Of a stretch of DNA of 64,000 bases, positions 1-64,000 are shown in pieces. The notes under the pieces were generated by a model that was not told the origin of the DNA, did no database searches, and saw only the letters and a program-made list of their open reading frames with translations. This stretch comes from Chitinophaga caseinilytica (GTDB lineage Bacteria > Bacteroidota > Bacteroidia > Chitinophagales > Chitinophagaceae). The stretch's first letter is position 1, and each line of letters opens with the position of its first letter. Position numbers and translations under genes: made by a program. The stretch lies in contig NZ_CP150096.1 of assembly GCF_038396765.1 (NCBI RefSeq), forward strand, positions 1,471,001 through 1,535,000, written 5' to 3'.

Positions 1-1412
1 ATGCCGTATTCGAGGGCGCGGAGGAAGTCGTAGTCGATGTACATGGCTTCATCGTCTCCACGTTCCATGAGGGCAACCTGGTCTTCGAAACGCTGCCGCT
101 GATCGATGGGGTCGTTGAGCTCGGAGTAGGCGTTGGCGATTTCCTTGCCGTTGCAGATCAGTTCGAAACGCTCTACCACGCCTGCTTTGCTGCGGTGGCG
201 CTTGGTAAGCGGGCTCATTTCGACGGGGTAATCGGTGATGAAAGTGGGCTGCACGTAATGGTGCTCGCATTTCTCGCCGAAGATTTCGTCGATCAGTTTG
301 CCTTTGCCATGGTTGGGATCGGCGTGGATGCCGAGTTGTTTGCAAACCTCGCGGATGCCGGCCTCGTCCATTTCAGAAACATCGAATCCGGTGTGCTGGC
401 GGATGGCTTCGTAGATGGGAACGCGGGGATAGGGGGCTTTGAAGTCGATGTCCCGCTCGCCCACGGTTACTTTCGTAGTGCCGTTCACGTTCGTGGCTAC
501 TTTTTCGAGCAGTTGCTCGGTGGTGTCCATCATCCAGTTATAGTCCTTGTACGCGGCGTACATTTCCATTACGGTGAATTCGGGGTTGTGGGTACGGTCC
601 ATCCCTTCGTTCCGGAAATCTTTCGCGAATTCGTACACGCCTTCGAAGCCGCCTACGATGAGCCTTTTCAGGTACAGTTCGTTGGCGATGCGGAGGTACA
701 GCGGCATATCGAGCGCATTGTGGTGCGTGATAAAGGGGCGCGCGGCGGCGCCGCCGGGGATGGCTTGCAGGATGGGCGTTTCCACCTCCAGGTACCCCAT
801 GGCATTGTAGAATTCCCGGATCGTCTGCATCAGGCGGGTACGCTTGATGAAAACTTCCTTCACGTCAGGATTGATCACCAGGTCGGCGTAACGCTGACGA
901 TACTTGAACTCGGGATCGGTCACCTCGTCGAACGCTTCCCCGTCTTTCACTTTCACCACCGGCAGCGGGCGGAGCGCCTTCGCCAAAATGGTCAGCTCTT
1001 TCACATGCACGGAGGTTTCGCCGGTTTTGGTCACGAAAGCGTAGCCTTTCACGCCGATGAAATCGCCGATATCGGTCAGTTTCTTCCAAACGGTGTCGTA
1101 AAGGGTTTTATCTTCTCCGGGACAAATATCGTCCCGCTTTATATACAATTGGATCCTACCCTTGCTGTCTTGCAGTACGGCGAAATTCGCCTTGCCCATG
1201 TCGCGGGTGCTCATAATACGGCCAGCCAGGCAAACTTCCTGGTATTGGTCTTTCGTTTCTTCCGAATAACCGGCCTTGATATCTGTGGAATACGCGTTCA
1301 CCGGGTATTCCGCGGCGGGATACGGGTCGATCCCCAGATTTTGCAGCTCTTTCAGCTTGTCGCGGCGGATAATTTCCTGTTCCGAAAGCTGTTGTTGGGT
1401 AGTTACGCTCAT
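1..1412 (-). CDS. lysS: lysine--tRNA ligase, class II (3' end cut by window edge)
   Basis: The enzyme charges tRNA-Lys with lysine in the cytoplasm. About 470 residues are visible, read leftward from an ATG at 1412, and roughly the last 35-40 residues lie outside the window. The N-terminal OB-fold anticodon-binding domain (about residues 55-155, containing GRIMSTRDMGKANF) is followed by the class II catalytic core. That core has motif 1 (VETPILQ), the GGAAARPF signature and motif 2 (FRNEGMDRTHNPEF), as in bacterial LysRS. The sequence stops at an EYG that normally precedes the conserved PPTAGLGIGIDR motif 3, so the truncation is only the window boundary. The gene is divergent from the stress protein at 1611. 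Family identity is certain. Confidence 0.97.
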   Translation of the reverse strand, partial: MSVTTQQQLSEQEIIRRDKLKELQNLGIDPYPAAEYPVNAYSTDIKAGYSEETKDQYQEVCLAGRIMSTRDMGKANFAVLQDSKGRIQLYIKRDDICPGEDKTLYDTVWKKLTDIGDFIGVKGYAFVTKTGETSVHVKELTILAKALRPLPVVKVKDGEAFDEVTDPEFKYRQRYADLVINPDVKEVFIKRTRLMQTIREFYNAMGYLEVETPILQAIPGGAAARPFITHHNALDMPLYLRIANELYLKRLIVGGFEGVYEFAKDFRNEGMDRTHNPEFTVMEMYAAYKDYNWMMDTTEQLLEKVATNVNGTTKVTVGERDIDFKAPYPRVPIYEAIRQHTGFDVSEMDEAGIREVCKQLGIHADPNHGKGKLIDEIFGEKCEHHYVQPTFITDYPVEMSPLTKRHRSKAGVVERFELICNGKEIANAYSELNDPIDQRQRFEDQVALMERGDDEAMYIDYDFLRALEYG

Positions 1413-1610
1413 TGTCGTGATTAGTACTGTTTTGTGGGGGACAACGATCCCCCGGCATTACGAGACCGCAAAAATAATCGATTTCGGCCGCATTTGCCGC
1501 ATCCCTTCCCAACGGCCCCGCATGGTGTGTTTTTATAATTTATTTATGATTTCATGTCAGCGATTGGTGCGGTTATTGCGTACCTTTAAACCAGACAAAA
1601 TTGACCCGGC

Positions 1611-2438
1611 ATGAAAACCATCATCGTACCAACGGATTTTTCGGAAACGGCTTACAATGCGGCCAGATACGCCATCGGCCTCGCCGGCCAGACGGGCGCC
1701 ACCCGCATCGTGCTCTACCACGCCTACGAACTGATCGTCCCCATTCCGGACCTCCCCACCGCCGTGCCCATCGTCAATATGGACGACCTCCGGGAATCCA
1801 GCATGGAAGGGCTCCGCAACATGCAGACCCAGCTCAAACCGATGGTCCCGGCCAATATCACCCTCGATATCCGCGCAGATAATCACCTCCTCGCCGCCAA
1901 TATCGACCAGGTTTGCCGCGAAGAACTGGCAGACGTTGTCGTAATGGGCATCACCGGCGGCAGCCAGCTGGAAGAAATCCTCGTCGGCTCCAACACCGTC
2001 GACGTCGTGAAAACCTCCGCCTACCCCGTGATCGTGGTACCCACAGGCTCTGCCTTCAAGCCCGTTAAAAAAGTCGTGTTCGCCTGCGATCTCCGCAAAG
2101 TGGCCAAAACCACCCGCCGCGAGCCGCTCCTCCGCTTCCTCGATATCTTCAAGCCGGAACTGCATGTCGTAAACATCCAGAAAGAAGGCCGCGAGCACAT
2201 CCGCCCGGAAGAAAACCAGGAACTGGACAACATGCTGCACGACTATAACCCGCAATATCATTTCATCGACCGGCCCAACGTGCCGGAAGCCGTTACGGAT
2301 TTCGCGCAGGGGCTGCAGGCCGACCTGCTGCTCATCATCCCGAAAAAACACGGCCTGTTCGACAGCATATTCAAACGCAGCAATACTTCGCGGATCGCGT
2401 TCCAGACGCATGTTCCGCTTTTGTCTATCCATGAATAG
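1611..2438 (+). CDS. universal stress protein, tandem UspA domains
   Basis: This cytoplasmic protein of 275 residues has two consecutive Usp domains (about 1-145 and 147-275). The first starts with the typical V-P-x-D-F-S strand (Asp9) and carries the ATP-binding pattern G-x2-G-x9-G-S at residues 113-127, so it probably binds ATP. The second domain lacks an obvious copy of that motif, which is usual for tandem Bacteroidota Usp proteins. The role is general stress or energy-status response, and no substrate can be inferred. A TACCTTTA box at 1581-1588 resembles the Bacteroidota -7 element. The stop is 24 nt before the DUF4197 gene, so the two are probably co-transcribed and end at the terminator near 3240. 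Confidence 0.92.
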   Translation: MKTIIVPTDFSETAYNAARYAIGLAGQTGATRIVLYHAYELIVPIPDLPTAVPIVNMDDLRESSMEGLRNMQTQLKPMVPANITLDIRADNHLLAANIDQVCREELADVVVMGITGGSQLEEILVGSNTVDVVKTSAYPVIVVPTGSAFKPVKKVVFACDLRKVAKTTRREPLLRFLDIFKPELHVVNIQKEGREHIRPEENQELDNMLHDYNPQYHFIDRPNVPEAVTDFAQGLQADLLLIIPKKHGLFDSIFKRSNTSRIAFQTHVPLLSIHE

Positions 2439-2462
2439 CACCCTGTACAAAACAACCGCAAC

Positions 2463-3200
2463 ATGTTAAAACGTACCATCCTTATCGCGGCGGGCGCCCT
2501 CGTCCTCCACACCACGGCCAATGCCCAGATCCTCAAGAAAGTGGGCAACGTCCTCAATTCCGGCAGCACATCTTCCACCGGCAGCAATGTAACTGAAAAC
2601 GAAGCCGCCGGCGGCATCAAGGAAGCGCTGGAAAAAGGCGTCCTCAAAGGCATCGGCCTCCTCAACAAACAAGACGGTTTCTTCGGGAACCAGCTCTACA
2701 AAGTGCTCCTCCCGCCCGACGCGCTGAAAGCCGAAAAAACACTCCGCAGCATCGGAATGGGCAGCCTGGTCGACAAAGCGATCCTCCAGATCAACCGCTC
2801 GGCCGAAAACGCCGTAGGCTTCGCCGCCCCGATCTTCGTGAACGCCATCAAGCAAATGACCATCACCGACGCGCTGAAACTCGTTACCGGTGGACAAAAC
2901 TCCGCTACCAACTTCTTCAAGGAGAAAACGACCGCCAGCCTCGTAGCTGCATTTTCGCCCGTGATCGATTCGGCGCTGAACCAGACCATGGCCACCAAAT
3001 ATTATGGCGATATCGTCACCAAATACAACAGCCTCCCCACTTCCTTCACCAAACTCGATCCCGATCTGAAAGGATACGTGACCAACAAGGCGGTTAGCGC
3101 CCTGTTCGACCAGATCGGCAAGGAAGAGGCCGCGATCCGCAACAATCCTGCAGCGCGCACTTCCGAGCTGCTGAAAAAAGTGTTCGGCGGTAAATCTTAA
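2463..3200 (+). CDS. exported DUF4197 family protein
   Basis: This 245-residue protein has an N-terminal signal peptide (about residues 1-22, ending in ATANAQ), so it is probably periplasmic. The rest matches DUF4197: a conserved helix with GGIKEALEKG near residue 45, the GFFGN and VKVLLP-type segments, and the alpha-helical stretch DKAILQINRSAE. The family has no established function and is common in Bacteroidota and Proteobacteria. It follows the universal stress protein by 24 nt. The domain assignment comes from sequence memory and no catalytic residues are apparent. Confidence 0.85.
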   Translation: MLKRTILIAAGALVLHTTANAQILKKVGNVLNSGSTSSTGSNVTENEAAGGIKEALEKGVLKGIGLLNKQDGFFGNQLYKVLLPPDALKAEKTLRSIGMGSLVDKAILQINRSAENAVGFAAPIFVNAIKQMTITDALKLVTGGQNSATNFFKEKTTASLVAAFSPVIDSALNQTMATKYYGDIVTKYNSLPTSFTKLDPDLKGYVTNKAVSALFDQIGKEEAAIRNNPAARTSELLKKVFGGKS

Positions 3201-3221
3201 ATCACGGAATTTTTAATAAAG

Positions 3222-3256
3222 AAAAGCGGTCCCGGTAATGCCGGGACCGCTTTTTA
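3222..3256. terminator. bidirectional intrinsic terminator
   Basis: A perfect 11-bp stem (AGCGGTCCCGG / CCGGGACCGCT) is flanked by A-rich sequence on the left and T-rich sequence on the right. It sits between the convergent DUF4197 gene and the flavin reductase gene and could end transcription from both sides. Confidence 0.85.
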
Positions 3257-3273
3257 TTTGTGGAGATCCTTTG

Positions 3274-4161
3274 TCAGTGAAGGTTTCCCGCGAGCAGCAC
3301 CTGCCAGGCTTCGGTTACCTTGCGGGAATCGAGGAGCTGTTTGGCGTAGCGGTGCAGTTCTTTTTCCATTTCTTCGGGATTGATGGAAAAATACTGGATG
3401 ATGTTGGTGAGGTGCTCGTCGGCAAAGGCGGGGTCTACCGGCGGGAGGGTTTCCACGTTGCCCAGTTGCCCGAGATTATTGCCGGTGAGGATGTGGCTGT
3501 TGCGGATGGCGGGCGGCAGCGCATCTACCCCGATACCCAGTTGGGTATTGGGTTTGGCTACTTCGAACACCGCCGTGCCGGAGGCGCGGCAATAATAATC
3601 GGCCCCCATGCGCGCCACGAGATCGATCTTCTGCGGATCGATTTTTCCGGTGGTGTCGAGAATGTTTTCGTTGACGTGGAGGAGAACGGGCTCGCAGATA
3701 ACGAGATTGCCCGCGCCGCCACCGGTGCCGGTCTCGATGATATCTCTCACCTTACATTCCATCTGGACGGGGCTTTCCGCTACGCGGAAAGGTTTCACTT
3801 TTTCAGAAGGCAGTGGTGTGAAGCCGGCTTTCACGAACTCGTCCGTTCCGCGGGGATATTCGCAGCTGGACAGCGAGGTTTGCTGGACCATGGCATAGCT
3901 CACGACGTTGATCACCACTTCGCGGGTGGCGTAAATGTTTTCCAGGGTGTGCTTGACGGTGTTGTCGCGCACGCGGCGGGAAGGTGAGAACACGAGCGTG
4001 GGCGGGTTGGAGCCGAATACGTTGAAGAAGCTGAAGGGGCTTAAGTTCGGCTGCCCGTCTGCATCCACCGTGCTGGCGAAGCAAATCGGGCGCGGCGCCA
4101 CCGCACCCAGGAGGTACGCGTGCAATGCGGAGGTTTTGACTTCCGAGGGATCTACTCTCAT
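3274..4161 (-). CDS. flavin reductase family protein
   Basis: This 295-residue protein has an N-terminal flavin reductase-like split barrel that binds FMN (about residues 10-190). Recognisable signatures are the start ending in GAVAPRPI, the SPFSFFNVF segment and the NVVSYAM strand. Proteins of this group in Bacteroidota often sit beside fumarylacetoacetase and homogentisate genes, and here the gene starts 9 nt after the stop of the FAH-family gene, so they form one transcription unit. I infer a role in aromatic compound metabolism, but the substrate is unknown. The long C-terminal region (about 190-295) is typical for this subgroup. Confidence 0.88.
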   Translation of the reverse strand: MRVDPSEVKTSALHAYLLGAVAPRPICFASTVDADGQPNLSPFSFFNVFGSNPPTLVFSPSRRVRDNTVKHTLENIYATREVVINVVSYAMVQQTSLSSCEYPRGTDEFVKAGFTPLPSEKVKPFRVAESPVQMECKVRDIIETGTGGGAGNLVICEPVLLHVNENILDTTGKIDPQKIDLVARMGADYYCRASGTAVFEVAKPNTQLGIGVDALPPAIRNSHILTGNNLGQLGNVETLPPVDPAFADEHLTNIIQYFSINPEEMEKELHRYAKQLLDSRKVTEAWQVLLAGNLH

Positions 4162-4170
4162 TCCGTGCGG

Positions 4171-5187
4171 TTAAATATTTTTCTTTAAAGACAGGATGGA
4201 AAATTCAGTTTCCTCCGCCACGATGGTGTTCGTCAAAATACCCAATCCATCGATTTCCATTTCTACCACGTCGCCGGGTTGCAGCCATTGTTCGGGGTAA
4301 TTGGGATCGTTGAGCTTGCCGGTGCCGTTGAGCTCCAGGAAGCAACCTGTGCCTACGGTGCCGCTGCCGATCACGTCTCCGGGAAGGATGTCTGCCCCAT
4401 ACGCGCAACGCTCGATGATCTCGGCGAACGTCCAGTCCATATCGCCCATATTGCCGTCGCTTACCTGCACGCCGTTTACGCGGCAGCGCATGCGGAGGTT
4501 GAAGTTGTTGCCGGTATGGCCGTTTTTGGCGGGGATGAGATAGGGGGCCAGCTCATCGGGCGTAACGAGCATGGGGCCGATGACGGTGCTGAAATCCTTG
4601 CCCTTGGCGGGCCCGAGGTTGAGCTTCATTTCTTCCATCTGCAGGGTGCGGGCGCTCATGTCGTTCATGATCATGTATCCACCGATGTAATCGTCGGCCT
4701 CCGCGGCGGTGATGTTACGGCCGCGCTTACAGATCACGACAGCGGCTTCCAGCTCGAAATCGAGTTTGTCGAAATGGTCTGGCATGCAGAAAATATCGCC
4801 GGGACCCTGGATGGCGTTGTGATTGGTGAAATAGAAGATGGGATATTGATCGAACTCGGGGATCATGTCTACCTTCCGGTTCCTCCTCGCCGCGGCCACA
4901 TGCTGGCGGAACGCGTACCCGTCGCGGCAACTGGTCGGGAAAGGCACCGGCGCCAGGAGCTGCACGCCGGCAAACGGCACGCCGTGAACGTTGGAGCGCG
5001 GAGAATGACCTTCCTTCAGCCGGGCGTCTATCGCCGTGGCCAGGTCGATCACCTCTTCCCACATCTGCAAAAACATATGCATCGTGGAAGGCAATTCGGG
5101 ATGGAGGTCCTGCATATTGTACAGGGTGCCGTTAACGAGCATGGCCAGCTGGTCAACGTCTTCCCGTACATAGGTAACGAGTTTCAT
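4171..5187 (-). CDS. fumarylacetoacetate hydrolase family protein
   Basis: FAH-family enzymes cleave C-C bonds in acylpyruvates, and the family includes the last step of tyrosine degradation. The 338-residue protein starts at MKLVTYV (ATG at 5187), which is the normal family N terminus; the upstream in-frame extension is AT-rich intergenic sequence. Metal ligands and active-site segments are visible: FELEAAVV, the NDMSAR motif, the KGKDFSTVIGP stretch and the C-terminal GSGTVGTGC loop. It lies upstream of, and 9 nt from, the flavin reductase gene. The pair fits aromatic amino-acid catabolism, together with tryptophan dioxygenase and pterin dehydratase elsewhere in the window. The true substrate could be another acylpyruvate. 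Confidence 0.9.
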   Translation of the reverse strand: MKLVTYVREDVDQLAMLVNGTLYNMQDLHPELPSTMHMFLQMWEEVIDLATAIDARLKEGHSPRSNVHGVPFAGVQLLAPVPFPTSCRDGYAFRQHVAAARRNRKVDMIPEFDQYPIFYFTNHNAIQGPGDIFCMPDHFDKLDFELEAAVVICKRGRNITAAEADDYIGGYMIMNDMSARTLQMEEMKLNLGPAKGKDFSTVIGPMLVTPDELAPYLIPAKNGHTGNNFNLRMRCRVNGVQVSDGNMGDMDWTFAEIIERCAYGADILPGDVIGSGTVGTGCFLELNGTGKLNDPNYPEQWLQPGDVVEMEIDGLGILTNTIVAEETEFSILSLKKNI

Positions 5188-5243
5188 GAAATACGTTTTG
5201 GTGTTCTGCCGCCAAATATATCGGATTTTTATAGCTTTAAGAT

Positions 5244-6590
5244 ATGCCAAGATCGTTCCTTTTCTGCCTTTTGCTGTGCTATTGCAGCAGTGCGGCCGCG
5301 CAAGGCCGGACAGACGCGCCTTTGCGCGATCTCCTGTTCCAACGCGCTTCCCCGCAATTGCGGCATGTGCTCGGTAATCCGGACTCGTTCCACGTTCAGC
5401 TGATCTTCACCACCATCACCCGCAACGCTTCCGGCAAGCCGCAGTTCCGCGACTGGCATTTCCAGACCGACCGCGATCGGTATTTCAATCCCGCGTCTAC
5501 CGTCAAAATGCCGCTGGCCTTCCTCGCGCTGGAAAAATTGCGGAAACTGGGCATCTGGAAATGGACGCCCATGCTCACAGACAGCGCCTGGAGCGGGCAA
5601 ACCCGGGTGCTGACGGACACATCCGCCGCCAACGGCCTCCCTTCCATCGCCCAATACATCAAGAAAATATTCCTCGTCTCCGATAACGACGCCTACAACC
5701 GGCTGTACGAATTCCTCGGCCAGCAATACCTCCACGATCAGCTGCGGGCAAAGGGTTACAAGGATGTGCGCATCGTACGGCGCTTCGTTCCCATGAGCGA
5801 AGAAGAGAACCGCCACACCAATCCCGTGCGCTTCACGCAAAACGGCGAAACGATCTACAACCAGCCGGCAGCCTACAATCCGTCGCCTTTCGATTACAGT
5901 AAACAGGTAATGGAAGGCCATTCGCATTGGGACAAAAACGACAGCCTCATCCATGCTCCCATGGATTTTACGAAACATAATTATTTCCCGCTGGAAGACC
6001 TGCACCGCCTCCTCCGGTCCGTGATCTTCCCCGAAAGCGCCGGCAAAGGGAAATTCGATCTCCAGGAAGAAGATTACCGGTTTTTATACCGCTGGATGGC
6101 AGCATTGCCCTCCGAAAGCGATCATCCACGATACGATACCGCCGAATTTTTCGACAGCTACACCAAGTTTTTCCGCTTCAAAGACGGCCGCCGGAAAATT
6201 CCCGACCACATCCGCGTATTCAATAAAACGGGCTGGAGTTACGGCTACCTGACCGATGTGGCGTACTTCGCAGACTTTAAAAACGATGTCGAATTCATGG
6301 TTTCCGGGAACATTTACGTGAACCGCGACGGCGTGCTGAACGATGGCAAATACGAATACGAGGAAGTGGGATACCCATTCTTCCGCGAAGTGGGGGATAT
6401 CCTGTACAACTACACGCTGGAACATCACCCCTTCACCGGCCCGACCTCTCGAAATTCCGGGAGTCCGTGGCCGGATTGGGCGAAAAACCAAAAGCCATCA
6501 CGCGGGGCGATACAACGAAAATGCGGCTGGCGCTCGTGTTTACCGCACATGAGTTTGCAGATGGCGGGATACATATCGCGGAAACGCTGA
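5244..6590 (+). CDS. exported serine hydrolase, class A beta-lactamase-like (frameshifted C terminus)
   Basis: This exported protein has a signal peptide (residues 1-20, ending SSAAAQ) and a beta-lactamase/transpeptidase-like fold. The S-x-x-K active site is visible in PASTVKMP, a V-S-D-N element is at about residue 150, and an NKTGWSYG (K-T-G type) triad follows at about residue 330. It most likely acts on peptidoglycan or a peptide in the periplasm and need not confer resistance. After about residue 395 the frame is wrong: from the C4 run at 6428-6431 the natural continuation (RPDLSKFRES) is in the -1 frame and runs on without a stop into the deacetylase gene. The last ~50 residues of this reading are therefore spurious. 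One lost C would explain it. Confidence 0.82.
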   Translation: MPRSFLFCLLLCYCSSAAAQGRTDAPLRDLLFQRASPQLRHVLGNPDSFHVQLIFTTITRNASGKPQFRDWHFQTDRDRYFNPASTVKMPLAFLALEKLRKLGIWKWTPMLTDSAWSGQTRVLTDTSAANGLPSIAQYIKKIFLVSDNDAYNRLYEFLGQQYLHDQLRAKGYKDVRIVRRFVPMSEEENRHTNPVRFTQNGETIYNQPAAYNPSPFDYSKQVMEGHSHWDKNDSLIHAPMDFTKHNYFPLEDLHRLLRSVIFPESAGKGKFDLQEEDYRFLYRWMAALPSESDHPRYDTAEFFDSYTKFFRFKDGRRKIPDHIRVFNKTGWSYGYLTDVAYFADFKNDVEFMVSGNIYVNRDGVLNDGKYEYEEVGYPFFREVGDILYNYTLEHHPFTGPTSRNSGSPWPDWAKNQKPSRGAIQRKCGWRSCLPHMSLQMAGYISRKR

Positions 6591-7177
6591 AAAGCCTGGG
6601 GGTGAAGGGCTCGTTCTTTTTTACGGGCGAATTTTATGAAAATCCCGCCTTCGCGCCGCTGGTCGCCCGCCTGCAGGCCGACGGGAATTACCTGGGCCCC
6701 CATTCCGGGCGGCACCTGCTGTACTGCGACTGGAAGAAGCGCGACAGTCTCCTCGTTACCCGGCCCCAATTCGAATCCGATCTCGACATGAACCTCCGCG
6801 CCATGGCGCGCCTGGGGATTCCGGAACCGCATTTCTTCCTGCCGCCGTATGAATGGTACAACGATACCATTGTGCAGTGGACGAACGATCTGGGGATGCA
6901 ACTCGTCAATTTTACCCCGGGAACGCGCTCCAATGCCGATTATACCTACCCCGAGATGGGTAAATCCTACGTTTCCAGCGACCGGATTTATGCATCCATC
7001 GTGGAATATGAAGCCGGCCATCCGGGTGGTTTGGACGGGTTTTTGCTCCTTTTGCACGCAGGAACGGACACCCGGCGGCCCGATAAATTTTATTTTCAAT
7101 TGCGTAAATTGATCCGATATTTGCAGCTGAAAGATTACGAATTGGTGGTTGTGCCCCGGTTGTTGCCCAGACAATGA
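6467..7177 (+). CDS. polysaccharide deacetylase family protein (probable 3' part of a frameshifted gene)
   Basis: This 236-residue NodB-like domain has VFTAHEFADGG as the first strand (usually TFDD in NodB; the acidic/His variant is typical of a Bacteroidota subgroup), the VKGSFFFTGEF strand, the zinc-type segment GPHSGRHL and a late LLHAGTD motif. It should remove acyl groups from a cell-wall or capsular polysaccharide. The only start is a GTG at 6467 with no clear ribosome site and no signal peptide. The frame is open upstream through the RPDLSKF end of the preceding serine hydrolase. I infer that the intact locus encodes either one exported two-domain protein or two genes whose junction was damaged by one base. 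Confidence 0.78.
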   Translation: MAGLGEKPKAITRGDTTKMRLALVFTAHEFADGGIHIAETLKSLGVKGSFFFTGEFYENPAFAPLVARLQADGNYLGPHSGRHLLYCDWKKRDSLLVTRPQFESDLDMNLRAMARLGIPEPHFFLPPYEWYNDTIVQWTNDLGMQLVNFTPGTRSNADYTYPEMGKSYVSSDRIYASIVEYEAGHPGGLDGFLLLLHAGTDTRRPDKFYFQLRKLIRYLQLKDYELVVVPRLLPRQ

Positions 7178-7243
7178 CCAAAACATTTAGTTCCCTACTC
7201 CTGTTACTGATTAACTAAATGGTTTAATTAAAATTTGGGAGTC

Positions 7244-7906
7244 ATGAAGTTTGAGAAGATCAAGAATAAAGGACAGGCAAGACTTTTTGAAAGCCGGTAT
7301 CTGGAAATGCTGACCAAAACCCACCCCCTCGTGATCTGGGGGATGTACCTTCCGCTGATCGGATATTCGCTGTTTTACAGTTACGATACGTTGGGCTTCA
7401 GCATTGGCCGCATCGCGCTGATATTTTTCGGAGCTATGTTCTTCTGGTCGTTTTTCGAGTATATCATGCACCGGTTCATTTTTCATATGATATCGGACAG
7501 TCCGCGGATGACGCGGTTCATTTATGTGCTGCATGGTAACCATCACGAGTACCCGCGCGACAAGCAGCGGCTCTTCATGCCGCCGGTGCCCAGCTTGATA
7601 TTGGCCTCACTGATCTTCGGGGCGCAGTATATCTTCCTGCGGCAATACACGTTCATGTTTTTCCCCGGTTTCCTGCTTGGCTACCTGATGTACGGCAGCA
7701 TGCATTACGCCATCCACGCCTGGAACCCGCCGTTCCGGTTCATGAAGCCGCTCTGGCGCAATCATCACCTGCATCATTACAAAAGCGAGGAAAAAGGGTT
7801 CGGGGTGAGCTCCGCTTTCTGGGACCGCGTTTTCGGGACTTTCTTCGACCTGGAAAAGGAGAAGGAAGATAAAGACAAAGTGAAATCGCTCATGTTCGAA
7901 AAGTGA
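7244..7906 (+). CDS. sterol desaturase/fatty acid hydroxylase family protein
   Basis: This integral membrane di-iron oxygenase of 220 residues resembles bacterial fatty acid 2-hydroxylases. Four hydrophobic segments surround the histidine clusters that bind iron: HRFIFH at about residue 77, HGNHHEYP at about residue 97, HYAIH at about residue 150 and HHLHHY at about residue 172. These match the HxxxH/HxxHH layout of the family. It probably hydroxylates acyl chains of sphingolipids, which Chitinophagaceae make; that substrate is inference. The start is the ATG at 7244 with GGGAG just upstream, rather than a TTG 9 nt earlier. A GC-rich hairpin follows the stop. Confidence 0.9.
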   Translation: MKFEKIKNKGQARLFESRYLEMLTKTHPLVIWGMYLPLIGYSLFYSYDTLGFSIGRIALIFFGAMFFWSFFEYIMHRFIFHMISDSPRMTRFIYVLHGNHHEYPRDKQRLFMPPVPSLILASLIFGAQYIFLRQYTFMFFPGFLLGYLMYGSMHYAIHAWNPPFRFMKPLWRNHHLHHYKSEEKGFGVSSAFWDRVFGTFFDLEKEKEDKDKVKSLMFEK

Positions 7907-7925
7907 CACGATACAACTGAAATAG

Positions 7926-7956
7926 CGAACGGCTCCGGGGATTCCGGAGCCGTTCG
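7926..7956. terminator. hairpin between convergent genes
   Basis: A 12-bp stem (GAACGGCTCCGG / CCGGAGCCGTTC) lies 20 nt after the hydroxylase stop and 15 nt beyond the convergent small gene. The T-tract on either side is weak, so termination is likely but not certain. Confidence 0.6.
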
Positions 7957-7970
7957 CGTGTATATTCGTT

Positions 7971-8306
7971 TTACCATTTTTCTTCTTCGCTGGCATGCGG
8001 ATCGGGTGGCTGGCGGTACGTTTCGCGGGAAATGATCTTTTCTGTTTGCCGGTCGATGATCAGCCGGGCGATAGACCGGTACACGTCCGGGTAATTTTGA
8101 GAAGCGAGGATGTCTTTCACCTTTCTTTCCGACACGTCTACCTGGTAGAGCAGAAGAACGAATTGCTGGAAATCCCTTTCCACCAGCATCTCGATCTGCG
8201 CCGCGAGGGCCTGTTCGAGGTCTTCGAGGGAAAATGCGGAAGGCAGCTGGATGCCGGCGTTTTCCTGCAGCCAGGACCCTGTGGCTTCCAGGTACTTCTG
8301 TTCCAT
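7971..8306 (-). CDS. conserved small hypothetical protein
   Basis: This 111-residue acidic protein has no signal peptide or membrane segment. It is mostly helical, with a central QQFVLLLYQVDVSE stretch and a C-terminal ADLIIxRQxxK-like helix (here RLIIDRQTEKI). I recall similar short proteins in many Bacteroidota genomes but no assigned function. Its start overlaps the stop of the upstream exported protein by one base (TAATG), so translation is coupled and the two are in one operon. Confidence 0.7.
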   Translation of the reverse strand: MEQKYLEATGSWLQENAGIQLPSAFSLEDLEQALAAQIEMLVERDFQQFVLLLYQVDVSERKVKDILASQNYPDVYRSIARLIIDRQTEKIISRETYRQPPDPHASEEEKW

Positions 8307-9244
8307 TATTTTACCTGCTTGATCTTGTAGGATGCGTTCGTCACGATTCTTACCGGCACCGTCAGGTCTTTTTTCAATTGCTTTTTGCGATTGGCGAGAT
8401 AGACGTATTTACCGTTCATTTCCGTGTTTTGCACGGCGATGCTGGGGAAACCGCTTTCGCGGAGGATGAGGTAATTGGTGACGAGCTTCCCTTCGATGGC
8501 GGCGGTGGCCTGGATACCGTCTTCAATGGTGAAGGTTTCTACCCGGTCGGTTTTGATATTGCCTTCGGAATTGACCTTGGCCGTTTGCCCGTCCCAATGC
8601 TGAAGGTTCCAGTAGAGGTCTACCCGGCCTTTGAGCCCCCCGCGCAGCGGAACGCTTTCTTCCCACTGGGTACCGTTCTTGATACCGTGAACGGGGTAAA
8701 TGACGAGCAGTTGCTCCAGCCATCCGCGGAATGCATCTGTGCCGAACTGGTCTTTCAGGAGTTTTTTATACGCGTCGCGCTCGTCCGATTTCAGCTTGGC
8801 GAAAGCTTCCGCGGCTTTTTCCATGAGCTGGTCGAGCCCTTCTACCTTGTTGATGGTGCCATTGCCCTGGATCTCAACGGTAAAGGGTTGATTGAGCATG
8901 AGCTTGAGGGCGCCTTGCAGGGGCTCGTCGGGATGGTCGGTTTTGGCGTCTACGTAAATATTCTGGTTTTTGGCGTTGAAGTTGAATTTGATATCGGTGT
9001 AAGACCAATGCATGGTGAACCGTCCGGGCGCGGCGTCCGTGACTTTGATGGACATTTTATTATTGTAATCGCGGGTTGTCCGTTGCACCACTTCCTGTAC
9101 CGTCATGTAAGTTTCACTGCGGCTTTCCTGGTTGAGCGTAAATTCGCTACCCGTCTTCAAGTTGTAGTTCAGCTCCACATAATCCTGCGCGGAGAGGGAT
9201 AAAGCGAGGCAGCACATCGCTACCAGTCCGGTGAGTTTCTTCAT
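8306..9244 (-). CDS. exported protein, DUF6263-like
   Basis: This 312-residue protein has a clear signal peptide (residues 1-19, cleaved near SLSAQ), so it is periplasmic or surface-located. The mature part is beta-rich, begins with LNYNLKTGSEF and contains repeated strand-turn patterns. This resembles the DUF6263 family of Bacteroidota, in which an N-terminal half with NGTINKVEG and a C-terminal half with ATAAIEG recur. The function is unknown. It is the first gene of a two-gene coupled unit and lies 15 nt after the TIGR02757 gene on the same strand. DUF6263 is my best match, not a certainty. Confidence 0.72.
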   Translation of the reverse strand: MKKLTGLVAMCCLALSLSAQDYVELNYNLKTGSEFTLNQESRSETYMTVQEVVQRTTRDYNNKMSIKVTDAAPGRFTMHWSYTDIKFNFNAKNQNIYVDAKTDHPDEPLQGALKLMLNQPFTVEIQGNGTINKVEGLDQLMEKAAEAFAKLKSDERDAYKKLLKDQFGTDAFRGWLEQLLVIYPVHGIKNGTQWEESVPLRGGLKGRVDLYWNLQHWDGQTAKVNSEGNIKTDRVETFTIEDGIQATAAIEGKLVTNYLILRESGFPSIAVQNTEMNGKYVYLANRKKQLKKDLTVPVRIVTNASYKIKQVK

Positions 9245-9259
9245 TATCTCGTACTTTGA

Positions 9260-10039
9260 TCAAACGTATTTTTCGATGACCCCGAGGCCGAACAGCGCGA
9301 AATCGTATTTCACGGGGTCTGCGGGATCCATGAGCCGCAGCTGGCTGGTGAGCTCCAGGGCCGTTTTCCAGTTCGCGTCTGCGCTCTGGATGAGGCCGAG
9401 CCTTGCTGCCACGCGGCTCACGTGAATATCTACCGGGCACACGAGTTGCGACGGCGAAATTTGCTTCCATAGTCCAAAATCCACGCCATTTTTGTCTTGC
9501 CTGACCATCCACCGCAGGTACATGTTCAGCCTTTTGCAGGCGCTGTTGCGCGCGGGGGTGGAAACGTGCTTGCGGGTGCGGTCGGGGTGCTCCATGGCGA
9601 AAAACATCTTCTGGAAGCCGGTGAGGGCGTTCTCGATGTTGGTGTCTTCCGGCTGGAGGTAGCCGCTGAAGGCGAATTCCAGGGAAGTGACGTTGGAATA
9701 GTAGTGCTGGAGGAACTCTGTGAAATAGAGCAAATCCAGCCCGTTGAACGTGCGGTGCCGGAAATGCATGAGCTTCATCCGGTCCCGTGGTTCGTGGTTT
9801 ACGATGTAATCGTACGGAGCATTGTCAAACAGCCCCATCAACTCGGTGCACTTGTTGATGATGGTGGTACGGTTCCCCCAGGCCAGAATGGCCGCGAAAA
9901 GTCCCGCGATCTCAATGTCCTGGAGCTTGGTGAACCGGTGTGGGATGCTCACCGGGTCGCCGGCGATAAATCCCGGCTGGTCGTAATGCTCCGCTTTGGC
10001 ATCCAAAAATTCTTTCAGTTGCTGGAACTTCATGGTCAT
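9260..10039 (-). CDS. TIGR02757 family protein
   Basis: This cytoplasmic protein of about 259 residues is of the TIGR02757 family. Signatures are an N-terminal FLDAKAEHYDQPGFIAGDP, the helix AAILAWGNR, and a C-terminal segment with CPVDIHVSRVAARLG followed by DPVKYDFALFGLG. The C-terminal half resembles the helix-hairpin-helix DNA glycosylase fold, so a nucleic-acid role is suspected, but none is established. The likely start is the ATG at 10039 or the one at 10033; the upstream extension has no conserved features. Confidence 0.85.
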   Translation of the reverse strand: MTMKFQQLKEFLDAKAEHYDQPGFIAGDPVSIPHRFTKLQDIEIAGLFAAILAWGNRTTIINKCTELMGLFDNAPYDYIVNHEPRDRMKLMHFRHRTFNGLDLLYFTEFLQHYYSNVTSLEFAFSGYLQPEDTNIENALTGFQKMFFAMEHPDRTRKHVSTPARNSACKRLNMYLRWMVRQDKNGVDFGLWKQISPSQLVCPVDIHVSRVAARLGLIQSADANWKTALELTSQLRLMDPADPVKYDFALFGLGVIEKYV

Positions 10040-10131
10040 AGCATATGGAAAAATGCCCCCGGCCCTTTGCAAGAACGGGAGGCATGTAGGTGTAATGCGC
10101 TAAAAGTAAGCAGATTGACGCAACAATCCAA

Positions 10132-11271
10132 TCAGCCGATCGCTTTTTTCAAATCGGCCACCAGGTCTTCCACATCTTCGATACCTACGCTCAACCGGAT
10201 CAGCGAGTCCGTCAAACCGTTCTTCAGCCGCTCCTCGCGCGGGATAGACGCATGCGTCATCGACGCCGGATGCCCGATGAGGCTCTCCACGCCGCCCAGC
10301 GATTCGGCCAGCGAAAAAAGGTGGGTACCGCTCAAAACCCTGAGGGCCGCGTCCATACTATCGTCTTTCAACGTAAAAGAGATCATGCCGCCGAAACCGC
10401 GCATCTGCTTTTTGGCGATGCCGTGGTTGGGATGATCTTCGAACCCGCACCAGTACACCTTGTCCACTTTCGGATGCGCCCGCAGGAAGCGGGCCACGGC
10501 CTCGCCGTTCTCGCAATGGCGCTGCATGCGGACATGAAGCGTCTTGATGCCGCGGAGCACCAGGAAGCAATCCTGCGGCCCCGGCACGGCGCCGCAACTG
10601 TTCTGGATGAAGGCCAGCTGCTGGGCGAGCGCGTCGTCTTTCACGATCACCGCACCATGCACCACGTCGCTATGCCCGCCGAGGTATTTGGTGGCGGAAT
10701 GCACCACGATATCGGCCCCCAGGTCCAGCGGGTTCTGGAGGTACGGCGATGCGAAGGTATTGTCGACCGCCAGCAGCACGCCCTTTTCCTTCGCGATGGC
10801 GGAACAGGCGGCGATGTCGATGATATTGAGCATGGGATTGGTGGGCGTCTCGATCCACACGAGCTTCGTGGCGGCATTCAGGTGCTGTTTCAATTGGGCA
10901 GCGTCCTGCAAATCCACGAAATGGAACCTGATCCCGTATTTGGCGAAAACTTTGGTGAAAATCCGGAAGGTGCCGCCGTACAAGTCGCTGGAAGCCACCA
11001 CTTCATCGCCCGGGGCGAGGAGTTTCATGATGGCATCCGTGGCCGCGAGGCCGCTGCCGAAACAGATCCCGTGGTTGCCGTTCTCAATGGCTGCCAATGC
11101 TTTCTGGAGGGCGTCGCGGGTGGGGTTCTGCGTACGGGCGTACTCGTAGCCCTTATGATCGCCCGGCGCCGCCTGCACATAGGTGGACGTCTGGAAGATC
11201 GGCGTCATAATGGCCCCGGTAGACGGGTCCGGCTCAACGCCCGCATGGATCAGCTTTGTACCTAACTTCAT
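10132..11271 (-). CDS. PLP-dependent transsulfuration enzyme (cystathionine gamma-synthase/beta-lyase family)
   Basis: This cytoplasmic type I PLP enzyme of 379 residues interconverts sulfur amino acids. It begins with the family signature GTKLIHAGxEPDPxTGA, has the YEYARTQNPTR substrate-loop motif, the GSGLAA cofactor turn and the PLP lysine in SATKYLGGHSD (about residue 198), and ends with the SLGGVESL...HPASMTH block. Sequence alone does not separate MetB, MetC and CGL activities. It stands alone on the minus strand with a good -7 box upstream. Confidence 0.93.
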   Translation of the reverse strand: MKLGTKLIHAGVEPDPSTGAIMTPIFQTSTYVQAAPGDHKGYEYARTQNPTRDALQKALAAIENGNHGICFGSGLAATDAIMKLLAPGDEVVASSDLYGGTFRIFTKVFAKYGIRFHFVDLQDAAQLKQHLNAATKLVWIETPTNPMLNIIDIAACSAIAKEKGVLLAVDNTFASPYLQNPLDLGADIVVHSATKYLGGHSDVVHGAVIVKDDALAQQLAFIQNSCGAVPGPQDCFLVLRGIKTLHVRMQRHCENGEAVARFLRAHPKVDKVYWCGFEDHPNHGIAKKQMRGFGGMISFTLKDDSMDAALRVLSGTHLFSLAESLGGVESLIGHPASMTHASIPREERLKNGLTDSLIRLSVGIEDVEDLVADLKKAIG

Positions 11272-11296
11272 GTTTTGCTGTATTTTATGGGAATAC

Positions 11297-11325
11297 CAAA
11301 GTTAACGAATTTAACCGCCCCAACA
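11297..11325 (-). promoter_or_regulatory. candidate promoter of the transsulfuration gene
   Basis: On the minus strand TAACTTTG (11304-11297) matches the Bacteroidota -7 consensus TAnnTTTG exactly. A TGTTG at 11325-11321 may serve as the -33 element, although the 16-nt spacing is short. Confidence 0.5.
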
Positions 11326-11599
11326 TTCCGGCCCGATATTACACGTACGTGCTATCCCGTTTCCGCTGAAATCGTGCCGCAGTGCGGATTTGGGGGATTT
11401 TTGAACACTTATCCGAACTACGCCCGCCCATTTCCATCGCTTACGAGATAAAAGCACGCGTTCACTAGAATGCGGTGGGATGTATGAAGATTTCCGATAA
11501 TTTTAACTCAGGTTTTTCATAGGATATGGTTAAAATTTTCTGAAGGCGGTATTCTTACCGCTTTTTTCTTTAGACCCCATGTTTCAAACTGTAGTCATA

Positions 11600-11628
11600 A
11601 AAAAAGGCAGCGTACCCGCTGCCTTTTT
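11600..11628 (-). terminator. intrinsic terminator of the DUF2911 gene
   Basis: The stem AAGGCAGCG / CGCTGCCTT is followed on the minus strand by a T-rich run. It lies 24 nt beyond the stop of the DUF2911 gene. Confidence 0.8.
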
Positions 11629-11651
11629 GCATATCGTTGATTTCCGGAGAT

Positions 11652-12281
11652 TTATTTACGGCCGGGCTTGCCGGTTTTCGGTTTGTCTGCCGAAGCCACC
11701 ACCCTGGAATCCGACCAGCGGATGGGCAGGGAAACCTGGGTTTTGTCCCACCCCATGAGCAGATTGGCGCCATAAGCCGCCTTTTCGAACACCATGCTGA
11801 ACGCTTCGATCTCTTCGGGGGAAGCGATCACCGGCACCTCCGTGCGCACTACATCCATTTGAGGCTCATATTTATAGGCGCCCCAGATGTCGGTCTGTTT
11901 ATTCAGGATGACCGTCCATTTGGTTTCGCTGGGGATGGCGTAAATGGTATACCGGCCTTTGGGAACGGATTTGCCGCCGATGTTCACCGGGCGGAAAAAC
12001 TCCACTTCCGTGGCTTCGTTGGCCCCGAGGCGCCAAACTTTACCGTATTCCACGAGGTTCCCGAAGATGGGGCGGCCTTTTTTCTGCGGACGGCTGAAAA
12101 TGGCCCTGGCCACCAGTGCTCCGGGCTCGCCTTTCACCTTGCACACGTAGGGGTACATGACAGGGTAATAGGCCATGTCCATGGGACTGGGGTCTACCGG
12201 CGGCATTTTACGGTCCTGAGCGCCGGCGATGCTGCAAACGGCGAGGCCGGCTATAACGAGCAGAGATTTGAGCGTATTCAT
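11652..12281 (-). CDS. exported DUF2911 family protein
   Basis: This 209-residue protein has a signal peptide (MNTLKSLLVIAGLAVCSIAGAQ; the start is the ATG at 12281). The mature part carries the DUF2911 hallmarks: RPxxKGRxIFG near residue 65, VWRLGANEATEVEF, the GKSVPKGRYTIYAIPS turn and a KTDIWG-like strand (KQTDIWGAY). The family is common among Bacteroidota secreted proteins and its molecular role is unknown. It is followed by its own terminator and preceded by the ACP phosphodiesterase gene on the same strand, 54 nt upstream. Confidence 0.88.
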   Translation of the reverse strand: MNTLKSLLVIAGLAVCSIAGAQDRKMPPVDPSPMDMAYYPVMYPYVCKVKGEPGALVARAIFSRPQKKGRPIFGNLVEYGKVWRLGANEATEVEFFRPVNIGGKSVPKGRYTIYAIPSETKWTVILNKQTDIWGAYKYEPQMDVVRTEVPVIASPEEIEAFSMVFEKAAYGANLLMGWDKTQVSLPIRWSDSRVVASADKPKTGKPGRK

Positions 12282-12335
12282 ATACTTTGAATGATAGGTT
12301 GAATTCGGCCCCAAACCTACGTGTTTTTCCGAAAA

Positions 12336-12926
12336 TCAGGAAAGTTCAGATGTGAGAGATTTCATAAAGTTTTCGGCGTCGGGGATGAAGGCGTTGTAGC
12401 AGTCGCGGAGGGCTGCGTAATGGTCGTTGAACACGCCGTAGGGCACGTCTGCCGGGTGCGGGTAATATTTGGAGCGGCGCACGATGCCGCCGAAGCTGCG
12501 GAAGATGGAGATGCGCTCATGGTAATGATATAACCAGTTCTGCGACTGCATGAACGAGAACATCTGGCGGAACGCGGGGGGCAGCTGCGGGAGGCGTTCG
12601 CTCACCGCGGCATAGGTGTCTTCCGCGAACCGGGCGAGCGTGGGGAGGGAGAACCGCTGCGGGTCGTTGGCCAGGAAATGGTCGTACACCACGTCGAGGA
12701 ACACGCCGCCGTAAAGGCCGGAACTGGGGCGGAAGAGCTCCCGGGCCGTTTTGGAGGCGGGGTGATGATCGGTGTAATCGTCGAGCGCACGGTGGAGCAC
12801 GATCCCTTTGCGAAGGGGCGCCGGGTAATCTTCCGTCTTTTTCCCCTTCACGAAGTCGGCGATCAACTGTCCGGCCGTAATATCCGGATCATGAAAAGAT
12901 AAATATGCGTGTGCGAGATAATTCAT
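12336..12926 (-). CDS. acyl carrier protein phosphodiesterase (DUF479 family)
   Basis: The family removes 4'-phosphopantetheine from holo-ACP (AcpH in E. coli). The 196-residue protein starts at MNYLAHAYLS (ATG at 12926), the invariant N terminus of the group. Metal-site residues are visible in GQLIADFVKG, in the HRALDDYTDHHP motif (about residues 45-57) and in VFLDVVYDHFLA (about residues 75-87). These His/Asp clusters resemble an HD-type hydrolase. No operon partner is obvious other than DUF2911 downstream. Confidence 0.88.
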   Translation of the reverse strand: MNYLAHAYLSFHDPDITAGQLIADFVKGKKTEDYPAPLRKGIVLHRALDDYTDHHPASKTARELFRPSSGLYGGVFLDVVYDHFLANDPQRFSLPTLARFAEDTYAAVSERLPQLPPAFRQMFSFMQSQNWLYHYHERISIFRSFGGIVRRSKYYPHPADVPYGVFNDHYAALRDCYNAFIPDAENFMKSLTSELS

Positions 12927-13343
12927 ACGATACAAGCGGCATTTCACACAGATAAACGGCAAAAGCACGACAATCAAGCGTTTCCGCTCCTCCGAAGATA
13001 GGTATTATTCCCCGCACCGTCCGCTTCCGCGACACGCTGTCCGATTTCGGAAAAGCTTTTCCAGCCACTGCCGGTCGTCACCGCCCGATCACTTTAACAA
13101 AGTCTTAACCCCGGCGCGTGCAACATTTCCTCTTTCCGCTCAACCCCGCTGCCGCAGCGGGTTTCGCACTGCGGTAACCAGGCGTTTTACGTATGCGTTG
13201 TAACGGACATAACATAGGCTTCACATGGGCGTGCCAATCATAACTATTCCCTTGTCAACCGCTAAGGCCCGCACTAATTTTACAGCATCAAATCACACAC
13301 CGCATTCTAAAACATTTTAAATCCTGATTAAAATTTTTCCGCC
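12927..13343. other. 417-nt intergenic region between divergent genes
   Basis: No gene is evident on either strand. It contains an inverted repeat CCCGCTG-CCG-CAGCGGG near 13146-13163 and an AT-rich stretch just before the PepSY-like gene that probably holds that gene's promoter. No perfect TAnnTTTG box was seen. Confidence 0.5.
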
Positions 13344-13787
13344 ATGAAAAAGATTATCGCCATTCTGACCCTGGTAACCGTGTTCGCGACGGGCGCTTTT
13401 GCCTTCGACGAAACCATTGACAACAAAAAAGTGCTGGAATCCTTCAAGAAGGAGTTCGCTACCGCCGAAAGCGTGTCCTGGTACACGACCGCCGACAAGT
13501 ATGTGGCCAAGTTCACCTTGCACGCCCGGAAAGTGACCGCACATTACGACCGCGAAGGCAACCTGCTGGCCACAAGCCGTTATATCGACGATGCAGACCT
13601 GCCGCTGAACGTGATCACCCGCCTCATGAAAAAGTATCCCGACCAGAAGATCAACAACATCGTGGAATATGAAGCAGACGGCTTCACCACTTATGTTGTG
13701 ACCCTGGAAAGCGACACGCATTGGACGGTGCTGAAATCCGATTCCGACGGTAACCTCACCCGCCTGAAGAAATTGCAGAAAGCATAA
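13344..13787 (+). CDS. small secreted PepSY-like protein
   Basis: This 147-residue protein has a signal peptide (residues 1-20, ending TGAFAF). The mature domain of about 120 residues is built of repeated strand-helix units such as SVSWYTTADKYVAKF and ITRLMKKYPDQKI. This pattern is seen in the PepSY-like/BLIP-like small periplasmic proteins that are very common in Chitinophagaceae, often as multiple paralogues. No enzyme motif is visible. It is a single-gene unit with a 400-nt upstream region and its own terminator. Confidence 0.75.
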   Translation: MKKIIAILTLVTVFATGAFAFDETIDNKKVLESFKKEFATAESVSWYTTADKYVAKFTLHARKVTAHYDREGNLLATSRYIDDADLPLNVITRLMKKYPDQKINNIVEYEADGFTTYVVTLESDTHWTVLKSDSDGNLTRLKKLQKA

Positions 13788-13818
13788 CCGAGTTTTAGTT
13801 TTAGTTTCAGTCAGTATG

Positions 13819-13850
13819 ACCGTCCCGGGTAACGCCAGGACGGTTTTTTT
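13819..13850 (+). terminator. intrinsic terminator
   Basis: The stem ACCGTCC / GGACGGT is followed by T7, 32 nt after the PepSY-like gene. Confidence 0.85.
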
Positions 13851-13894
13851 GTGCCTGGCCCCCAATGGATCGGGGCGGTGGTTTTATGATCTTT

Positions 13895-13928
13895 TTGACA
13901 TTTTGTGCCCTTGAAAAGTGTACCTTTG
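13895..13928 (+). promoter_or_regulatory. promoter of the deoxyhypusine-synthase-like gene
   Basis: TACCTTTG at 13921-13928 is an exact TAnnTTTG -7 box. Twenty nucleotides upstream is TTGACA (13895-13900), which overlaps a TTTG. The predicted transcription start is near 13935, about 27 nt before the ATG. Confidence 0.7.
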
Positions 13929-13961
13929 CGGCTTGTATACACAAGTAAAACACGTACTGTA

Positions 13962-14936
13962 ATGACTAAAGGACCTGTTTCACAATTTATCCAGCATCAT
14001 TACCGCCACTTCAATGCGGCGGCACTGGTAGATGCAGCAAAAGGATATGAGACGCATTTGCTGGAGGGCGGCAAGATGATGGTAACCCTGGCGGGCGCGA
14101 TGAGCACCGCTGAACTGGGGATTTCATTCGCGGAAATGATCCGTGCCGGAAAGGTCGATATCATTTCCTGTACAGGCGCCAACCTCGAGGAAGATATCAT
14201 GAACCTCGTGGCCCATACGCACTACAAGCGCGTGCCTAATTACCGCGACCTGAGCCCGCAGGAAGAGTGGGACCTCCTGGAGCAGGGCTTCAACCGGGTA
14301 ACCGATACCTGCATCCCTGAAGAAGAAGCATTCCGCCGCATCCAGCAGCACATCCATAAAATCTGGAAAGATGCGGAAGCCGCCGGCGAGCGTTATTTCC
14401 CGCACGAATACATGTATAAACTGCTGCTGAGCGGTGTGATGAAGGAAAACTACGAGATCGACCCGAAAAACAGCTGGATGCTGGCCGCCGCTGAAAAGAA
14501 CATTCCCATCATCGTTCCTGGTTGGGAAGACAGCACCATGGGCAACATCTTCGCTTCCTACGTGATCAAAGGCGAGCTGAAAGCTTCCACCATGAAGAGC
14601 GGCATCGAATATATGGTTTGGTTGAGCGACTGGTACCGCAATAACTCCGCTGGCAAGGGCGTAGGCTTCTTCCAGATCGGTGGCGGCATCGCGGGCGATT
14701 TCCCCATTTGCGTGGTGCCCATGATGTACCAGGACCTTGAGTGGACAGACGTTCCGTTCTGGAGCTATTTCTGCCAGATTTCCGATTCCACCACTTCCTA
14801 CGGTTCCTATTCCGGCGCTGTTCCCAATGAGAAGATCACCTGGGGCAAGCTGGATATCAATACGCCGAAGTTCATCGTTGAGTCGGATGCTACGATCGTG
14901 GCGCCGCTCATCTTCGCCTACCTGCTCGGCTGGTAA
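13962..14936 (+). CDS. deoxyhypusine synthase-like family protein
   Basis: This 324-residue homologue of deoxyhypusine synthase starts at MTKGPVSQF (ATG at 13962; the upstream in-frame extension runs through the promoter). The NAD-binding features are present: GAMSTAELG, SCTGANLEEDI and GGGIAGDF. The catalytic lysine that forms the enzyme-butylamine intermediate is retained in the block TWGKL near residue 297. Bacteria lack eIF5A, so it cannot make hypusine. Bacterial members are thought to transfer the aminobutyl group to other acceptors, for example in homospermidine-type polyamine synthesis. No other polyamine gene lies nearby. Confidence 0.88.
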   Translation: MTKGPVSQFIQHHYRHFNAAALVDAAKGYETHLLEGGKMMVTLAGAMSTAELGISFAEMIRAGKVDIISCTGANLEEDIMNLVAHTHYKRVPNYRDLSPQEEWDLLEQGFNRVTDTCIPEEEAFRRIQQHIHKIWKDAEAAGERYFPHEYMYKLLLSGVMKENYEIDPKNSWMLAAAEKNIPIIVPGWEDSTMGNIFASYVIKGELKASTMKSGIEYMVWLSDWYRNNSAGKGVGFFQIGGGIAGDFPICVVPMMYQDLEWTDVPFWSYFCQISDSTTSYGSYSGAVPNEKITWGKLDINTPKFIVESDATIVAPLIFAYLLGW

Positions 14937-14952
14937 GCAAATATTTTTCCGT

Positions 14953-14984
14953 GGAGGCCGCCTGATGCGGCCTCCTTTTTTCCC
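14953..14984 (+). terminator. intrinsic terminator
   Basis: A 9-bp GC-rich stem (GGAGGCCGC / GCGGCCTCC) is followed by T7, 17 nt after the stop of the deoxyhypusine-synthase-like gene. Confidence 0.9.
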
Positions 14985-15145
14985 CGAATACCCGACCCCG
15001 AAGCCCCGAAACTCCCTACGCTGCCGTTTTAACAAAATCTTTCAAGATACATATGCGAAATATTAAATATTTCTTTATGTTTGCGGAGCAATTGTGTTAC
15101 ATATTCACAATTTTTGTAGTTCTTTAAAATCAGGCAGAATTTTTT

Positions 15146-15198
15146 TTTGCAGGTTCCAAAAACTTCCTACATTTGACCCGCAAAGTCAAAAAGTCAAA
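15146..15198 (+). promoter_or_regulatory. tetR promoter overlapped by a candidate operator
   Basis: TTTG (15146-15149), an 18-nt spacer and TACATTTG (15168-15175) form a near-consensus Bacteroidota promoter. The inverted repeat TTTGAC-N7-GTCAAA (15172-15177 with 15185-15190) overlaps the -7 box and predicted start site, and a further direct GTCAAA copy lies at 15193-15198. That placement suits autorepression by the regulator encoded at 15221. Confidence 0.65.
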
Positions 15199-15220
15199 CG
15201 CGGTTTTGCAAAGTCCAACA

Positions 15221-15829
15221 ATGGCCGAACAGGATCAAAAGAGGGAAGCGATACTGGAGGCGGCGCTGAAGCGGTTCAAACGCTTTGGCCTGGCCAAAAC
15301 GACTATGGACGAAATCGCGAAGGATTTGGAGATCAGCAAAGGATCTTTGTATTATTATTTTTCCGACAAGGAGCGCATTTATGTGGCGGTTGTGGAACGG
15401 ATCGTGAGCGGGAGCTTCAAGGATATCAGCAGCTTCCTCGAAACGGCGGTTTCCGTGAGTGAGGTGCTGGACCGCTACCTGTCGGTAAAAGAAAGGATTT
15501 TACTGGAATATCATTTCCTGTTCGGCATTCACATGTGGGTGAGCGACAAACCGAGCAGCCTTATGCGGCAGATCGGGGAAATGGTCCACCAGTCGGAAAT
15601 CTGCTTCATCTCCAGCTGGATCCGGAAAGGGATCGAACTGGGTGAAGTTTCGGAAAAACATGATCCTGCCTATACGGCCGATTTACTTGTACAGGTGTTG
15701 TTCGGATTCTGGATCAACTGGTGCAAGTGGCAGGCCGCGGATTTCGACCTTCAAAACGCAGACAATATAAAAGAATTCATGAACCGCGAAAGAAGTGTGT
15801 TAACCATTTTCTTCAACGGTTTGCGATAA
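15221..15829 (+). CDS. TetR/AcrR family transcriptional regulator
   Basis: This 202-residue DNA-binding repressor starts at MAEQDQK (ATG at 15221). An upstream TTG would place coding sequence across the promoter and is rejected. The N-terminal TetR domain (about residues 5-55) contains the helix-turn-helix TTMDEIAKDLEISKGSLYYYFSDKE. The C-terminal ligand/dimer domain (about 75-200) is poorly conserved. The effector and targets are unknown. A TTTGAC/GTCAAA operator candidate sits on its own promoter, implying autoregulation. Confidence 0.93.
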   Translation: MAEQDQKREAILEAALKRFKRFGLAKTTMDEIAKDLEISKGSLYYYFSDKERIYVAVVERIVSGSFKDISSFLETAVSVSEVLDRYLSVKERILLEYHFLFGIHMWVSDKPSSLMRQIGEMVHQSEICFISSWIRKGIELGEVSEKHDPAYTADLLVQVLFGFWINWCKWQAADFDLQNADNIKEFMNRERSVLTIFFNGLR

Positions 15830-15962
15830 CCCGGAAAACTATATCCGAAAACCATTTTATTCGACCGAAACCTGCTTTCCTCCCCGATTGCTAGACATGT
15901 ATGTAGAAACATGAATTAAGCGATTCAATCATTGACATATTAAACTCAAAATTGTACGACAG

Positions 15963-16577
15963 ATGAAAAAGATGATCGTTATGGCCGCACTGGCCCTGTT
16001 CGGAACCCAATTCGCCAAAGCTCAGGTGCAGAAAGGTAACTTCCTGGTAGGTGGTACCCTCGGTTTCAAATCCAACACCGTGAAAGTTGACGGTGCTGAC
16101 AACAAAACTACTGTTTCCGACATTACGCTGAGCCCTAAAGCTGGTTACGCACTTAGCGACAAATGGATGGTAGGTGTATTCGTAGACGGTACCTTCGGTT
16201 CTACTAAAAAAGAAGTAGGTTCCCTGGAAACCAAAGACAAAGACAACTTCATTGCTCCTGGCGTATTCGTACGTAACTATTGCCAGATTGCTGATTCCAA
16301 AGTATACTTCACAAGCGAAGCGAATGTTTCTTATGGTTTCGGTAGCACAGAAGTAAACGACGTAAAGACCTTCAAAACCACTGGTATTAAAGCTAACCTC
16401 ATGCCTGGTATCTCTTACCTGGTAGGTAAGCACCTGATGCTGGAAGGTAACCTCGGCGGTATTTCCTACGAAAACCTGACTGACAAAGCTGAAGTTGGTG
16501 GAGTAAAAACAAAGAGAAGCGAGTTCGATTTCAACTTTATCAGGAACTTTACAGTTGGTGCTTCCTTCCTGTTCTAA
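15963..16577 (+). CDS. outer membrane beta-barrel protein
   Basis: This 204-residue protein has a signal peptide (ending QFAKAQ) and a repeated amphipathic beta-strand pattern that finishes in a C-terminal aromatic strand (FTVGASFLF), as in small OmpW/OmpX-like barrels of Bacteroidota. It should sit in the outer membrane with about eight strands. Codon choice differs from its neighbours: many codons end in T or A (GGT, GTA, AAC/AAA), a pattern expected of a highly expressed surface protein. It is a single-gene unit with a strong terminator. Confidence 0.85.
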   Translation: MKKMIVMAALALFGTQFAKAQVQKGNFLVGGTLGFKSNTVKVDGADNKTTVSDITLSPKAGYALSDKWMVGVFVDGTFGSTKKEVGSLETKDKDNFIAPGVFVRNYCQIADSKVYFTSEANVSYGFGSTEVNDVKTFKTTGIKANLMPGISYLVGKHLMLEGNLGGISYENLTDKAEVGGVKTKRSEFDFNFIRNFTVGASFLF

Positions 16578-16599
16578 TACTTGATATTAGCGTTTTTTA

Positions 16600-16633
16600 T
16601 AAAGGCGTTGTCTCTCAGAGACAACGCCTTTTC
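16600..16633 (+). terminator. intrinsic terminator
   Basis: A perfect 12-bp stem (AAGGCGTTGTCT / AGACAACGCCTT) is followed by TTCTCATTTTT, just after the beta-barrel gene. Confidence 0.85.
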
Positions 16634-16704
16634 TCATTTTTTACGCTTGTTGAGAATTTTGGCTTGCTACTTGCATTACAAGCATAGATTAATTTTAACC
16701 AGCT

Positions 16705-16884
16705 ATGAAATTTAACCGAGTACACCTGCTTTTTGCATTGGCCGGCACATTGATGTTCGGCAGTTGTGTGGTAGAACGCCACAGTCACCCGCACGGCATG
16801 CCTCCCGGCCAGGCGAAGAAAGTTTACGGCACCAAATCCGCCAAACCCTTCGCGCCGGGCCAGCAAAAAAAGCACAAGCACTAA
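16705..16884 (+). CDS. tiny His-rich lipoprotein
   Basis: This 59-residue ORF begins with a lipoprotein signal (MKFNRVHLLFALAGTLMFGSC, with Cys21 as the lipidated residue). The mature part holds SHPHGMPPGQAKKVYG and ends in KKHKH. The MPPGQAKKxYG...KxxAPGQxKK pattern recurs in short Bacteroidota lipoproteins, some of which are labelled quinol oxidase subunit 4 without evidence. Its stop (TAA at 16882) is 23 nt before a second small lipoprotein, so the two form an operon ending at the terminator near 17160. His-rich termini suggest metal binding, which is inference. Confidence 0.75.
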   Translation: MKFNRVHLLFALAGTLMFGSCVVERHSHPHGMPPGQAKKVYGTKSAKPFAPGQQKKHKH

Positions 16885-16907
16885 TGAGCAATTAAAAATG
16901 TAGGGAT

Positions 16908-17120
16908 ATGAAAAGGAATTGGAAAACCGGAGGAGTCATTGCACTGGCAACCATCATGTTTGCCGCATCGTGCGCGGTGCCCCGGCCGCCAACCCCGCCG
17001 AAACCGCCGCGTCATCATCATGGCAAACCGCCCACACCACCGGCACCGCCGCGCCCTCCGCACGGCCCGATGGAAGAAGCGACGCACACCGACATTACCA
17101 TAGCATACCCGCATCGATAA
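16908..17120 (+). CDS. small Pro/His-rich lipoprotein
   Basis: This 70-residue protein has a lipoprotein signal ending AASC (Cys22). The rest is almost entirely low complexity: PRPPTPPKPPRHHHGKPP followed by PPAPPRPPHGP, then an acidic tail. It is probably an anchored, extended polyproline tether with a His cluster. No family can be named. It is 23 nt downstream of another His-rich lipoprotein and shares its terminator. Confidence 0.65.
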   Translation: MKRNWKTGGVIALATIMFAASCAVPRPPTPPKPPRHHHGKPPTPPAPPRPPHGPMEEATHTDITIAYPHR

Positions 17121-17141
17121 ACGGAAATCAGTGTAAAAAGG

Positions 17142-17175
17142 GAAAAGAGACTGCATGTTGCAGTCTCTTTTTTTA
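17142..17175 (+). terminator. intrinsic terminator
   Basis: The stem AAAGAGACTGCA / TGCAGTCTCTTT is followed by T7, ending the two-lipoprotein unit. Confidence 0.9.
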
Positions 17176-17242
17176 TTTTCGGAAACCATAACCCTTGCGC
17201 GTACAGAAACACTCAATTCATCATCCAATAAACAGCGATTCT

Positions 17243-17692
17243 ATGAAATCAATTTCCCTGGTATTTTTCAGCTTCATGTTGTTGCTCACATCCTTCCGGT
17301 TGCCCAATGCGGCTTCTACAACTACCGCAGCCCGTTGTGGCGGATATCTTCGCATACTAAACCCTTCGCACGGCGTGAACGAGCCGTTTATTAAAAAAGT
17401 CACCATAACGGATTTGGATAACGTCTACCCTGTGGAGATCTACAACATCCCGTCAGGCACCACGTCGGTGTTGCTCCCAGCCATCCTGCACACCGGAACC
17501 CATTACAGGATAGACTTTCAGCTCATGCCGGCGAGCGCTACCACGAATTATGGTCTGCTGACCATGAAGGAATGGGACGGAACAATTTTCCAAAGCGCGG
17601 AATACCTGGAAGGCCCCGGCGGCATCCCTACGGTGAGTATTACAACGTACGTCGATTGTTTTACTTACGATGTTAGTTGCCAAAACTATTGA
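17243..17692 (+). CDS. secreted hypothetical protein
   Basis: This 149-residue protein has a signal peptide (about residues 1-26). It starts at the ATG at 17243 because the in-frame TTG at 17195 would add a non-signal extension. The mature part is Thr/Ser-rich and beta-rich and carries three cysteines (ARCGG, VDCFT, VSCQN), so one disulphide is possible. I recognise no family. It is followed by a hairpin shared with the convergent rho gene. Confidence 0.55.
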   Translation: MKSISLVFFSFMLLLTSFRLPNAASTTTAARCGGYLRILNPSHGVNEPFIKKVTITDLDNVYPVEIYNIPSGTTSVLLPAILHTGTHYRIDFQLMPASATTNYGLLTMKEWDGTIFQSAEYLEGPGGIPTVSITTYVDCFTYDVSCQNY

Positions 17693-17705
17693 TCAGGCTA
17701 AAGTT

Positions 17706-17742
17706 AAAAAGGGCCGATACCTCGTGGTACCGGCCCTTTTTC
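17706..17742. terminator. bidirectional intrinsic terminator
   Basis: A long imperfect stem (AAAAAGGGCCG...CGGCCCTTTTT) with A-rich and T-rich flanks lies between the secreted protein and the convergent rho gene. Confidence 0.8.
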
Positions 17743-17764
17743 GTTATCCTTTAAACCTGTTCTC

Positions 17765-19486
17765 CTATCTGTTCATAGTGATCAGGAATTCTTCGTTGTT
17801 ACGTGTTCCGCGCATGTGCTGGAGCATGAAGTTCATGGATTCTTCTGTGTTCATGTCTGCCAGGTGATTGCGGAGGATGTATACTTTCTGGAGCACGTCT
17901 TTTTCCAGCAGGAGATCGTCGCGGCGGGTAGACGATGCCGTAACGTCGATGGCCGGGAATACGCGGCGGTTGGCCAGGCGGCGGTCCAGCGCGAGCTCCA
18001 TGTTACCGGTACCTTTGAATTCCTCGAAGATCACCTCGTCCATTTTGGAGCCGGTGTCGATCAGCGCGGTAGCCAGGATGGTGAGGGAACCGCCGTTTTC
18101 GATTTTACGGGCGGCGCCGAAGAACTGTTTGGGTTTCTGCATTGCGTTCGCTTCCACACCACCGGAGAGCACCTTGCCGGAAGCGGGGGCCACGGTATTG
18201 TGGGCACGGGCGAGACGGGTGAGCGAATCGAGCAGGATCACTACATCGTGCCCGCATTCCACGAGGCGTTTCGCTTTCTGCAGGGCGATAGCGGAAACTT
18301 TCACGTGTTTTTCGGCGGGCTCGTCGAACGTAGAGGCGATCACTTCCGCTTTCACGGAGCGTTCCATATCGGTCACCTCCTCGGGGCGTTCATCGATGAG
18401 CACTACCATGAGATAGATCTCGGGGTGGTTGGTGGCGATGGCGTTGGCAACTTCTTTCAGCAGCATGGTTTTACCTACTTTCGGCTGCGCCACGATAAGA
18501 CCGCGCTGGCCTTTACCGATGGGCGTGAAGAGGTCCATGATACGGGTGGAGTAGTTGTTGGACGTAGTGGTGAGATGCAGTTTCTCGAAGGGGAACAGCG
18601 GCGTCAGGTAGTCGAAAGGCACGCGGTCGCGCACTTCTTCGGGTGTTTTGCCGTTGATGGTTTCCACTTTCAGCAGGGCGAAGTATTTCTCGCCTTCTTT
18701 CGGCGGACGAACGGAGCCGCGAACGGTGTCGCCCGTTTTGAGGCCGAAAAGCTTGATCTGGCTGGGAGAAACGTAAATATCGTCGGGGGAACTGAGGTAG
18801 TTGTAATCGGAAGAGCGTAGGAAGCCGTAACCGTCGGGCATCATTTCCAGGACGCCTTCGGAGAGGATCACGCCGTCGAACTCGATATTGAATACCGGTT
18901 CTTTTTTCGGGTATTTATGTTGTTGCTGTTGCGGATTGTTGGCCACGGGTTGCGGCTTGATGGGCGCAACGGGTTCCGCTACGGTCACGAAGTCGTCTTC
19001 CGCTTCTTCTTCCGGAATGATGGCCGGTTCTTCTTCCTCTTCGGTAAGCGCGGGCAGCACGATGTCGTCGTCGTCATCGAACGTCAAAGACGGAATGTCG
19101 AGGTCGATATCGATCTTGCGTTTAGCCGGAGGGGCTTTGATCTCTTCTTCGTCTTCTGATTTGGAAACTTTTGCGGTGGCGGCTTTTCGGCTTTTCTTGG
19201 CGGCGGGTTTTTCGTCTTCTTCTTCGGGGTGGGGAGCGGATTTCTGAGGAGCGGGGGCCGGGGCGGGTTCGTCTTTTTTCGTTCCTACCGGTTTCCTCTT
19301 CCTCACTTTCTTTTCATCTCCGTTACCTGGCTTATCTTCTGAGGCTATCACGGCTTGTTTATCGAGTATTTTATAAATGAGTGTTTGCTTGTCCAGTTTC
19401 TTTGCGTTGGGAATTTCCAGCTTCTCGGCGATGTCAAGTAGTTCAGGAACGAGCATGTCGTTCAGTTGTAAGATGTCGTACATCAT
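17765..19486 (-). CDS. rho: transcription termination factor Rho, with large disordered insert
   Basis: Rho is the hexameric RNA helicase that ends transcription. At 573 residues it is about 150 longer than E. coli Rho. Residues 1-45 form the N-terminal Rho helical domain, about 50-197 are a charged, Ala/Pro/Glu/Lys-rich low-complexity insert with D- and E-runs and a Q4 run, and about 198-270 are the RNA-binding cold-shock-like domain (DGYGFLRS). The ATPase core follows, with P-loop QPKVGKT (Lys339), the [11 protein letters not shown] block and the Q-loop region. Such inserts are known in Bacteroidota Rho and have been linked to phase separation. The start is the ATG at 19486 or the adjacent one at 19483. 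Confidence 0.97.
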
Positions 19487-19847
19487 CTGTTTTTGTAAAA
19501 TTTAGAAGTGTCGTAAGGCGGGTACCACTGCATACCAACATACACCAATTAACAAATAATTGTTTTGTGTCAATAATAAAGTCTTGATCATTAATTTGAT
19601 GGGATCACCTGTGGTTAGGTGACTGCTGATGAAGATGGCAAAAAAGGAACTTAATCAGACAGATTGAGGACACAAGTTTAGCACTAATTTTGCGATTCTC
19701 CAAAAAAATGTTGAACCCTCCGCCCTAACGCATAACGATTTACGATCATGCACCAGCCCGCCTGTAATCCCCGCCCCTCTTCAAAAAGCCGATTTTCGTC
19801 ATCCGAATTTGTCTATTTTTGCAACTCAATTCAAAACACATATTGAT
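19487..19847. promoter_or_regulatory. divergent rho/asnS promoter region
   Basis: This 361-nt region has no gene. Two plus-strand -7 boxes match TAnnTTTG: TAATTTTG at 19685-19692 (with ATTG 18 nt upstream) and TATTTTTG at 19814-19821, so asnS may have two promoters. A short hairpin TCACCT/AGGTGA lies at 19605-19622 and would be in the rho leader on the minus strand. A role in rho autoregulation is speculative. Confidence 0.5.
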
Positions 19848-21284
19848 ATGAGCCAAAGAGTAAAAATCAGGCAGGTCCTCCAGGACGAAAGGACAAACTA
19901 TGAAGTAACGGTTAAAGGATGGGTGCGCACCTTCCGCAATAACCAGTTTATAGCACTGAACGATGGCTCAACCAATAATAACCTCCAGGTAGTGGTAAAC
20001 GAGGCCGACATGGACCCCGCCACCTTCCGGCGCATCACCCGCGGCGCCGCCATCAGCGTCACCGGCCAGATCATCCCCTCCCTCGGCAAAGGCCAGCGCG
20101 TGGAACTGAAAACCGCCAGCCTGGAGATCCTGGGCGACTGCGATGCCGAAGCCTATCCCATCCAGCCCCAGAAGCAAAGCCTGGAATTCATGCGCGAAAT
20201 CGCCCACCTGCGCTTCCGCACCAACACCTTTGGCGCCGTGTTCCGGATCCGCCACTCCCTGGCGTTCGCCGTTCACCAGTTCTTCCACCTCAAGGGTTTC
20301 GTGTACCTCCATACGCCCATCATCACCGCGTCTGACGCAGAAGGTGCCGGCGAAATGTTCCGCGTCACCACCCTCGACATGAAGAACCCGCCCCGCAACG
20401 AAGCCGGCGAAATCGATTATAAGGAAGACTTCTTCGGCCGCTCCACCAACCTCACCGTTTCCGGTCAGCTGGAAGGCGAGCTCGGTGCCATGGCTTTCGG
20501 CGATATCTACACCTTCGGCCCCACTTTCCGGGCAGAAAACTCCAACACCGCCCGCCACCTGGCGGAATTCTGGATGATCGAACCGGAAATGGCTTTCTAT
20601 GAACTGAAAGACAATATGGACCTCGCCGAAGAGTTCATCAAATACGTCATCAAATTCGCGCTGGACAATAACCGGGAAGACCTCGAATTCCTCACCCAGC
20701 GCCTCGCGGACGAAGAAAAACAGAAACCGCAGGCCGAGCGCAGCGAAATGGGGCTGATCGAAAAACTCGAATTCGTGCTCAACAACGAGTTTGAGCGGAT
20801 CACCTACACCGAGGCCATCGACATCCTCCGCAACAGCAAGCCCAACAAAAACAAGAAGTTCACCTACCCGATCGATGCCTGGGGCGCCGATCTGCAGAGC
20901 GAGCACGAACGCTTCCTCGTAGAGAAACACTTCAAGAAACCCGTGATCCTGACCGATTATCCCGCCGCCATCAAATCGTTCTACATGAAACAGAACGACG
21001 ACGGGAAAACGGTCCGCGCGATGGACATCCTGTTCCCCGGTATCGGCGAAATCGTGGGCGGATCGCAGCGGGAAGAGAACTACGACAAGCTCGTGGCCCG
21101 CATGAACGAACTGAACATCCCCGTGGAAGAGCTGTACTGGTACCTGGACACGCGCCGCTTCGGCACCGCGCCCCACGCCGGTTTCGGCCTCGGCTTCGAG
21201 CGCCTGGTGCTGTTCGTGACCGGTATGACCAACATCCGCGACGTGATCCCCTTCCCCCGCACGCCCAAAAGCGCGGAATTCTAG
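19848..21284 (+). CDS. asnS: asparagine--tRNA ligase
   Basis: This 478-residue class II synthetase charges tRNA-Asn. The start is the ATG at 19848 (MSQRVKIRQ), and the upstream extension crosses the promoter. The OB-fold anticodon-binding domain occupies about residues 10-110 ([13 protein letters not shown]). The catalytic domain has EGAGEMF, motif 2 ([21 protein letters not shown]) and motif 3 ([15 protein letters not shown]) near the C terminus, all diagnostic of AsnRS rather than AspRS. A central charged insert (about 275-310) is common in Bacteroidota. It is a single-gene unit with its own terminator. Confidence 0.97.
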
Positions 21285-21306
21285 TCTTACACAATAATCT
21301 ATATAA

Positions 21307-21337
21307 GAAAGCAGGCGCATCCCGCCTGCTTTTTTTA
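21307..21337 (+). terminator. intrinsic terminator
   Basis: The stem AAGCAGGCG / CGCCTGCTT is followed by T7, 23 nt after asnS. Confidence 0.9.
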
Positions 21338-21470
21338 TGCATGCATGTTTGTGGAAAAGCCCGGCGGCTGCATCCTAGAGGTAATTGAGCAAAACAATAC
21401 AGTGTGTGTAATCACGGCGGCGGGTTTCGCTCCTGCCGCCGGAATTTCTTCACCTTTCAAACCGTTACCT

Positions 21471-21992
21471 ATGGCAGAAATGATCACCTCCCCGAAAAAA
21501 GGCAAAGGCCGCCGCAGCCCGAAACGCTCTACCCGTGTAGATATGACGCCCATGGTAGACCTCGGTTTCCTCCTCATTACGTTTTTCATGCTGACCACCA
21601 CGCTCGCCGAACCGAAGGCCTTACCGCTGATCATGCCGGCAGACGGAGCTTCCACACCGGTGGCCGAAAGCAAATCCATCACCCTGCTCGTTCGCAGCGA
21701 CCGCACCATTTCGTGGTACGAAGGCACGGGCGACGATCCCGAAAAGCCGCCACAGCTGCGGCATAGCACGTTTTCCGCGCAGCACGGTATCGGCGAAGTG
21801 ATCCGCTCGCGGCAGCGCGCCGTGGCCGCGAAATGGGGCGATCCGGAAGAACTGATCGTGTTGATAAAAGCGGAGAACGGCGCCAGTTACGGCAATGTGG
21901 TGGATGCGCTCGACGAGATGAAGATCAACCGCGTGGCGCGGTATTCACTGGCCGACATAACACCCCAGGAGGAGAAATTGTTGCAGCGTTAG
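21471..21992 (+). CDS. exbD: ExbD/TolR family biopolymer transport protein
   Basis: This inner-membrane protein of 173 residues couples proton flow to TonB or Tol work. It starts at the ATG at 21471 (MAEMITSPKKG); an upstream in-frame start gives an untypical extension. A basic cytoplasmic tail (about residues 8-25) precedes a single membrane helix with the conserved proton-path aspartate in the motif VDMTPMVDLGFLLITFF. The remaining about 120 residues form the periplasmic domain. ExbB and TonB are not adjacent, so this is a stand-alone ExbD paralogue. Confidence 0.9.
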   Translation: MAEMITSPKKGKGRRSPKRSTRVDMTPMVDLGFLLITFFMLTTTLAEPKALPLIMPADGASTPVAESKSITLLVRSDRTISWYEGTGDDPEKPPQLRHSTFSAQHGIGEVIRSRQRAVAAKWGDPEELIVLIKAENGASYGNVVDALDEMKINRVARYSLADITPQEEKLLQR

Positions 21993-22046
21993 GGCGCGCG
22001 GGGGAGGGTTTTTCCCTTACCTTTAGTGCTCCAAAACACTATCGAT

Positions 22047-23003
22047 ATGGCAACCGTTCATTCCATCCCCTCCGTTGACCTGGCGGAATTCCGCTCGGGC
22101 GATGCCACCCGGAAAGCAGCGTTCGTGGCAGCCCTGGGCAAGGCGTATGAAGAAGTCGGGTTCGTAGCCGTGAAAAACCATGGTATCTCCGACGAGCTCA
22201 TCAAGCAGCTGTACGACAATGTCCGCGCTTTCTTCCAGCTGCCGGCCAGCACCAAAAGCAAGTACGAAATCCCGGAACTGGCAGGCCAGCGCGGATATAC
22301 ATCCTTCGGGAAGGAACACGCAAAGGGGTTTGAGGCGCCCGATCTGAAGGAGTTTTTCCAGTTCGGACAGTCGGTGGAAGACGATGACCCCGTGAAGGAA
22401 AGCTATCCCAATAACGTGATGGTAAAAGAAGTGCCGGAATTCACGCCCACGTTGTATAAGGCGTACCGCGGGTTCGAAACCTCGGGCAATTCGCTCCTCC
22501 AGGCCATTGCGCTGTACCTCGGGCTCGACGAGCATTTCTTCGATAAAAAGATCCACAACGGCAACTCCATCCTCCGCGCCATCCATTACCCGCCCATCAC
22601 CCAGGAACCTTCCTCGGCCATCCGGGCGGAGCAGCATGAGGATATTAATTTGATCACTTTGCTCGTTGGCGCATCTGCAGACGGATTGCAGATTTTGGAC
22701 AAGGCGGGGGAATGGGTGCCAGTCACTTCTCTGCCCGACCAGATCGTCGTGAACGTGGGAGACATGCTCCAGCGCCTCACCAACAATCGTTTGAAATCGA
22801 CCACCCACCGCGTCGTAAACCCGCCGCGCGAGCTGTGGAATACCTCGCGGTTTTCCATCCCGTTTTTCCTGCATCCCAAGTCAGACATGGATCTTACGTG
22901 CCTGGCGCAATGTGTGGACGGCAGTCACCCGGAAGCATATGAGCCCATTACGGCCGGCGAGTACCTGGACGAGCGGCTGCGCGAGATCGGCCTGAAAAAA
23001 TAA
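22047..23003 (+). CDS. isopenicillin N synthase-like 2-oxoglutarate/Fe(II) oxygenase
   Basis: This 318-residue non-haem iron dioxygenase starts at MATVHSIPSVDL (ATG at 22047). It has the N-terminal DIOX_N region (about residues 6-120) and the double-stranded beta-helix core. The iron ligands are visible as H-x-D in RAEQHEDINL and the distal His in KSTTHRVVNPP, and R-x-S in SRFSIPFF would bind the co-substrate carboxylate. It probably oxidises a small molecule; the substrate is unknown, and this subgroup is widespread rather than beta-lactam-specific. A TACCTTTA box lies just upstream at 22018. Confidence 0.9.
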   Translation: MATVHSIPSVDLAEFRSGDATRKAAFVAALGKAYEEVGFVAVKNHGISDELIKQLYDNVRAFFQLPASTKSKYEIPELAGQRGYTSFGKEHAKGFEAPDLKEFFQFGQSVEDDDPVKESYPNNVMVKEVPEFTPTLYKAYRGFETSGNSLLQAIALYLGLDEHFFDKKIHNGNSILRAIHYPPITQEPSSAIRAEQHEDINLITLLVGASADGLQILDKAGEWVPVTSLPDQIVVNVGDMLQRLTNNRLKSTTHRVVNPPRELWNTSRFSIPFFLHPKSDMDLTCLAQCVDGSHPEAYEPITAGEYLDERLREIGLKK

Positions 23004-23017
23004 ATAGCTTTGACTTG

Positions 23018-23045
23018 CCCGGAGCCCGCGCTCCGGGTATTTTGT
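23018..23045 (+). terminator. weak intrinsic terminator
   Basis: The stem CCCGGAGC / GCTCCGGG is followed by TATTTTG, 15 nt after the oxygenase gene. Confidence 0.6.
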
Positions 23046-23092
23046 GCCTGGTCCTGAACAACAACGAAAGCCCGTTCAGAGAATGAACAGGA

Positions 23093-23359
23093 ATGAACGA
23101 AAACCGAAAGGGGCGGAACATCGTTATTTGCGGCATGCATACCCATCAATTTATCCCCCTGTCGATGGATGACATGAGAATCATCACCGGCGGCACTCCC
23201 GTAGATGAAGCAACGGGCGATCTGCCCACATTGCCACCCGTCAGGAACCGGGACCCGAAAGACCCAACTACCGGATTACGCACCGAATCAACAGACACGA
23301 CCGTCCCGCGCATCGAACCGCCGGGCCTCAACGTGGCTGCGATGATGGGTGGCCGCTAG
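23093..23359 (+). CDS. small peptide with double-glycine leader
   Basis: This 88-codon ORF contains, from Met15, a 20-residue leader that fits the double-glycine consensus LSxxELxxIxGG position by position: Leu23 (-12), Ser24 (-11), Asp27 (-8), Met28 (-7), Ile31 (-4), Gly33-Gly34. The true start is therefore probably the ATG at 23135. Cleavage after GG would release a 54-residue core that is Pro/Thr/Asp-rich and cysteine-free and ends in MMGGR. Such leaders are cut by C39-peptidase ABC exporters and occur on RiPP precursors and secreted signal peptides of Bacteroidota. No exporter or modifying enzyme is in the window. Its stop shares a CTAG with the convergent hydrolase gene. Confidence 0.6.
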   Translation: MNENRKGRNIVICGMHTHQFIPLSMDDMRIITGGTPVDEATGDLPTLPPVRNRDPKDPTTGLRTESTDTTVPRIEPPGLNVAAMMGGR

Positions 23360-24402
23360 TTGCTGGCCGTGGCCGCGGGGGCGCTCGCCTGAAGGGCCGT
23401 TAGCTCTCCCGCGGTTACTCCCTTGCCATTGAACAGCCGGTTGAAATAAGCGACCATCGCGGCATTGAGCCGGTAATCGTTGTAGGGGAAATTCATGAAA
23501 TAACTATGCTGCCAACGCGCCAGTTCCAGGAAGTTGACGTATTGTGCATTGGAAGCCCGCTGGCGTTGGGGCACCTTTTCGCCCAGCTGCCGCTTCAGGG
23601 TGAGCAGGTGAGCGCCTTTCAGCTGCATGTCGCGCTTATTGTAATGCACGAAAACGTTCTTCGCGAAGTGGATCTTTTCCACCCAGCGCGCATGCCGCCG
23701 CATGGGCACGCAGGCTGCGTTGATGATGAGATTGTCTACGAACGGGGTGGTGTTTGCCGCCAGCACGCCCGTGTCTTGCCCCTTCATCATTTGCTCGAGG
23801 ATGATATTTCCCATACTGTGGTAGAACGTGGAAATGGAGACGCCCTCGGTCCAGGGTTCCCCGCTTTCCCGGGCGGCCCGTATGGTACGCAGCAATTGCA
23901 GGTATTGCGGCGCGGAAAGCCGCGCGTTCTGCCGCGCGAACCGGAAGTTTTTCGATGGTTTATATGTGGTATTGATACTGGCGTAGTCGAACATGACCAC
24001 GTTCACGCCGTATTGCCCGCTCATCAGCTGCGCCCGTTCCACATTGGATGTGAAGATCTTGCCCATCCCTTCGGCATATACGACGATGTCGCGGTGGCGC
24101 GGGAGGTGGTCCATGGCTTCGGCGAGCGTGGGCTCGGGGTACACTTTCCACGTTCCCTGCTGCTTTTCCAGGAAAAAGTACTTCAGGGCCGAAGTGTCGA
24201 TGAATTCGTCCACGAAACGCAGACTGTCGGGATGTATGAACCGGTTGGTGACAAAAACCAGCGAAGTATCGCTGCCGGCGGGCTGCTGCTGGTGGGATTG
24301 CAGCGTGAACCGAGACCAGTATGCCTGGCTGTTGTAGTTGGAAAGCTGTCCATGGGCGGCGCACGCCAGCGCAAGGAAAAAGCCTGTCAGAAGACGTTTC
24401 AT
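23356..24402 (-). CDS. exported alpha/beta hydrolase-like protein
   Basis: This 348-residue protein has a signal peptide (residues 1-18, cleaved after AHGQ). The alpha/beta hydrolase fold is suggested by SLVFVTNRFIHPDS, the acidic-loop strand VVMFDYAS and a nucleophile elbow FYHSMGN (Ser in H-S-M-G, a G-x-S-x-G variant with His and Asn in the outer positions). It resembles periplasmic DUF900-like esterases. The catalytic Asp and His are not obvious. It stands alone between the peptide gene and the chromate transporter. Confidence 0.65.
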   Translation of the reverse strand: MKRLLTGFFLALACAAHGQLSNYNSQAYWSRFTLQSHQQQPAGSDTSLVFVTNRFIHPDSLRFVDEFIDTSALKYFFLEKQQGTWKVYPEPTLAEAMDHLPRHRDIVVYAEGMGKIFTSNVERAQLMSGQYGVNVVMFDYASINTTYKPSKNFRFARQNARLSAPQYLQLLRTIRAARESGEPWTEGVSISTFYHSMGNIILEQMMKGQDTGVLAANTTPFVDNLIINAACVPMRRHARWVEKIHFAKNVFVHYNKRDMQLKGAHLLTLKRQLGEKVPQRQRASNAQYVNFLELARWQHSYFMNFPYNDYRLNAAMVAYFNRLFNGKGVTAGELTALQASAPAATASN

Positions 24403-24569
24403 GGGAATGCTGTTATTTCTTTAACGCCTAAACGAAACCAAATGTTTCGCCGGTTTGTACGTACAAGATTTATGCCTTGCTAACCCACGGATTATCAGGC
24501 ACATTTAGGGACGGGATTTGAATATTTCATTATTTTACTGGAAATTGAGGGGCGAACTGATATCCCAAC

Positions 24570-25763
24570 GTGTTTTTACGTCACATCTCATTTTTGAAAG
24601 CAGTCTTGTTGCACAGCTTCACGGCATTCGGGGGCCCGCAGGGGCACCTGGCCATGATGATGAAAACCTTTGTGCAACAGCGCCGGGATGTTACGGAGAA
24701 GGAACTGATGGAATACAATGCGTTCTGCCAGTTGCTGCCGGGCGCTTCCAGTTCCCAGACCCTCACCCTCATCGGGTACAAACGCGGCGGCGTTCCCCTC
24801 GCGGTAGCCACCCTCGCCATCTGGATCACACCGGCCTGCCTGCTCATGGGCTCCCTCAGCTTTTTGCTGCAATTCATGGACAAACGGGCCCTCAGCGTCG
24901 ATATCTTCAAATATGTGCAGCCCATGGCCGTGGGCTTTCTCGCCTTCGGCGGCATCCGCGCCTACCAGATCAGTATCCGCAACACCGCAACTTTCGTCAT
25001 CATGGTGGTGGCTTTGGCGGCGGCGTTCTTTTTCAAATCCCCGTGGACGTTCCCCGCGCTCATCATCCTCGGCGGCACCATTTCCAACTTCAGCGACAAG
25101 CGCATCCCCGATATCAACGAACCGAGAAAGAAGATCCAGTGGGGCAACATCTGGCTGTTTGCGCTCATCTTCGTAGCGGCGGGCGTCATGTCGGAAATGG
25201 CGCGTACCAATAACTGGATCACCCGGAGGCCGTTCAACCTGTTCGAGAACTTTTACCGTTTCGGGAGCCTCGTTTTCGGCGGGGGCGACATTCTCATCGC
25301 CATGATGCTGGAACAGTACGTGTTCCGCTCCAAAAGCCAGTTCATGTCGGCCGAAGAGCTGCTGACCGGCGCGGGGATCATGCGCGCGATGCCGGGCCCC
25401 ACTTTTTCGGTGTCTGCCTATGTGGGCGGCATGGTCATGCGCAGTTTGGGGCCGGGGTACCAGTTCATCGGCTGCATCATCGCACCGGTGGCTATTTTCC
25501 TGCCGAGCATGCTGCTGGTATTGTTTTTCTTTCCCATCTGGAACAACCTGAAAAAACATGTGGTGATTTACCGCGCCCTCGAAGGAATCAATGCGGTGGT
25601 GGTGGGCGTGATGTGGGCGGCTACCATTTTCCTCTTCATATCCATCCCCGTAACCTGGTACAACGTGCTGCTGATGGTGACCACGCTGTGCCTGCTTTGT
25701 TTTACGAAGCTTCCTTCTCCCGTGATCGTTATCGCCTGCATCCTGGCGGGCGCGTTCCTGTAA
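24570..25763 (+). CDS. chrA: chromate transporter, ChrA family (long chain)
   Basis: This inner-membrane protein of 397 residues has two homologous CHR domains (about residues 1-190 and 205-397). The signature [14 protein letters not shown] at residues 17-30 and [14 protein letters not shown] occur in the first half, and [16 protein letters not shown] with [15 protein letters not shown] in the second. About 10-12 membrane segments are evident. It probably exports chromate or another oxyanion in exchange for sulfate-like anions. The start is a GTG at 24570: a stop lies 12 nt upstream in frame and family members begin at this position. Confidence 0.92.
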
Positions 25764-26516
25764 TCAGGCTTGTTGCCGCCAAACGCTGGCCAGTTCCCGC
25801 TTCCGGCGTTCCGTAATGTCCAGCACCGACTGGTTATGCAGATGCAATTGCAGCCGCTCGTGGTCGATGTGGTGGATGTGGGGCAATTGCACCATCTGGT
25901 GGTTGTTGACCTGGTAAAAGCGCATCCCGGCGAAAAGCTCCGTGTAATAGCGGAAGGGGCGGCGCGACTGGAGGAGATCGCCGTTGGAAAGGCTGAAGAG
26001 GGTTTTATCGGTGCCGCCTTCGACGTACGCGATATTTTCCACGGAGGCAACGAATTCGCCGCCGCCGGAAAGGGGGATTACGATCTGGTGAACGTCGCGG
26101 GTGGTTTTGCCGAAGTTGTGGAGGAGCACTTCGTACCGCTCCTGGCGCCCGGGCGATCCGAGGCGTTGGCGGATGGCCTGCACGGCCTGCTGGAGGCTTT
26201 CGCGGTCGATGGGTTTGAGGATCAGCTCCACTTCGCTGAAGCGGATGGTATGGAGATAGCGTTTCTCGAACGCGGTTACGAAAATGGTTTCGAAAGTGGA
26301 GTCGTATGCGCCGGTGAGCACGTCGAACCCCGTGCCGTCGGGCATTTCGAGATCGAGGAATACGAGTTGCGGGCGTTGCTCGCGGATTTGAGCGATCCCT
26401 TCACGGCAATTCCCCGCCTGTGCCACCGCTTCGATGTCGGGGCAATAGCGTTGCAGCATGAGGGAAATAATATCCCGGCTGTTCCGCTCGTCGTCAATGA
26501 TTACTGCACGGATCAT
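25764..26516 (-). CDS. LytTR-family response regulator
   Basis: This 250-residue DNA-binding response regulator is the partner of the upstream sensor kinase. The receiver domain (about residues 1-120) has the acidic pair IIDDE, the phospho-accepting Asp55 in VFLDLEMPDGTGF, and the conserved Lys in LKPID. The C-terminal LytTR domain (about 145-245) contains IVIPLSGGGEFV, the YVEGGTDKT turn and the MVQLPHIHHID strand that contacts DNA. It follows the kinase gene by 24 nt in the same operon and meets the chromate transporter end to end. Confidence 0.93.
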   Translation of the reverse strand: MIRAVIIDDERNSRDIISLMLQRYCPDIEAVAQAGNCREGIAQIREQRPQLVFLDLEMPDGTGFDVLTGAYDSTFETIFVTAFEKRYLHTIRFSEVELILKPIDRESLQQAVQAIRQRLGSPGRQERYEVLLHNFGKTTRDVHQIVIPLSGGGEFVASVENIAYVEGGTDKTLFSLSNGDLLQSRRPFRYYTELFAGMRFYQVNNHQMVQLPHIHHIDHERLQLHLHNQSVLDITERRKRELASVWRQQA

Positions 26517-26540
26517 GGGTCTTCCAATTTGGTCCCGTTT

Positions 26541-28586
26541 TTACAACTGGGGGATCAGCACTCTCACGATGGTGCCGCTGTCCTGTGTCTCGCGGGTGGA
26601 TTTGTCTATGATTTCGATCTGGATGCCGGTATTGTACATTTTGTTCAATAATTCCGCCCTGTTGAAGCTGATTTCCATGCCGGACGACTGGTGATGGCCG
26701 GGGAGCGTCCGCAATTGGCGGCTGCGCTCGATGCCGATGCCGTTATCTTCTACCAGGCATTCGAGCATATCGTGGGCGATCATGGTAAAGCGAATGGTCA
26801 ATTGTCCTGTTGTGTGCTCTTCGTTGTTCATCCCATGCTTGACGGCGTTCTCCACATAAGGCTGTAACAGCATCGCAGGCACTTCCAGCTCTGCCGTGTT
26901 CAGCGTGGGGTCCATCAAAATCTCGTAACTCATCTTCTGTTCAAACCGCATCTTTTCAAGACCAAGATAAGTATTTAAATAAGTTATTTCGTCGGCCAGG
27001 GAAATAAAATTGCGGCGGGAGAAGTCCAGCGTCTTGCGGATCAGGTACGAGAAATCGGACAGGTATTTCTGTGCGTGCTCGTAGTCGCGCTGCATGACGA
27101 ACAGCTGGATCGAGTTGAGGCAGTTGAAGATGAAATGGGGATTGATCTGCGCGCGGATGGCTTTCAGCTCTATTTCCGCGAATTTCTTGCTGTATTCGGC
27201 CTCCATCTGGAGTTTGCGCTGTTCTTCCAGCTCCGTTTTCCGCCGAACGATCTCGGTGGTCTGCTCCCGCACCAGTTCTTCCAGCTGTTCGTTTAGCTTT
27301 CGCTGGAGTTCCTTGTTTTTGTTCAGTTGCTTGATGAGCAGCTCCTGCGTCCGGGTCTTTTCCTGGTGCACGAGCTTGTTCCGGTAACTGAGGCCTGCGG
27401 CATATGACAGGGATTGCAGCAGCACGCCCACCACCAGCAGCAGGTACGGGCTCACCAGCTCGGGCAGCGGAGTGAATGGGACGGGCTCGGTATTGCGGAG
27501 GAACGACCAGATAGACAGGATGTACAAACTGAGCGATCCGTAAAGGAAAAACCGGATGAGGGGATGATGGCGCATCCGCCGCCCCAGGGCTATGAACGAA
27601 ATGCCGAAAGGTATCAGCGACGCAAAGGTGGCCCAGGTGAAGATCTCGCCAGGGAGCACGAAGTTCCCCATGGCCATCGACACAAAGCAGGCAAGGATGC
27701 ACCCGGCATAGAAAATATTGCTGTAAAAATAGTACCGCGACATGAGGGGGAACCTTTCCCTGAGGTTCAGGAAGGCGCTGCCGAAGAGCATGGACATGAA
27801 ATAGAAACAGCCGATGAGGGCCGGAACGTCCCAGTAATATTTCAGCAGCGGAATGCCGTGGAAGAAAGACAGCTGATAGGGCTTCGTTTCCAGCCGGAGG
27901 CAGAAAAACAGGATCAGCCCCAGCAGATACACCGAAAAATACATGCTCGGCTTATCTGGCAGCTGGATGTAGTTGATGATCGTGATGCTGAGCAAAACCA
28001 GCAGCATACCGATCACGATCTGGATCACCAGCACTTCGGCTTTATACAGGTCTGCCTCGTGGTGCCGGAACTGCGCGTAATGGATGGCGTCGTACAGCAC
28101 GGGCATGAGCTCGTTTTCGCGGTAGTAGGGGTTGGTGATGTGAAGGAAGAAGGTGCGCACCTGGCCGGCGGGCACATGAACGGGAAAGGCATACCGGTCC
28201 CAGCGGTCCCCGTCCGGCTCGTACATCATCATGCCTGCGCTGGAAAGGAGCTGGAGCTCGCCAGACGCGTTTTGCGCATAGAACCGGAGCTGTTCCTGCC
28301 AGCCTGCGAAGAAGTAGAGCATGGAATCGACCGGCCCGGTATTGCGGATGGTCAGCCGCAGCCAGCAATCGTTCTGCCGGTGGAGGAGTTTTTCCTGGGG
28401 TGGAAGATGGACGTGTCTTTCCCGAAGGGAAGCGCCGCGGCGGTGGCGGGCGTGGCTTCGCCCGTAAAAACGGACAGTTGGTGCCGGAGGTCGAGCCTGT
28501 CGACCGGCCGGGAAAAGTCGAGTTGCAGCGTATCCTGGGCGCCGGCGCGCTCCGTCCACAGGAGAACGGAACAAATCATCAGGCAT
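26541..28586 (-). CDS. LytS/YesM-type sensor histidine kinase with 7TM-DISM region (main part, frameshifted)
   Basis: From about 28389 leftward this reads as a sensor kinase of about 615 residues. It has the end of a 7TMR-DISM extracellular sugar-binding-like domain (CWLRLTIRNTG), seven membrane segments, a coiled coil (about 90 residues, Q/E/K-rich) and a His_kinase domain with the phospho-acceptor motif INPHFIFNCLNSIQ. An HATPase region (VPAMLLQPYVENAVKHG, EDNGIGI) completes it. The first ~65 residues of this frame are spurious: the signal peptide and start of the sensor domain lie in the overlapping ORF at 28352-28606. Restoring one A to the A5 run (plus-strand T5 at 28389-28393) joins them. 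It pairs with the LytTR regulator downstream. Confidence 0.88.
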   Translation of the reverse strand: MPDDLFRSPVDGARRRPGYAATRLFPAGRQARPPAPTVRFYGRSHARHRRGASLRERHVHLPPQEKLLHRQNDCWLRLTIRNTGPVDSMLYFFAGWQEQLRFYAQNASGELQLLSSAGMMMYEPDGDRWDRYAFPVHVPAGQVRTFFLHITNPYYRENELMPVLYDAIHYAQFRHHEADLYKAEVLVIQIVIGMLLVLLSITIINYIQLPDKPSMYFSVYLLGLILFFCLRLETKPYQLSFFHGIPLLKYYWDVPALIGCFYFMSMLFGSAFLNLRERFPLMSRYYFYSNIFYAGCILACFVSMAMGNFVLPGEIFTWATFASLIPFGISFIALGRRMRHHPLIRFFLYGSLSLYILSIWSFLRNTEPVPFTPLPELVSPYLLLVVGVLLQSLSYAAGLSYRNKLVHQEKTRTQELLIKQLNKNKELQRKLNEQLEELVREQTTEIVRRKTELEEQRKLQMEAEYSKKFAEIELKAIRAQINPHFIFNCLNSIQLFVMQRDYEHAQKYLSDFSYLIRKTLDFSRRNFISLADEITYLNTYLGLEKMRFEQKMSYEILMDPTLNTAELEVPAMLLQPYVENAVKHGMNNEEHTTGQLTIRFTMIAHDMLECLVEDNGIGIERSRQLRTLPGHHQSSGMEISFNRAELLNKMYNTGIQIEIIDKSTRETQDSGTIVRVLIPQL

Positions 28587-28606
28587 ATCAGGGATAGGCG
28601 CTTCAC
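28352..28606 (-). CDS. N-terminal part of the sensor histidine kinase (frameshifted)
   Basis: This ORF supplies the missing N terminus: a GTG start at 28606, a signal peptide (MKRLSLICLMICSVLL...GAQ) and the first strands of a 7TMR-DISM domain (DTLQLDF, VDRLDLRHQLSVF, FGKDTSIFHPRK). After the A5 run at 28393-28389 it drifts out of frame and stops. The correct continuation is the large ORF ending at 26541. The GTG is 9 nt after the pterin dehydratase stop. Confidence 0.75.
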   Translation of the reverse strand: MKRLSLICLMICSVLLWTERAGAQDTLQLDFSRPVDRLDLRHQLSVFTGEATPATAAALPFGKDTSIFHPRKNSSTGRTIAGCG

Positions 28607-28615
28607 TTTTATGGC

Positions 28616-28855
28616 TTATGAATTGGGGATGAATTGATCGATGACGCGGGCGAGGGCACGGTCTTTTTCCGTGACGGTGTTGCCGGCGCTATGGGTGCTC
28701 AGCCAGATTTCCACCTTGTTCCAGGTGTTGGTCCAGGTGGGATGATGGTCCATTTTCTCCGCGGCCAAAGCTACTTTGGTCATGAAAGCAAAGGCTTCGC
28801 GGAAGTCGGGAAAGGTGAAGGCGCGGTACAGGTGCCGCTCGGTTTCCTGCCACAT
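28616..28855 (-). CDS. phhB: pterin-4-alpha-carbinolamine dehydratase
   Basis: This 79-residue enzyme dehydrates 4a-hydroxytetrahydrobiopterin, recycling the cofactor of phenylalanine hydroxylase. It has the full active-site signature: [18 protein letters not shown] (the HH-P pair) and the [14 protein letters not shown] segment, in place of the usual LxTHxxGGLTxxD. It is short but complete for the family. It lies between the IPExxxVDY gene and the sensor kinase on the minus strand. The hydroxylase itself is not in the window. Confidence 0.93.
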
Positions 28856-28895
28856 GGTGCGTTGTTTTTGCGGTGGACGGTTGGGGAATAAAGTA

Positions 28896-29339
28896 TCAGA
28901 ATATCAGGTTAATACGGTTCTTGATGTCGCGCATATCCAGCAGCGACGCCATTTGTACCAGTTCGGCCTTCCTGCATTGTTCGATGAGCGCTTTCACGTC
29001 TGCCTGCTGGTAATAATTGCCCTTGATGAGCCAGAGGAAATCCACGTGCTTCAGTTCGGGGAGCAGGAATTCCGCCTTGCAATGATTGTTGTAGAAGTAA
29101 TGCCCGGCGCCCTTGGTGATCTCCTGGTGCTCGTACACGGTGAAGAAGAAGGAGCGGCGGTTTTTGGCGAGATTGATCTCCAGGGTGTTATTCACCCGGA
29201 AATCGAACCCCAGTTGTTTATTGAGTTGCCAGATAAGCTGATAGTCTTTGGCCTGGGAAATGATCCCTGCCAGCCAGGTGTCTTCGAAAAAATCTTCCAC
29301 CAGTGCGTCCTGGTCCAGCTTCAATTTAAGTACAGACAT
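28896..29339 (-). CDS. IPExxxVDY family protein
   Basis: This 147-residue cytoplasmic protein belongs to a Bacteroidota family of unknown function named after the motif I-P-E-x-x-x-V-D-Y, which appears here as LPELKHVDF followed by LWLIKGNY. The N-terminal half ([30 protein letters not shown]) and the strand FFFTVYEH are also typical. It is in the trmB-to-lytR minus-strand cluster. Confidence 0.88.
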
Positions 29340-29369
29340 GCGGTAAAGTTATCGAAAAAGGTCTGGCAC

Positions 29370-29912
29370 CTATTTTTTCTTTTTGGGCAACGCTGTGTTC
29401 TTTTTGGTCAACGGCGGGTTCCAGAACTTATCCGTAAAGCCGACTACCTGGTTATTGCGTACTTCGACCCCTTCCTGTTCCAATAATTCCTGCATTAAAG
29501 TGGGGGTGGCGAAGTGGACGGCGCCGGTCAGGAGGCCTTTACTGTTGACCACGCGATGGGCCGGAACGGGCGGATGGGCTTTCCCGGCCTGGTGCATGGC
29601 CCAGCCCACCATGCGGGCGGTGAGGCGGATGCCGGCCCTTTCGGCGATGGCGCCGTAGCTGGTAACCCGCCCTCGGGGGATTTTCCGGGCGATGCTGAAT
29701 ACCCGCTCGATGAAATCAGGCTCCGTCTTTTGGGCGGCGGGCTTCGAGGAGGCGCTTTCTTTTTCTTCGGGGACGTTTTCATAATCAAACGGGCAATGCA
29801 GGCAGCCGTTGCCGCAGCAATACCCCCGTTCCCGGTGGAAATGCTCGGTCAGCACAACATATCCCTGCTCGTTGTAATAAAAATCAATATTTTCCTGCAG
29901 CTGCTTCTTCAT
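29370..29912 (-). CDS. DUF5522 domain fused to alkyltransferase-like (ATL) domain
   Basis: This protein of about 180 residues starts at MKKQLQEN (ATG at 29912). Residues 8-45 match DUF5522, with the cysteine cluster CC-x3-C-x2-C at Cys32, 33, 37 and 40 that probably binds a metal. Residues 65-160 are an MGMT-like DNA-binding domain (IPRGRVTSYGAIA, RMVGWAMHQA) in which the methyl-acceptor Cys of PCHRV is Ala118 (PAHRV). It should therefore recognise alkylated guanine and flag it for nucleotide excision repair without repairing it. The two domains are usually separate genes. The start overlaps the end of trmB by 29 nt, so translation is coupled. Confidence 0.87.
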   Translation of the reverse strand: MKKQLQENIDFYYNEQGYVVLTEHFHRERGYCCGNGCLHCPFDYENVPEEKESASSKPAAQKTEPDFIERVFSIARKIPRGRVTSYGAIAERAGIRLTARMVGWAMHQAGKAHPPVPAHRVVNSKGLLTGAVHFATPTLMQELLEQEGVEVRNNQVVGFTDKFWNPPLTKKNTALPKKKK

Positions 29913-30591
29913 CCGTTGCGAGGTTCGCGGCTTTCCAGTCGATCGGCGCAGCCGGTAATGCAAATTTAAGGAACCGGATGGTTCTGCCGTCTGCCAGATG
30001 CATACCTTCATAATAGGTCTGGATCTGGAGGAGTTCCGGAACGGGGGAAAGGGCGTATACGTCGGGAACGTCGGTGATGAGTCGGCATCCCATCCGGGCG
30101 ATCACCATTTTGGTGAAGGTGTATAGCTCGGTGGAGTCGGTTTTCAGGTTCACAGTGCCGCCGTCTCCCAGGAGTTGCTGGTAGAGCGCGAGGAACCGGG
30201 GATGGGTGAGGCGTTTTTTGGATTTGGACTGGCGGAGGAAAGGATCGGGGAATGTGATCCAGATATCTTTCACTTCGCCGGGCGCGAAATAATCGGTGAT
30301 TTGCTCGATCTGGGTGCGCAGGAAGGCTACGTTGGCGATATTTTGATCGATGGCGGTTTTTGCGCCTTTCCAGATGCGGTTGCCTTTCAGGTCTACCCCC
30401 ATAAAGTTCTCTTCGGGGTATTTTCGAGCCAGGCCGAGGGTGTAATCGCCCTTGCCGCAGGCCAGTTCGAGGGTGAGCGGGTGGCTGTTCCCGAAATGGC
30501 TGTTCCATTTCCCCGGCATGTCTTTCGGATAGATGAGCACGTTGGGAAAAGTCTCAATTTCCGCGAATCGCTGTAATTTCTTGTGTCCCAT
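29884..30591 (-). CDS. trmB: tRNA (guanine-N7-)-methyltransferase
   Basis: This SAM-dependent enzyme makes m7G46 in tRNA. The 235-residue protein starts at MGHKKLQRF (ATG at 30591). The Rossmann methyltransferase core shows LELACGKGDYTLGLA (SAM loop), GVDLKGNRIWKGAK and the diagnostic WITFPDPFLRQSKSKKRLTHP block. The C-terminal tail after about residue 215 is A/E-rich and overlaps the next gene. It is the first gene of the minus-strand cluster; the tRNA-like RNA and its terminator lie just upstream on the same strand. Confidence 0.95.
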   Translation of the reverse strand: MGHKKLQRFAEIETFPNVLIYPKDMPGKWNSHFGNSHPLTLELACGKGDYTLGLARKYPEENFMGVDLKGNRIWKGAKTAIDQNIANVAFLRTQIEQITDYFAPGEVKDIWITFPDPFLRQSKSKKRLTHPRFLALYQQLLGDGGTVNLKTDSTELYTFTKMVIARMGCRLITDVPDVYALSPVPELLQIQTYYEGMHLADGRTIRFLKFALPAAPIDWKAANLATDEEAAAGKY

Positions 30592-30710
30592 GAGGGCGCA
30601 AAAGTACGAAAAGGGATCAAAACCCCTATCTTGCGGACGCCGGGTGAGCCGGAAAGGGCGGAATTTCGTGTGCGGAACGGTTGGGAATGGAGGGTGTGAT
30701 GGCGGGAAAA

Positions 30711-30741
30711 ACAAAACGCACCGGCGTAAACCGGTGCGCTG
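30711..30741 (-). terminator. intrinsic terminator of the tRNA-like RNA
   Basis: Read leftward, the stem GCGCACCGG / CCGGTGCG is followed by TTTTGTTTTT. It begins only a few nucleotides after the acceptor end of the tRNA-like element, so that RNA has its own terminator. Confidence 0.8.
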
Positions 30742-30747
30742 AGATGC

Positions 30748-30888
30748 TGTAGGGGTAGGAGTCGAACCTACACGAGGCAGTTAGCCATAGCACAAATAAG
30801 ATTAGTGGTCAACCCATTACGCTACGTTTATCCCGTGATCCTCACCCCCGAGACGAGAGGGCATGTCTGCCAATTTCATCACCCCACA
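30748..30888 (-). ncRNA. tRNA-like RNA with class II (Leu-like) body and oversized variable arm
   Basis: Read on the minus strand, the element has a 7-bp acceptor stem (TGTGGGG / CCCTACA), a Leu-type D arm (ATG-AAATTGGCAGA-CAT), a 5-bp/7-nt hairpin in the anticodon position (CCCTC-TCGTCTC-GGGGG) and a canonical T arm (GTAGG-TTCGACT-CCTAC). The loop in the anticodon position has C33 instead of U33 and a pyrimidine at 37, so normal decoding is doubtful. Between it and the T arm are about 70 nt instead of the usual 12-20, bracketed by GAGG/CCTC. No CCA is encoded. It has a promoter and terminator of its own. It may be a non-decoding tRNA-derived RNA, a tRNA damaged by an insertion, or an unfamiliar tRNA that automated finders would score poorly. 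Confidence 0.6.
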
Positions 30889-30939
30889 AAGTTGATAATT
30901 CCCTTGGCTGGGTAAGCGTTGTTTTCAACGATTATGATG

Positions 30940-30971
30940 CAAATCTAAAGAGAAGGGGTATTTTTTGCAAA
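30940..30971 (-). promoter_or_regulatory. promoter of the tRNA-like RNA
   Basis: On the minus strand TTTG (30971-30968), a 20-nt spacer and TAGATTTG (30947-30940) match the Bacteroidota consensus exactly. The predicted start near 30933 gives a transcript of about 225 nt, with a short leader hairpin (CGTTG-AAAA-CAACG) before the tRNA-like part. Confidence 0.75.
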
Positions 30972-30986
30972 TTTTTTAAGAGAAAT

Positions 30987-31017
30987 TTTGGAAATTTCGA
31001 GATTTTTTAAATATTTG
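30987..31017 (+). promoter_or_regulatory. promoter of the Lrp/AsnC regulator
   Basis: TTTG (30987-30990), a 19-nt spacer and AATATTTG (31010-31017, one mismatch to TAnnTTTG) lie 38 nt before the Lrp start. This promoter faces away from the tRNA-like RNA promoter and is about 16 nt from it, so the two could compete or be co-regulated. Confidence 0.65.
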
Positions 31018-31054
31018 CATGTAAGTTTAAAACATTCAAAAACACTTTGTCAAA

Positions 31055-31522
31055 ATGAGCCACAATTTGAATATTGACAAACTGGACCTGCAGATCATCA
31101 GCGAGATGATGTCTAACGCTGAAATCTCCTATGCTGACCTGGGGAAGAAGCTGTTCGTATCAGGCGGTACGATCCATGTAAGGATGAAGAAACTGCAAGA
31201 ACTGGGTATCGTTAAAGGTACGCGATTACATGTAGATTTAAAAATGATCGGGTACGACGTCATCGCTTTCATCGGCATTTTCCTCGAAAAAAGCTCCATG
31301 TACGACACTGTGGCGAAGGAATTGCGCAAGCTTCCCGAGATCGTCCGCCTTAATTACACCACCGGCGGCTGGAGCATGTTCGCAGAAATCATTTGTAAAG
31401 ATATCTCCAACCTCCGCCGCGTGCTGCACGATGAGCTCCAGAAAATCAAAGGGATCGAGCGCACCGAAACGTTCATTTCCCTCGAAGAAAGTTTCACGCG
31501 CACCATCAACGTAGTAGAGTAA
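31055..31522 (+). CDS. Lrp/AsnC family transcriptional regulator
   Basis: This 155-residue DNA-binding regulator responds to amino acids. The N-terminal winged helix-turn-helix (about residues 5-65) contains LDLQIISEMMSNAEISYADLGKKL and VSGGTIHVRMKKL. The C-terminal RAM/AsnC ligand-binding domain (about 70-150) has the beta-alpha-beta-beta pattern with GGWSMFAEIICKD and IERTETFISLEES. The targets are unknown. Its promoter region is shared with the divergent tRNA-like RNA. Confidence 0.94.
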   Translation: MSHNLNIDKLDLQIISEMMSNAEISYADLGKKLFVSGGTIHVRMKKLQELGIVKGTRLHVDLKMIGYDVIAFIGIFLEKSSMYDTVAKELRKLPEIVRLNYTTGGWSMFAEIICKDISNLRRVLHDELQKIKGIERTETFISLEESFTRTINVVE

Positions 31523-31552
31523 GGTCGCAGGTTTCACGTTATGAGCGAAAGG

Positions 31553-31586
31553 CAAAAAGGGAGACGGTCACCGTCGCCCTTTTTGT
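31553..31586 (+). terminator. intrinsic terminator
   Basis: A slightly imperfect stem (AAAAAGGGAGACGG / CCGTCGCCCTTTTT) with a T5 tail lies 30 nt after the Lrp gene. Confidence 0.85.
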
Positions 31587-31626
31587 CGTTTTGGGAGAGC
31601 GGATGGCTTGATGATAGAATTATGCG

Positions 31627-31654
31627 CAACATTTGTCAACATTTGTTGCAACAA
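31627..31654 (+). promoter_or_regulatory. candidate operator upstream of fic
   Basis: Two head-to-tail copies of CAACATTTGT (31627-31636 and 31637-31646) run into a perfect 12-bp palindrome TTGTTGCAACAA (31643-31654), ending 38 nt before the fic start. The cluster looks like a protein-binding site, and the regulator is unknown. Confidence 0.45.
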
Positions 31655-31691
31655 CGGGATTTTCCACGAAATTTGATGAATACCCGTAAAA

Positions 31692-32225
31692 ATGGCCATG
31701 GAAACACTGGAATCGCTTATTCAGGAGCTGAAATCACTGCCCCCTATGTCGGAGGAAAACCGCCGCCGACTGGATCAGAAGATCAGGCTGGAGTTTAATT
31801 ACAATTCCAACCACCTGGAAGGGAACACCCTGACCTATGGGGAAACCCAGTTGCTGTTACTCTTCGATAAAACGACTGGCAACCATGATCTCCGGGAGTA
31901 CGAGGAAATGAAGGCACATGACGTAGCTTTTGAAATGATCAAGCAGTGGGCTTCAGAGCCGGACAGGCCGCTAACCGAAGCCGGCCTGCGGGAATTGCAT
32001 CGCATTCTTTTGGTACGTCCTTTCTGGAAAGAAGCACTTACGCCAGATGGACAGCCAACGCGCCGGGAAATCCAGATTGGCGCTTATAAATCATACCCTA
32101 ACTCTGTTCGCTTGCAGAATGGCGAGATTTTTCACTACGCTACTCCGGAAGAAACGCCCATCAAAATGGGGGAATTAATTGCATGGTATAGAGAAGAAGA
32201 AGAAAAAAGAGCTCACTCCGGTTGA
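31692..32225 (+). CDS. Fic family protein, N-terminal part (frameshifted)
   Basis: Residues 1-170 are the N-terminal half of a class II Fic protein. The autoinhibitory helix motif (S/T)xxxE(G/N) is present as SNHLEGN at about residue 40, whose Glu blocks ATP binding in resting enzymes. After GELIAWYREEEEK the frame runs into an early TGA. The A6 run at 32203-32208 has one A too many compared with what is needed to continue as KELTPVELAAL. The Fic active site is therefore in the next ORF. Confidence 0.85.
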   Translation: MAMETLESLIQELKSLPPMSEENRRRLDQKIRLEFNYNSNHLEGNTLTYGETQLLLLFDKTTGNHDLREYEEMKAHDVAFEMIKQWASEPDRPLTEAGLRELHRILLVRPFWKEALTPDGQPTRREIQIGAYKSYPNSVRLQNGEIFHYATPEETPIKMGELIAWYREEEEKRAHSG

Positions 32226-33015
32226 GTTGGCGGCCTTGTTGCACTACCGGTTTGTCAGGATTCATCCGTTTGATGATGGGAACGGCCGAATGGCGAGATT
32301 GTTGATGAATTTTGTTCTGTTGAAAAATCAATTGGCGCCAATAATTATTAAGTCAACAGATAAGAAGAATTATTTATTTGCATTAAATCAAGCTGATGCG
32401 GGCGAAATTGGCGCGTTTGTCGATTATATAGTTCAGCAATTGTGTTGGAGTTTGAATCTTTACATACGTGCTGCCAACGGCGAAGAAATCGATGAAAATG
32501 ATGATTTGCAAAAAGAGATTTCCGTATGGAAAAAAGGGTTGAAAGGGGATGAGAAAGAGTCTTCGCACCGTACAACTGAGTTGGTTCTCGAGTTGTTTCT
32601 AAAGGGAGGACTTTTGGATTTATTTAAGGAGTTTGAAAGTCAAATCGGACAATTCAGGGATTTATTTTACGATAGTTCCCTAGAGTACATGCTTAATGGT
32701 GGCCATACTCAAAGCAATTTTCACAATTTTAAAGAAATGGTGGTCTCATTCCCCGGGCGGGACTCGATTTTCAATCTTTCAGCCAGGGCAGTGCTAAGGG
32801 ACTTTAAACCATTACCCAATCCATCAATTGCATTTTTTCCGCATGTGGCTATCAATTTTGAATTTAATCGTTACAATGTTCGAAGTGAGAATGGAATTTT
32901 GATGATAAAGCCGTATACGGTAAATCTATCAAGTAAAGATAGGTCTGATATTCTCGATCCTATCATTCGCCAGTTATTTACTGACGTAAAAACTGCTGCC
33001 AGGATCAAGGGATAA
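32179..33015 (+). CDS. Fic family protein, C-terminal catalytic part (frameshifted)
   Basis: In the +1 frame the gene continues with ELTPVELAALLHYRFVRIHPFDDGNGRMARLL. The canonical HPFxDGNGRxxR active site predicts AMP transfer from ATP onto a hydroxyl of a target protein. A C-terminal region of about 200 residues follows, with a winged-helix-like FKEMVVSF part typical of longer Fic proteins. This part is strikingly AT-rich compared with its GC-rich neighbours, suggesting recent acquisition. Together the two ORFs make an intact Fic protein of about 440 residues after a one-base correction. Confidence 0.87.
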   Translation: MHGIEKKKKKELTPVELAALLHYRFVRIHPFDDGNGRMARLLMNFVLLKNQLAPIIIKSTDKKNYLFALNQADAGEIGAFVDYIVQQLCWSLNLYIRAANGEEIDENDDLQKEISVWKKGLKGDEKESSHRTTELVLELFLKGGLLDLFKEFESQIGQFRDLFYDSSLEYMLNGGHTQSNFHNFKEMVVSFPGRDSIFNLSARAVLRDFKPLPNPSIAFFPHVAINFEFNRYNVRSENGILMIKPYTVNLSSKDRSDILDPIIRQLFTDVKTAARIKG

Positions 33016-33043
33016 AAAAAGAGGCCGACTTAACGGCCTCATT
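33014..33043. terminator. bidirectional intrinsic terminator
   Basis: The stem GAGGCCG / CGGCCTC has A7 on its left side (T7 on the minus strand), so it mainly serves the tryptophan dioxygenase gene and lies at the fic stop. Confidence 0.8.
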
Positions 33044-33046
33044 TAA

Positions 33047-34087
33047 TTATCTAAACCCCAATCTCCTCCCCATCGCCGGGCTCAGCTCCGGCAACTTCCT
33101 TCTTTCAATAAGGAAACTCGTCAACCGGGCTATGTCTGCAAAGATGTAATGCTTGTCCAGCGCGCCTTTCAGATAATCTCTCCCGGTACTTCCGCCCGTT
33201 CCGATCCGCGTGCCGATCACCCGCTGTACCATGCTCATGTGCCGGTAGCGCCAGGTGCTCAGTTGTTCATCGATCTCCAGCAACGCGTTCAGCAGCTGGA
33301 AAGGCAGTTGCAGCAAGGGATAGCCGCGGTACAACATGATGAACAGCGCCGCGCGGCTGGCTCTTGGTGAAAGGTGGCCCGCCCCTTCGCCGTCCCCGAA
33401 AACTTTGTCGAAATACGCGCGGTTGGCCTGTTCCGCGTCTGCCAGGCCGGCCATGTAGATGTTACGGTAATCGTTGAACCACAGCGAATCGCCGGCGGCG
33501 GAGGCGTTGGTGGCGGGCTGATAATCGGCCCAGTTGCCGGGCTCTTCGAAGAAGGGCATGCGCTCCAGCCAGTCGTTGAGGAGCTTCAGCACGGAAGGTT
33601 CCCGCTCGGCCCGGCGGATAATTTCGATCTTGTCGGGCGTGAGCTGGGAGATGTAATATTCCTGTCCGAAACGGTTTTCGTATTGCAGGCCCAGCCTGGC
33701 TTCGAGGGTTTTGAACTGCCAGCTCTGGAAGCCGGACGCCGGGCGGAGCATGTCGCGGAAATCGAGGAAATCCATGGGCGTCATCGTTTCCATGATATCG
33801 ATCTGCTGCACGAGCAGCTTGAGGATAGTGACGCTGCGGTTCAGGCGGTGCACGACCGTCTGCAATTCGGGGGAATTGTCGTTCACGGCGGGTTTACTCA
33901 TGATATCGGCTACGGATTCCACTTCGAAAAGCAGTTGTTTGAACCACAGTTCATAAGCCTGGTGGATGACGATGAAAAGCATTTCGTCGTGCGCGGGGAG
34001 CCCCAGTTTGTCGGATTCCGGGTGTTGCGCATTCAATATGGCGTCCAGTTGCAGGTACGGGCCGTACTGCACATTCGTTTGTTGCAT
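33047..34087 (-). CDS. kynA: tryptophan 2,3-dioxygenase
   Basis: This haem enzyme opens the indole ring of tryptophan to N-formylkynurenine, the first step of the kynurenine pathway. The 346-residue protein shows FIVIHQAYELWFKQLLFE near the N terminus, FRDMLRPASGFQSWQF, and the C-terminal WRYRHMSMVQRVIGTRIGTGGSTG, where the His of YRHM is the haem ligand. It is longer than the typical ~280 residues because of a central insert (about 180-230). No kynureninase or formamidase is nearby. Its terminator lies at 33014-33043. Confidence 0.93.
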   Translation of the reverse strand: MQQTNVQYGPYLQLDAILNAQHPESDKLGLPAHDEMLFIVIHQAYELWFKQLLFEVESVADIMSKPAVNDNSPELQTVVHRLNRSVTILKLLVQQIDIMETMTPMDFLDFRDMLRPASGFQSWQFKTLEARLGLQYENRFGQEYYISQLTPDKIEIIRRAEREPSVLKLLNDWLERMPFFEEPGNWADYQPATNASAAGDSLWFNDYRNIYMAGLADAEQANRAYFDKVFGDGEGAGHLSPRASRAALFIMLYRGYPLLQLPFQLLNALLEIDEQLSTWRYRHMSMVQRVIGTRIGTGGSTGRDYLKGALDKHYIFADIARLTSFLIERRKLPELSPAMGRRLGFR

Positions 34088-34205
34088 GTGTTAGATAGAT
34101 AAATTGAGGAAAGGGCCGAACTGGCGGCCGTTCAGAAGAATAACGGTCGGGAGCGGATCAGGTTGGGCTTTTGATGATGTTTTTCCAGATATTCATGGCG
34201 TCGGT

Positions 34206-34991
34206 TTAAAGCGAGGGTGTTTTGCCGCCATCCACGGGCAGGTTGATACCGGTGATGTAAGCGGCGGCGGGCGAAGCCAGGAAAGCGACGGCGGCGCCGA
34301 ATTCGGCGGGATCGCCGAAGCGCTGCATGGGGATTTCCTGCCGCCATTCTTCGGCCACGGTGGCTTCGGTAACGCCACGGCTTTCGGCGTTGGCGCGGAA
34401 GAGGCTGCGGAGGCGGTCGGTGCTCATAGACCCGGGGAGCACATTATTAACGGTGATCCCAAAAGGCGCCAGTTCGCCGGCGAGGGTTTTGGCCCAGTTG
34501 GCGACGGCGGCGCGGATGGTGTTGGAAACGCCGAGGTTGCGCAGCGGGGTTTTGACGGAAGTGGAAATGATCTGGATGATGCGCCCGTAGCCGGCTGCCT
34601 TCATTCCCGGGACAACGGCCTGGGCCAGCAGCTGGTTGCAGACCAGGTGGGCCTGGAACGCGGATACGAAAGCGCCGCCTTCGGCAGCGAGGATCGGGCC
34701 GCCCGAGGGGCCGCCGGTATTGTTGACGAGGATGTGAACGATGCGGTCGTTGGTAATGGCGCGGATAACGGATTGCACCTTTTCGGGCTGGTTGAAATCG
34801 GCTGTGAACCAGGCGTGCTGCTGGCCCTGGGACGCGTCGAGCGAAGCCACGGCGGCCTGCAACGGCCCTTCGCTGCGCGCGATGAGGATGCAGCTGGCCC
34901 CCAGCAGGGCGATTTCCCGGGCGGATGCGAGCCCCAGGCCCTGGGAGCCCCCGCAGATAACGGCGGTTTTACCTGTCAGCGCGATGTTCAT
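34206..34991 (-). CDS. SDR family oxidoreductase lacking the canonical Tyr-Lys pair
   Basis: This 261-residue short-chain dehydrogenase-like protein starts at MNIALTGKTAV (ATG at 34991). The NAD(P) loop GGSQGLG is at residues 14-20, the NNTGG strand follows at about residue 92, and the IQIISTS catalytic Ser strand at about residue 140. The usual YxxxK is replaced by SNTIRAA, as in a known FabG-like subgroup whose activity is uncertain. It lies upstream of the tryptophan dioxygenase gene on the same strand with a 118-nt gap. Confidence 0.88.
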   Translation of the reverse strand: MNIALTGKTAVICGGSQGLGLASAREIALLGASCILIARSEGPLQAAVASLDASQGQQHAWFTADFNQPEKVQSVIRAITNDRIVHILVNNTGGPSGGPILAAEGGAFVSAFQAHLVCNQLLAQAVVPGMKAAGYGRIIQIISTSVKTPLRNLGVSNTIRAAVANWAKTLAGELAPFGITVNNVLPGSMSTDRLRSLFRANAESRGVTEATVAEEWRQEIPMQRFGDPAEFGAAVAFLASPAAAYITGINLPVDGGKTPSL

Positions 34992-35163
34992 GCGGTAAAA
35001 GTAAGGAATCGGCCCCGATCCCCGCACCGCGTATGATTTTTTTTCATTAGGTTTGCAATACATAAAACTGCACCCAAGCCGTTCAGGAAATAGGTATATT
35101 TTTTGTTACTTCGCGATAGAACGGCTGAAATACAAGACATTTACAGCATTACAAATTAGATTA

Positions 35164-35871
35164 ATGGAATATAACACCGCACGCAATCACCTCATCATGC
35201 GGGAGTACGGCCGGAACGTACAGCGGATGATCGAATACATATTGACGCTGAAAGACCGTGAGCACCGGCAGCAACAGGTTTCCGCCGTCATCGAACTGAT
35301 GGGCATCCTGCAGCCGCACCTCCGCAACGTGGAAGATTTCCGGCATAAACTGTGGGACCACCTCTTCCTGGTGTCCGACTTCAGGCTGGACGTGGATTCC
35401 CCATACCCCATCCCCACCCGGGAAACGCTGCGCTCCAAACCCGAGCGCCTGCCCTATCCCAAAAAACATCCCCGCCACCGCCACTTCGGGAAAAACCTCG
35501 AACGTGTGATCGATAAAGCCCTTTCCACCGAAAACCCCGAAATGAAAGACGGGTTCGTTCAGGTGATCGGCAATTACATGAAACTGGCCTATGGCAACTG
35601 GCATAAAGAAAACGTGCACGACGACGCCATCCGCGCCGAACTGTCGTCTATCACCCACGGCGAACTGCAATACTATCCCACATCCGGCAACGCCAACCCG
35701 GCGCCCGTGATCAGCATGGAAACCCAGTTCCGCGCTCCCGGCAACACCACCGCGCCTGCTCCGAACAGCAACAACAATAACAACAAACGTAAGCAGTTCC
35801 AGCAGAACAACTACAAGCAGAACAAGAGCAACAAGAACAAACACAAATACAACAAAAACAGGAACAAGTGA
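35164..35871 (+). CDS. DUF4290 family protein with Asn/Lys-rich tail
   Basis: This 235-residue protein starts at MEYNTARNHLIMREYGRN (ATG at 35164), the invariant start of DUF4290. Residues 1-185 are the conserved helical domain (IEYILTLKDREHR, HKLWDHLFL, RIRYPKK-like LPYPKKHPRHRHFG). Residues about 195-235 are a low-complexity tail, almost only N, K and Q, which may bind nucleic acid or be disordered. The function is unknown. The last codons overlap the murA GTG start by 4 nt (GTGA), so this gene is translationally coupled to cell-wall synthesis genes. Confidence 0.9.
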   Translation: MEYNTARNHLIMREYGRNVQRMIEYILTLKDREHRQQQVSAVIELMGILQPHLRNVEDFRHKLWDHLFLVSDFRLDVDSPYPIPTRETLRSKPERLPYPKKHPRHRHFGKNLERVIDKALSTENPEMKDGFVQVIGNYMKLAYGNWHKENVHDDAIRAELSSITHGELQYYPTSGNANPAPVISMETQFRAPGNTTAPAPNSNNNNNKRKQFQQNNYKQNKSNKNKHKYNKNRNK

Positions 35872-37181
35872 TCAACGCGTTCGAAGTTAGAGGCGGCAAC
35901 CGTCTGAAAGGAGAAATTATACCGCAGGGAGCCAAAAACGAAGCATTACAGATTATCAGCGCGGTACTGTTGACACCCGGAAAAGTGACCATCAGCAACA
36001 TCCCCGACATCGTGGACGTTAACCTGCTGATCGAACTGCTGGCAGACGCCGGCGTGAAAGTGAACCGCGTTTCCCGCTCCGTTTGCGAATTCCAGGCCGA
36101 TGCCGTAAATATGGATTACCTGGAAAGCCCCGAGTTCAAAAAGAAATCAGGCCGCCTGCGCGGCTCCGTGATGATGGCCGGCCCCCTGCTGGCCCGTTTC
36201 GGTAAAGCCTATATCCCCAAACCCGGGGGCGACAAAATCGGCCGCCGCCGGCTCGATACACACGTGATCGGGTTCGAGCGCCTGGGCGCTTCCTTCGTTT
36301 ACGATACGGACGATAACTATTTCCGCCTGGAGTCGCCCAAAAGCGGCCTCAACGGCACTTATATGCTGCTCGACGAGCCCAGCGTAACCGGCACCGCCAA
36401 CATCGTGATGGCCGCCGCGCTGGCCAACGGCACCACCACCATTTACAACGCCGCCTGCGAACCTTACCTGCAGCAGCTTTGTAAAATGCTCAACAGCATG
36501 GGCGCTAAAATCAAGGGCGTAGGTTCCAACCTCCTCGAGATCGAAGGCGTTTCCAGCCTGAACGGCTGCGAACACGCCATGCTGCCCGATATGATCGAGA
36601 TCGGGTCTTTCATCGGCCTGGCCGCCATGACCCAATCCGAGATCACCATCAAGAACGCAGGCATCAAAAACCTCGGCATCATCCCCGAAAAATTCGGGCT
36701 GCTGGGCATCAAAATGGAATACCGGGGCGATGATATCTTCATCCCCGAACAGGAAAGCTACGAGATCCAGAACTTCCTCGACGGCTCCATCCTCACCATT
36801 TCCGACCACCCCTGGCCCGGCTTTACGCCAGACCTGCTGAGCATCGTGCTCGTAGTGGCCACCCAGGCGAAAGGCAGCGTGATGATCCACCAGAAAATGT
36901 TCGAAAGCAGGTTGTTCTTCGTAGACAAGCTGATCGACATGGGCGCCCAGATCATCCTTTGCGATCCGCACCGCGCCGCTGTGATCGGCCTCGGCCGTCA
37001 GCACCAGCTGCGGGGCATCACCATGAGCAGCCCCGACATCCGTGCCGGCGTTTCGCTCCTGATCGCCGCGCTCAGCGCACAGGGGAAAAGCACCATCCAT
37101 AACATCGACCAGATCGACCGCGGCTACCAGTATATCGACGAGCGCCTGCGGAACCTGGGAGCAGATATCAAGCGCGTCTAA
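35868..37181 (+). CDS. murA: UDP-N-acetylglucosamine 1-carboxyvinyltransferase (Asp-type MurA)
   Basis: This cytoplasmic enzyme starts peptidoglycan synthesis by adding enolpyruvate from PEP to UDP-GlcNAc. The 437-residue EPSP-synthase fold shows the catalytic Lys23-Asn24 (GAKNEALQ), GTANIVMAAALA and the C-terminal GYQYIDERLRNLGA. The PEP-loop Cys (Cys115 in E. coli) is Asp122 in PGGDKIGRRRLD. Cys is the residue alkylated by fosfomycin, and enzymes with Asp here are known to be resistant. The start is a GTG overlapping the DUF4290 stop. gmk follows 5 nt later. Confidence 0.95.
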   Translation: MINAFEVRGGNRLKGEIIPQGAKNEALQIISAVLLTPGKVTISNIPDIVDVNLLIELLADAGVKVNRVSRSVCEFQADAVNMDYLESPEFKKKSGRLRGSVMMAGPLLARFGKAYIPKPGGDKIGRRRLDTHVIGFERLGASFVYDTDDNYFRLESPKSGLNGTYMLLDEPSVTGTANIVMAAALANGTTTIYNAACEPYLQQLCKMLNSMGAKIKGVGSNLLEIEGVSSLNGCEHAMLPDMIEIGSFIGLAAMTQSEITIKNAGIKNLGIIPEKFGLLGIKMEYRGDDIFIPEQESYEIQNFLDGSILTISDHPWPGFTPDLLSIVLVVATQAKGSVMIHQKMFESRLFFVDKLIDMGAQIILCDPHRAAVIGLGRQHQLRGITMSSPDIRAGVSLLIAALSAQGKSTIHNIDQIDRGYQYIDERLRNLGADIKRV

Positions 37182-37186
37182 ACCAA

Positions 37187-37756
37187 ATGGCATCCAACAA
37201 GATCATTATTATTACCGCTCCCTCGGGCGCAGGTAAAACCACCATCGTACGCAAACTGTTGGCAGACATGCCGCAGCTCGCCTTTTCCATCTCCGCCGCC
37301 ACCCGCTCGCCCCGCGAAACGGAAACGCACGGGAAGGATTATTACTTCATGTCGCCCGAAACATTCCAGGAGCATATCGAACAGAACGATTTCGCCGAAT
37401 ATGAAATGGTATACGCCGGGAAGTATTACGGAACGCTGAAGAGCGAACTGCAACGGATCTGGGACAACGGGCAAACGCCCATGGTGGACATCGACGTGAA
37501 AGGCGCGCTGAGCATCAAGGAAAAATACCACGGAACGGCGCTGACCATCTTCATCCAGCCTCCTTCGCTCGACGCGCTGCGGGTACGCCTCAGCGAGCGG
37601 GGAACGGAAACCCAGGCGAGCCTGGACGAAAGGCTGGGGAAAGCACGGTACGAGCTATCGTTTGCCAGGGAATTTGATTATATTGTTGTAAATGAGGTGC
37701 TGGAAACGGCTTATGCCGAAGTGAGGAAATTGATCGAAACCTTTTTGGCCCGTTAA
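37187..37756 (+). CDS. gmk: guanylate kinase
   Basis: This 189-residue enzyme phosphorylates GMP to GDP. The P-loop APSGAGKTT (Lys17) is followed by the GMP-binding part (SISAATRSPRETETHGKDYYFMS, then EYEMVYAGKYYGTLKSEL) and the lid R-x-x-x-R region (RLSERGTET). It is complete and typical. It starts 5 nt after murA, forming the unit DUF4290-murA-gmk. Confidence 0.97.
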   Translation: MASNKIIIITAPSGAGKTTIVRKLLADMPQLAFSISAATRSPRETETHGKDYYFMSPETFQEHIEQNDFAEYEMVYAGKYYGTLKSELQRIWDNGQTPMVDIDVKGALSIKEKYHGTALTIFIQPPSLDALRVRLSERGTETQASLDERLGKARYELSFAREFDYIVVNEVLETAYAEVRKLIETFLAR

Positions 37757-37809
37757 CCGTTATTGATGGGCGCGATTGCCGTAGCCCTTAAACACATATC
37801 TTTGAACGG

Positions 37810-39081
37810 ATGGATATTTACACGATCGTTTTACTGGTTTTAGTGATATTGCTGGCGGGTTTCTTCGCCGGCATGGAAACGGCGTTCGCCAATATCAACC
37901 GGCTGAGCATCGAGCTAAAGAAGAAACAGGGCCGCGTAGCCGGCAGGATCCTGGCCGGCTTCAGCGATCACCCCGCCAAAATCCTCGCCACCAGCCTCAT
38001 CGGCCTCACCATCAGCATCGTTATATATAGTATGCTGGTTGCGGGATGGCTGGACCAACTGTGGCTCTCCATCTGGAAATCGGAAGAGCAGGTGGCGAAG
38101 TTCGTGGCATTGACGCTTTTCATCGAGATTTGCGCGGCTACGCTGCTGGTGCTGTTTTTCGGGTTTTTCATCCCGCGAAGCATCTTCCGCTCCCGCCCCG
38201 AAGCCCTGCTGAGCTTTTTCGCATGGCCCATTTCGGTACTGTCGAAACCTTTTTACGTGATCGGCGCCATGCTGGAGTCGATCTCGGAGTGGATACTGAA
38301 ATACCTGTTCAATGTGCGCATCATCGAGAACAAAAGTTCCTTCGGGCGGGTAGACGTGGAATATTTCATTCGCCAGAGCCAGCAGCACATGGGCGAAAGC
38401 CAGGAACTGAACACCGAGCTGTTCGAAAACGCCCTCAGCCTGGTGCACGTCAAGATCCGCGGATGCCTCATCCCGCGGAAAGAGATCGAAGCGCTGGACA
38501 TTTCCGCCACGATAGAAGACTGCCGGAAGAAGTTCATCGATACGAAATTGTCTAAAGTCATCATCTACGAACAAAATATTGACAATATTCTCGGATATGT
38601 GCACCAGCTGGACATGTTCAAGAACCCGAAAGACATTCGGGCCGTCATCCACCCCATCCTCGCCGTGCCCGAAACCATGAGCGCGATCGACCTGTTGGGG
38701 AAATTCAACAAGGAGCGGAGAAGCATTGCCTGGGTGGTGGACGAGTTCGGCGGAACGGCCGGTATCGTGACGATCGAAGACGTGCTGGAGGAGATTTTCG
38801 GGGATATCAAGGATGAGCACGATGTGGAAGAGTTCGTGGAGAAGCAGATCGCAGAGAAGGAATACATTTTTTCGGGCCGCCTGGAGCTGGATTACCTGAA
38901 CGAGCGGTACGGGTTCGATTTCCCTGAAGACGAAAGCGAGACCCTTTCCGGCTATATCATTTCCCACTACGAAACGATCCCGCGGTTGAAGGAGCGTATT
39001 ATCATCGATAATTACGAGTTTGACGTGCTGAACGTGACGGATACGCGGATCGAGATGGTGAAAATGAAGATCCTGGATTAG
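37810..39081 (+). CDS. CNNM/CorC-type transporter (DUF21 with CBS pair)
   Basis: This 423-residue membrane protein has a DUF21 transmembrane domain (about residues 1-190, four hydrophobic segments, with GFFAGMETAFANINRLSIE at the start), two CBS domains (about 210-335, CLIPRKEIEALD and AWVVDEFGGTAGIVTIED) and a C-terminal CorC_HlyC domain (about 345-423). Family members move magnesium or are tied to gliding in Bacteroidota (GldE is of this type). Which role applies here cannot be told. It follows gmk by 53 nt. Confidence 0.9.
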   Translation: MDIYTIVLLVLVILLAGFFAGMETAFANINRLSIELKKKQGRVAGRILAGFSDHPAKILATSLIGLTISIVIYSMLVAGWLDQLWLSIWKSEEQVAKFVALTLFIEICAATLLVLFFGFFIPRSIFRSRPEALLSFFAWPISVLSKPFYVIGAMLESISEWILKYLFNVRIIENKSSFGRVDVEYFIRQSQQHMGESQELNTELFENALSLVHVKIRGCLIPRKEIEALDISATIEDCRKKFIDTKLSKVIIYEQNIDNILGYVHQLDMFKNPKDIRAVIHPILAVPETMSAIDLLGKFNKERRSIAWVVDEFGGTAGIVTIEDVLEEIFGDIKDEHDVEEFVEKQIAEKEYIFSGRLELDYLNERYGFDFPEDESETLSGYIISHYETIPRLKERIIIDNYEFDVLNVTDTRIEMVKMKILD

Positions 39082-39372
39082 GCAATCCGGCCTGATTGTT
39101 GCTGTAGTTGAGATGAATGGCTGTATTTTCAAGCTGTTCCGGAAAAAGGAAAAAGTCCTGTATTTCCATCAAAATCAAAGTGTATCGGTTGATTGGCAGT
39201 AGTTTAGAAAACGATTTCAGTTATATTTATTTTTTAATATAATATTATCGCTGCAAAATCGTTTTTTACAAGAGTGGTAGGAAATTAACACGAGCGGAAA
39301 GCCTTTAGGTGCTGATACGTAACACAATAATTTGATTTTTGTTAAAAGGTTGTAAAAAACTTTGTTGTAACA
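39082..39372. other. AT-rich intergenic stretch without a gene
   Basis: I see no ORF with support, no repeat and no convincing hairpin in these 290 nt. The sequence is much richer in A and T than its neighbours. Confidence 0.4.
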
Positions 39373-39402
39373 TTGATAATACGATATTTCTTTCTATTTT
39401 TG
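39373..39402 (+). promoter_or_regulatory. promoter of a small RNA candidate
   Basis: TTG (39373-39375), a 19-nt spacer and TATTTTTG (39395-39402, exact TAnnTTTG) form a good Bacteroidota promoter with no ORF behind it. Confidence 0.6.
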
Positions 39403-39408
39403 TTTTAG

Positions 39409-39584
39409 AAAATTGAATGCTTTAGTCACGATTGCGACTTACATCTGAATAGCTTGCCATTAAAGGGTGCAAGTTTCAATCTAACAGAAGCGAAAAAGAC
39501 ATTCTCGAATTCAACTTTTTTGGGGTTAACAAACAATGGATGAAAGGCCGGCTCTTGATTCTTCTCGGGCTGGCTCTTTTTTTT
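39409..39584 (+). ncRNA. candidate small RNA between the CNNM gene and tatC
   Basis: The predicted transcript of about 175 nt starts near 39409 and ends at a strong intrinsic terminator (GCCGGCTC at 39547-39554 pairing with GGGCTGGC at 39567-39574, then T8 at 39577-39584). Inside, the only ORF is a 26-codon one that runs over the terminator and is implausible. It ends 115 nt before tatC. It could instead be a leader of tatC with an attenuator, but T8 directly after a stable stem favours a separate RNA. No known family was recognised. Confidence 0.55.
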
Positions 39585-39698
39585 GCCCTATATCAATCTC
39601 CTCTTACTTTCTCGTAATTTTCTTATTACCTTAGCCACCGTTTTTCACATTCAACTCTTCGGGGCATGTTATATTTGTGCTCCTGATTCTGATAGCGC

Positions 39699-40544
39699 AT
39701 GTTAAAGAAGTTATTCTCGAGTAACGAAGAAAAAGCAGAGATGTCGTTTTTCGACCACCTGGAAGAGCTCCGGTGGCACCTGGTTCGCTCTGCAGCTGCG
39801 ATCGTGATCGTGAGCATCCTGGGATTCGTGTTCACAGACTGGATCCTGACCAAAGTGATCTTCGGCCCCACACAGGCCGACTTCCCCACCTACAGATGGA
39901 TTTGCTCCGCCAGCCATTATTTCGGACTGGGCGATAAGATGTGCATCACACCGCCGCCCATCGTTTTCCAGAACACCAAAATGGCCGGCCAGATCATGCT
40001 CCAGTTCAAACTGGCCATGATCATCGGCGTGATCGGCGCTTTCCCGTACGTGTGCTGGGAACTGTGGCGGTTTATTCGTCCTGCCCTGAAAGACAATGAG
40101 GCCAAGGGTTCCAAAGGCGTTATCTTTTGGGTGACCCTCCAGTTCCTCATGGGCATCGCGTTCAGCTATTTCCTCATCGCCCCGTTCATGATCAACTTCC
40201 TCGCCAGCTATACCGTGTCTGAAGTGATCAAGAACGACTTCTTCATCGACGATTATTTCGGGCTGATGTCGCAGATCATCCTCGGGATGGGCGCACTGTT
40301 CGAAATGCCGATCCTCGTATACTTCCTCACGAAGCTGGGCATTCTTACGCCTACTTTCATGCGGAACTACCGTAGGCATGCGATCGTCGTTATCCTCGTA
40401 CTGGCGGCCATCATCACTCCGCCCGACGTACTTGACCAATTGCTCGTTTTCGTACCTTTATACCTGCTGTATGAAGTGAGTATCCTGATCTCGGCCAGAA
40501 CGTACGCGAAGAAAGAGAAAGCGGAAATCGAAGAGTGGTCCTGA
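39699..40544 (+). CDS. tatC: Sec-independent protein translocase TatC
   Basis: This inner-membrane receptor for twin-arginine signal peptides has 281 residues and six membrane segments. The cytoplasmic N terminus has the conserved EMSFFDHLEELRWHLVRS, and the family's essential Glu lies after TM2-TM3 in the loop CWELWRFIRPAL, with the C-terminal ITPPDVLDQLLVFVPLYLLYE. An insert after TM1 (FGPTQADFPTYRW...) is normal in Bacteroidota. TatA is not adjacent. rpiB follows 50 nt downstream. Confidence 0.96.
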   Translation: MLKKLFSSNEEKAEMSFFDHLEELRWHLVRSAAAIVIVSILGFVFTDWILTKVIFGPTQADFPTYRWICSASHYFGLGDKMCITPPPIVFQNTKMAGQIMLQFKLAMIIGVIGAFPYVCWELWRFIRPALKDNEAKGSKGVIFWVTLQFLMGIAFSYFLIAPFMINFLASYTVSEVIKNDFFIDDYFGLMSQIILGMGALFEMPILVYFLTKLGILTPTFMRNYRRHAIVVILVLAAIITPPDVLDQLLVFVPLYLLYEVSILISARTYAKKEKAEIEEWS

Positions 40545-40594
40545 TAACACAGCAGATTCAACTACCATCAACACCAAATAAAAATCCATTGGGT

Positions 40595-41053
40595 ATGGAA
40601 CAAACGACATTCGATCTTTCCCTGCCGATCGCCATCGGGTCTGACCACGCTGGGTTCGATTATAAGGAAGAAGTGATTTCCTGGCTGGAAGGGAAAGGGG
40701 TACAGGTAAAGGATTTCGGCACTTATTCTGTCGACTCCGTGGATTACCCCGATTTCGCGCACCCGGTAGCCAGCGCCGTGGAAGACGGAACACATGCCTT
40801 CGGCATCCTCATCTGCGGCAGTGCGAACGGTGTGGCCATCACGGCCAACAAGCACCAGGGCATCCGCGCGGCCATCTGCTGGGGCGACGAGCTTGCCCGC
40901 CTGGCCCGGAGCCACAACAACGCCAATGTGCTCTGCATCCCGGCGCGCTTTGTAAGCGTGCCTACGGCAACCGAAATGGTAGACGTGTTCTTGTCTACCC
41001 CTTTCGAAGGCGGCCGTCACGAAAACCGCGTGAAGAAGATCGCCTGCATGTAG
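40595..41053 (+). CDS. rpiB: ribose 5-phosphate isomerase B
   Basis: This enzyme interconverts ribose 5-phosphate and ribulose 5-phosphate in the pentose phosphate pathway. The 152-residue protein starts at MEQTTFDLSLP (ATG at 40595). It shows IAIGSDHAGFDYKEEV, DYPDFAHPVASAV, the active-site ILICGSANGVAITANKHQGIRAA (where many homologues have GTGIG with a Cys base) and the LCIPARFVS strand. It is complete for the family and ends at a terminator 38 nt downstream. Confidence 0.95.
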   Translation: MEQTTFDLSLPIAIGSDHAGFDYKEEVISWLEGKGVQVKDFGTYSVDSVDYPDFAHPVASAVEDGTHAFGILICGSANGVAITANKHQGIRAAICWGDELARLARSHNNANVLCIPARFVSVPTATEMVDVFLSTPFEGGRHENRVKKIACM

Positions 41054-41090
41054 ACCGCGCAGGGCCGGGTCTTTCGGCAAATATTTCTCG

Positions 41091-41119
41091 AAGAGGCTGT
41101 GCAAACAGCCTCTTTTTAT
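41091..41119 (+). terminator. intrinsic terminator
   Basis: The stem AAGAGGCTGT / ACAGCCTCTT is followed by T5, after rpiB. Confidence 0.85.
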
Positions 41120-41179
41120 TTGAATGGTAGCGGTGGCAACCCCCGTAAACCTTAATTTTAGCGCATTAAAAACCTGCGA

Positions 41180-42103
41180 ATGAAGAAACAATCGATGCTG
41201 GCCTGCCTCCTTGCCATTGGGACCGCCGCCTGCGCACAAAAGGCCGCCACGCCCCTGAAGCGCACCGCCGCCACGCCCTATGCGGAGACCATCACGGCCG
41301 CCAAGCTCAAAAAACACCTGTTTATCGTAGCCGGCGACGAAATGGAAGGCCGCGAAACCGGCACCCCCGGCCAGTATAAAGCCGCCAAATATATCATCGA
41401 ACAGTTCAGGGCCGCAGGGCTCGAGCCCGGTGCAGGCAACGGCGAATGGGAACAGCCTTTCTCGCTCATGCAAGACACCCTGGCACAAAGCTCCATCCAG
41501 GCCGGCGGCAAAACCTTCTCATTCGGACAGGAATATTACGCCTCCGTGAAAGATGCCGTTAGCCAGCAACTCGGCGCCACACCCGCCGTATTCGCCGGTT
41601 ACGGCGTTGCCACCGAAACTTCCGACCCCTGGAAAGGTATGGACGGCAGCGAAAAGATCGTGGTATTGGCAGAAGAAGACGGCGCCAAAAAAGGCGCGAT
41701 CACCGATAAGCTCCGCAACGCCGCCGGGCACGGCGCCGTAGCGGTATTCATGGTCAGCGAGCGATACAACCTCGGCGGCCGCGGCGGCTCCCGCATGCGC
41801 CGCACCGGCCTCTACTGGCCCATGATGCAAACCATGGAATACATTCCCAACACCTACTTCGTGTCTCCCGAAGTGGCCAGCGCCATCTTCGGAAAACAAT
41901 GGCCGGAACTGGTGGCCGCCGCCAAAACCGGCACAACACCCATCACCGGACAGGTTACCGCTCTCGAATTCAAAAAGGGAACGGAAGAAATAAAATCCAG
42001 CAACGTGCTCGGCATCCTGCACTGGTACCGATCTGAAAGACGAATACGTGTTCGTGACGGCGCACTACGACCACGTAGGCGTTATCAACGGACAGATCCA
42101 TAA
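41180..42103 (+). CDS. M28 family peptidase, N-terminal part (frameshifted)
   Basis: This is an exported zinc aminopeptidase-type protein with signal peptide MKKQSMLACLLAIGTAACAQ (possibly lipidated at Cys18). It has an N-terminal M28 region (GDEMEGRETGTPGQYKAAKYI) and an inserted PA-like domain (about residues 110-270). The reading goes wrong at 42023: KSSNVLGILH should run into GTDLKDEYVFVTAHYDH, but one extra T (CAC-T-GGTACC) shifts the frame. The last ~30 residues here are spurious. The metal-binding half is the next ORF. Confidence 0.85.
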   Translation: MKKQSMLACLLAIGTAACAQKAATPLKRTAATPYAETITAAKLKKHLFIVAGDEMEGRETGTPGQYKAAKYIIEQFRAAGLEPGAGNGEWEQPFSLMQDTLAQSSIQAGGKTFSFGQEYYASVKDAVSQQLGATPAVFAGYGVATETSDPWKGMDGSEKIVVLAEEDGAKKGAITDKLRNAAGHGAVAVFMVSERYNLGGRGGSRMRRTGLYWPMMQTMEYIPNTYFVSPEVASAIFGKQWPELVAAAKTGTTPITGQVTALEFKKGTEEIKSSNVLGILHWYRSERRIRVRDGALRPRRRYQRTDP

Positions 42104-42692
42104 CGGCGCGGACGACGACGGTTCCGGAACGGTATCCGTTATCGCCATGGCAGACGCTTTCATGAAAGCGAAGAAAGCCGGCAAAGGCCCGCGCAGAAGC
42201 ATCGTGTTCATGACCGTTTCCGGTGAAGAGAAAGGACTGCTGGGATCGCAATATTATACCGATCATCCCATCTATCCCCTCGCCCAAACCGTTACCGACC
42301 TGAACATCGACATGATCGGGCGGATAGACGACGATCATAAGACGGACACGAACTACGTGTACATCATCGGCGACGACAAGCTCAGCTCAGACCTTCGCCC
42401 CATCAGCGAAGCCGCCAACAAACACACGGGGCTGAACCTGGATTACAAGTACAACGATCCAAACGATCCCAACCGTTTCTACTATCGTTCGGACCACTAT
42501 ATGTTCGCGCAGCATAAAATTCCCATCATCTTCTATTTTAACGGGGTGCACGAGGATTACCATCGCCCGGGCGACAAACCGGAAAAAATCCACTACAACC
42601 TCCTGGCGAAACGCGCCAAACTGGTGTTCTACACCGCCTGGGAGGTCGCCAACCGGAAAGACCGGCTGAAGGTGGACAGGAACGAGAAATAA
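42048..42692 (+). CDS. M28 family peptidase, C-terminal catalytic part (frameshifted)
   Basis: This ORF holds the dinuclear zinc site: TAHYDHVG (first His/Asp), NGADDDGSGT (bridging Asp), the catalytic Glu pair in TVSGEEKGLLGS, the Asp of NIDMIGR and a late His in GVHEDYHRPGD. The first in-frame start at 42048 is inside the protein. Together with the ORF at 41180 it makes a peptidase of about 500 residues, interrupted by one base. A terminator follows. Confidence 0.87.
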   Translation: MFVTAHYDHVGVINGQIHNGADDDGSGTVSVIAMADAFMKAKKAGKGPRRSIVFMTVSGEEKGLLGSQYYTDHPIYPLAQTVTDLNIDMIGRIDDDHKTDTNYVYIIGDDKLSSDLRPISEAANKHTGLNLDYKYNDPNDPNRFYYRSDHYMFAQHKIPIIFYFNGVHEDYHRPGDKPEKIHYNLLAKRAKLVFYTAWEVANRKDRLKVDRNEK

Positions 42693-42695
42693 TTG

Positions 42696-42722
42696 AAAAG
42701 CGGCCTCCGGGCCGTTTTTTTT
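42696..42722 (+). terminator. intrinsic terminator
   Basis: The stem CGGCC / GGCCG with T8 lies directly after the M28 peptidase stop. Confidence 0.8.
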
Positions 42723-42807
42723 ATGTCCTTACGGCACGTTGTTTATCCACTTATTTCGTGATCCGGCCGTCAAATCGTACTTTTACCACTCGCAAATTTT
42801 TTCAGTG

Positions 42808-45147
42808 ATGAGTGCAAACTATTTAGACGGACTGAACGACCGGCAAAGAGAAGCGGTATTGACCCTGCAGGGGCCGCTGATGATCATTGCCGGCGCCGGA
42901 TCGGGCAAAACCAAGGTATTGACGACGAGGATCGCCCACCTGATGCGTAACGGGGTGGACGCTTTCAACATACTTTCCCTGACGTTTACCAACAAGGCCG
43001 CCAAGGAAATGAAGGAACGTGTGGAGAAGATCCTCGGCAGCAACGAGGCCCGCAATCTCTATATCGGCACCTTCCACTCCGTGTTTGCCCGCCTGCTGCG
43101 CGCAGATGCGCCGAAGATGGGCTACCCCAGCGATTTCACCATTTACGACGCAGACGATGCCAAGAGCGTGGTGAAAACCATCATCAACGAGCTGAACCTC
43201 GACGATAAACACTACAAACCGAACCTCGTATACAACCGCATTTCCGCGGCCAAGAACAGCCTCATCGGGCCGGAAGCGTACCAGGTGGATTATTACCTCC
43301 AGCAGGAAGATCAGCGCGCCAGCCGCCCGCTGACCGGGAAAATCTACGACATGTACGTGAAACGCTGCTACAAGAACGGCGCCATGGACTTCGACGACCT
43401 GCTGTTCAAAATGTACCAGCTGCTGAAGGGATTCCCCGACGTGCTCGCCAAGTACCAGCACAAGTTCAAGTACATCATGATCGATGAGTACCAGGATACC
43501 AACCCCGCGCAGTACGAAATCGTGAAACTGCTCGGTGCCGTCCATGAAAATATTTGCGTGGTGGGAGACGATGCACAGTCGATTTACTCCTTCCGCGGCG
43601 CCACCATCCAGAACATCCTCCAGTTCGAGAAAGACTACGACGATGTGAAAGTGGTAAAGCTGGAACAGAACTACCGCTCCACCAAATCCATCCTCCACGT
43701 CGCCAACGAAGTGATCTCGAAAAACAAGGGACAGATCGAAAAGAATCTGTGGACAGACAATGTGGAGGGCGACAAAATCAAGCTGGTACGCACCAATACC
43801 GATAACGAAGAAGGTAAAATGGTGGCCGATAGCATCGCCGAGCTGAAGCTGCGCAATCACTTCGCCAACCGCGATTTCTGCATCCTCTACCGTACCAACG
43901 CGCAAAGCAGGTCGTTCGAGGAAAGCCTTCGCCGGCAGGCCATTCCCTACCGCATCTTCGGCGGGCTTTCGTTCTACCAGCGCAAAGAGATCAAGGATTT
44001 CATCGCGTACCTGCGGATCATAGCCAATTCCCGCGACGAAGAAGCCCTCAAGCGCATCATCAACTACCCCGTTCGCGGCATCGGTAAAACCACGATCGAA
44101 AAGGTGTCGATCTTCGCCAACGACCAGAACATCACTTTCTGGGAAGTGCTGGAAAGAGCGAACGAATTCGGTTTCAAAGGCGGTACGCTCGAAGCCATCG
44201 CGAATTTCGTGATCATGATCCAGAGCTTCCGTGTGATGCTCGACAAACATAACGCCTACGAAGTGGCCGTTCAGGTGGGTAAAAGCACCGGCATCGTGAA
44301 GGAGCTCTTCAACGACAAAACCACCGAAGGCCTCGCACGTTACGAAAACGTGCAGGAATTGCTGAACTCCATCAAGGAATTCACGGAAACACCGACAGAA
44401 GACGGCGAACTGCTCGACGATAAATCTCTCGGCATCTACCTCCAGCAGATCACCCTGCTCACCGACGCAGACAATACCAACGACGAGAACAGCGACGTGG
44501 TGAAACTCATGACCATCCACGCTTCCAAAGGCCTCGAATTCCCGGTGGTATTTAACGTGGGGCTGGAAGAAGGGCTTTTCCCGAGCGGATTGTCCATCAA
44601 CTCCCGCGAGGAGCTGGAAGAGGAGCGCCGGCTTTTCTATGTGGCCGTGACGCGCGCCAAGAGCCGCCTGTTCATCACCTACGCCAATAGCCGTTACCGT
44701 TTCGGACAGTTGCAGCAGAACGAGCCGAGCCGCTTCCTGGAAGAAATTCCCGAAAAGTACCTCGATCGCAGCTACGCCGGCGGCGGCCTCCGCAACAGCG
44801 CAAGCATGGGTGGCGGCGGTGGCGCCTCCTGGGGCACGATGTTCGACAAGCGCAAGGCGCCGGGCGCACCGGCAGGGCCTTCCCGCCCCGCACAGCAGGA
44901 GCCGCGGCCCCGCGTGATCTCTTCCCCCGCTGCCACGAACCATACGCCGTCGGCCAACTTCACGGCAGACGATCCGGCGAATATGGAAGTGGGCATGGAC
45001 GTGGAGCACCAGAAATTCGGGTTCGGAAAGATCACCAGCATGGAAGGCGCGCCCAACAACCGTATCGCCACGGTGATGTTCCCCAAGGCGGGCGGCGAAA
45101 AGAAGATCATGCTCAATTACGCCAAACTCATGATCGTTCGGCAGTAA
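42808..45147 (+). CDS. pcrA: UvrD/PcrA-type ATP-dependent DNA helicase
   Basis: This superfamily I 3'-5' helicase of 779 residues acts in repair and in clearing replication conflicts. The start is the ATG at 42808 (MSANYLDGLNDRQREAV). The Q motif and Walker A AGAGSGKT (Lys34) are at the N terminus. Motif Ia (SLTFTNKAAKEMKER), Walker B (MIDEYQDTN), motif III (GDDAQSIYSFRGA), motif IV (EQNYRS), motif V (MTIHASKGLEF) and motif VI (RRLFYVAVTRAK) follow in order. The C-terminal tail has a Gly/Pro linker and a Tudor-like domain (HQKFGFGKI) that contacts RNA polymerase in PcrA. Confidence 0.96.
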   Translation: MSANYLDGLNDRQREAVLTLQGPLMIIAGAGSGKTKVLTTRIAHLMRNGVDAFNILSLTFTNKAAKEMKERVEKILGSNEARNLYIGTFHSVFARLLRADAPKMGYPSDFTIYDADDAKSVVKTIINELNLDDKHYKPNLVYNRISAAKNSLIGPEAYQVDYYLQQEDQRASRPLTGKIYDMYVKRCYKNGAMDFDDLLFKMYQLLKGFPDVLAKYQHKFKYIMIDEYQDTNPAQYEIVKLLGAVHENICVVGDDAQSIYSFRGATIQNILQFEKDYDDVKVVKLEQNYRSTKSILHVANEVISKNKGQIEKNLWTDNVEGDKIKLVRTNTDNEEGKMVADSIAELKLRNHFANRDFCILYRTNAQSRSFEESLRRQAIPYRIFGGLSFYQRKEIKDFIAYLRIIANSRDEEALKRIINYPVRGIGKTTIEKVSIFANDQNITFWEVLERANEFGFKGGTLEAIANFVIMIQSFRVMLDKHNAYEVAVQVGKSTGIVKELFNDKTTEGLARYENVQELLNSIKEFTETPTEDGELLDDKSLGIYLQQITLLTDADNTNDENSDVVKLMTIHASKGLEFPVVFNVGLEEGLFPSGLSINSREELEEERRLFYVAVTRAKSRLFITYANSRYRFGQLQQNEPSRFLEEIPEKYLDRSYAGGGLRNSASMGGGGGASWGTMFDKRKAPGAPAGPSRPAQQEPRPRVISSPAATNHTPSANFTADDPANMEVGMDVEHQKFGFGKITSMEGAPNNRIATVMFPKAGGEKKIMLNYAKLMIVRQ

Positions 45148-45170
45148 TTTTTCATAACATTACTCACCCG

Positions 45171-45200
45171 GGCCGGCCGATCAACGGCCGGTCTTTTTTT
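45171..45200 (+). terminator. intrinsic terminator
   Basis: The stem CCGGCCG / CGGCCGG is followed by TCTTTTTTT between pcrA and recX. Confidence 0.85.
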
Positions 45201-45206
45201 GAAAAT

Positions 45207-45668
45207 ATGAGCAGCAGCGATTTGGAAAAGCTGCGCCACTATTGCGCTTACCAGGAAAGGTGCCATTCCGAAGTGAAAGAGAAATGCCGGGAACTGGGGC
45301 TTTACGGAGACGCGGCCGACGAAGCCATTGCGCAACTGGTGCAGGATAATTTCGTGAACGAGGAACGCTACGCCCGCGCCTACGCTGGCGGAAAGTTCCG
45401 CATGCGGCAATGGGGGCGGAAGAAGATCAGCCTCATGCTGAAGCAGAAACAGGTGTCTGATTACTGCATCCGGAAAGGATTGTCGGAAATCGACCCGGAT
45501 GATTACTACCGGGTGCTGAAGCAGCTCGCGGAACGGAAATTCGCCAGCCTGAAAGGTGAACAGCCGATGAAGCGGACGTGGAAAACCATGCAGTACCTCT
45601 TGCAAAGGGGCTTCGAATCCGACCTTTCCCGCGAAGCGATTGAAGAAATTTCAAAAAAGCCGGAATAA
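45207..45668 (+). CDS. recX: regulatory protein RecX
   Basis: RecX modulates RecA filaments. The 153-residue protein has the three-helix repeats of the family: YCAYQERCHSEVKEKCRELG (repeat 1), LVQDNFVNEERYARAYAGGKFRMRQWGRKKI (repeat 2, the most conserved) and a divergent third with LQRGFESDLSREAI. recA is not in the window. It lies 59 nt after pcrA, separated by a terminator, so it may have its own promoter. Confidence 0.92.
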   Translation: MSSSDLEKLRHYCAYQERCHSEVKEKCRELGLYGDAADEAIAQLVQDNFVNEERYARAYAGGKFRMRQWGRKKISLMLKQKQVSDYCIRKGLSEIDPDDYYRVLKQLAERKFASLKGEQPMKRTWKTMQYLLQRGFESDLSREAIEEISKKPE

Positions 45669-45741
45669 TCCTGCATGATTTCAAAACTTTCTAAGTTATT
45701 GCTGCGTAAATTTGAGGTCGTTTCGCTAGAATCATAATTGT

Positions 45742-46533
45742 ATGTCAGATTTAACCGTTTCGCTCGTTCAGGCGAATTTGCATTGGGAAGATATTGCGGC
45801 CAACCTGGCCATGTTCGATGAAAAAATCGACGCCATCAAGGAAAGGACGGAAGTGATCGTGCTGCCCGAGATGTTTTCCACCGGCTTCAGCATGGCGCCG
45901 GAAAAGCTGGCCCAAACGATGGACGGGTCTGCTGTACAATGGATGAAGCAGAAAGCGAAGCAGAAGAACGCCATCATCACCGGGAGCCTCATCATCGAGG
46001 AAAACGGCCAATATTACAATCGCCTCCTCTGGATGCTGCCCAACGGGCAGTTCGGCACCTATAATAAGCGTCACCGCTTCGGCTTTGCCGGGGAAGATGA
46101 CCATTACGAAGCGGGCGACAAACGCCTCATCGCTTCCGTAAAAGGCTGGAAAATCAACCTGACGGTGTGCTACGACCTGCGTTTCCCCGTTTGGAGCCGC
46201 AACACCATCAAAGACGACGGGCAGCCGGAATACGACGTGCTCATCAACGTCGCCAACTGGCCCGAGCGCCGCAACACGCCCTGGAAAGCCCTCCTGCAGG
46301 CGCGCGCCATCGAAAACCAGTGCTACATGATCGGCGTGAACCGCGTCGGCAACGACGGCAATAACATCTACCACAGCGGAGATACCAGTCTCATCGACCC
46401 CGTCGGCGAGATCATTTACCGCAAGGAGCACGACGAAGATGTGTTTACCTACACCCTCAGCCGTCAGCACCTCGACGAACTGCGCGCGAAATTCCCTTTT
46501 ATGAAAGACGCCGACCGTTTCATGATCCTCTAA
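45742..46533 (+). CDS. carbon-nitrogen hydrolase, omega-amidase YafV type
   Basis: This nitrilase-superfamily amidase of 263 residues probably hydrolyses 2-oxoglutaramate or 2-oxosuccinamate. The catalytic triad is evident: Glu in VLPEMFSTGF (about residue 42), Lys in YNKRHRFGFAGED (about residue 108) and Cys in LTVCYDLRFPVW (about residue 140). The FGFAGEDDHY and ANWPERRNTPWKALLQARAIENQ stretches are typical of YafV. It would be a repair enzyme for transaminase side products. Confidence 0.93.
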   Translation: MSDLTVSLVQANLHWEDIAANLAMFDEKIDAIKERTEVIVLPEMFSTGFSMAPEKLAQTMDGSAVQWMKQKAKQKNAIITGSLIIEENGQYYNRLLWMLPNGQFGTYNKRHRFGFAGEDDHYEAGDKRLIASVKGWKINLTVCYDLRFPVWSRNTIKDDGQPEYDVLINVANWPERRNTPWKALLQARAIENQCYMIGVNRVGNDGNNIYHSGDTSLIDPVGEIIYRKEHDEDVFTYTLSRQHLDELRAKFPFMKDADRFMIL

Positions 46534-46568
46534 AAAATCGGGTGGGATTTGGCTAACTTCGCCCCACT

Positions 46569-48230
46569 ATGATCCGCTTTTTCACAAAGGACCAGTACAA
46601 AAATACCGTACTGGCACTATGGGCCCTCCTGGCGATCGTTCAGGCTTGTTTTACCGAGCTGATGGACGACGAGGCGTACTATTGGGTGTATTCCCGGCAC
46701 CTCGACTGGGGCTATTTCGACCATCCGCCCATGATCGCCCTGCTGATCAAGGCGGGATACGCGCTTTTCCATAACGAACTGGGCGTGCGCCTGGGCATGG
46801 TGGTCCTGAATGTGGGCACGCTCGTGCTTACCGACAAGCTGATTTCCGAGAAGAACAACACCGTTTTCTACCTCATTTTAGCGGGAATGGGCGCCATGCA
46901 GCTCGGCGGGATTTTGGCCGTTCCGGATATTCCGCTGATATTTTTCGCCGCGTTGTATTTCTATCTCTATCGCAACTTCCTCACCGCGCAAAACTGGAAA
47001 AACACGCTGCTGCTGGGTTTGGGAATGGCGCTCATGTTTTACAGCAAATACCACGGCGTGCTGCTGGTATTTTTTACCGTGATCTCCAATCCGCACCTGC
47101 TGAAGCTGCCCCGGTTCTGGGCGGCGGTTTTGGTGACGACGGCCCTCTTCTTCCCGCACCTCTACTGGCAATACACCCATGACTTCCCGTCTGTTCAATA
47201 CCATCTTTTCGAAAGGAACGCCAAGGCTTACCATTACAGCTATACGCTCGATTACCTCGCGGGGCAGCTCCTGCTGTTCGGGCCGCTGGTGGGATGGCTG
47301 CTGCTGTATTACGCCTTCCGCGTGCCGGTGAAAGACAGTTTTGAGCGGGCGATGAAGTTCTCGCTGATCGGGGTGCTGGCGTTTTTCGCGCTGAGCACGA
47401 TCAAAGGGCGCGTGGAAGCCAACTGGACGGTGATGGTATTTGCACCGTTATTGGTGTTGGCGCACCAGGGGATCGTTCGGCAGGGGTATTCGGTGAAGGT
47501 GCTGAAGGCGCTCTGGATACCGTCGCTGGTGCTGGTGGCGGTGGTACGGGTGTATATGATGTGGGATTTTCTGCCTGGCGTGCGCATCCGCCCGGAAATA
47601 CACCACAACCGTGAATGGACGGCCGTAGTGAAAGAACAGTCGGCTGGCCGGCCGGTAGTGTTCCTCAACAGTTACCAGCAGCCATCTAAATATATGTTCT
47701 ACCAGGGCGAATTTGCCTATAGTCTTAATACCATCCGCAGTCGCCGCAGCCAGTACAATTTCTGGCCGATGGAGGAAAAATTATGGGGGAAGGAAATCTG
47801 GCTGGCATCCTCCGACCAAAATTATTTCCCGGAGATGGAAGGCAGAAAAACGGCGCAGGGCACATTCTTCGGCAAGCCGGTCGAGGATTTCCATTCCTAC
47901 AGCCTTTTGCAATTTATACCGGCTCAGAAAGAATTCCAGCGTTCGCCGGACGGGAAGTACCGTTTCGCTGTGAAGAACAATTACGGCAGGGAGATTCCGA
48001 TCGTTGGAAAAGGGCCGAGGCTGATGCACCTGATTTCGGCCGAGGGCATGGAGCCATTGGTTTGGGAAACGGATATGTTTTTGAAGGATTTGGTGGGTAA
48101 GGATTCGGTCGATATTCATATTCCCGGTTCGAAAATGCCGGGCCAATACAAGATAAAACTGGGATTTGAGGTGCTCGGTGGATTGGATCCCACGCACAAC
48201 AGTCCCTACTTCAAAATAGTAGATTTCTAA
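46569..48230 (+). CDS. glycosyltransferase family 39 (ArnT/PMT-like) membrane protein
   Basis: This 553-residue protein has about 10 membrane segments in its first 340 residues and a C-terminal soluble domain (about 345-553). The first periplasmic loop holds the acidic catalytic motif MDDEAYYWVYSRHLDWGYFDHPPM, characteristic of GT39-type enzymes that use polyprenyl-phosphate sugars. The acceptor could be a lipid or glycan. It follows the omega-amidase gene by 35 nt and ends in a strong terminator. Confidence 0.9.
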   Translation: MIRFFTKDQYKNTVLALWALLAIVQACFTELMDDEAYYWVYSRHLDWGYFDHPPMIALLIKAGYALFHNELGVRLGMVVLNVGTLVLTDKLISEKNNTVFYLILAGMGAMQLGGILAVPDIPLIFFAALYFYLYRNFLTAQNWKNTLLLGLGMALMFYSKYHGVLLVFFTVISNPHLLKLPRFWAAVLVTTALFFPHLYWQYTHDFPSVQYHLFERNAKAYHYSYTLDYLAGQLLLFGPLVGWLLLYYAFRVPVKDSFERAMKFSLIGVLAFFALSTIKGRVEANWTVMVFAPLLVLAHQGIVRQGYSVKVLKALWIPSLVLVAVVRVYMMWDFLPGVRIRPEIHHNREWTAVVKEQSAGRPVVFLNSYQQPSKYMFYQGEFAYSLNTIRSRRSQYNFWPMEEKLWGKEIWLASSDQNYFPEMEGRKTAQGTFFGKPVEDFHSYSLLQFIPAQKEFQRSPDGKYRFAVKNNYGREIPIVGKGPRLMHLISAEGMEPLVWETDMFLKDLVGKDSVDIHIPGSKMPGQYKIKLGFEVLGGLDPTHNSPYFKIVDF

Positions 48231-48234
48231 ACTA

Positions 48235-48272
48235 AAAACGCCCGGTTCGATCATTGAACCGGGCGTTTTTTC
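48235..48272. terminator. bidirectional intrinsic terminator
   Basis: A perfect 13-bp stem (AAACGCCCGGTTC / GAACCGGGCGTTT), with A-rich and T-rich flanks, lies between convergent GT39 and thiL. Confidence 0.95.
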
Positions 48273-48291
48273 TATTTATAGCAATTTTACA

Positions 48292-49320
48292 CTATTTGAA
48301 AGCATTCCATCCCTGGGCGGTGATTTCATGCCTGTTTCCCCCGCGGGTGATGATATGCGCGCCTTCTTCCGGCCCTGTGATGTACCCGATCACCGCGATT
48401 TCCTCATTTAGTACGATTTTATCATAATCTTCCTGTTTCATGGTGAACAGCAGCTCGTAATCTTCGCCGCCGCTGAGCGCGCAGGCGGTGGGATCGAGGC
48501 CGAATTGCATGGCCATCTGGCGGGCTTCGTCGTGAACGGGGAGCTTGTCTTCGTAGAGGACGCATCCGACTTCGCTTTGTTTGCAGATGTGGAGGATTTC
48601 GGAGCTGAGGCCATCGCTCACGTCCATCATGGAAGTGGGGATGATTTCCTTTTCGGCCAGGAATTCGATGATGTCTTTCCGGGCTTCGGGTTTCAGCTGC
48701 CGGCCGATGATATATGTTTGATTTTCAAGGTCTGGCTGGATCTTGGGGTTTTCCAGGAAGATCTTTTTCTCGCGTTCCAGGAGGGTGAGCCCGAGGTACG
48801 CGGCACCGAGGTCGCCCGAAACGCAGAGGAGGTCGCCTTTCTGGGCGGTGGAGCGCTTTACGAACTGGCCCGGCGTCACTTCGCCGATGGCGGTTACACT
48901 GATAATGAACCCTTTCTGGGAAGAAGTGGTGTCTCCGCCGATGAGGTCTACGTTATAGCGTTCGCAGGCGGCGTATACGCCTTCGTAGAATTCGTCGAGC
49001 GCTTCGAGAGAAAAACGGTTGGAAAACGCGATGCTCATCGTGATCTGGGTAGGCACGGCGTTCATGGCGTATATATCGGACAGATTGACAATCACCGACT
49101 TATATCCCAAATGTTTCAGCGGGGTGTACATCAGGTCGAAGTGGATCCCTTCCACGAGCATATCGGTCGAAACGACGGTTTGTTTGCCGAAATGGTCGAT
49201 CACGGCGCCATCGTCGCCCACGCCGAGCACGGTGCCGGCGTTCTGGATTTCGAAGTTGCGCGTGAGGCGGTCGATGAGGCCAAACTCTCCGAGGTCGTTT
49301 ATTTCAGTTCTTTCTTCCAT
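48292..49320 (-). CDS. thiL: thiamine-monophosphate kinase
   Basis: This enzyme makes thiamine diphosphate from thiamine monophosphate. The 342-residue AIR-synthase-like fold shows GVGDDGAVID (metal/ATP aspartates), DMLVEGIHFDL, the GYKSVIVNLSDIYAMNAVPT helix, LIGGDTTSS, and the C-terminal MMDVSDGLSSE and SGGEDYELLFT motifs. It is complete. It follows the inositol monophosphatase gene by 3 nt in one operon; no other thiamine genes are nearby. Confidence 0.95.
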   Translation of the reverse strand: MEERTEINDLGEFGLIDRLTRNFEIQNAGTVLGVGDDGAVIDHFGKQTVVSTDMLVEGIHFDLMYTPLKHLGYKSVIVNLSDIYAMNAVPTQITMSIAFSNRFSLEALDEFYEGVYAACERYNVDLIGGDTTSSQKGFIISVTAIGEVTPGQFVKRSTAQKGDLLCVSGDLGAAYLGLTLLEREKKIFLENPKIQPDLENQTYIIGRQLKPEARKDIIEFLAEKEIIPTSMMDVSDGLSSEILHICKQSEVGCVLYEDKLPVHDEARQMAMQFGLDPTACALSGGEDYELLFTMKQEDYDKIVLNEEIAVIGYITGPEEGAHIITRGGNRHEITAQGWNAFK

Positions 49321-49323
49321 GAT

Positions 49324-50097
49324 TTATTGAATATTGTTGATCGCTTCCAGCATGCCGTCGTGAATGAGGCCGTTGGTGGCGAGGATGTGCGGTTGGTAGG
49401 GGGAATAAGCGTTCCCTTTGAAATCGGTCACTTTTCCGCCGGCTTCCTGAACGATGAGGAACCCTGCGGCGGAGTCCCAGGCGTTGAGGTGGTGTTCCCA
49501 GAAGCCGTCGAACCGTCCGGCCGCAACCCAGCAGAGGTCGATGGCGGCAGAGCCGAGCCGGCGAACGGGGAGGCCTTGCTGCACAAAAGATTGGAGGGTG
49601 GCGAGGGGATTATGGGTAGAATTTTCGAATTTGTAGGGAAAGCCGGTGACGAGGCAGGCGTTGGCGAGGTGGGGCTTGGCGGAAACGGAGATTTTCCGGT
49701 CGTTCAAAGTGGCCCCAAACCCTTTCTGGGCGAAGAAAAACTCGTTCATGATGGGGTTGTACACGGCGCCGAGGATCATTTCACCGTCTTGTTCCACGCC
49801 GATGCTCACGCAGCAGAGGGGGATGCCGTGGGCGAAATTCACGGTGCCGTCTATGGGATCGATGATCCATTTGACGGAAGACGCGGTTTCGAGGGCTCCG
49901 GCTTCTTCGCTGAGGATGAAATGGTCGGGATAATCGGCCCGGATAACGTCTATGATGGCGGCTTCGGCTTTTTTATCGGCTTCGGTCACCAGGTCGTTGA
50001 CCGTACTTTTATGGGAAATCGTGAAAGTACCGTTAAAATATTCCTGCAGAACTTTTGCCCCGGCTTCTGTAGCTTTGAGTAACGTTGTTTTCAACAT
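49324..50097 (-). CDS. inositol monophosphatase family protein
   Basis: This Mg-dependent sugar phosphatase of 257 residues starts at MLKTTLLKATEAG (ATG at 50097). The metal-binding signatures are FILSEEAGAL (Glu), WIIDPIDGTVNFAHGIP and NAWDSAAGFLIVQEAGGKV. The substrate could be inositol phosphate or 3'-phosphoadenosine 5'-phosphate (CysQ-like), which cannot be resolved here. It overlaps no gene and leads a two-gene unit with thiL. Confidence 0.93.
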   Translation of the reverse strand: MLKTTLLKATEAGAKVLQEYFNGTFTISHKSTVNDLVTEADKKAEAAIIDVIRADYPDHFILSEEAGALETASSVKWIIDPIDGTVNFAHGIPLCCVSIGVEQDGEMILGAVYNPIMNEFFFAQKGFGATLNDRKISVSAKPHLANACLVTGFPYKFENSTHNPLATLQSFVQQGLPVRRLGSAAIDLCWVAAGRFDGFWEHHLNAWDSAAGFLIVQEAGGKVTDFKGNAYSPYQPHILATNGLIHDGMLEAINNIQ

Positions 50098-50184
50098 GGC
50101 GCAAATGTACGAAGCTTCGCCAACTTCCCCCTTTATTACCACGAATTAACTATTTTTGCTTTTTAAACTAAGAATCCGCGATTA

Positions 50185-51726
50185 ATGGCCATTATTGGTA
50201 ACCTGATATCCAGATCCCTACGAATAAGGAAACAGTTCACATTCAAGCTGGGGACGCCTCGCCAATACCAGATGCAGGTATTGCGCAGGTTGATGGAAAA
50301 AGCGAAGCATACGCAGTTCGGCGAACACTATCAATTTGAGGACATTTTACATGCCCCCAATTGGGTAGCCCGTTTCCGGCAGAGCGTTCCCGTGCATAAC
50401 TATAACAAGATGCACGCGGAGTGGTGGCATAAGTGCCTGGAAGGAGAGGCGAACGTGAGCTGGCCGGAGAAGATCAAGTACTTCGCGCTCAGCTCGGGAA
50501 CGTCGGAATCCGCCAGCAAACATATCCCCGTCACGCGCGACATGTTGCGTACCGTGAAAAAGGTGGGTGTGAAGCAGCTGTATTCCATGGCCAACTTCAA
50601 TGTGCCGCCGAAGTCGTTCACCAAAGGGATCCTCATGCTGGGGGGCACCACTTCCCTCTTCGAAAAAGGGGATTACTATGAGGGCGACATGAGCGGCATC
50701 CAGGCCAAGAACATCCCCAAATGGTTCCGCCGGTTTTACAAGCCGGGCAGCCAGATTTCCCGCAAGCCCAACTGGGAGCAGCGTATCAAACTGATCGTGC
50801 GCAAGGCGCCGCAGTGGGATGTGGGCACCGTTTGTGGCGTACCCGCCTGGGTACAGATCGTGCTGGAGGAAATCATCAAGTACCATAACGTCAAGCACAT
50901 CCACGAAATCTGGCCCAACCTGGCCATTTATATTCACGGCGGCGTAAGCTTCGAGCCTTACCGCGAGAGTTTCCAGCGCCTGCTGGGCAAGCCCATCACC
51001 TTTATCGAGACCTACATGGCTTCGGAAGGGTCTTTCGGCTTCCAGGCGCGGCCGGGCGTGAAAGGCATCAAACTGGTGCTGAACACGGGGATTTTCTATG
51101 AATTCATCCCCTTCAACGAAGAAAATTTCGACGCGGACGGCGAAGTGAAGCCGAATCCCAAATCATACATGATCCACGAAGTGGTGGAAGACCAGGAATA
51201 TGCCGTGATGCTGTCTACCTGCTCCGGTGCCTGGCGCTACCTGATCGGCGACGTGGTGAAGTTCACCTCCGTAAAAGAGCATGAAATCGTGATCGTGGGC
51301 CGTACCAAGCAATTCCTGAGCCTGGCCGGCGAGCACATGAGCATCGATAACATGAACAAGGCGATCGATACCGTGCAGCGGAAGCTGGGGATCACGATCC
51401 GTGAGTTTACGGTGGCGGGTTTCCAGTACGAGAACCTGTTCGCGCACAGGTGGTACATCGGGACGGATGCTACCAATGTGGACGCGGCCAAGGTCCGGGA
51501 GATCATTGACCAGACGCTGAGCGATGTGAACGATGACTATGCGGTGGAGCGAACGTCGGCGCTGAAGGAGATCTTCGTGGAGATCATGCCGAACCAGGTT
51601 TTCCTCGATTACTTGCGTTGCAAGGGTAAGGAAGGGGCCATGAACAAGTTTCCGCGTGTATTGAAGGGCGAAAAGCTCAAAGACTGGGAACAATTCCTCA
51701 TCACCAAAGCAGGCGTGAAAGCCTAA
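50185..51726 (+). CDS. GH3 auxin-responsive promoter family protein
   Basis: This 513-residue acyl-adenylate-forming enzyme is of the GH3 family, known in plants for coupling amino acids to auxin or jasmonate. Visible features are the phosphate-binding loop FALSSGTSESASKHIPVT, GGVSFEPY, the adenine-binding ETYMASEGSFGFQ and the hinge YLIGDVVKF. Bacterial GH3 proteins are common in Bacteroidota and probably adenylate other carboxylic acids; the acyl substrate and acceptor are unknown. A LysE-type exporter begins 14 nt after its stop, so the two are in one operon. Confidence 0.9.
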   Translation: MAIIGNLISRSLRIRKQFTFKLGTPRQYQMQVLRRLMEKAKHTQFGEHYQFEDILHAPNWVARFRQSVPVHNYNKMHAEWWHKCLEGEANVSWPEKIKYFALSSGTSESASKHIPVTRDMLRTVKKVGVKQLYSMANFNVPPKSFTKGILMLGGTTSLFEKGDYYEGDMSGIQAKNIPKWFRRFYKPGSQISRKPNWEQRIKLIVRKAPQWDVGTVCGVPAWVQIVLEEIIKYHNVKHIHEIWPNLAIYIHGGVSFEPYRESFQRLLGKPITFIETYMASEGSFGFQARPGVKGIKLVLNTGIFYEFIPFNEENFDADGEVKPNPKSYMIHEVVEDQEYAVMLSTCSGAWRYLIGDVVKFTSVKEHEIVIVGRTKQFLSLAGEHMSIDNMNKAIDTVQRKLGITIREFTVAGFQYENLFAHRWYIGTDATNVDAAKVREIIDQTLSDVNDDYAVERTSALKEIFVEIMPNQVFLDYLRCKGKEGAMNKFPRVLKGEKLKDWEQFLITKAGVKA

Positions 51727-51740
51727 GTGTTTTATCGGGA

Positions 51741-52430
51741 ATGACTGCCGCCATTATCGCAGGATTGGGATTGGGCGTGTTTTTATCGGTTTCTGTGGGG
51801 CCGGTGATTTTCGCCATTATCAAGTATAGCATCAGCAACGGCTGGCGTGCGGGGATTAGTTTTGCCCTGGGCGTCTCCGTGAGTGATATCATGTTTGTGT
51901 TGCTCGGGAACCTGGCATCGTCGTTCGTCGGCAGCCTGGGTTCTCATACCCGGTTGATCGGGATTTCGGGCGGCATTCTGCTGATTGGCATGGGCGTTTA
52001 CGGCCTGTTGTTCAAAAAAGTGCGTATTACCACGGGAGACGAGCGCCCGGAAATGTTCCGGACGCGCGACTACGCGAAGATCTGGCTGGGTGGGTTCCTG
52101 ATGAATACCCTTAACCCCGGGGTGATCATTTTCTGGCTGGGCGTTTGCGTGGCGAATGCGCCGTTGGATGTGAGTTATCGCATCACGATGTATTCGGTGT
52201 GTTTGCTGTTCGTATTGTCTGCCGATATCCTCAAGGTTTTCGTTTCCGATAAAATCCGTCACAAGCTGACATTGACCAACGTGCTCTGGTTGAACCGGGT
52301 GGCGGGTGTTTGTATGATCATCTTCGGGCTGGCCCTGTTGTACCAGGTGCTCCTGGGCGGGGGGATTTTTCGCATTGAGTTATTTTACCAACATGTGCAT
52401 CCCTTCACCGTACGACCCATCCACCCATAA
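51741..52430 (+). CDS. LysE family amino-acid exporter
   Basis: This 229-residue inner-membrane exporter has six hydrophobic segments. The LysE/RhtB N-terminal motif appears as GVFLSVSVGPVIFAIIKYSISNGWRAGISFALGVSVSD, and the central NTLNPGVIIFWLG carries the conserved Asn-Pro pair. It would export amino acids or similar zwitterions. Its position immediately behind the GH3-family gene suggests that it handles the product of that enzyme, which is inference. Confidence 0.88.
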   Translation: MTAAIIAGLGLGVFLSVSVGPVIFAIIKYSISNGWRAGISFALGVSVSDIMFVLLGNLASSFVGSLGSHTRLIGISGGILLIGMGVYGLLFKKVRITTGDERPEMFRTRDYAKIWLGGFLMNTLNPGVIIFWLGVCVANAPLDVSYRITMYSVCLLFVLSADILKVFVSDKIRHKLTLTNVLWLNRVAGVCMIIFGLALLYQVLLGGGIFRIELFYQHVHPFTVRPIHP

Positions 52431-52545
52431 ATTATAAATTAATCACAGGAAGGATATTTTATTAAATCCGAATTAGTGCTGGATATAGTAACGCACATCC
52501 AGCAAAGAACAGTCCCTATTCGACGAATCTTCGAGTCAATCGTAA

Positions 52546-52749
52546 TTATCTGATTTGCGGTTTGGGTATCGGATGTTTGGCAAGAAAAGCCCTGGCTTCC
52601 CCCAATTTCATGTTAAAGAATGCCCTTTTCTTAAGGCCCCGAAAGTAACGCTTTGGCATAATTCGGTAACGGAAATTCAGTTTCGTGTTGTATAACCATT
52701 TCCCCATGGGGCGCCTGAGTGTTTTAATAATCCTGCTGCATTTATTCAT
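52546..52749 (-). CDS. small basic hypothetical protein in AT-rich module
   Basis: This 67-residue protein is strongly basic (MNKCSRIIKTLRRPMGKWLY, then RYRIMPKRYFRGLKKRAFF) with no membrane segment or signal. It starts 7 nt after the DUF6934 gene and is presumably co-transcribed. No family is recognised. The AT-rich composition of the pair contrasts with the neighbours. Confidence 0.5.
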   Translation of the reverse strand: MNKCSRIIKTLRRPMGKWLYNTKLNFRYRIMPKRYFRGLKKRAFFNMKLGEARAFLAKHPIPKPQIR

Positions 52750-52756
52750 GGTAATT

Positions 52757-53194
52757 TCATTTTTTCGTTAGTGAAAACGACGAATAGTTATTGTTTGGTT
52801 GAAATGTTTCCCATTCATTTTCGTGGAAACCTTCCAATAGAAAATCTTTGTTTATTTCATGGAGGTACGACAATAGCCGCATCTGATATAGCCTGGTCCT
52901 TGCTTGCGTACTTCCCCGAACAAAAATCCGGGACATGGGATAACGTAGCATAAACGCCTGAACGGTATTAGCCACCGTGCTCAACACTTTTTCCCGGTCA
53001 AGATTGTTGCTTCTGTTTTTGTCATTGATAGATTTTCGCTCATCCACCCAGTCTCCAAAAGCAAGGTTGAAACAATTTCTACCGATAGTCTGAAACGAAA
53101 TATGTTTCTCTATTTTCCCTTTGGGTCCTTCACTCACAAAAGTGTGCGTTAACAAATCATCAGATGAAATCACCGGATAAGAATCCAGATTCAT
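52757..53194 (-). CDS. DUF6934 family protein
   Basis: This 145-residue protein matches DUF6934 of Bacteroidota: FVSEGPKGKIEKHISFQ near residue 20, NCFNLAFGDWVDERK, KVLSTVANTVQAFMLRYPMSRIFVRGSTQARTRLYQMRL in the middle and a C-terminal EWETFQPNNNY. The family has no known role but recurs as small, variable, often AT-rich genes next to a second short gene, an arrangement like toxin-antitoxin pairs. That link is speculative. Confidence 0.72.
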   Translation of the reverse strand: MNLDSYPVISSDDLLTHTFVSEGPKGKIEKHISFQTIGRNCFNLAFGDWVDERKSINDKNRSNNLDREKVLSTVANTVQAFMLRYPMSRIFVRGSTQARTRLYQMRLLSYLHEINKDFLLEGFHENEWETFQPNNNYSSFSLTKK

Positions 53195-53357
53195 GAATCA
53201 AGAGTTTACTTTTTTTATGATTCAAATGTCGTTGAAGGTGATGAACGCACCTAAAAATGCATCTCCGCATTTCGGAGATGGAAATCAGTTTTGAGGAGTT
53301 GAAGTAAGCGGAAAGTTAACGTGGAATCGAGTTTGGTGAAGACCGGAAATCCTGATA

Positions 53358-53388
53358 TAAAAAAAGGCCGCAATGTATGCGGCCTTCG
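53358..53388 (-). terminator. intrinsic terminator of the oxidoreductase beta-subunit gene
   Basis: The stem AAGGCCGCA / TGCGGCCTT is followed on the minus strand by T7, 20 nt beyond the stop at 53408. Confidence 0.9.
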
Positions 53389-53407
53389 TATGCTGTTGGG
53401 TTTGTTG

Positions 53408-54445
53408 CTATGCGATCGTCCAGGTTTCGTTGCCGGCCAGGAGCTTGTCCAGGCTGCCGGGACCACGTTTTGCCTTCGCTTCTTCCAGCTGGGCGCCCAT
53501 GATCTCTTCGTAAGTAGGACGGAAAATCTGGTAGAACACGCCGAACGGACGGGGCAGGTGCCCTTCGATCCGGGCGTCGTCGAACATGCGGGTGAGGATC
53601 TGCGCCTTGCCGAAATCCTGCTCGTCGTGGATCCACAGGTCGGAAGCGCTGAACTGACCATCATTCAGGTCTACCACCACCGGCTTATGCCCGTCCAGCC
53701 GTACACCCAGGTTCTTCTGCGCGCCAAACACCAGCGGCTGGCCCTGTTCCACGAAGATCGTATTGTCGGCCTTGCTCGATTTTTCGGTGAATACTTCAAA
53801 CGCGCCATCGTTGAAGATGTTGCAGTTCTGGTAAATCTCCAGGAACGAAGCGCCCTTGTGCGCATGGCTGCGCTTCAGCATCTCCTGGAGGTGCTTGGGA
53901 TCGCGGTCCATGCTGCGCGCTACGAACGTCGCATCCGCGCCCATGGCCAGCGCCATCGGGTTGAACGGATGGTCGATACTGCCGTAGGGCGTGCTCTTCG
54001 TCACTTTATTGGTTTCCGAAGTCGGGGAATATTGTCCTTTCGTCAAACCATAAATCTGGTTGTTGAACAACATGATATTCACGTCGAAATTACGGCGCAG
54101 CAAGTGGATGGTATGGTTGCCGCCGATGGAAAGCCCGTCGCCGTCGCCCGTTACGATCCATACGCTCAGCTCGGGGCGCGTAGCCTTCAACCCGGAAGCG
54201 ATGGCCGTGGCGCGCCCGTGGATCGAGTGCATGCCGTACGTGTTCATGTAATAAGGAAAACGCGAAGAACATCCGATACCGGATACGATCACGATGTTTT
54301 CACGGGGAATGCCAAGTCCGGGCATAATGGTTTGCACCTGTTTCAATATGGAGTAGTCTCCGCAACCCGGGCACCAGCGGACTTCCTGGTCGGTTGCAAA
54401 ATCTTTGGCCGTTAAAGGCTGCGGAGAAGCGGTAGTTGTTGACAT
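53408..54445 (-). CDS. korB: 2-oxoacid:ferredoxin oxidoreductase, beta subunit
   Basis: This thiamine-diphosphate subunit of an oxoacid:ferredoxin oxidoreductase (2-oxoglutarate or similar) has 345 residues. The start is the ATG at 54445. It shows the CPGCGDY Fe-S or ThDP-proximal motif, GIGCSSRFPYYMNTYGMHSIHGRA, the ThDP-binding GDGDGLSIGGNH and FNNQIYGLTKGQYSPTS. The alpha subunit normally sits next door but is absent on both sides here, so either it is elsewhere in the genome or this copy stands alone. It follows the AhpD-like gene by 32 nt. Confidence 0.92.
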   Translation of the reverse strand: MSTTTASPQPLTAKDFATDQEVRWCPGCGDYSILKQVQTIMPGLGIPRENIVIVSGIGCSSRFPYYMNTYGMHSIHGRATAIASGLKATRPELSVWIVTGDGDGLSIGGNHTIHLLRRNFDVNIMLFNNQIYGLTKGQYSPTSETNKVTKSTPYGSIDHPFNPMALAMGADATFVARSMDRDPKHLQEMLKRSHAHKGASFLEIYQNCNIFNDGAFEVFTEKSSKADNTIFVEQGQPLVFGAQKNLGVRLDGHKPVVVDLNDGQFSASDLWIHDEQDFGKAQILTRMFDDARIEGHLPRPFGVFYQIFRPTYEEIMGAQLEEAKAKRGPGSLDKLLAGNETWTIA

Positions 54446-54477
54446 TGATGTATATATATAAAGTTTGAAATGTAAAG

Positions 54478-54822
54478 TTACGGATTGATCAGTTCTTCCC
54501 AATATTCGGCTGCCCGACGGGTGTGGGGGATCACGATGGTGCCGCCCACGATATTGGCCACTGCAAAAACTTCATACAGTTCGGCCGTGGTAACTCCCTG
54601 CTCATGACATTTCCCGAGGTGATATTTGATGCAATCGTCACAACGCAGCACCATGGAGGCCACGAGCCCCAGCAATTCCTTCGTTTTCACGGACAGCGCC
54701 CCTTCGGCGTATGTATTCGTATCGAGGTTGAACAGCCGGTTGAGCACCAGGTTCTGTTTTCCCAGGATCACTTCGTTCATTTTGCTCCGGTAAGCGTCGA
54801 ACTCTTCTACCAGTTGGCCCAT
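54478..54822 (-). CDS. carboxymuconolactone decarboxylase/AhpD-like protein
   Basis: This 114-residue protein starts at MGQLVEEFDAYR (ATG at 54822; upstream Met codons lie in the leader). It has the AhpD-like core with CxxC-x-x-x-H as CDDCIKYH (about residues 67-74), which usually gives peroxidase or disulphide-exchange activity, and the helix TAELYEVFAVANIVGG. It may protect or service the oxygen-sensitive oxidoreductase encoded next, but that is conjecture. Confidence 0.88.
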   Translation of the reverse strand: MGQLVEEFDAYRSKMNEVILGKQNLVLNRLFNLDTNTYAEGALSVKTKELLGLVASMVLRCDDCIKYHLGKCHEQGVTTAELYEVFAVANIVGGTIVIPHTRRAAEYWEELINP

Positions 54823-55201
54823 AAGATTGTATTTATCAACGGATAACGTTAAAGATACGAAATATCCCCTTGTCAGCCGTCCGACAAAGATAATCATTAA
54901 TCTACTAAGATGGTAGGGTATTGAGAACTTTAAAAATACTCACTTGTGGGTATTTGCTGCCAACTGTCAAATGGGCAACTTTGCACTGTGGCGCCGGTTC
55001 AGTCCGGGCCTGGTTTTCGGCCCCAATTTCCCGGTTTCACCGTTAACGAAGACATGAGATATTAACCGCCTTACGGCGAGGATGCATACGTGTTGACTTT
55101 CACCGTGCTACCCGCGCTAAAGAATCGTTCTGGATATGGAAATACCTTCACCGGTATTACATGGCTCCCTCTGCGGGAGCCATTTCTGTTCCATCCCCGC
55201 C
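54823..55201. promoter_or_regulatory. 379-nt upstream region of the AhpD-like gene
   Basis: There is no gene. On the minus strand TATCTTTG (54892-54885) matches the -7 consensus about 60 nt before the AhpD-like start. At 55160-55183 is a perfect 9-bp hairpin (ATGGCTCCC / GGGAGCCAT) 20 nt beyond the amidase stop, which may act as its terminator although no T-tract follows on the minus strand. No riboswitch family was recognised. Confidence 0.45.
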
Positions 55202-56788
55202 TTATTGGGCTTTGGCGTAGCCTTCCGCCACAAATTCCTTGATCCCCGCCACGATCTTTCCGGCCATTTCCCGCCGGAACCCCGGGTCCAGCACCCGCAT
55301 TTCATCTTCCGGATTGCTCAGGAACAGCGTTTCCACCAGCACATTGGGATATTCGGTAGGCCCGTTCAACGCGAAGTTGAAACTCCCCACGTTCCCGAAT
55401 TCCTTCAAACCCAGCTCCAGCAGCCGTTTATAGATATGCTGGCTCAGTGGCCGGAACCCGATATGCTTATAGTAGGTGCTTGTGCCCTGGATCCGGATAG
55501 GGTCAGACGATGAATTGAGGTGAATGCTCACGAGGAGATCGGGGTCTTTGTCGCGGTAAGAAACCACGCGGTAGCCGTTGTCGACATAAGAATCGTTGAC
55601 GCGGGTCATGATGACGCGGGCCCCTTCGCGCTGGAGCGCCTGTTGCAGGGCCACGGCCACCGCCAGCGCCATTTCCTTTTCGTAGACGCCCGTGGGGCCC
55701 TGCGCACCGAGATTCCTGCCGCCATGACCGGCATCCACAGCGATGGTAAGATCGCCCAGGCCGGGCTTCGCGGGAGGACGTTTCACCTTTACCGTCAAAA
55801 TACTGCCGTTATAATATACCTGGTGCCCCCAGTGCTGGGTGTGCTTCAATTCGATGATGACCCGGAGCATATCGTCTTCCGGCTGTTCATAATAAACGTT
55901 CTTGATTTCCTTCGTATTCTCCAGCTGCGTGATCCAGTTGGTGTTGGACGTAGCGCCGAAAATATCGATCACGATGCGGGAAGGATCGGTTTGCTGGATG
56001 GTACGGTACGGCAGTTTGGTGTTCAGGGCAACCGACACGTAATCGAACTTCTCATCGCCCCAAACCCGCCACGAGCCGGTGAGCGACGATGGCGGAAACG
56101 TTCCCTGCGGCTGCAGTTTCACGAATTCCTGCGGGATCCAGGCGCTGAGGGTTTTGGACAATTGAACGCGGTAATCGCCATCGGCCTTTCCGGTGATGTT
56201 GAGCACCACGCCGGTATCCAGGCTGCCCATGCGCGCGCCGCCGAGGCGGTCGGCGCCGAGACCGTATTTGAGAATGGGATCGTCACCGGTAGTTTTGCCG
56301 ATGAGGGGCTGCGCCTGCGGATCGCGGAGCGTGAAGATATTCGGTGTAGACCGGCGTACCTGCTGCCCTTCATATTCGAGCGTAACCGGCAACTGGCGGC
56401 CCTGGATGAGGGGATCGGCGCATTGCACGGTATACGTTCCCTGGTAAATGCCCCGCATTTGCTGGGAGCCGCCAACAGGCAATTCCCGCAGCGTGAGCGC
56501 GTCGCCGACTTTTACGGTGCCGCCCGTGATGGCTTTCACGCGGATCTGGATGATATCGCCCGGGGCCACGGTGAGGTTGCCTTCGGGGAAAGTTTGTATG
56601 GATGCGATGTTGACGGTGGTAACCGGCTGCGGCGCCTGTGGCATGTTGTAGGTAAACCAGATGGAACGCGAGGAGCTGTCGCCCGAGGGGCCTTTCGATT
56701 TCACCACGAATTCGTTACCGCCTTCTGTCAGTGTCACTTCTATGGCGAAAGCGCCGGTGGGATATACTTTCTGGGGCGCATCGTTCAC
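55202..56788 (-). CDS. N-acetylmuramoyl-L-alanine amidase, main part (frameshifted)
   Basis: This cell-wall hydrolase cuts the amide bond between muramic acid and peptide stems. An N-terminal region of about 290 residues with beta-sandwich/SH3-like modules and an AMIN-like segment (YVSVALNTKLPYRTIQQ) leads to an Amidase_3 domain (about residues 330-525). The zinc and catalytic residues are in VDAGHGGRNLGA (His), VYEKEMALAVA (Glu), VSIHLNSSS (His) and LVETLFLSNPEDE (catalytic Glu). The true N terminus with the signal peptide lies in the overlapping ORF ending at 56960: an extra base in the AA at 56791-56792 breaks the frame. Confidence 0.88.
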   Translation of the reverse strand: MNDAPQKVYPTGAFAIEVTLTEGGNEFVVKSKGPSGDSSSRSIWFTYNMPQAPQPVTTVNIASIQTFPEGNLTVAPGDIIQIRVKAITGGTVKVGDALTLRELPVGGSQQMRGIYQGTYTVQCADPLIQGRQLPVTLEYEGQQVRRSTPNIFTLRDPQAQPLIGKTTGDDPILKYGLGADRLGGARMGSLDTGVVLNITGKADGDYRVQLSKTLSAWIPQEFVKLQPQGTFPPSSLTGSWRVWGDEKFDYVSVALNTKLPYRTIQQTDPSRIVIDIFGATSNTNWITQLENTKEIKNVYYEQPEDDMLRVIIELKHTQHWGHQVYYNGSILTVKVKRPPAKPGLGDLTIAVDAGHGGRNLGAQGPTGVYEKEMALAVAVALQQALQREGARVIMTRVNDSYVDNGYRVVSYRDKDPDLLVSIHLNSSSDPIRIQGTSTYYKHIGFRPLSQHIYKRLLELGLKEFGNVGSFNFALNGPTEYPNVLVETLFLSNPEDEMRVLDPGFRREMAGKIVAGIKEFVAEGYAKAQ

Positions 56789-56960
56789 TGAACACCTGGC
56801 AAGATTTGCAGGTGGAGCCTACGAGAAACTGCCGTGCGGTGGATACGCTGTTGTTCAGTTTGCCTGGTTGGGTAAGGCGCAAAAAACTTTTCTCCTGGGC
56901 CAGAGATGGGGTGGCGATGCAGGCCGCCATCAACAGGCTCCCGATTTTCCATTTCGACAT
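56715..56960 (-). CDS. N-terminal part of the amidase (frameshifted)
   Basis: From the ATG at 56960 it encodes a signal peptide (MSKWKIGSLLMAACIATPSLAQ) and the first mature residues (FLRLTQPGKLNNSVSTARQFLVGSTCKSCQV). The next natural codons are SVNDAPQKVYPTGAF in the +1 frame, the start of the long amidase ORF. Reading on in the present frame gives a basic spurious tail. A single surplus T on the minus strand explains the split. Confidence 0.75.
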   Translation of the reverse strand: MSKWKIGSLLMAACIATPSLAQEKSFLRLTQPGKLNNSVSTARQFLVGSTCKSCQVFSERCAPESISHRRFRHRSDTDRRR

Positions 56961-56985
56961 AGCGCGCTGGTTATTGTCCAAAAAA

Positions 56986-57016
56986 ACAAGGAACAGGTAT
57001 TGTGCCTGTTCCTTGT
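56986..57016 (-). terminator. intrinsic terminator of the acyl-CoA dehydrogenase gene
   Basis: A perfect 12-bp stem (ACAAGGAACAGG / CCTGTTCCTTGT) is followed on the minus strand by T7. It lies 39 nt beyond the stop of the dehydrogenase gene and just before the amidase start. Confidence 0.95.
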
Positions 57017-57054
57017 AAAGTTATCTATTTCAAGTGTTAATGACCTGCCGCTCT

Positions 57055-58848
57055 TCAAAAAGTGTATCTGCCGTCACTAATAAGTTTGTCGGCAATACGG
57101 CGGCGGGCGTCCTTGGTATTGAACGGTTCGGTTTTGGTGAAGCGTTTCAGGCCGAGGAGCATCATCCGTTGTTCATCACCTTCGGCGAAGCCGTTGATGG
57201 CGTCCCTTCCGGATTTATGCACACGGTCTGCCGCGTCTGTGATATAGGTTTTTACCATATCGGCCTGCAGTGCAACGGCGGCTTCGCCTTTTTGTTCGGT
57301 GAGTTTGATGAGGCGGAGCAGCGCACTTTCGCAGGCGAATGTTTCGATGGCCATGTCTGCGATGTTCATGAGGATTTCCTGTTCGGATTCCAGTTTCATC
57401 ATGAGTTTCTGTGCGGCGGCGCCGGCGGCGAGGAGGATGGCCTTTTTCAGGTTGGCGATCACTTTCTTTTCCGCGGCGTACGTGCTTTCATCGTCGTTCC
57501 CGAAATCGGGGATGCTCATCAGTTCCTTCTGCACGTTCATGGCGGGCGTCATGAGGTCGATCTTGCCTTTCATGGCGCGCTTGAGCGTCATGTCGAGCGT
57601 GAGGAGGCGGTTGATCTCGTTGGTGCCTTCGAAAATGCGGTTGATGCGCGAATCGCGGTAGGCTTTGGAGATGACGTATTCGTCGCTGAAGCCGTTCCCG
57701 CCGTGGATCTGCACGCCTTCGTCCACCACGAAATCGAGCACTTCGGAGCCGAGTACTTTCAGGATGGCGCATTCGACGGCGTATTCTTCTGCGGCGCCGA
57801 GGAGGGCTTCGCTGAACGATTTGCTGGCGGCGAGCAGCTCATGTTCCTGCTGGTTGATGAGGTCTGCCGTGCGGTAAAGGGCCGAATCGCAGGTCCAGAT
57901 GCGGATGGCCATTTCGGCGAGTTTATGTTTGATGGCGCCGAAGTTGGCGATGGGTTGTTTGAATTGTTCGCGGGTTTTGGCGTACTGGATGGCGATGTTG
58001 ATGCTGCCTTTGGCGCCTCCCTGGGTGGCGGCGCAGAGTTTGAGGCGGCCGATGTTGAGGATGTTGAAGGCGATGAGGTGGCCTTTGCCGATTTGCCCCA
58101 GCACGTTTTCTGCGGGGATTTTGGCGTCCTGGAAATAAATCTGCCGGGTGGAGGAGCCTTTGATGCCCATTTTATGTTCTTCCGGCCCGAGCGTGAAGCC
58201 TGGTGTGCCTTTTTCCACGATGAAGGCGGTGAATTGTTCGCCGTCGACTTTCGCGAAAACGGTGAATACGTCAGCGAACCCGGAGTTGGTGATCCAGATT
58301 TTCTGGCCGTTCAGGATATAATGCTTCCCGTCGTCCGTCAGTTTGGCGGTGGTTTTGGCGCTCAGCGCGTCCGATCCGGAGTTGGGCTCGGTGAGGGCGT
58401 ATGCGCCTTTCATTTCGCCGGTGGCGAGTTTGGGGATGTATTTCTGTTTTTGTGCTTCTGTGCCGAAATAAAGGATGGGCAACGAGCCGATCCCGGTGTG
58501 GGCGGCCATGGCTACGGAGAAGGAGTGCCCTGCGCCGAGGGCTTCGTTGATAAGGGTTGCGGTAATGAAATCTTTGCCGAGGCCTCCCAGCTCTTCCGGG
58601 AAAGCCGCTCCCAGCAAGCCCTGCTCGCCGGCTTTGTCCAGCAGCGAAGGCATAAGGCCTTCCTCCATCTTGTCCAGCCTGTCCAGCACCGGCGTAACCT
58701 CCCTGGCAATGAAGGTTTCGGCCATTTCCTTGATCATCAGCTGCTCTTCCGAAAAATCTTCAGGGATGAAAACGTCTGCGGGGGATGCGTCTTTCACCAG
58801 GAACTCCGCCCCTTTCAGGGCTGCTTTGCTATTAACCGCGGTATCCAT
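57055..58848 (-). CDS. acyl-CoA dehydrogenase
   Basis: This FAD-dependent enzyme does the first step of fatty-acid beta-oxidation. At 597 residues it is of the long VLCAD-like type. The N-terminal helical domain (about 30-150), the beta domain with YALTEPNSGSDA and WITNSGFADVFTVFA, and the C-terminal helical domain with RIFEGTNEINRL are followed by a C-terminal extension of about 150 residues typical of VLCAD/ACAD9. The catalytic base is probably the Glu of YAVECAILK. It is a single-gene unit with a strong terminator. Confidence 0.95.
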   Translation of the reverse strand: MDTAVNSKAALKGAEFLVKDASPADVFIPEDFSEEQLMIKEMAETFIAREVTPVLDRLDKMEEGLMPSLLDKAGEQGLLGAAFPEELGGLGKDFITATLINEALGAGHSFSVAMAAHTGIGSLPILYFGTEAQKQKYIPKLATGEMKGAYALTEPNSGSDALSAKTTAKLTDDGKHYILNGQKIWITNSGFADVFTVFAKVDGEQFTAFIVEKGTPGFTLGPEEHKMGIKGSSTRQIYFQDAKIPAENVLGQIGKGHLIAFNILNIGRLKLCAATQGGAKGSINIAIQYAKTREQFKQPIANFGAIKHKLAEMAIRIWTCDSALYRTADLINQQEHELLAASKSFSEALLGAAEEYAVECAILKVLGSEVLDFVVDEGVQIHGGNGFSDEYVISKAYRDSRINRIFEGTNEINRLLTLDMTLKRAMKGKIDLMTPAMNVQKELMSIPDFGNDDESTYAAEKKVIANLKKAILLAAGAAAQKLMMKLESEQEILMNIADMAIETFACESALLRLIKLTEQKGEAAVALQADMVKTYITDAADRVHKSGRDAINGFAEGDEQRMMLLGLKRFTKTEPFNTKDARRRIADKLISDGRYTF

Positions 58849-58954
58849 TTTGCATGATTTTTTAGTCTACTCGTAATTTACCGAGTTTATGGCAATTGAC
58901 AAATTATGATTACGTAGCATAATGTTATAAATTCGCAATCCCGGAAAACGCCCC

Positions 58955-59761
58955 ATGGAGTTCAATCTTACATATCTCGACAGTACTTTCACCGGTATAA
59001 AAACCGGCGACGGGCCGGATCTGCTGATCTGTTTCCATGGTTTCGGGGAGAGCGCCTCGCACTTTCGTTGTATGGAAGCGGGTTTAGGCAATATCTTCAC
59101 TATCGTTGCGTTAGATATGCCCTTTCACGGGAATACGGTCTGGAAAGAAGGCCGGCCTATGGAAAAACGGGACCTTGTGGCATTGACGGAAAAAATATTG
59201 GAACGCACCGGCAAACAAACCTTCTCCCTCCTGGGTTATAGTATGGGCGGAAGATTGGCCCTTTGCATCGTAGAGCGAATGGCGGACCGGATCAGGCACC
59301 TGGTGCTGGCGGCGCCCGACGGGTTGAAGAACAATCCATGGCATATGTTTGCCACCAGGACCATATTGGGAAACCGGATCTTTTCGTACAATACCCGCAA
59401 TCCTGCGCTATTCTTCCGGCTGCTGAAACTCTGGCGGCGATTCGGCCTTTTGAACGAAAGCGTCTACAAATTTGCCCTCCACCGGATGGACCGGCTTGAT
59501 AAGCGGCAGCTGGTCTATAATGTATGGACCATCATGCGGCGGATGCTGCCCCGCAAGCAAATGTGCAAGCGCCTCATGGCGCAATCCGGGATAGACACCC
59601 TGTTGATTTTCGGCAGGTACGACCGCGTTATCCCCCCCGTCATCGGCGAAAAGTTCGACGACGGCTCCTTTCCGTGCAAGCTGCTGGTCATCGACAAAGG
59701 TCATCAGCTCATCACGGAATCTTTGGGTTTTATCATCAGAAATAACATTTCGACAAAGTAG
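58955..59761 (+). CDS. alpha/beta hydrolase
   Basis: This cytoplasmic 268-residue hydrolase has the oxyanion strand LLICFHGFGESASHF, the nucleophile elbow LLGYSMGGRLAL (Ser about residue 98), an acid in FGRYDRVIPP and the catalytic His in DKGHQLI, all in the expected order. A lid of about 90 residues separates them. The substrate is unknown. It is followed 3 nt later by a glycosyltransferase gene, so the pair is an operon. Confidence 0.9.
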   Translation: MEFNLTYLDSTFTGIKTGDGPDLLICFHGFGESASHFRCMEAGLGNIFTIVALDMPFHGNTVWKEGRPMEKRDLVALTEKILERTGKQTFSLLGYSMGGRLALCIVERMADRIRHLVLAAPDGLKNNPWHMFATRTILGNRIFSYNTRNPALFFRLLKLWRRFGLLNESVYKFALHRMDRLDKRQLVYNVWTIMRRMLPRKQMCKRLMAQSGIDTLLIFGRYDRVIPPVIGEKFDDGSFPCKLLVIDKGHQLITESLGFIIRNNISTK

Positions 59762-59764
59762 GAA

Positions 59765-60910
59765 ATGACTGCCTTATTGATCATCACGCTCGGACTTGCT
59801 TTACTGTACGGTATTTTAATGCTGTCGTATCTTTATGGTTGGGCCCGGTTGAAAAGTTTCGACCCTGCCGCCCACGCCTACACTTTCGACACGAAGGTAT
59901 CTGTCATCATACCCGCACGGAACGAGGAAAGTAACATCCCCCAGCTCCTGGAAGCCCTCCAGCAGCAAAGCTACCCCGCCAACCTGTTCGAAGTGATCGT
60001 GGTAGACGATTTCTCGACCGATGGAACGGCGGATGCCGTCCGCTATTTCCCCGCCACCAACGTCCGCCTCCTCCGCATGGCCGACATTCTCAGCCCGGAA
60101 GAGCGCCTCAATTCCTACAAGAAAAAAGCGATCGAAACGGCCATCGCCACGGCCACCGGCCACCTCATCGTGACCACCGACGCCGATTGCGTCATGGGCC
60201 CCAAGTGGCTGGAAGCCATCGTGAAATGCTACGAAACCCACAAGCCCAGGTTCATCGCCGCTCCCGTATCGTACCATAAGGATAATTCCTTCTTCAAGAA
60301 ACTCCAGTCGCTCGATTTCATGACCATGCAAGGCATCACCGGTGCCGTGGCCTACCTGCAATCGGGCACCATGTGCAACGGCGCCAACCTCGCCTACGAA
60401 AAACAGGCCTTCGAAGAAGTGGGCGGCTTCACGGGTATCGACATGATCGCTTCGGGAGACGATATGCTGCTCATGTACAAAATTTACCACGCCTATCCCG
60501 GCAGCATCCACTATCTCAAATCGCGCGAGGCCATCGTGCGCACGTTGCCGGTAGATACCGTGAAAGGCTTCATGAACCAACGCATCCGCTGGTCGTCCAA
60601 AGCCGATAAATACGAAGACAAGCGCATTACCCGCGTGCTGGTGATCGTTTACCTCTGGAACGTCATGCTGCTGCTCATGGCCATCGTGGCCATTTTTACG
60701 CCGGCGCTGCGCATGTGGCTGCTGTGGCTCATGGTGTACAAGATCGTGCTGGAGCTGCTGTTCCTCCTTCCGGTGGCGTCGTTTTTCGGCAAACGCTCCC
60801 TGCTCCCGTGGTTCATTCCCGGGCAACCGTTCCATATTATTTATGTAGTGCTCGCCGGATGGCTGGGCAAATTCGGATCTTACGAATGGAAAGGGCGGCA
60901 GGTACAATAG
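59765..60910 (+). CDS. membrane glycosyltransferase family 2
   Basis: This processive-type GT2 enzyme of 381 residues has an N-terminal membrane helix, a catalytic domain with VSVIIPARNEESNI, VVDDFSTDGTAD (first Asp), TTDADCVMG (DxD), SGDDMLLMYK and the QRIRW motif, and three C-terminal membrane helices. The Q-x-x-R-W motif is typical of enzymes that extend polysaccharides or glycolipids. It is translated 3 nt after the alpha/beta hydrolase. A hairpin overlapping its stop codon probably ends the transcript. Confidence 0.9.
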   Translation: MTALLIITLGLALLYGILMLSYLYGWARLKSFDPAAHAYTFDTKVSVIIPARNEESNIPQLLEALQQQSYPANLFEVIVVDDFSTDGTADAVRYFPATNVRLLRMADILSPEERLNSYKKKAIETAIATATGHLIVTTDADCVMGPKWLEAIVKCYETHKPRFIAAPVSYHKDNSFFKKLQSLDFMTMQGITGAVAYLQSGTMCNGANLAYEKQAFEEVGGFTGIDMIASGDDMLLMYKIYHAYPGSIHYLKSREAIVRTLPVDTVKGFMNQRIRWSSKADKYEDKRITRVLVIVYLWNVMLLLMAIVAIFTPALRMWLLWLMVYKIVLELLFLLPVASFFGKRSLLPWFIPGQPFHIIYVVLAGWLGKFGSYEWKGRQVQ

Positions 60911-60925
60911 CCGCCCTTTCTTTTT
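60893..60925 (+). terminator. intrinsic terminator overlapping the GT2 stop
   Basis: The stem GGGCGGC (60893-60899) / GCCGCCC (60910-60916) is followed by TTTCTTTTT. The stop codon lies inside the loop, between GT2 and the convergent terpene synthase gene. Confidence 0.8.
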
Positions 60926-60932
60926 CGTGTTG

Positions 60933-61925
60933 TCATATCCGTGAGATGAGCCAGTTCCCGCTGGCGGTTTCGCGGATGTGCATGCGGTAGCGGGCCGTGT
61001 CGCCGAAGCTCCAGTCGAGATTGGCGCGCATCCAGGCTTTGAGGACGCCCACGTAGCGCAGCAACTCTTCGTTCACCTCTTCCCCGAAATTCGGAATGGA
61101 CTCGCTTAATGTGATGAACCGGCGCACTTCCTCGTCGTGCATGCGCGCAGCCTCCGCCACGGCGGATTCCAGCGAAAGGGAACGCTCTTCCTTCAGTACC
61201 ACCACCAGGTTATGGACATCGCCCTGGCGGCGCTCCTTGTCGAACGAAAAAAGATCGTTGGCCCAGCACACCACGTTATTACAGGCGAGGGAAAGTTGCT
61301 GCACGATGTCGTGGTTGCGCACTTCGTCGGGCAGGTAGATGTTTTCCAGGATCTCGATGAGCTCGATGTCTGCATACAGCGCGCCGGTGTAAGGGCGTTT
61401 TTCGATGTAATCGGCGACGGACGGGGCTTTGTGGGCGATCCTGTTTTCCACTTCCCAGAGGCATGCATCCAGGTAATCGGTCATGCTTTTCACGAAGCGC
61501 TGCTGCCATGCGGGGCTGCCGAGGCGGCGCATGCGCTTCCAGAGATCGGCGAATCCGCCGGCCAGGGCCATCCCTTCTTCCGGCGCCACCACGGTGCTGT
61601 TGCGCAGGATCTGGCTCACGAACGAATGCACCATCTGGAGGTAGTCGACCTTGCCGAACATGGACTCGTCGTTCTTGTCGTCCAGCAAAAACAGCCAGGT
61701 GTTGAATTCCGCGGCGATGCACAATTCGAAGCGGCCAGCTGTGGGGAACGCCCGGGAGGAAAGCATGGCGAAACGCGCGCGGTTAAAGCGTTCGCGGGCT
61801 TTTTCGGATTTCACCAGCTCGTACCGCGCGGCCCATTCGGCGGTGTGTTTTTCGGCTTCCTTGGCGAAGGGGTTGAGCATAGAAGGGAACGGGCAGAAAA
61901 TCTGCGGCAATTGGAGTGTTTGCAT
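60933..61925 (-). CDS. class I terpene synthase
   Basis: This 330-residue enzyme cyclises a prenyl diphosphate (probably FPP or GGPP). All motifs of bacterial class I terpene synthases are in place: the aspartate-rich motif DDKNDE at residues 82-87, the diphosphate sensor Arg177 exactly 46 residues before the NSE motif, the NSE triad NDLFSFDKE (Asn223, Ser227, Glu231) and the RY pair at Arg312-Tyr313. Chitinophaga is known to encode such synthases. The product cannot be predicted. No P450, prenyltransferase or methyltransferase lies beside it, so it is not in an obvious gene cluster. Confidence 0.93.
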   Translation of the reverse strand: MQTLQLPQIFCPFPSMLNPFAKEAEKHTAEWAARYELVKSEKARERFNRARFAMLSSRAFPTAGRFELCIAAEFNTWLFLLDDKNDESMFGKVDYLQMVHSFVSQILRNSTVVAPEEGMALAGGFADLWKRMRRLGSPAWQQRFVKSMTDYLDACLWEVENRIAHKAPSVADYIEKRPYTGALYADIELIEILENIYLPDEVRNHDIVQQLSLACNNVVCWANDLFSFDKERRQGDVHNLVVVLKEERSLSLESAVAEAARMHDEEVRRFITLSESIPNFGEEVNEELLRYVGVLKAWMRANLDWSFGDTARYRMHIRETASGNWLISRI

Positions 61926-62318
61926 AAACTGTGTCGTTTAATGATGAATGATAAATCGGTTACTGACGGGATTTTTAGCTAAATCGATCTCGTATCAGGG
62001 TATAGTTCCTTGATGGGCGTTGAATTTTGGGTGGATATATATTATTTTCTGTGTCTCGTCTTAAGCCATAAAAATCACTGTTTGTCTGTAAGCTATGATT
62101 ACGTTGGCATGCATGTTAACGTTGGCATCTCAACAAAGAAATTACGCAATTTGCATCCCCTGCTATTGTACGGACTGAAGCCCGCAGGTTGATTTTCGTG
62201 TGATCTCAAAAGAGGTCGTGACGCCGATGGGATTATATATGGACGATCGCGATAAATGAAAAAAACGCACACGCAATTTCTACCGAAATGTCTTGTATTT
62301 GCGCTATTTTGGGAACGC
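61926..62318. other. 393-nt divergent region upstream of the terpene synthase and ABC permease
   Basis: There is no gene. It contains a TATTTTGG (62305-62312) just before the permease start that resembles a -7 box, and a direct repeat described separately. The terpene synthase promoter must lie near 61930-61990 but no consensus box stands out. Confidence 0.45.
62101..62128. repeat. direct repeat of ACGTTGGCAT
   Basis: Two identical 10-bp copies at 62101-62110 and 62119-62128 have an 18-bp period, roughly midway between the divergent terpene synthase and permease genes. The spacing is close to two helical turns, as for a regulator binding side by side on one face of the DNA. Confidence 0.5.
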
Positions 62319-63449
62319 ATGGACGCATTTACCCAACAGGCATGGAAGCGCCTGCGCCGGAACAAGGGCGCTGTGGCCGGATTGGCCGTCATTTCGATGG
62401 CGCTGGTCATTGCCGTGTTCGCGTACGTTCTCGCGCCCGACGGTACATCGTTCGCCAACCGCATGGTGCTGGAGATCGGCGGGCAAAGACCGGGTTTCTC
62501 CGTGCATATGCTTTCTTTGCAACAATCGCACGCGCCGGAAAAAGAAGGTTTCTTCCATCGCCTTATTTATGGTGAAACGGCGGCCGACGTCATGGTACCC
62601 GTGAAAAGCTGGCGTTTTTCCAACGATTCCATTATCGTCGATAAATATGTGGACGAAGCCACCACGGCCCCGGAGCGTTATTCGCTGGCCGAAGTGCTGT
62701 ACGGAAGGGATTCCACGATCGCCGACCCCCGCGCCGCAAAGGCCCTGGTGGAAAAAGAGCACCTCCGCCGGAAAACTTTCCGGCTCGGTACCGATAAATT
62801 TGGGCGGGATATTTTAAGCCGCCTGATGGTGGGCACCCGCGTGAGCCTCAGCGTAGGCTGCATCGCGGTGCTGATCTCGCTGACGATCGGGATCCTGCTC
62901 GGCGCCATCGCCGGGTATTTCCGCGGCGCGGCCGATGAAGCCGTGATGTGGCTCATCAACGTGATCTGGAGCATGCCTACCCTGCTGCTCGTTTTCGCCA
63001 TCACGCTGGCGCTGGGGAAAGGTTTCTGGCAGGTTTTCATCGCTGTGGGGCTTACGATGTGGGTGAGCGTGGCGCGCATCATCCGCGGGCAGGTCATGGG
63101 ATTGCGGGAGCTGCAGTTCGTGGAAGCCACGCGGGCGCTGGGGTACGGGCATACCCGCACCATCGTCAGGCACATCCTGCCCAATATCCTCGGGCCCGTG
63201 ATGGTGGTGGCGGCCGGTAATTTCGCCACGGCCATCGTGGTAGAGGCGGGACTGAGTTTCCTGGGCGTGGGGGTTCAGCCGCCGCAGCCGTCGTGGGGCC
63301 TCATGATCAAAGAGAACTACAATTTCATCATCACCCACAACCCCTTGCTGGCGCTCGCCCCCGGCCTCGCCATCATGCTGCTGGTACTGGCGTTCAACCT
63401 CCTGGGCAACGGCCTCCGCGACGCGCTCGACGTTCGCGGAAAAATTTGA
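62319..63449 (+). CDS. oligopeptide/dipeptide ABC transporter permease (DppC/OppC type)
   Basis: This 376-residue inner-membrane permease starts at MDAFTQQAWKRLRRNKGAVAG (ATG at 62319), the typical OppC N terminus. One membrane helix is followed by a large periplasmic segment (about residues 50-165), then five more helices with the ATPase-contact EAA loop (EATRALGYGHTRTIVRHILPN). The family normally works with a second permease, a binding protein and ATPases; none is visible upstream and the window ends soon after. It may be part of an uptake or export system encoded elsewhere. Confidence 0.9.
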   Translation: MDAFTQQAWKRLRRNKGAVAGLAVISMALVIAVFAYVLAPDGTSFANRMVLEIGGQRPGFSVHMLSLQQSHAPEKEGFFHRLIYGETAADVMVPVKSWRFSNDSIIVDKYVDEATTAPERYSLAEVLYGRDSTIADPRAAKALVEKEHLRRKTFRLGTDKFGRDILSRLMVGTRVSLSVGCIAVLISLTIGILLGAIAGYFRGAADEAVMWLINVIWSMPTLLLVFAITLALGKGFWQVFIAVGLTMWVSVARIIRGQVMGLRELQFVEATRALGYGHTRTIVRHILPNILGPVMVVAAGNFATAIVVEAGLSFLGVGVQPPQPSWGLMIKENYNFIITHNPLLALAPGLAIMLLVLAFNLLGNGLRDALDVRGKI

Positions 63450-63497
63450 CGGGCATTAGATTTATTTTTAATTTTAAGATATTTAATAAGATCACCG

Positions 63498-63620
63498 ATG
63501 CATCTGAAGAAAACCCTGCTCCTGCTGCTCTGCGCCTTCGCCCTGGTAGCTCCGGGCTGTAAAAAGAAAAAAGCGGCGACCCCGTGCCCAAGCCCGGGGA
63601 AGAAGCGGAATTGCAGGTAG
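63498..63620 (+). CDS. lipoprotein signal region of the terminal lipoprotein (frameshifted)
   Basis: This 40-codon ORF encodes a lipoprotein signal peptide (MHLKKTLLLLLCAFALVAPGC, lipidated Cys) and a lysine run, then goes out of frame after KKAATP. The C4 run at 63580-63583 lacks one C; with five the reading continues as VPKPGEEAELQV in the next ORF. As read it stops at 63620. Confidence 0.7.
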   Translation: MHLKKTLLLLLCAFALVAPGCKKKKAATPCPSPGKKRNCR

Positions 63621-63928
63621 ATATCCCCGGCATTCACCTCAATCGCGACGATAACCCCGCACAGGGCGCCACGCTGGAATTTACTATCAAGCTGATTTCC
63701 AATCCTTTGCCGCCGGATGGCGTGTCCATCACCGTCACCGCCACCAACCCCGCCGGAGAAGTGATCCCGCAAAATGCGAAAGTGACGACGAAAGAAGGTA
63801 CTATTCAATTGACGATCATAGGTTTACCGAAACGCCAGGTGGCAGATATCGTGGTGACCGTTACCTCTAACAACAAGCCGGGCAACACGAAAACCTATCG
63901 CTTTGGCGTCATGAACAAAACCGTTTAA
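63584..63928 (+). CDS. lipoprotein, mature part (frameshifted)
   Basis: The mature domain of about 114 residues is beta-rich: PKPGEEAELQVDIPGIHLN, then GVSITVTATNPAGEVI and QLTIIGLPKRQVADIVVTVTSN. This suggests an Ig-like or carbohydrate-contact fold on the cell surface. The first codon is a GTG without a ribosome site, confirming that it continues the upstream lipoprotein signal. No family was recognised. Confidence 0.65.
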   Translation: MPKPGEEAELQVDIPGIHLNRDDNPAQGATLEFTIKLISNPLPPDGVSITVTATNPAGEVIPQNAKVTTKEGTIQLTIIGLPKRQVADIVVTVTSNNKPGNTKTYRFGVMNKTV

Positions 63929-63946
63929 AATCCGCTGCCATAAAGT

Positions 63947-63982
63947 AAAAGGGCGATTCCCGGCCGGGAACACCCTTTTTTT
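63947..63982 (+). terminator. intrinsic terminator
   Basis: A slightly imperfect stem (AAAAGGGCGATTCCCGG / CCGGGAACACCCTTTT) with T7 lies 18 nt after the lipoprotein stop. The remaining 18 nt of the window hold nothing recognisable. Confidence 0.85.
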
Positions 63983-64000
63983 ATTTAGGTTTGTACACTG

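Follow-up and report, generated by a model that had tools for sequence, protein, structure and literature searches.

A widespread tRNA-like RNA of Bacteroidota and viruses with a giant variable arm and an altered tRNA-Asp loop, a candidate carrier for asparagine synthesis

A stretch of 64,000 nucleotides from Chitinophaga caseinilytica (NZ_CP150096.1, positions 1,471,001 to 1,535,000; the window) carries on its minus strand an RNA that is shaped like a tRNA, has a giant variable arm and an unusual loop at the anticodon position and lies back to back with a gene for an Lrp-family regulator. This raises the question of what such a tRNA is kept for and whether it takes part in decoding. Read directly from the sequence, the RNA has its own promoter, leader hairpin and terminator, as the earlier note had described. 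The promoter is of the Bacteroidota type, TTTG-N20-TAGATTTG (30940..30971; TTTG at 30971-30968, TAGATTTG at 30947-30940). It is followed on the same strand by the leader hairpin CGTTG-AAAA-CAACG (30917..30930), the tRNA-like RNA (30746..30889) and an intrinsic terminator (30707..30739) with a hairpin at 30737-30718 and the T tract GTTTTGTTTTT. The strict promoter pattern was found in 94 of 244 distinct bacterial upstream stretches, compared to 1.15 expected from simple shuffles, and in none of 62 viral upstream stretches.

The boundaries and arms of the RNA, all on the minus strand, were placed by a covariance model, an alignment and pair counts. With U1 at 30888, G73 at 30747 and C74 at 30746, the RNA measures 144 nt if C74 and one base 5' of U1 are included and 142 nt from U1 to G73. 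The window copy scores 169.2 bits with covariance model R1, of which it is itself a part. The 5' strand of the 7-bp acceptor stem (U1 G2 U3 ..., 30882..30888) pairs with 30748-30754. The D arm (30863..30879) has the stem AUG/CAU and keeps A14, A15, G18, G19 and A21. The anticodon-position arm (30845..30861) consists of 5 bp and the 7-nt loop TCGTCTC (30850-30856), with G34U35C36 at 30852-30854, a pyrimidine 37 at 30851 and C38 at 30850, and the T arm is GTAGG TTCGACT CCTAC (30755..30771). Between the anticodon-position stem and the T stem lies the giant variable arm of 73 nt (30772..30844). It is closed by the stem GAGG/CCTC (30840-30843 with 30774-30777), continues in the internal loop GGGAUAAA/CUAACUG (30827-30834/30778-30784) and the P2 stem (30786-30826) and bears the apical motif GGGTTGACCAC (30805..30815), which is found in long-form members. 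The internal loop GGGAUAAA (GGGAYAAA)/CUAAC (CUAAY) may resemble the helix 8 internal loop of 16S rRNA. A pseudoknot between the loop bases GUCUC and GGGAU fits the window copy and one relative (L035) by eye and was rejected, as it fails in viral and several other members.

Searches for known families gave no name for this RNA. ARAGORN, which also seeks tmRNA, reported nothing in the window or in 23 loci that include the window's own, and Rfam 15 at gathering scores gave no match within the window. Searched by E-value around the RNA and in eight relative loci, Rfam 15 returned weak matches only, none of them a credible family; around the RNA of the window, the sole match on its strand is one of 17 nt to the tmRNA T arm with 8.3 bits. 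No description of such an RNA was found in the openly licensed literature searched. The RNA is a large and widespread structured family without a report from ARAGORN or Rfam 15.

The comparative evidence for the fold is decisive. Forty-nine copies were aligned, and a plain MAFFT alignment of 25 copies, the window copy included, was used for pair counts. In this alignment the acceptor, D, anticodon, GAGG/CCTC and T helices are paired in 100% of cells and the P2 helix in just 71%; none of 500 shuffles reaches any of five measures, and every slid control falls far below. In a second alignment, made of 20 wider and more divergent copies with two viral ones among them, 99.6% of cells pair, and compensatory changes occur in every one of the five helices; of 500 shuffles a single one reaches one measure, and the other four measures are reached by none. 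The acceptor stem is 100% paired in both alignments, with U1-A72 and G2-C71 in all rows. The folding energy of the RNA alone is unremarkable (z -1.16). The tRNA stems and the first stem of the variable arm are kept by compensatory changes, including the acceptor, GAGG/CCTC and anticodon-position stems that the earlier note had singled out for such a check. The element is real and tRNA-shaped, and its cloverleaf has the compensatory support expected of an elongator tRNA.

In a BLAST search with the element, matches were obtained in 42 of 59 genomes, including the window genome and all 35 relatives of the genus. The covariance model finds the RNA in 210 of 348 genomes of the order Chitinophagales (best E < 1e-20 counted), a count for which stricter filters were used, so that divergent members may be missed; the weakest counted match has 1.1e-29 and the strongest uncounted one 3.1e-16. 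A draw across the phylum yielded 40 carriers among 395 genomes, 17 of which are also in the order draw. Besides the order itself, these carriers represent other families of its class and one family (f68) from a different class, and the weaker, uncounted matches of this draw have for the most part 84-88 nt, as an ordinary tRNA-Leu does. A pattern scan found at least 120 loci, and the matches listed include Chitinophaga, Terrimonas, Niabella, Ferruginibacter, Saprospiraceae, Cyclobacterium, Algoriphagus, Dyadobacter, Spirosoma, Fulvivirga and Marivirga, of which Cyclobacterium and Dyadobacter belong to the Cytophagales. The covariance model was run on 80 of these loci and matched in all 80, a few being clipped at contig ends.

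The family extends to viruses. The anticodon-arm pattern matches 89 IMG/VR stretches, and the covariance model finds a member at 80.8 bits or more in all 80 of them on which it was run, one clipped at a contig end. Eight large proteins from seven of the viral loci were assigned by family matches: five to terminase, portal or DNA polymerase, and one each to GroEL, a carbamoyltransferase and a family of unknown function. Of 40 viral loci examined for them, 22 have ordinary tRNA genes in the stretch that carries the RNA and 5 have a tmRNA there; the viral contigs L289, L252, L297, L302 and L245 carry tmRNA together with several tRNAs, with up to 19 tRNAs in L289. Forty Lrp/AsnC neighbour proteins gave no tblastn match in the 89 IMG/VR stretches. 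With blastn, three viral copies had no match among the named phages of INPHARED and the window copy had none among the plasmids of PLSDB.

The loop was compared in 117 copies that had not been picked by loop pattern; in this set overlapping loci were kept and the expression missed L090, L091 and L100. TTGTCTC occurs in 66 copies, CTGTCTC in 27 and TCGTCTC, the type of the window, in 18, followed by CGGTCTC (2), CTCTCTC (2), CCGTCCC (1) and CTTTCTC (1). Members outside the expression have CAGTCYC (f68), TTGTCCC (f23) and CTATCTC (G446). The usual loop of the family is YUGUCUC, which is a tRNA-Asp loop with a pyrimidine at position 37. As a general rule an elongator tRNA has a purine at 37, and not one of the 117 copies does; all have a pyrimidine there. 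Every one of the 117 copies has U35, C36 and C38, and 114 have G34. Four genomes from two families have lost G34 (L109 in G683, L112 in G749, L113 in G534 and the short form of G446) and carry A, C or U at this position. U33 is found in 96 copies and lost in 21, the window copy being without it, and the f68 copies carry A33. The earlier note had regarded both the missing U33 and the missing purine at 37 as marks of this loop: the second holds throughout the family, while the first is no family trait.

The ends are still more uniform than the loop. All 116 distinct bacterial copies end in CAGC (C71 A72 G73 C74) and 115 of them start with N-U1-G2; 25 of the 116 had been extracted with an expression in which the ends are fixed, and 91 without it. 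The sole departure, a second copy in Cyclobacterium sp. SYSU L10401 (L129 190-315, minus strand), has A1 opposite A72. The variable arm varies more. In the window's relatives the internal loop GGGAYAAA stands opposite CUAAC and is followed by a stem of very variable length, with GGGTTGACCAC near the tip in long forms and missing from short forms of 112-120 nt. At several loci long and short copies stand in tandem; arrays of at least two copies were seen at L072, L080, L084, L093, L364, L365 and L176, and several of these pair a long copy with GGGTTGACCAC and a short one without it. A natural armless form of 78 nt exists in G446 (L369 838-915, minus strand), with a short variable region, the loop CTATCTC and the same ends, which shows that the giant arm is not essential everywhere.

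Identity elements can be read against the tRNAs of the window genome, for which ARAGORN typed 48 tRNAs in the stretches taken, a partial inventory. Its tRNA-Asp has the loop CTGTCAC and G73 and its tRNA-Asn has U1-A72 and G73. The three tRNA-Gln genes are without G73 in the same reading, with A73 in two and T73 in the third. Compared to these tRNAs, the RNA shares the loop of tRNA-Asp except at position 37, where it has a pyrimidine, the acceptor-end pair and discriminator of tRNA-Asn, the D arm type of tRNA-Leu and the core and T loop of tRNAs in general, and it differs from them in the 73-nt variable region of the window copy with its conserved domain. By sequence the RNA thus reads as a chimera of an Asp loop changed at position 37 and an Asn acceptor end. 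The part of PMC9976931 consulted names G73, G34, U35, C36 and C38 as strong aspartate determinants and attributes the amidation of Asp-tRNA(Asn) to U1-A72. With an Asp-type loop, U1-A72 and G73, most copies combine the five strong determinants for aspartate with the determinant for amidation by GatCAB. Among the elements of an AspRS substrate, G73, U35, C36 and C38 are present, whereas G10 and G1-C72 are missing: the window copy has A10, and all 20 rows of the second alignment have U1-A72. The U1-A72 pair of a GatCAB substrate is found in 25 of 25 and 20 of 20 alignment rows, with U1 in 115 of 116 distinct copies. The earlier note had typed the RNA as Leu-like, and the D arm is indeed of this kind; the assignment fails on the discriminator, which is A73 in tRNA-Leu (PMC9976931, same part) and G73 in 116 of 116 distinct bacterial copies, and on a loop that is that of tRNA-Asp except at 37.

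Other tRNAs of odd proportions differ from the RNA. In tRNA-Sec, selC* tRNA-Cys and allo-tRNAs the acceptor branches are 8/5 and 9/3. The RNA has an ordinary 7+5 bp branch and a loop that is not of the suppressor type, and its arm, with internal loop and apical motif, is far larger than theirs, although the tRNA fold with unusual proportions and a long variable arm is common to all of them (PMC7609411, in the part consulted). With tmRNA it shares the tRNA-like acceptor and T arm; unlike tmRNA, it keeps the D stem and the anticodon arm.

The gene divergent from the RNA (31055..31522, plus strand) encodes an AsnC-like regulator of the Lrp family, as judged by PDB and NCBIfam profile matches. Its best PDB match is AsnC (2cg4, 116.7 bits), and against the NCBIfam AsnC equivalog it reaches 156.4 bits, below the cut-off of 227, so that the protein is called AsnC-like and not AsnC. 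The Lrp neighbour pointed out earlier proved to be a conserved link: of 226 bacterial loci, which partly overlap and some of which end close to the RNA, 155 have an Lrp-family gene near it, and 160 of 175 clustered Lrp-family proteins are encoded by the first upstream gene on the opposite strand. Among the f1 genomes tested, the AsnC-like gene is present in 8 of 8 with the RNA, in 2 of 2 with gatB and without the RNA and in 3 of 15 with neither. TrmB was found in loci of the genus alone; six loci from other families gave no match.

GatCAB, whose presence was judged by gatB searches in the same genome draws, occurs together with the RNA. Among 348 genomes of the order, 203 have both, 7 the RNA only, 57 gatB only and 81 neither, so that gatB is present in 203 of 210 carriers; the counts ignore kinship, and shared ancestry inflates the association. 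All seven RNA-only genomes (G127, G147, G150, G189, G218, G249 and G311) are assemblies of about 290 contigs or more. In family f1 the RNA and gatB are present or absent together: of 110 genomes 92 have both, 1 the RNA only, 2 gatB only and 15 neither, and among these 3 discordant genomes the two with gatB only are G175, in which the first 53 nt of the RNA stand at a contig end, and G240, in which 163 bases separate the start of the regulator from a contig end and the expected place of the RNA is therefore largely missing. Family f18 (96 genomes with family given) has 64, 1, 5 and 26 genomes in the same four classes and the other 142 genomes of the order, 15 of them without family given, have 47, 5, 50 and 40. 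Family f23 has seven genomes with both and three with neither, and in each of the genera g27, g28 and g50 some genomes have both and others neither. All 40 carriers of the phylum draw have gatB. GatB without the RNA is common, in the 57 genomes of the order (above all in other families) and in most genomes of other classes. The co-occurrence suggests that the tRNA is kept for making asparagine and not for reading codons.

All 25 f1 genomes chosen for the purpose have AsnRS and GlnRS over cut-off, so that GatCAB is not needed there for Asn- or Gln-tRNA in translation. The coexistence of GatCAB with AsnRS and GlnRS has been pointed out for several clades, and Bacteroidetes are among those with genera that hold the three enzymes and no Asn synthetase (PMC4206432, as far as the part consulted goes). 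In the window genome no asnA match was found, and its sole asnB-type match sits among glycosyltransferase genes; the protein best matches an exopolysaccharide-system amidotransferase (523.9 bits, below the cut-off of that model) and reaches 280 bits against PRK09431 AsnB, with a cut-off of 499. One further carrier, G142, has neither asnA nor asnB over cut-off. The AsnB-type model TIGR01536 is over cut-off in 21 of 25 f1 genomes tested, including 7 of the 8 with the RNA. AsnA was found in 3 of these 25, all three without the RNA (3 of 15 without RNA and gatB; 0 of 8 with the RNA). Among 80 further genomes it was found in f18 in 2 of 26 without RNA and gatB, 3 of 40 with the RNA and 0 of 2 with gatB and without the RNA, and in other families in 3 of 12 without RNA and gatB. 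A replacement of the RNA by asnA, hinted at by f1, is not seen in f18 (2/26 vs 3/40), so that asnA is no simple substitute. Similarly, no clean split of AsnB-type proteins between genomes with and without the RNA was found among 21 proteins compared, a part of all matches; one AsnB subfamily occurs in four genomes lacking the RNA and in the carrier G246. A single residue of the anticodon domain tells discriminating from non-discriminating AspRS, and the window AspRS has an insertion at this residue, where the alignment is ambiguous.

The RNA is probably non-decoding. The reading we favour, with slightly less than even confidence, is that of a decoding-dead tRNA which would be charged by AspRS, amidated by GatCAB and thereby used for making asparagine. 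In this proposal a tRNA has left decoding and is retained for biosynthesis. With its own promoter and terminator beside the AsnC-like regulator and folding, by the covariation, as a full tRNA, the RNA may be processed like one. AspRS would charge it with aspartate by way of the tRNA-Asp-type loop and G73, and GatCAB would amidate Asp to Asn through U1-A72, with which the co-occurrence agrees. Since Asn on a GUC tRNA would misread Asp codons, the proposal needs exclusion from the ribosome, for which pyrimidine 37 and the giant arm are candidates. The asparagine would then be released or passed on, the AsnC-like protein may tune transcription to asparagine, and phages may carry the RNA and use it with host enzymes. 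According to the part of PMC4206432 consulted, Deinococcus, Thermus and Bdellovibrio make Asn on tRNA-Asn with AspRS and GatCAB, in genomes that likewise hold AsnRS, GlnRS and GatCAB together and on a tRNA with the U1-A72 pair. There the carrier is an ordinary tRNA-Asn and the AspRS is non-discriminating, whereas the candidate carrier proposed here is a tRNA of its own that apparently does not decode and has an Asp-type loop and a giant arm.

The fuller picture of a metabolism-only, decoding-dead aspartyl/asparaginyl-tRNA under AsnC-type control, which would explain the kept GatCAB and serve phages as an auxiliary metabolic RNA, is more tentative. If true, it would mean that a tRNA freed from decoding can persist as an enzyme substrate for amino-acid synthesis, provide a substrate for the GatCAB that many Bacteroidota keep despite AsnRS and GlnRS and constitute a new kind of phage cargo. 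Even without this mechanism, there is a widespread structured RNA family with sharp, testable predictions on the charging amino acid and the enzymes. Several observations speak against asparagine synthesis on this RNA: the loss of G34 in four genomes, the missing G10 and G1-C72, A33 in f68, AsnB-type genes in 7 of 8 carriers tested, the lack of an anticorrelation with asnA in f18 and the 57 order genomes with gatB and without the RNA. The apical domain GGGTTGACCAC is not accounted for by the mechanism.

That domain, conserved beyond the needs of a tRNA, is among the points that would favour a tRNA-derived regulatory RNA, a reading that we regard as unlikely but that fares best among the alternatives. 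Charging would not be required; the RNA would sense or compete for AspRS, GatCAB, the AsnC-like protein or the ribosome and regulate amino-acid metabolism, and the link to GatCAB would be regulatory or indirect. The AsnC-like neighbour and the loss of G34 fit this as well, but the near-invariant U1-A72, G2-C71, G73 and C74 and the intact core exceed what a simple decoy needs, and the apical domain is missing from the short forms. Of the non-decoding regulator that the earlier note had offered as one possibility, the non-canonical loop and the probable absence from decoding stand, and the regulatory role ranks behind a biosynthetic tRNA.

A decoding tRNA for a special event, either recoding or Asp/Asn ambiguity at GAC, would have position 37 and the arm fitted to a dedicated factor, as tRNA-Sec is to SelB. 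U33 in 96 and GUC in 114 of 117 copies would suit it, and so would the ordinary tRNA genes beside 22 of 40 viral copies. It is made improbable by the pyrimidine 37 in every copy, the loss of U33 in 21 of 117 and A33 in f68, by a first anticodon base that is not fixed and by the ordinary tRNA-Asp of the genome. Equally doubtful is a class II tRNA that carries another amino acid, such as Ser, for non-ribosomal transfer as in envelope modification. The long arm and G73 are features recognized by SerRS (PMC7609411, in part), and the D arm is of Leu type; however, the conserved Asp-type loop, U1-A72 and the co-occurrence with gatB would be left unexplained, and bacterial Ser identity includes C72 (PMC9976931, in part), which the RNA does not have. 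A tRNA gene that is decaying or has taken up an insertion, which the earlier note had also considered and which the silence of ARAGORN at the locus might recall, has next to no probability, because every helix shows compensatory changes, selection acts on the stems in different families and classes and in viral copies, and all 35 genus relatives have a match, as has the window genome; random decay of the stems is not seen, and of the ordinary-sized relatives that would point to a simple insertion there is the one armless form of G446.

Near the RNA and the AsnC-like gene the window also holds asnS (AsnRS, 589 bits; 19863-21281, plus strand), at a distance of about 10 kb. The gene lies about 6 kb from the pair in G059 and far away from it in G142.
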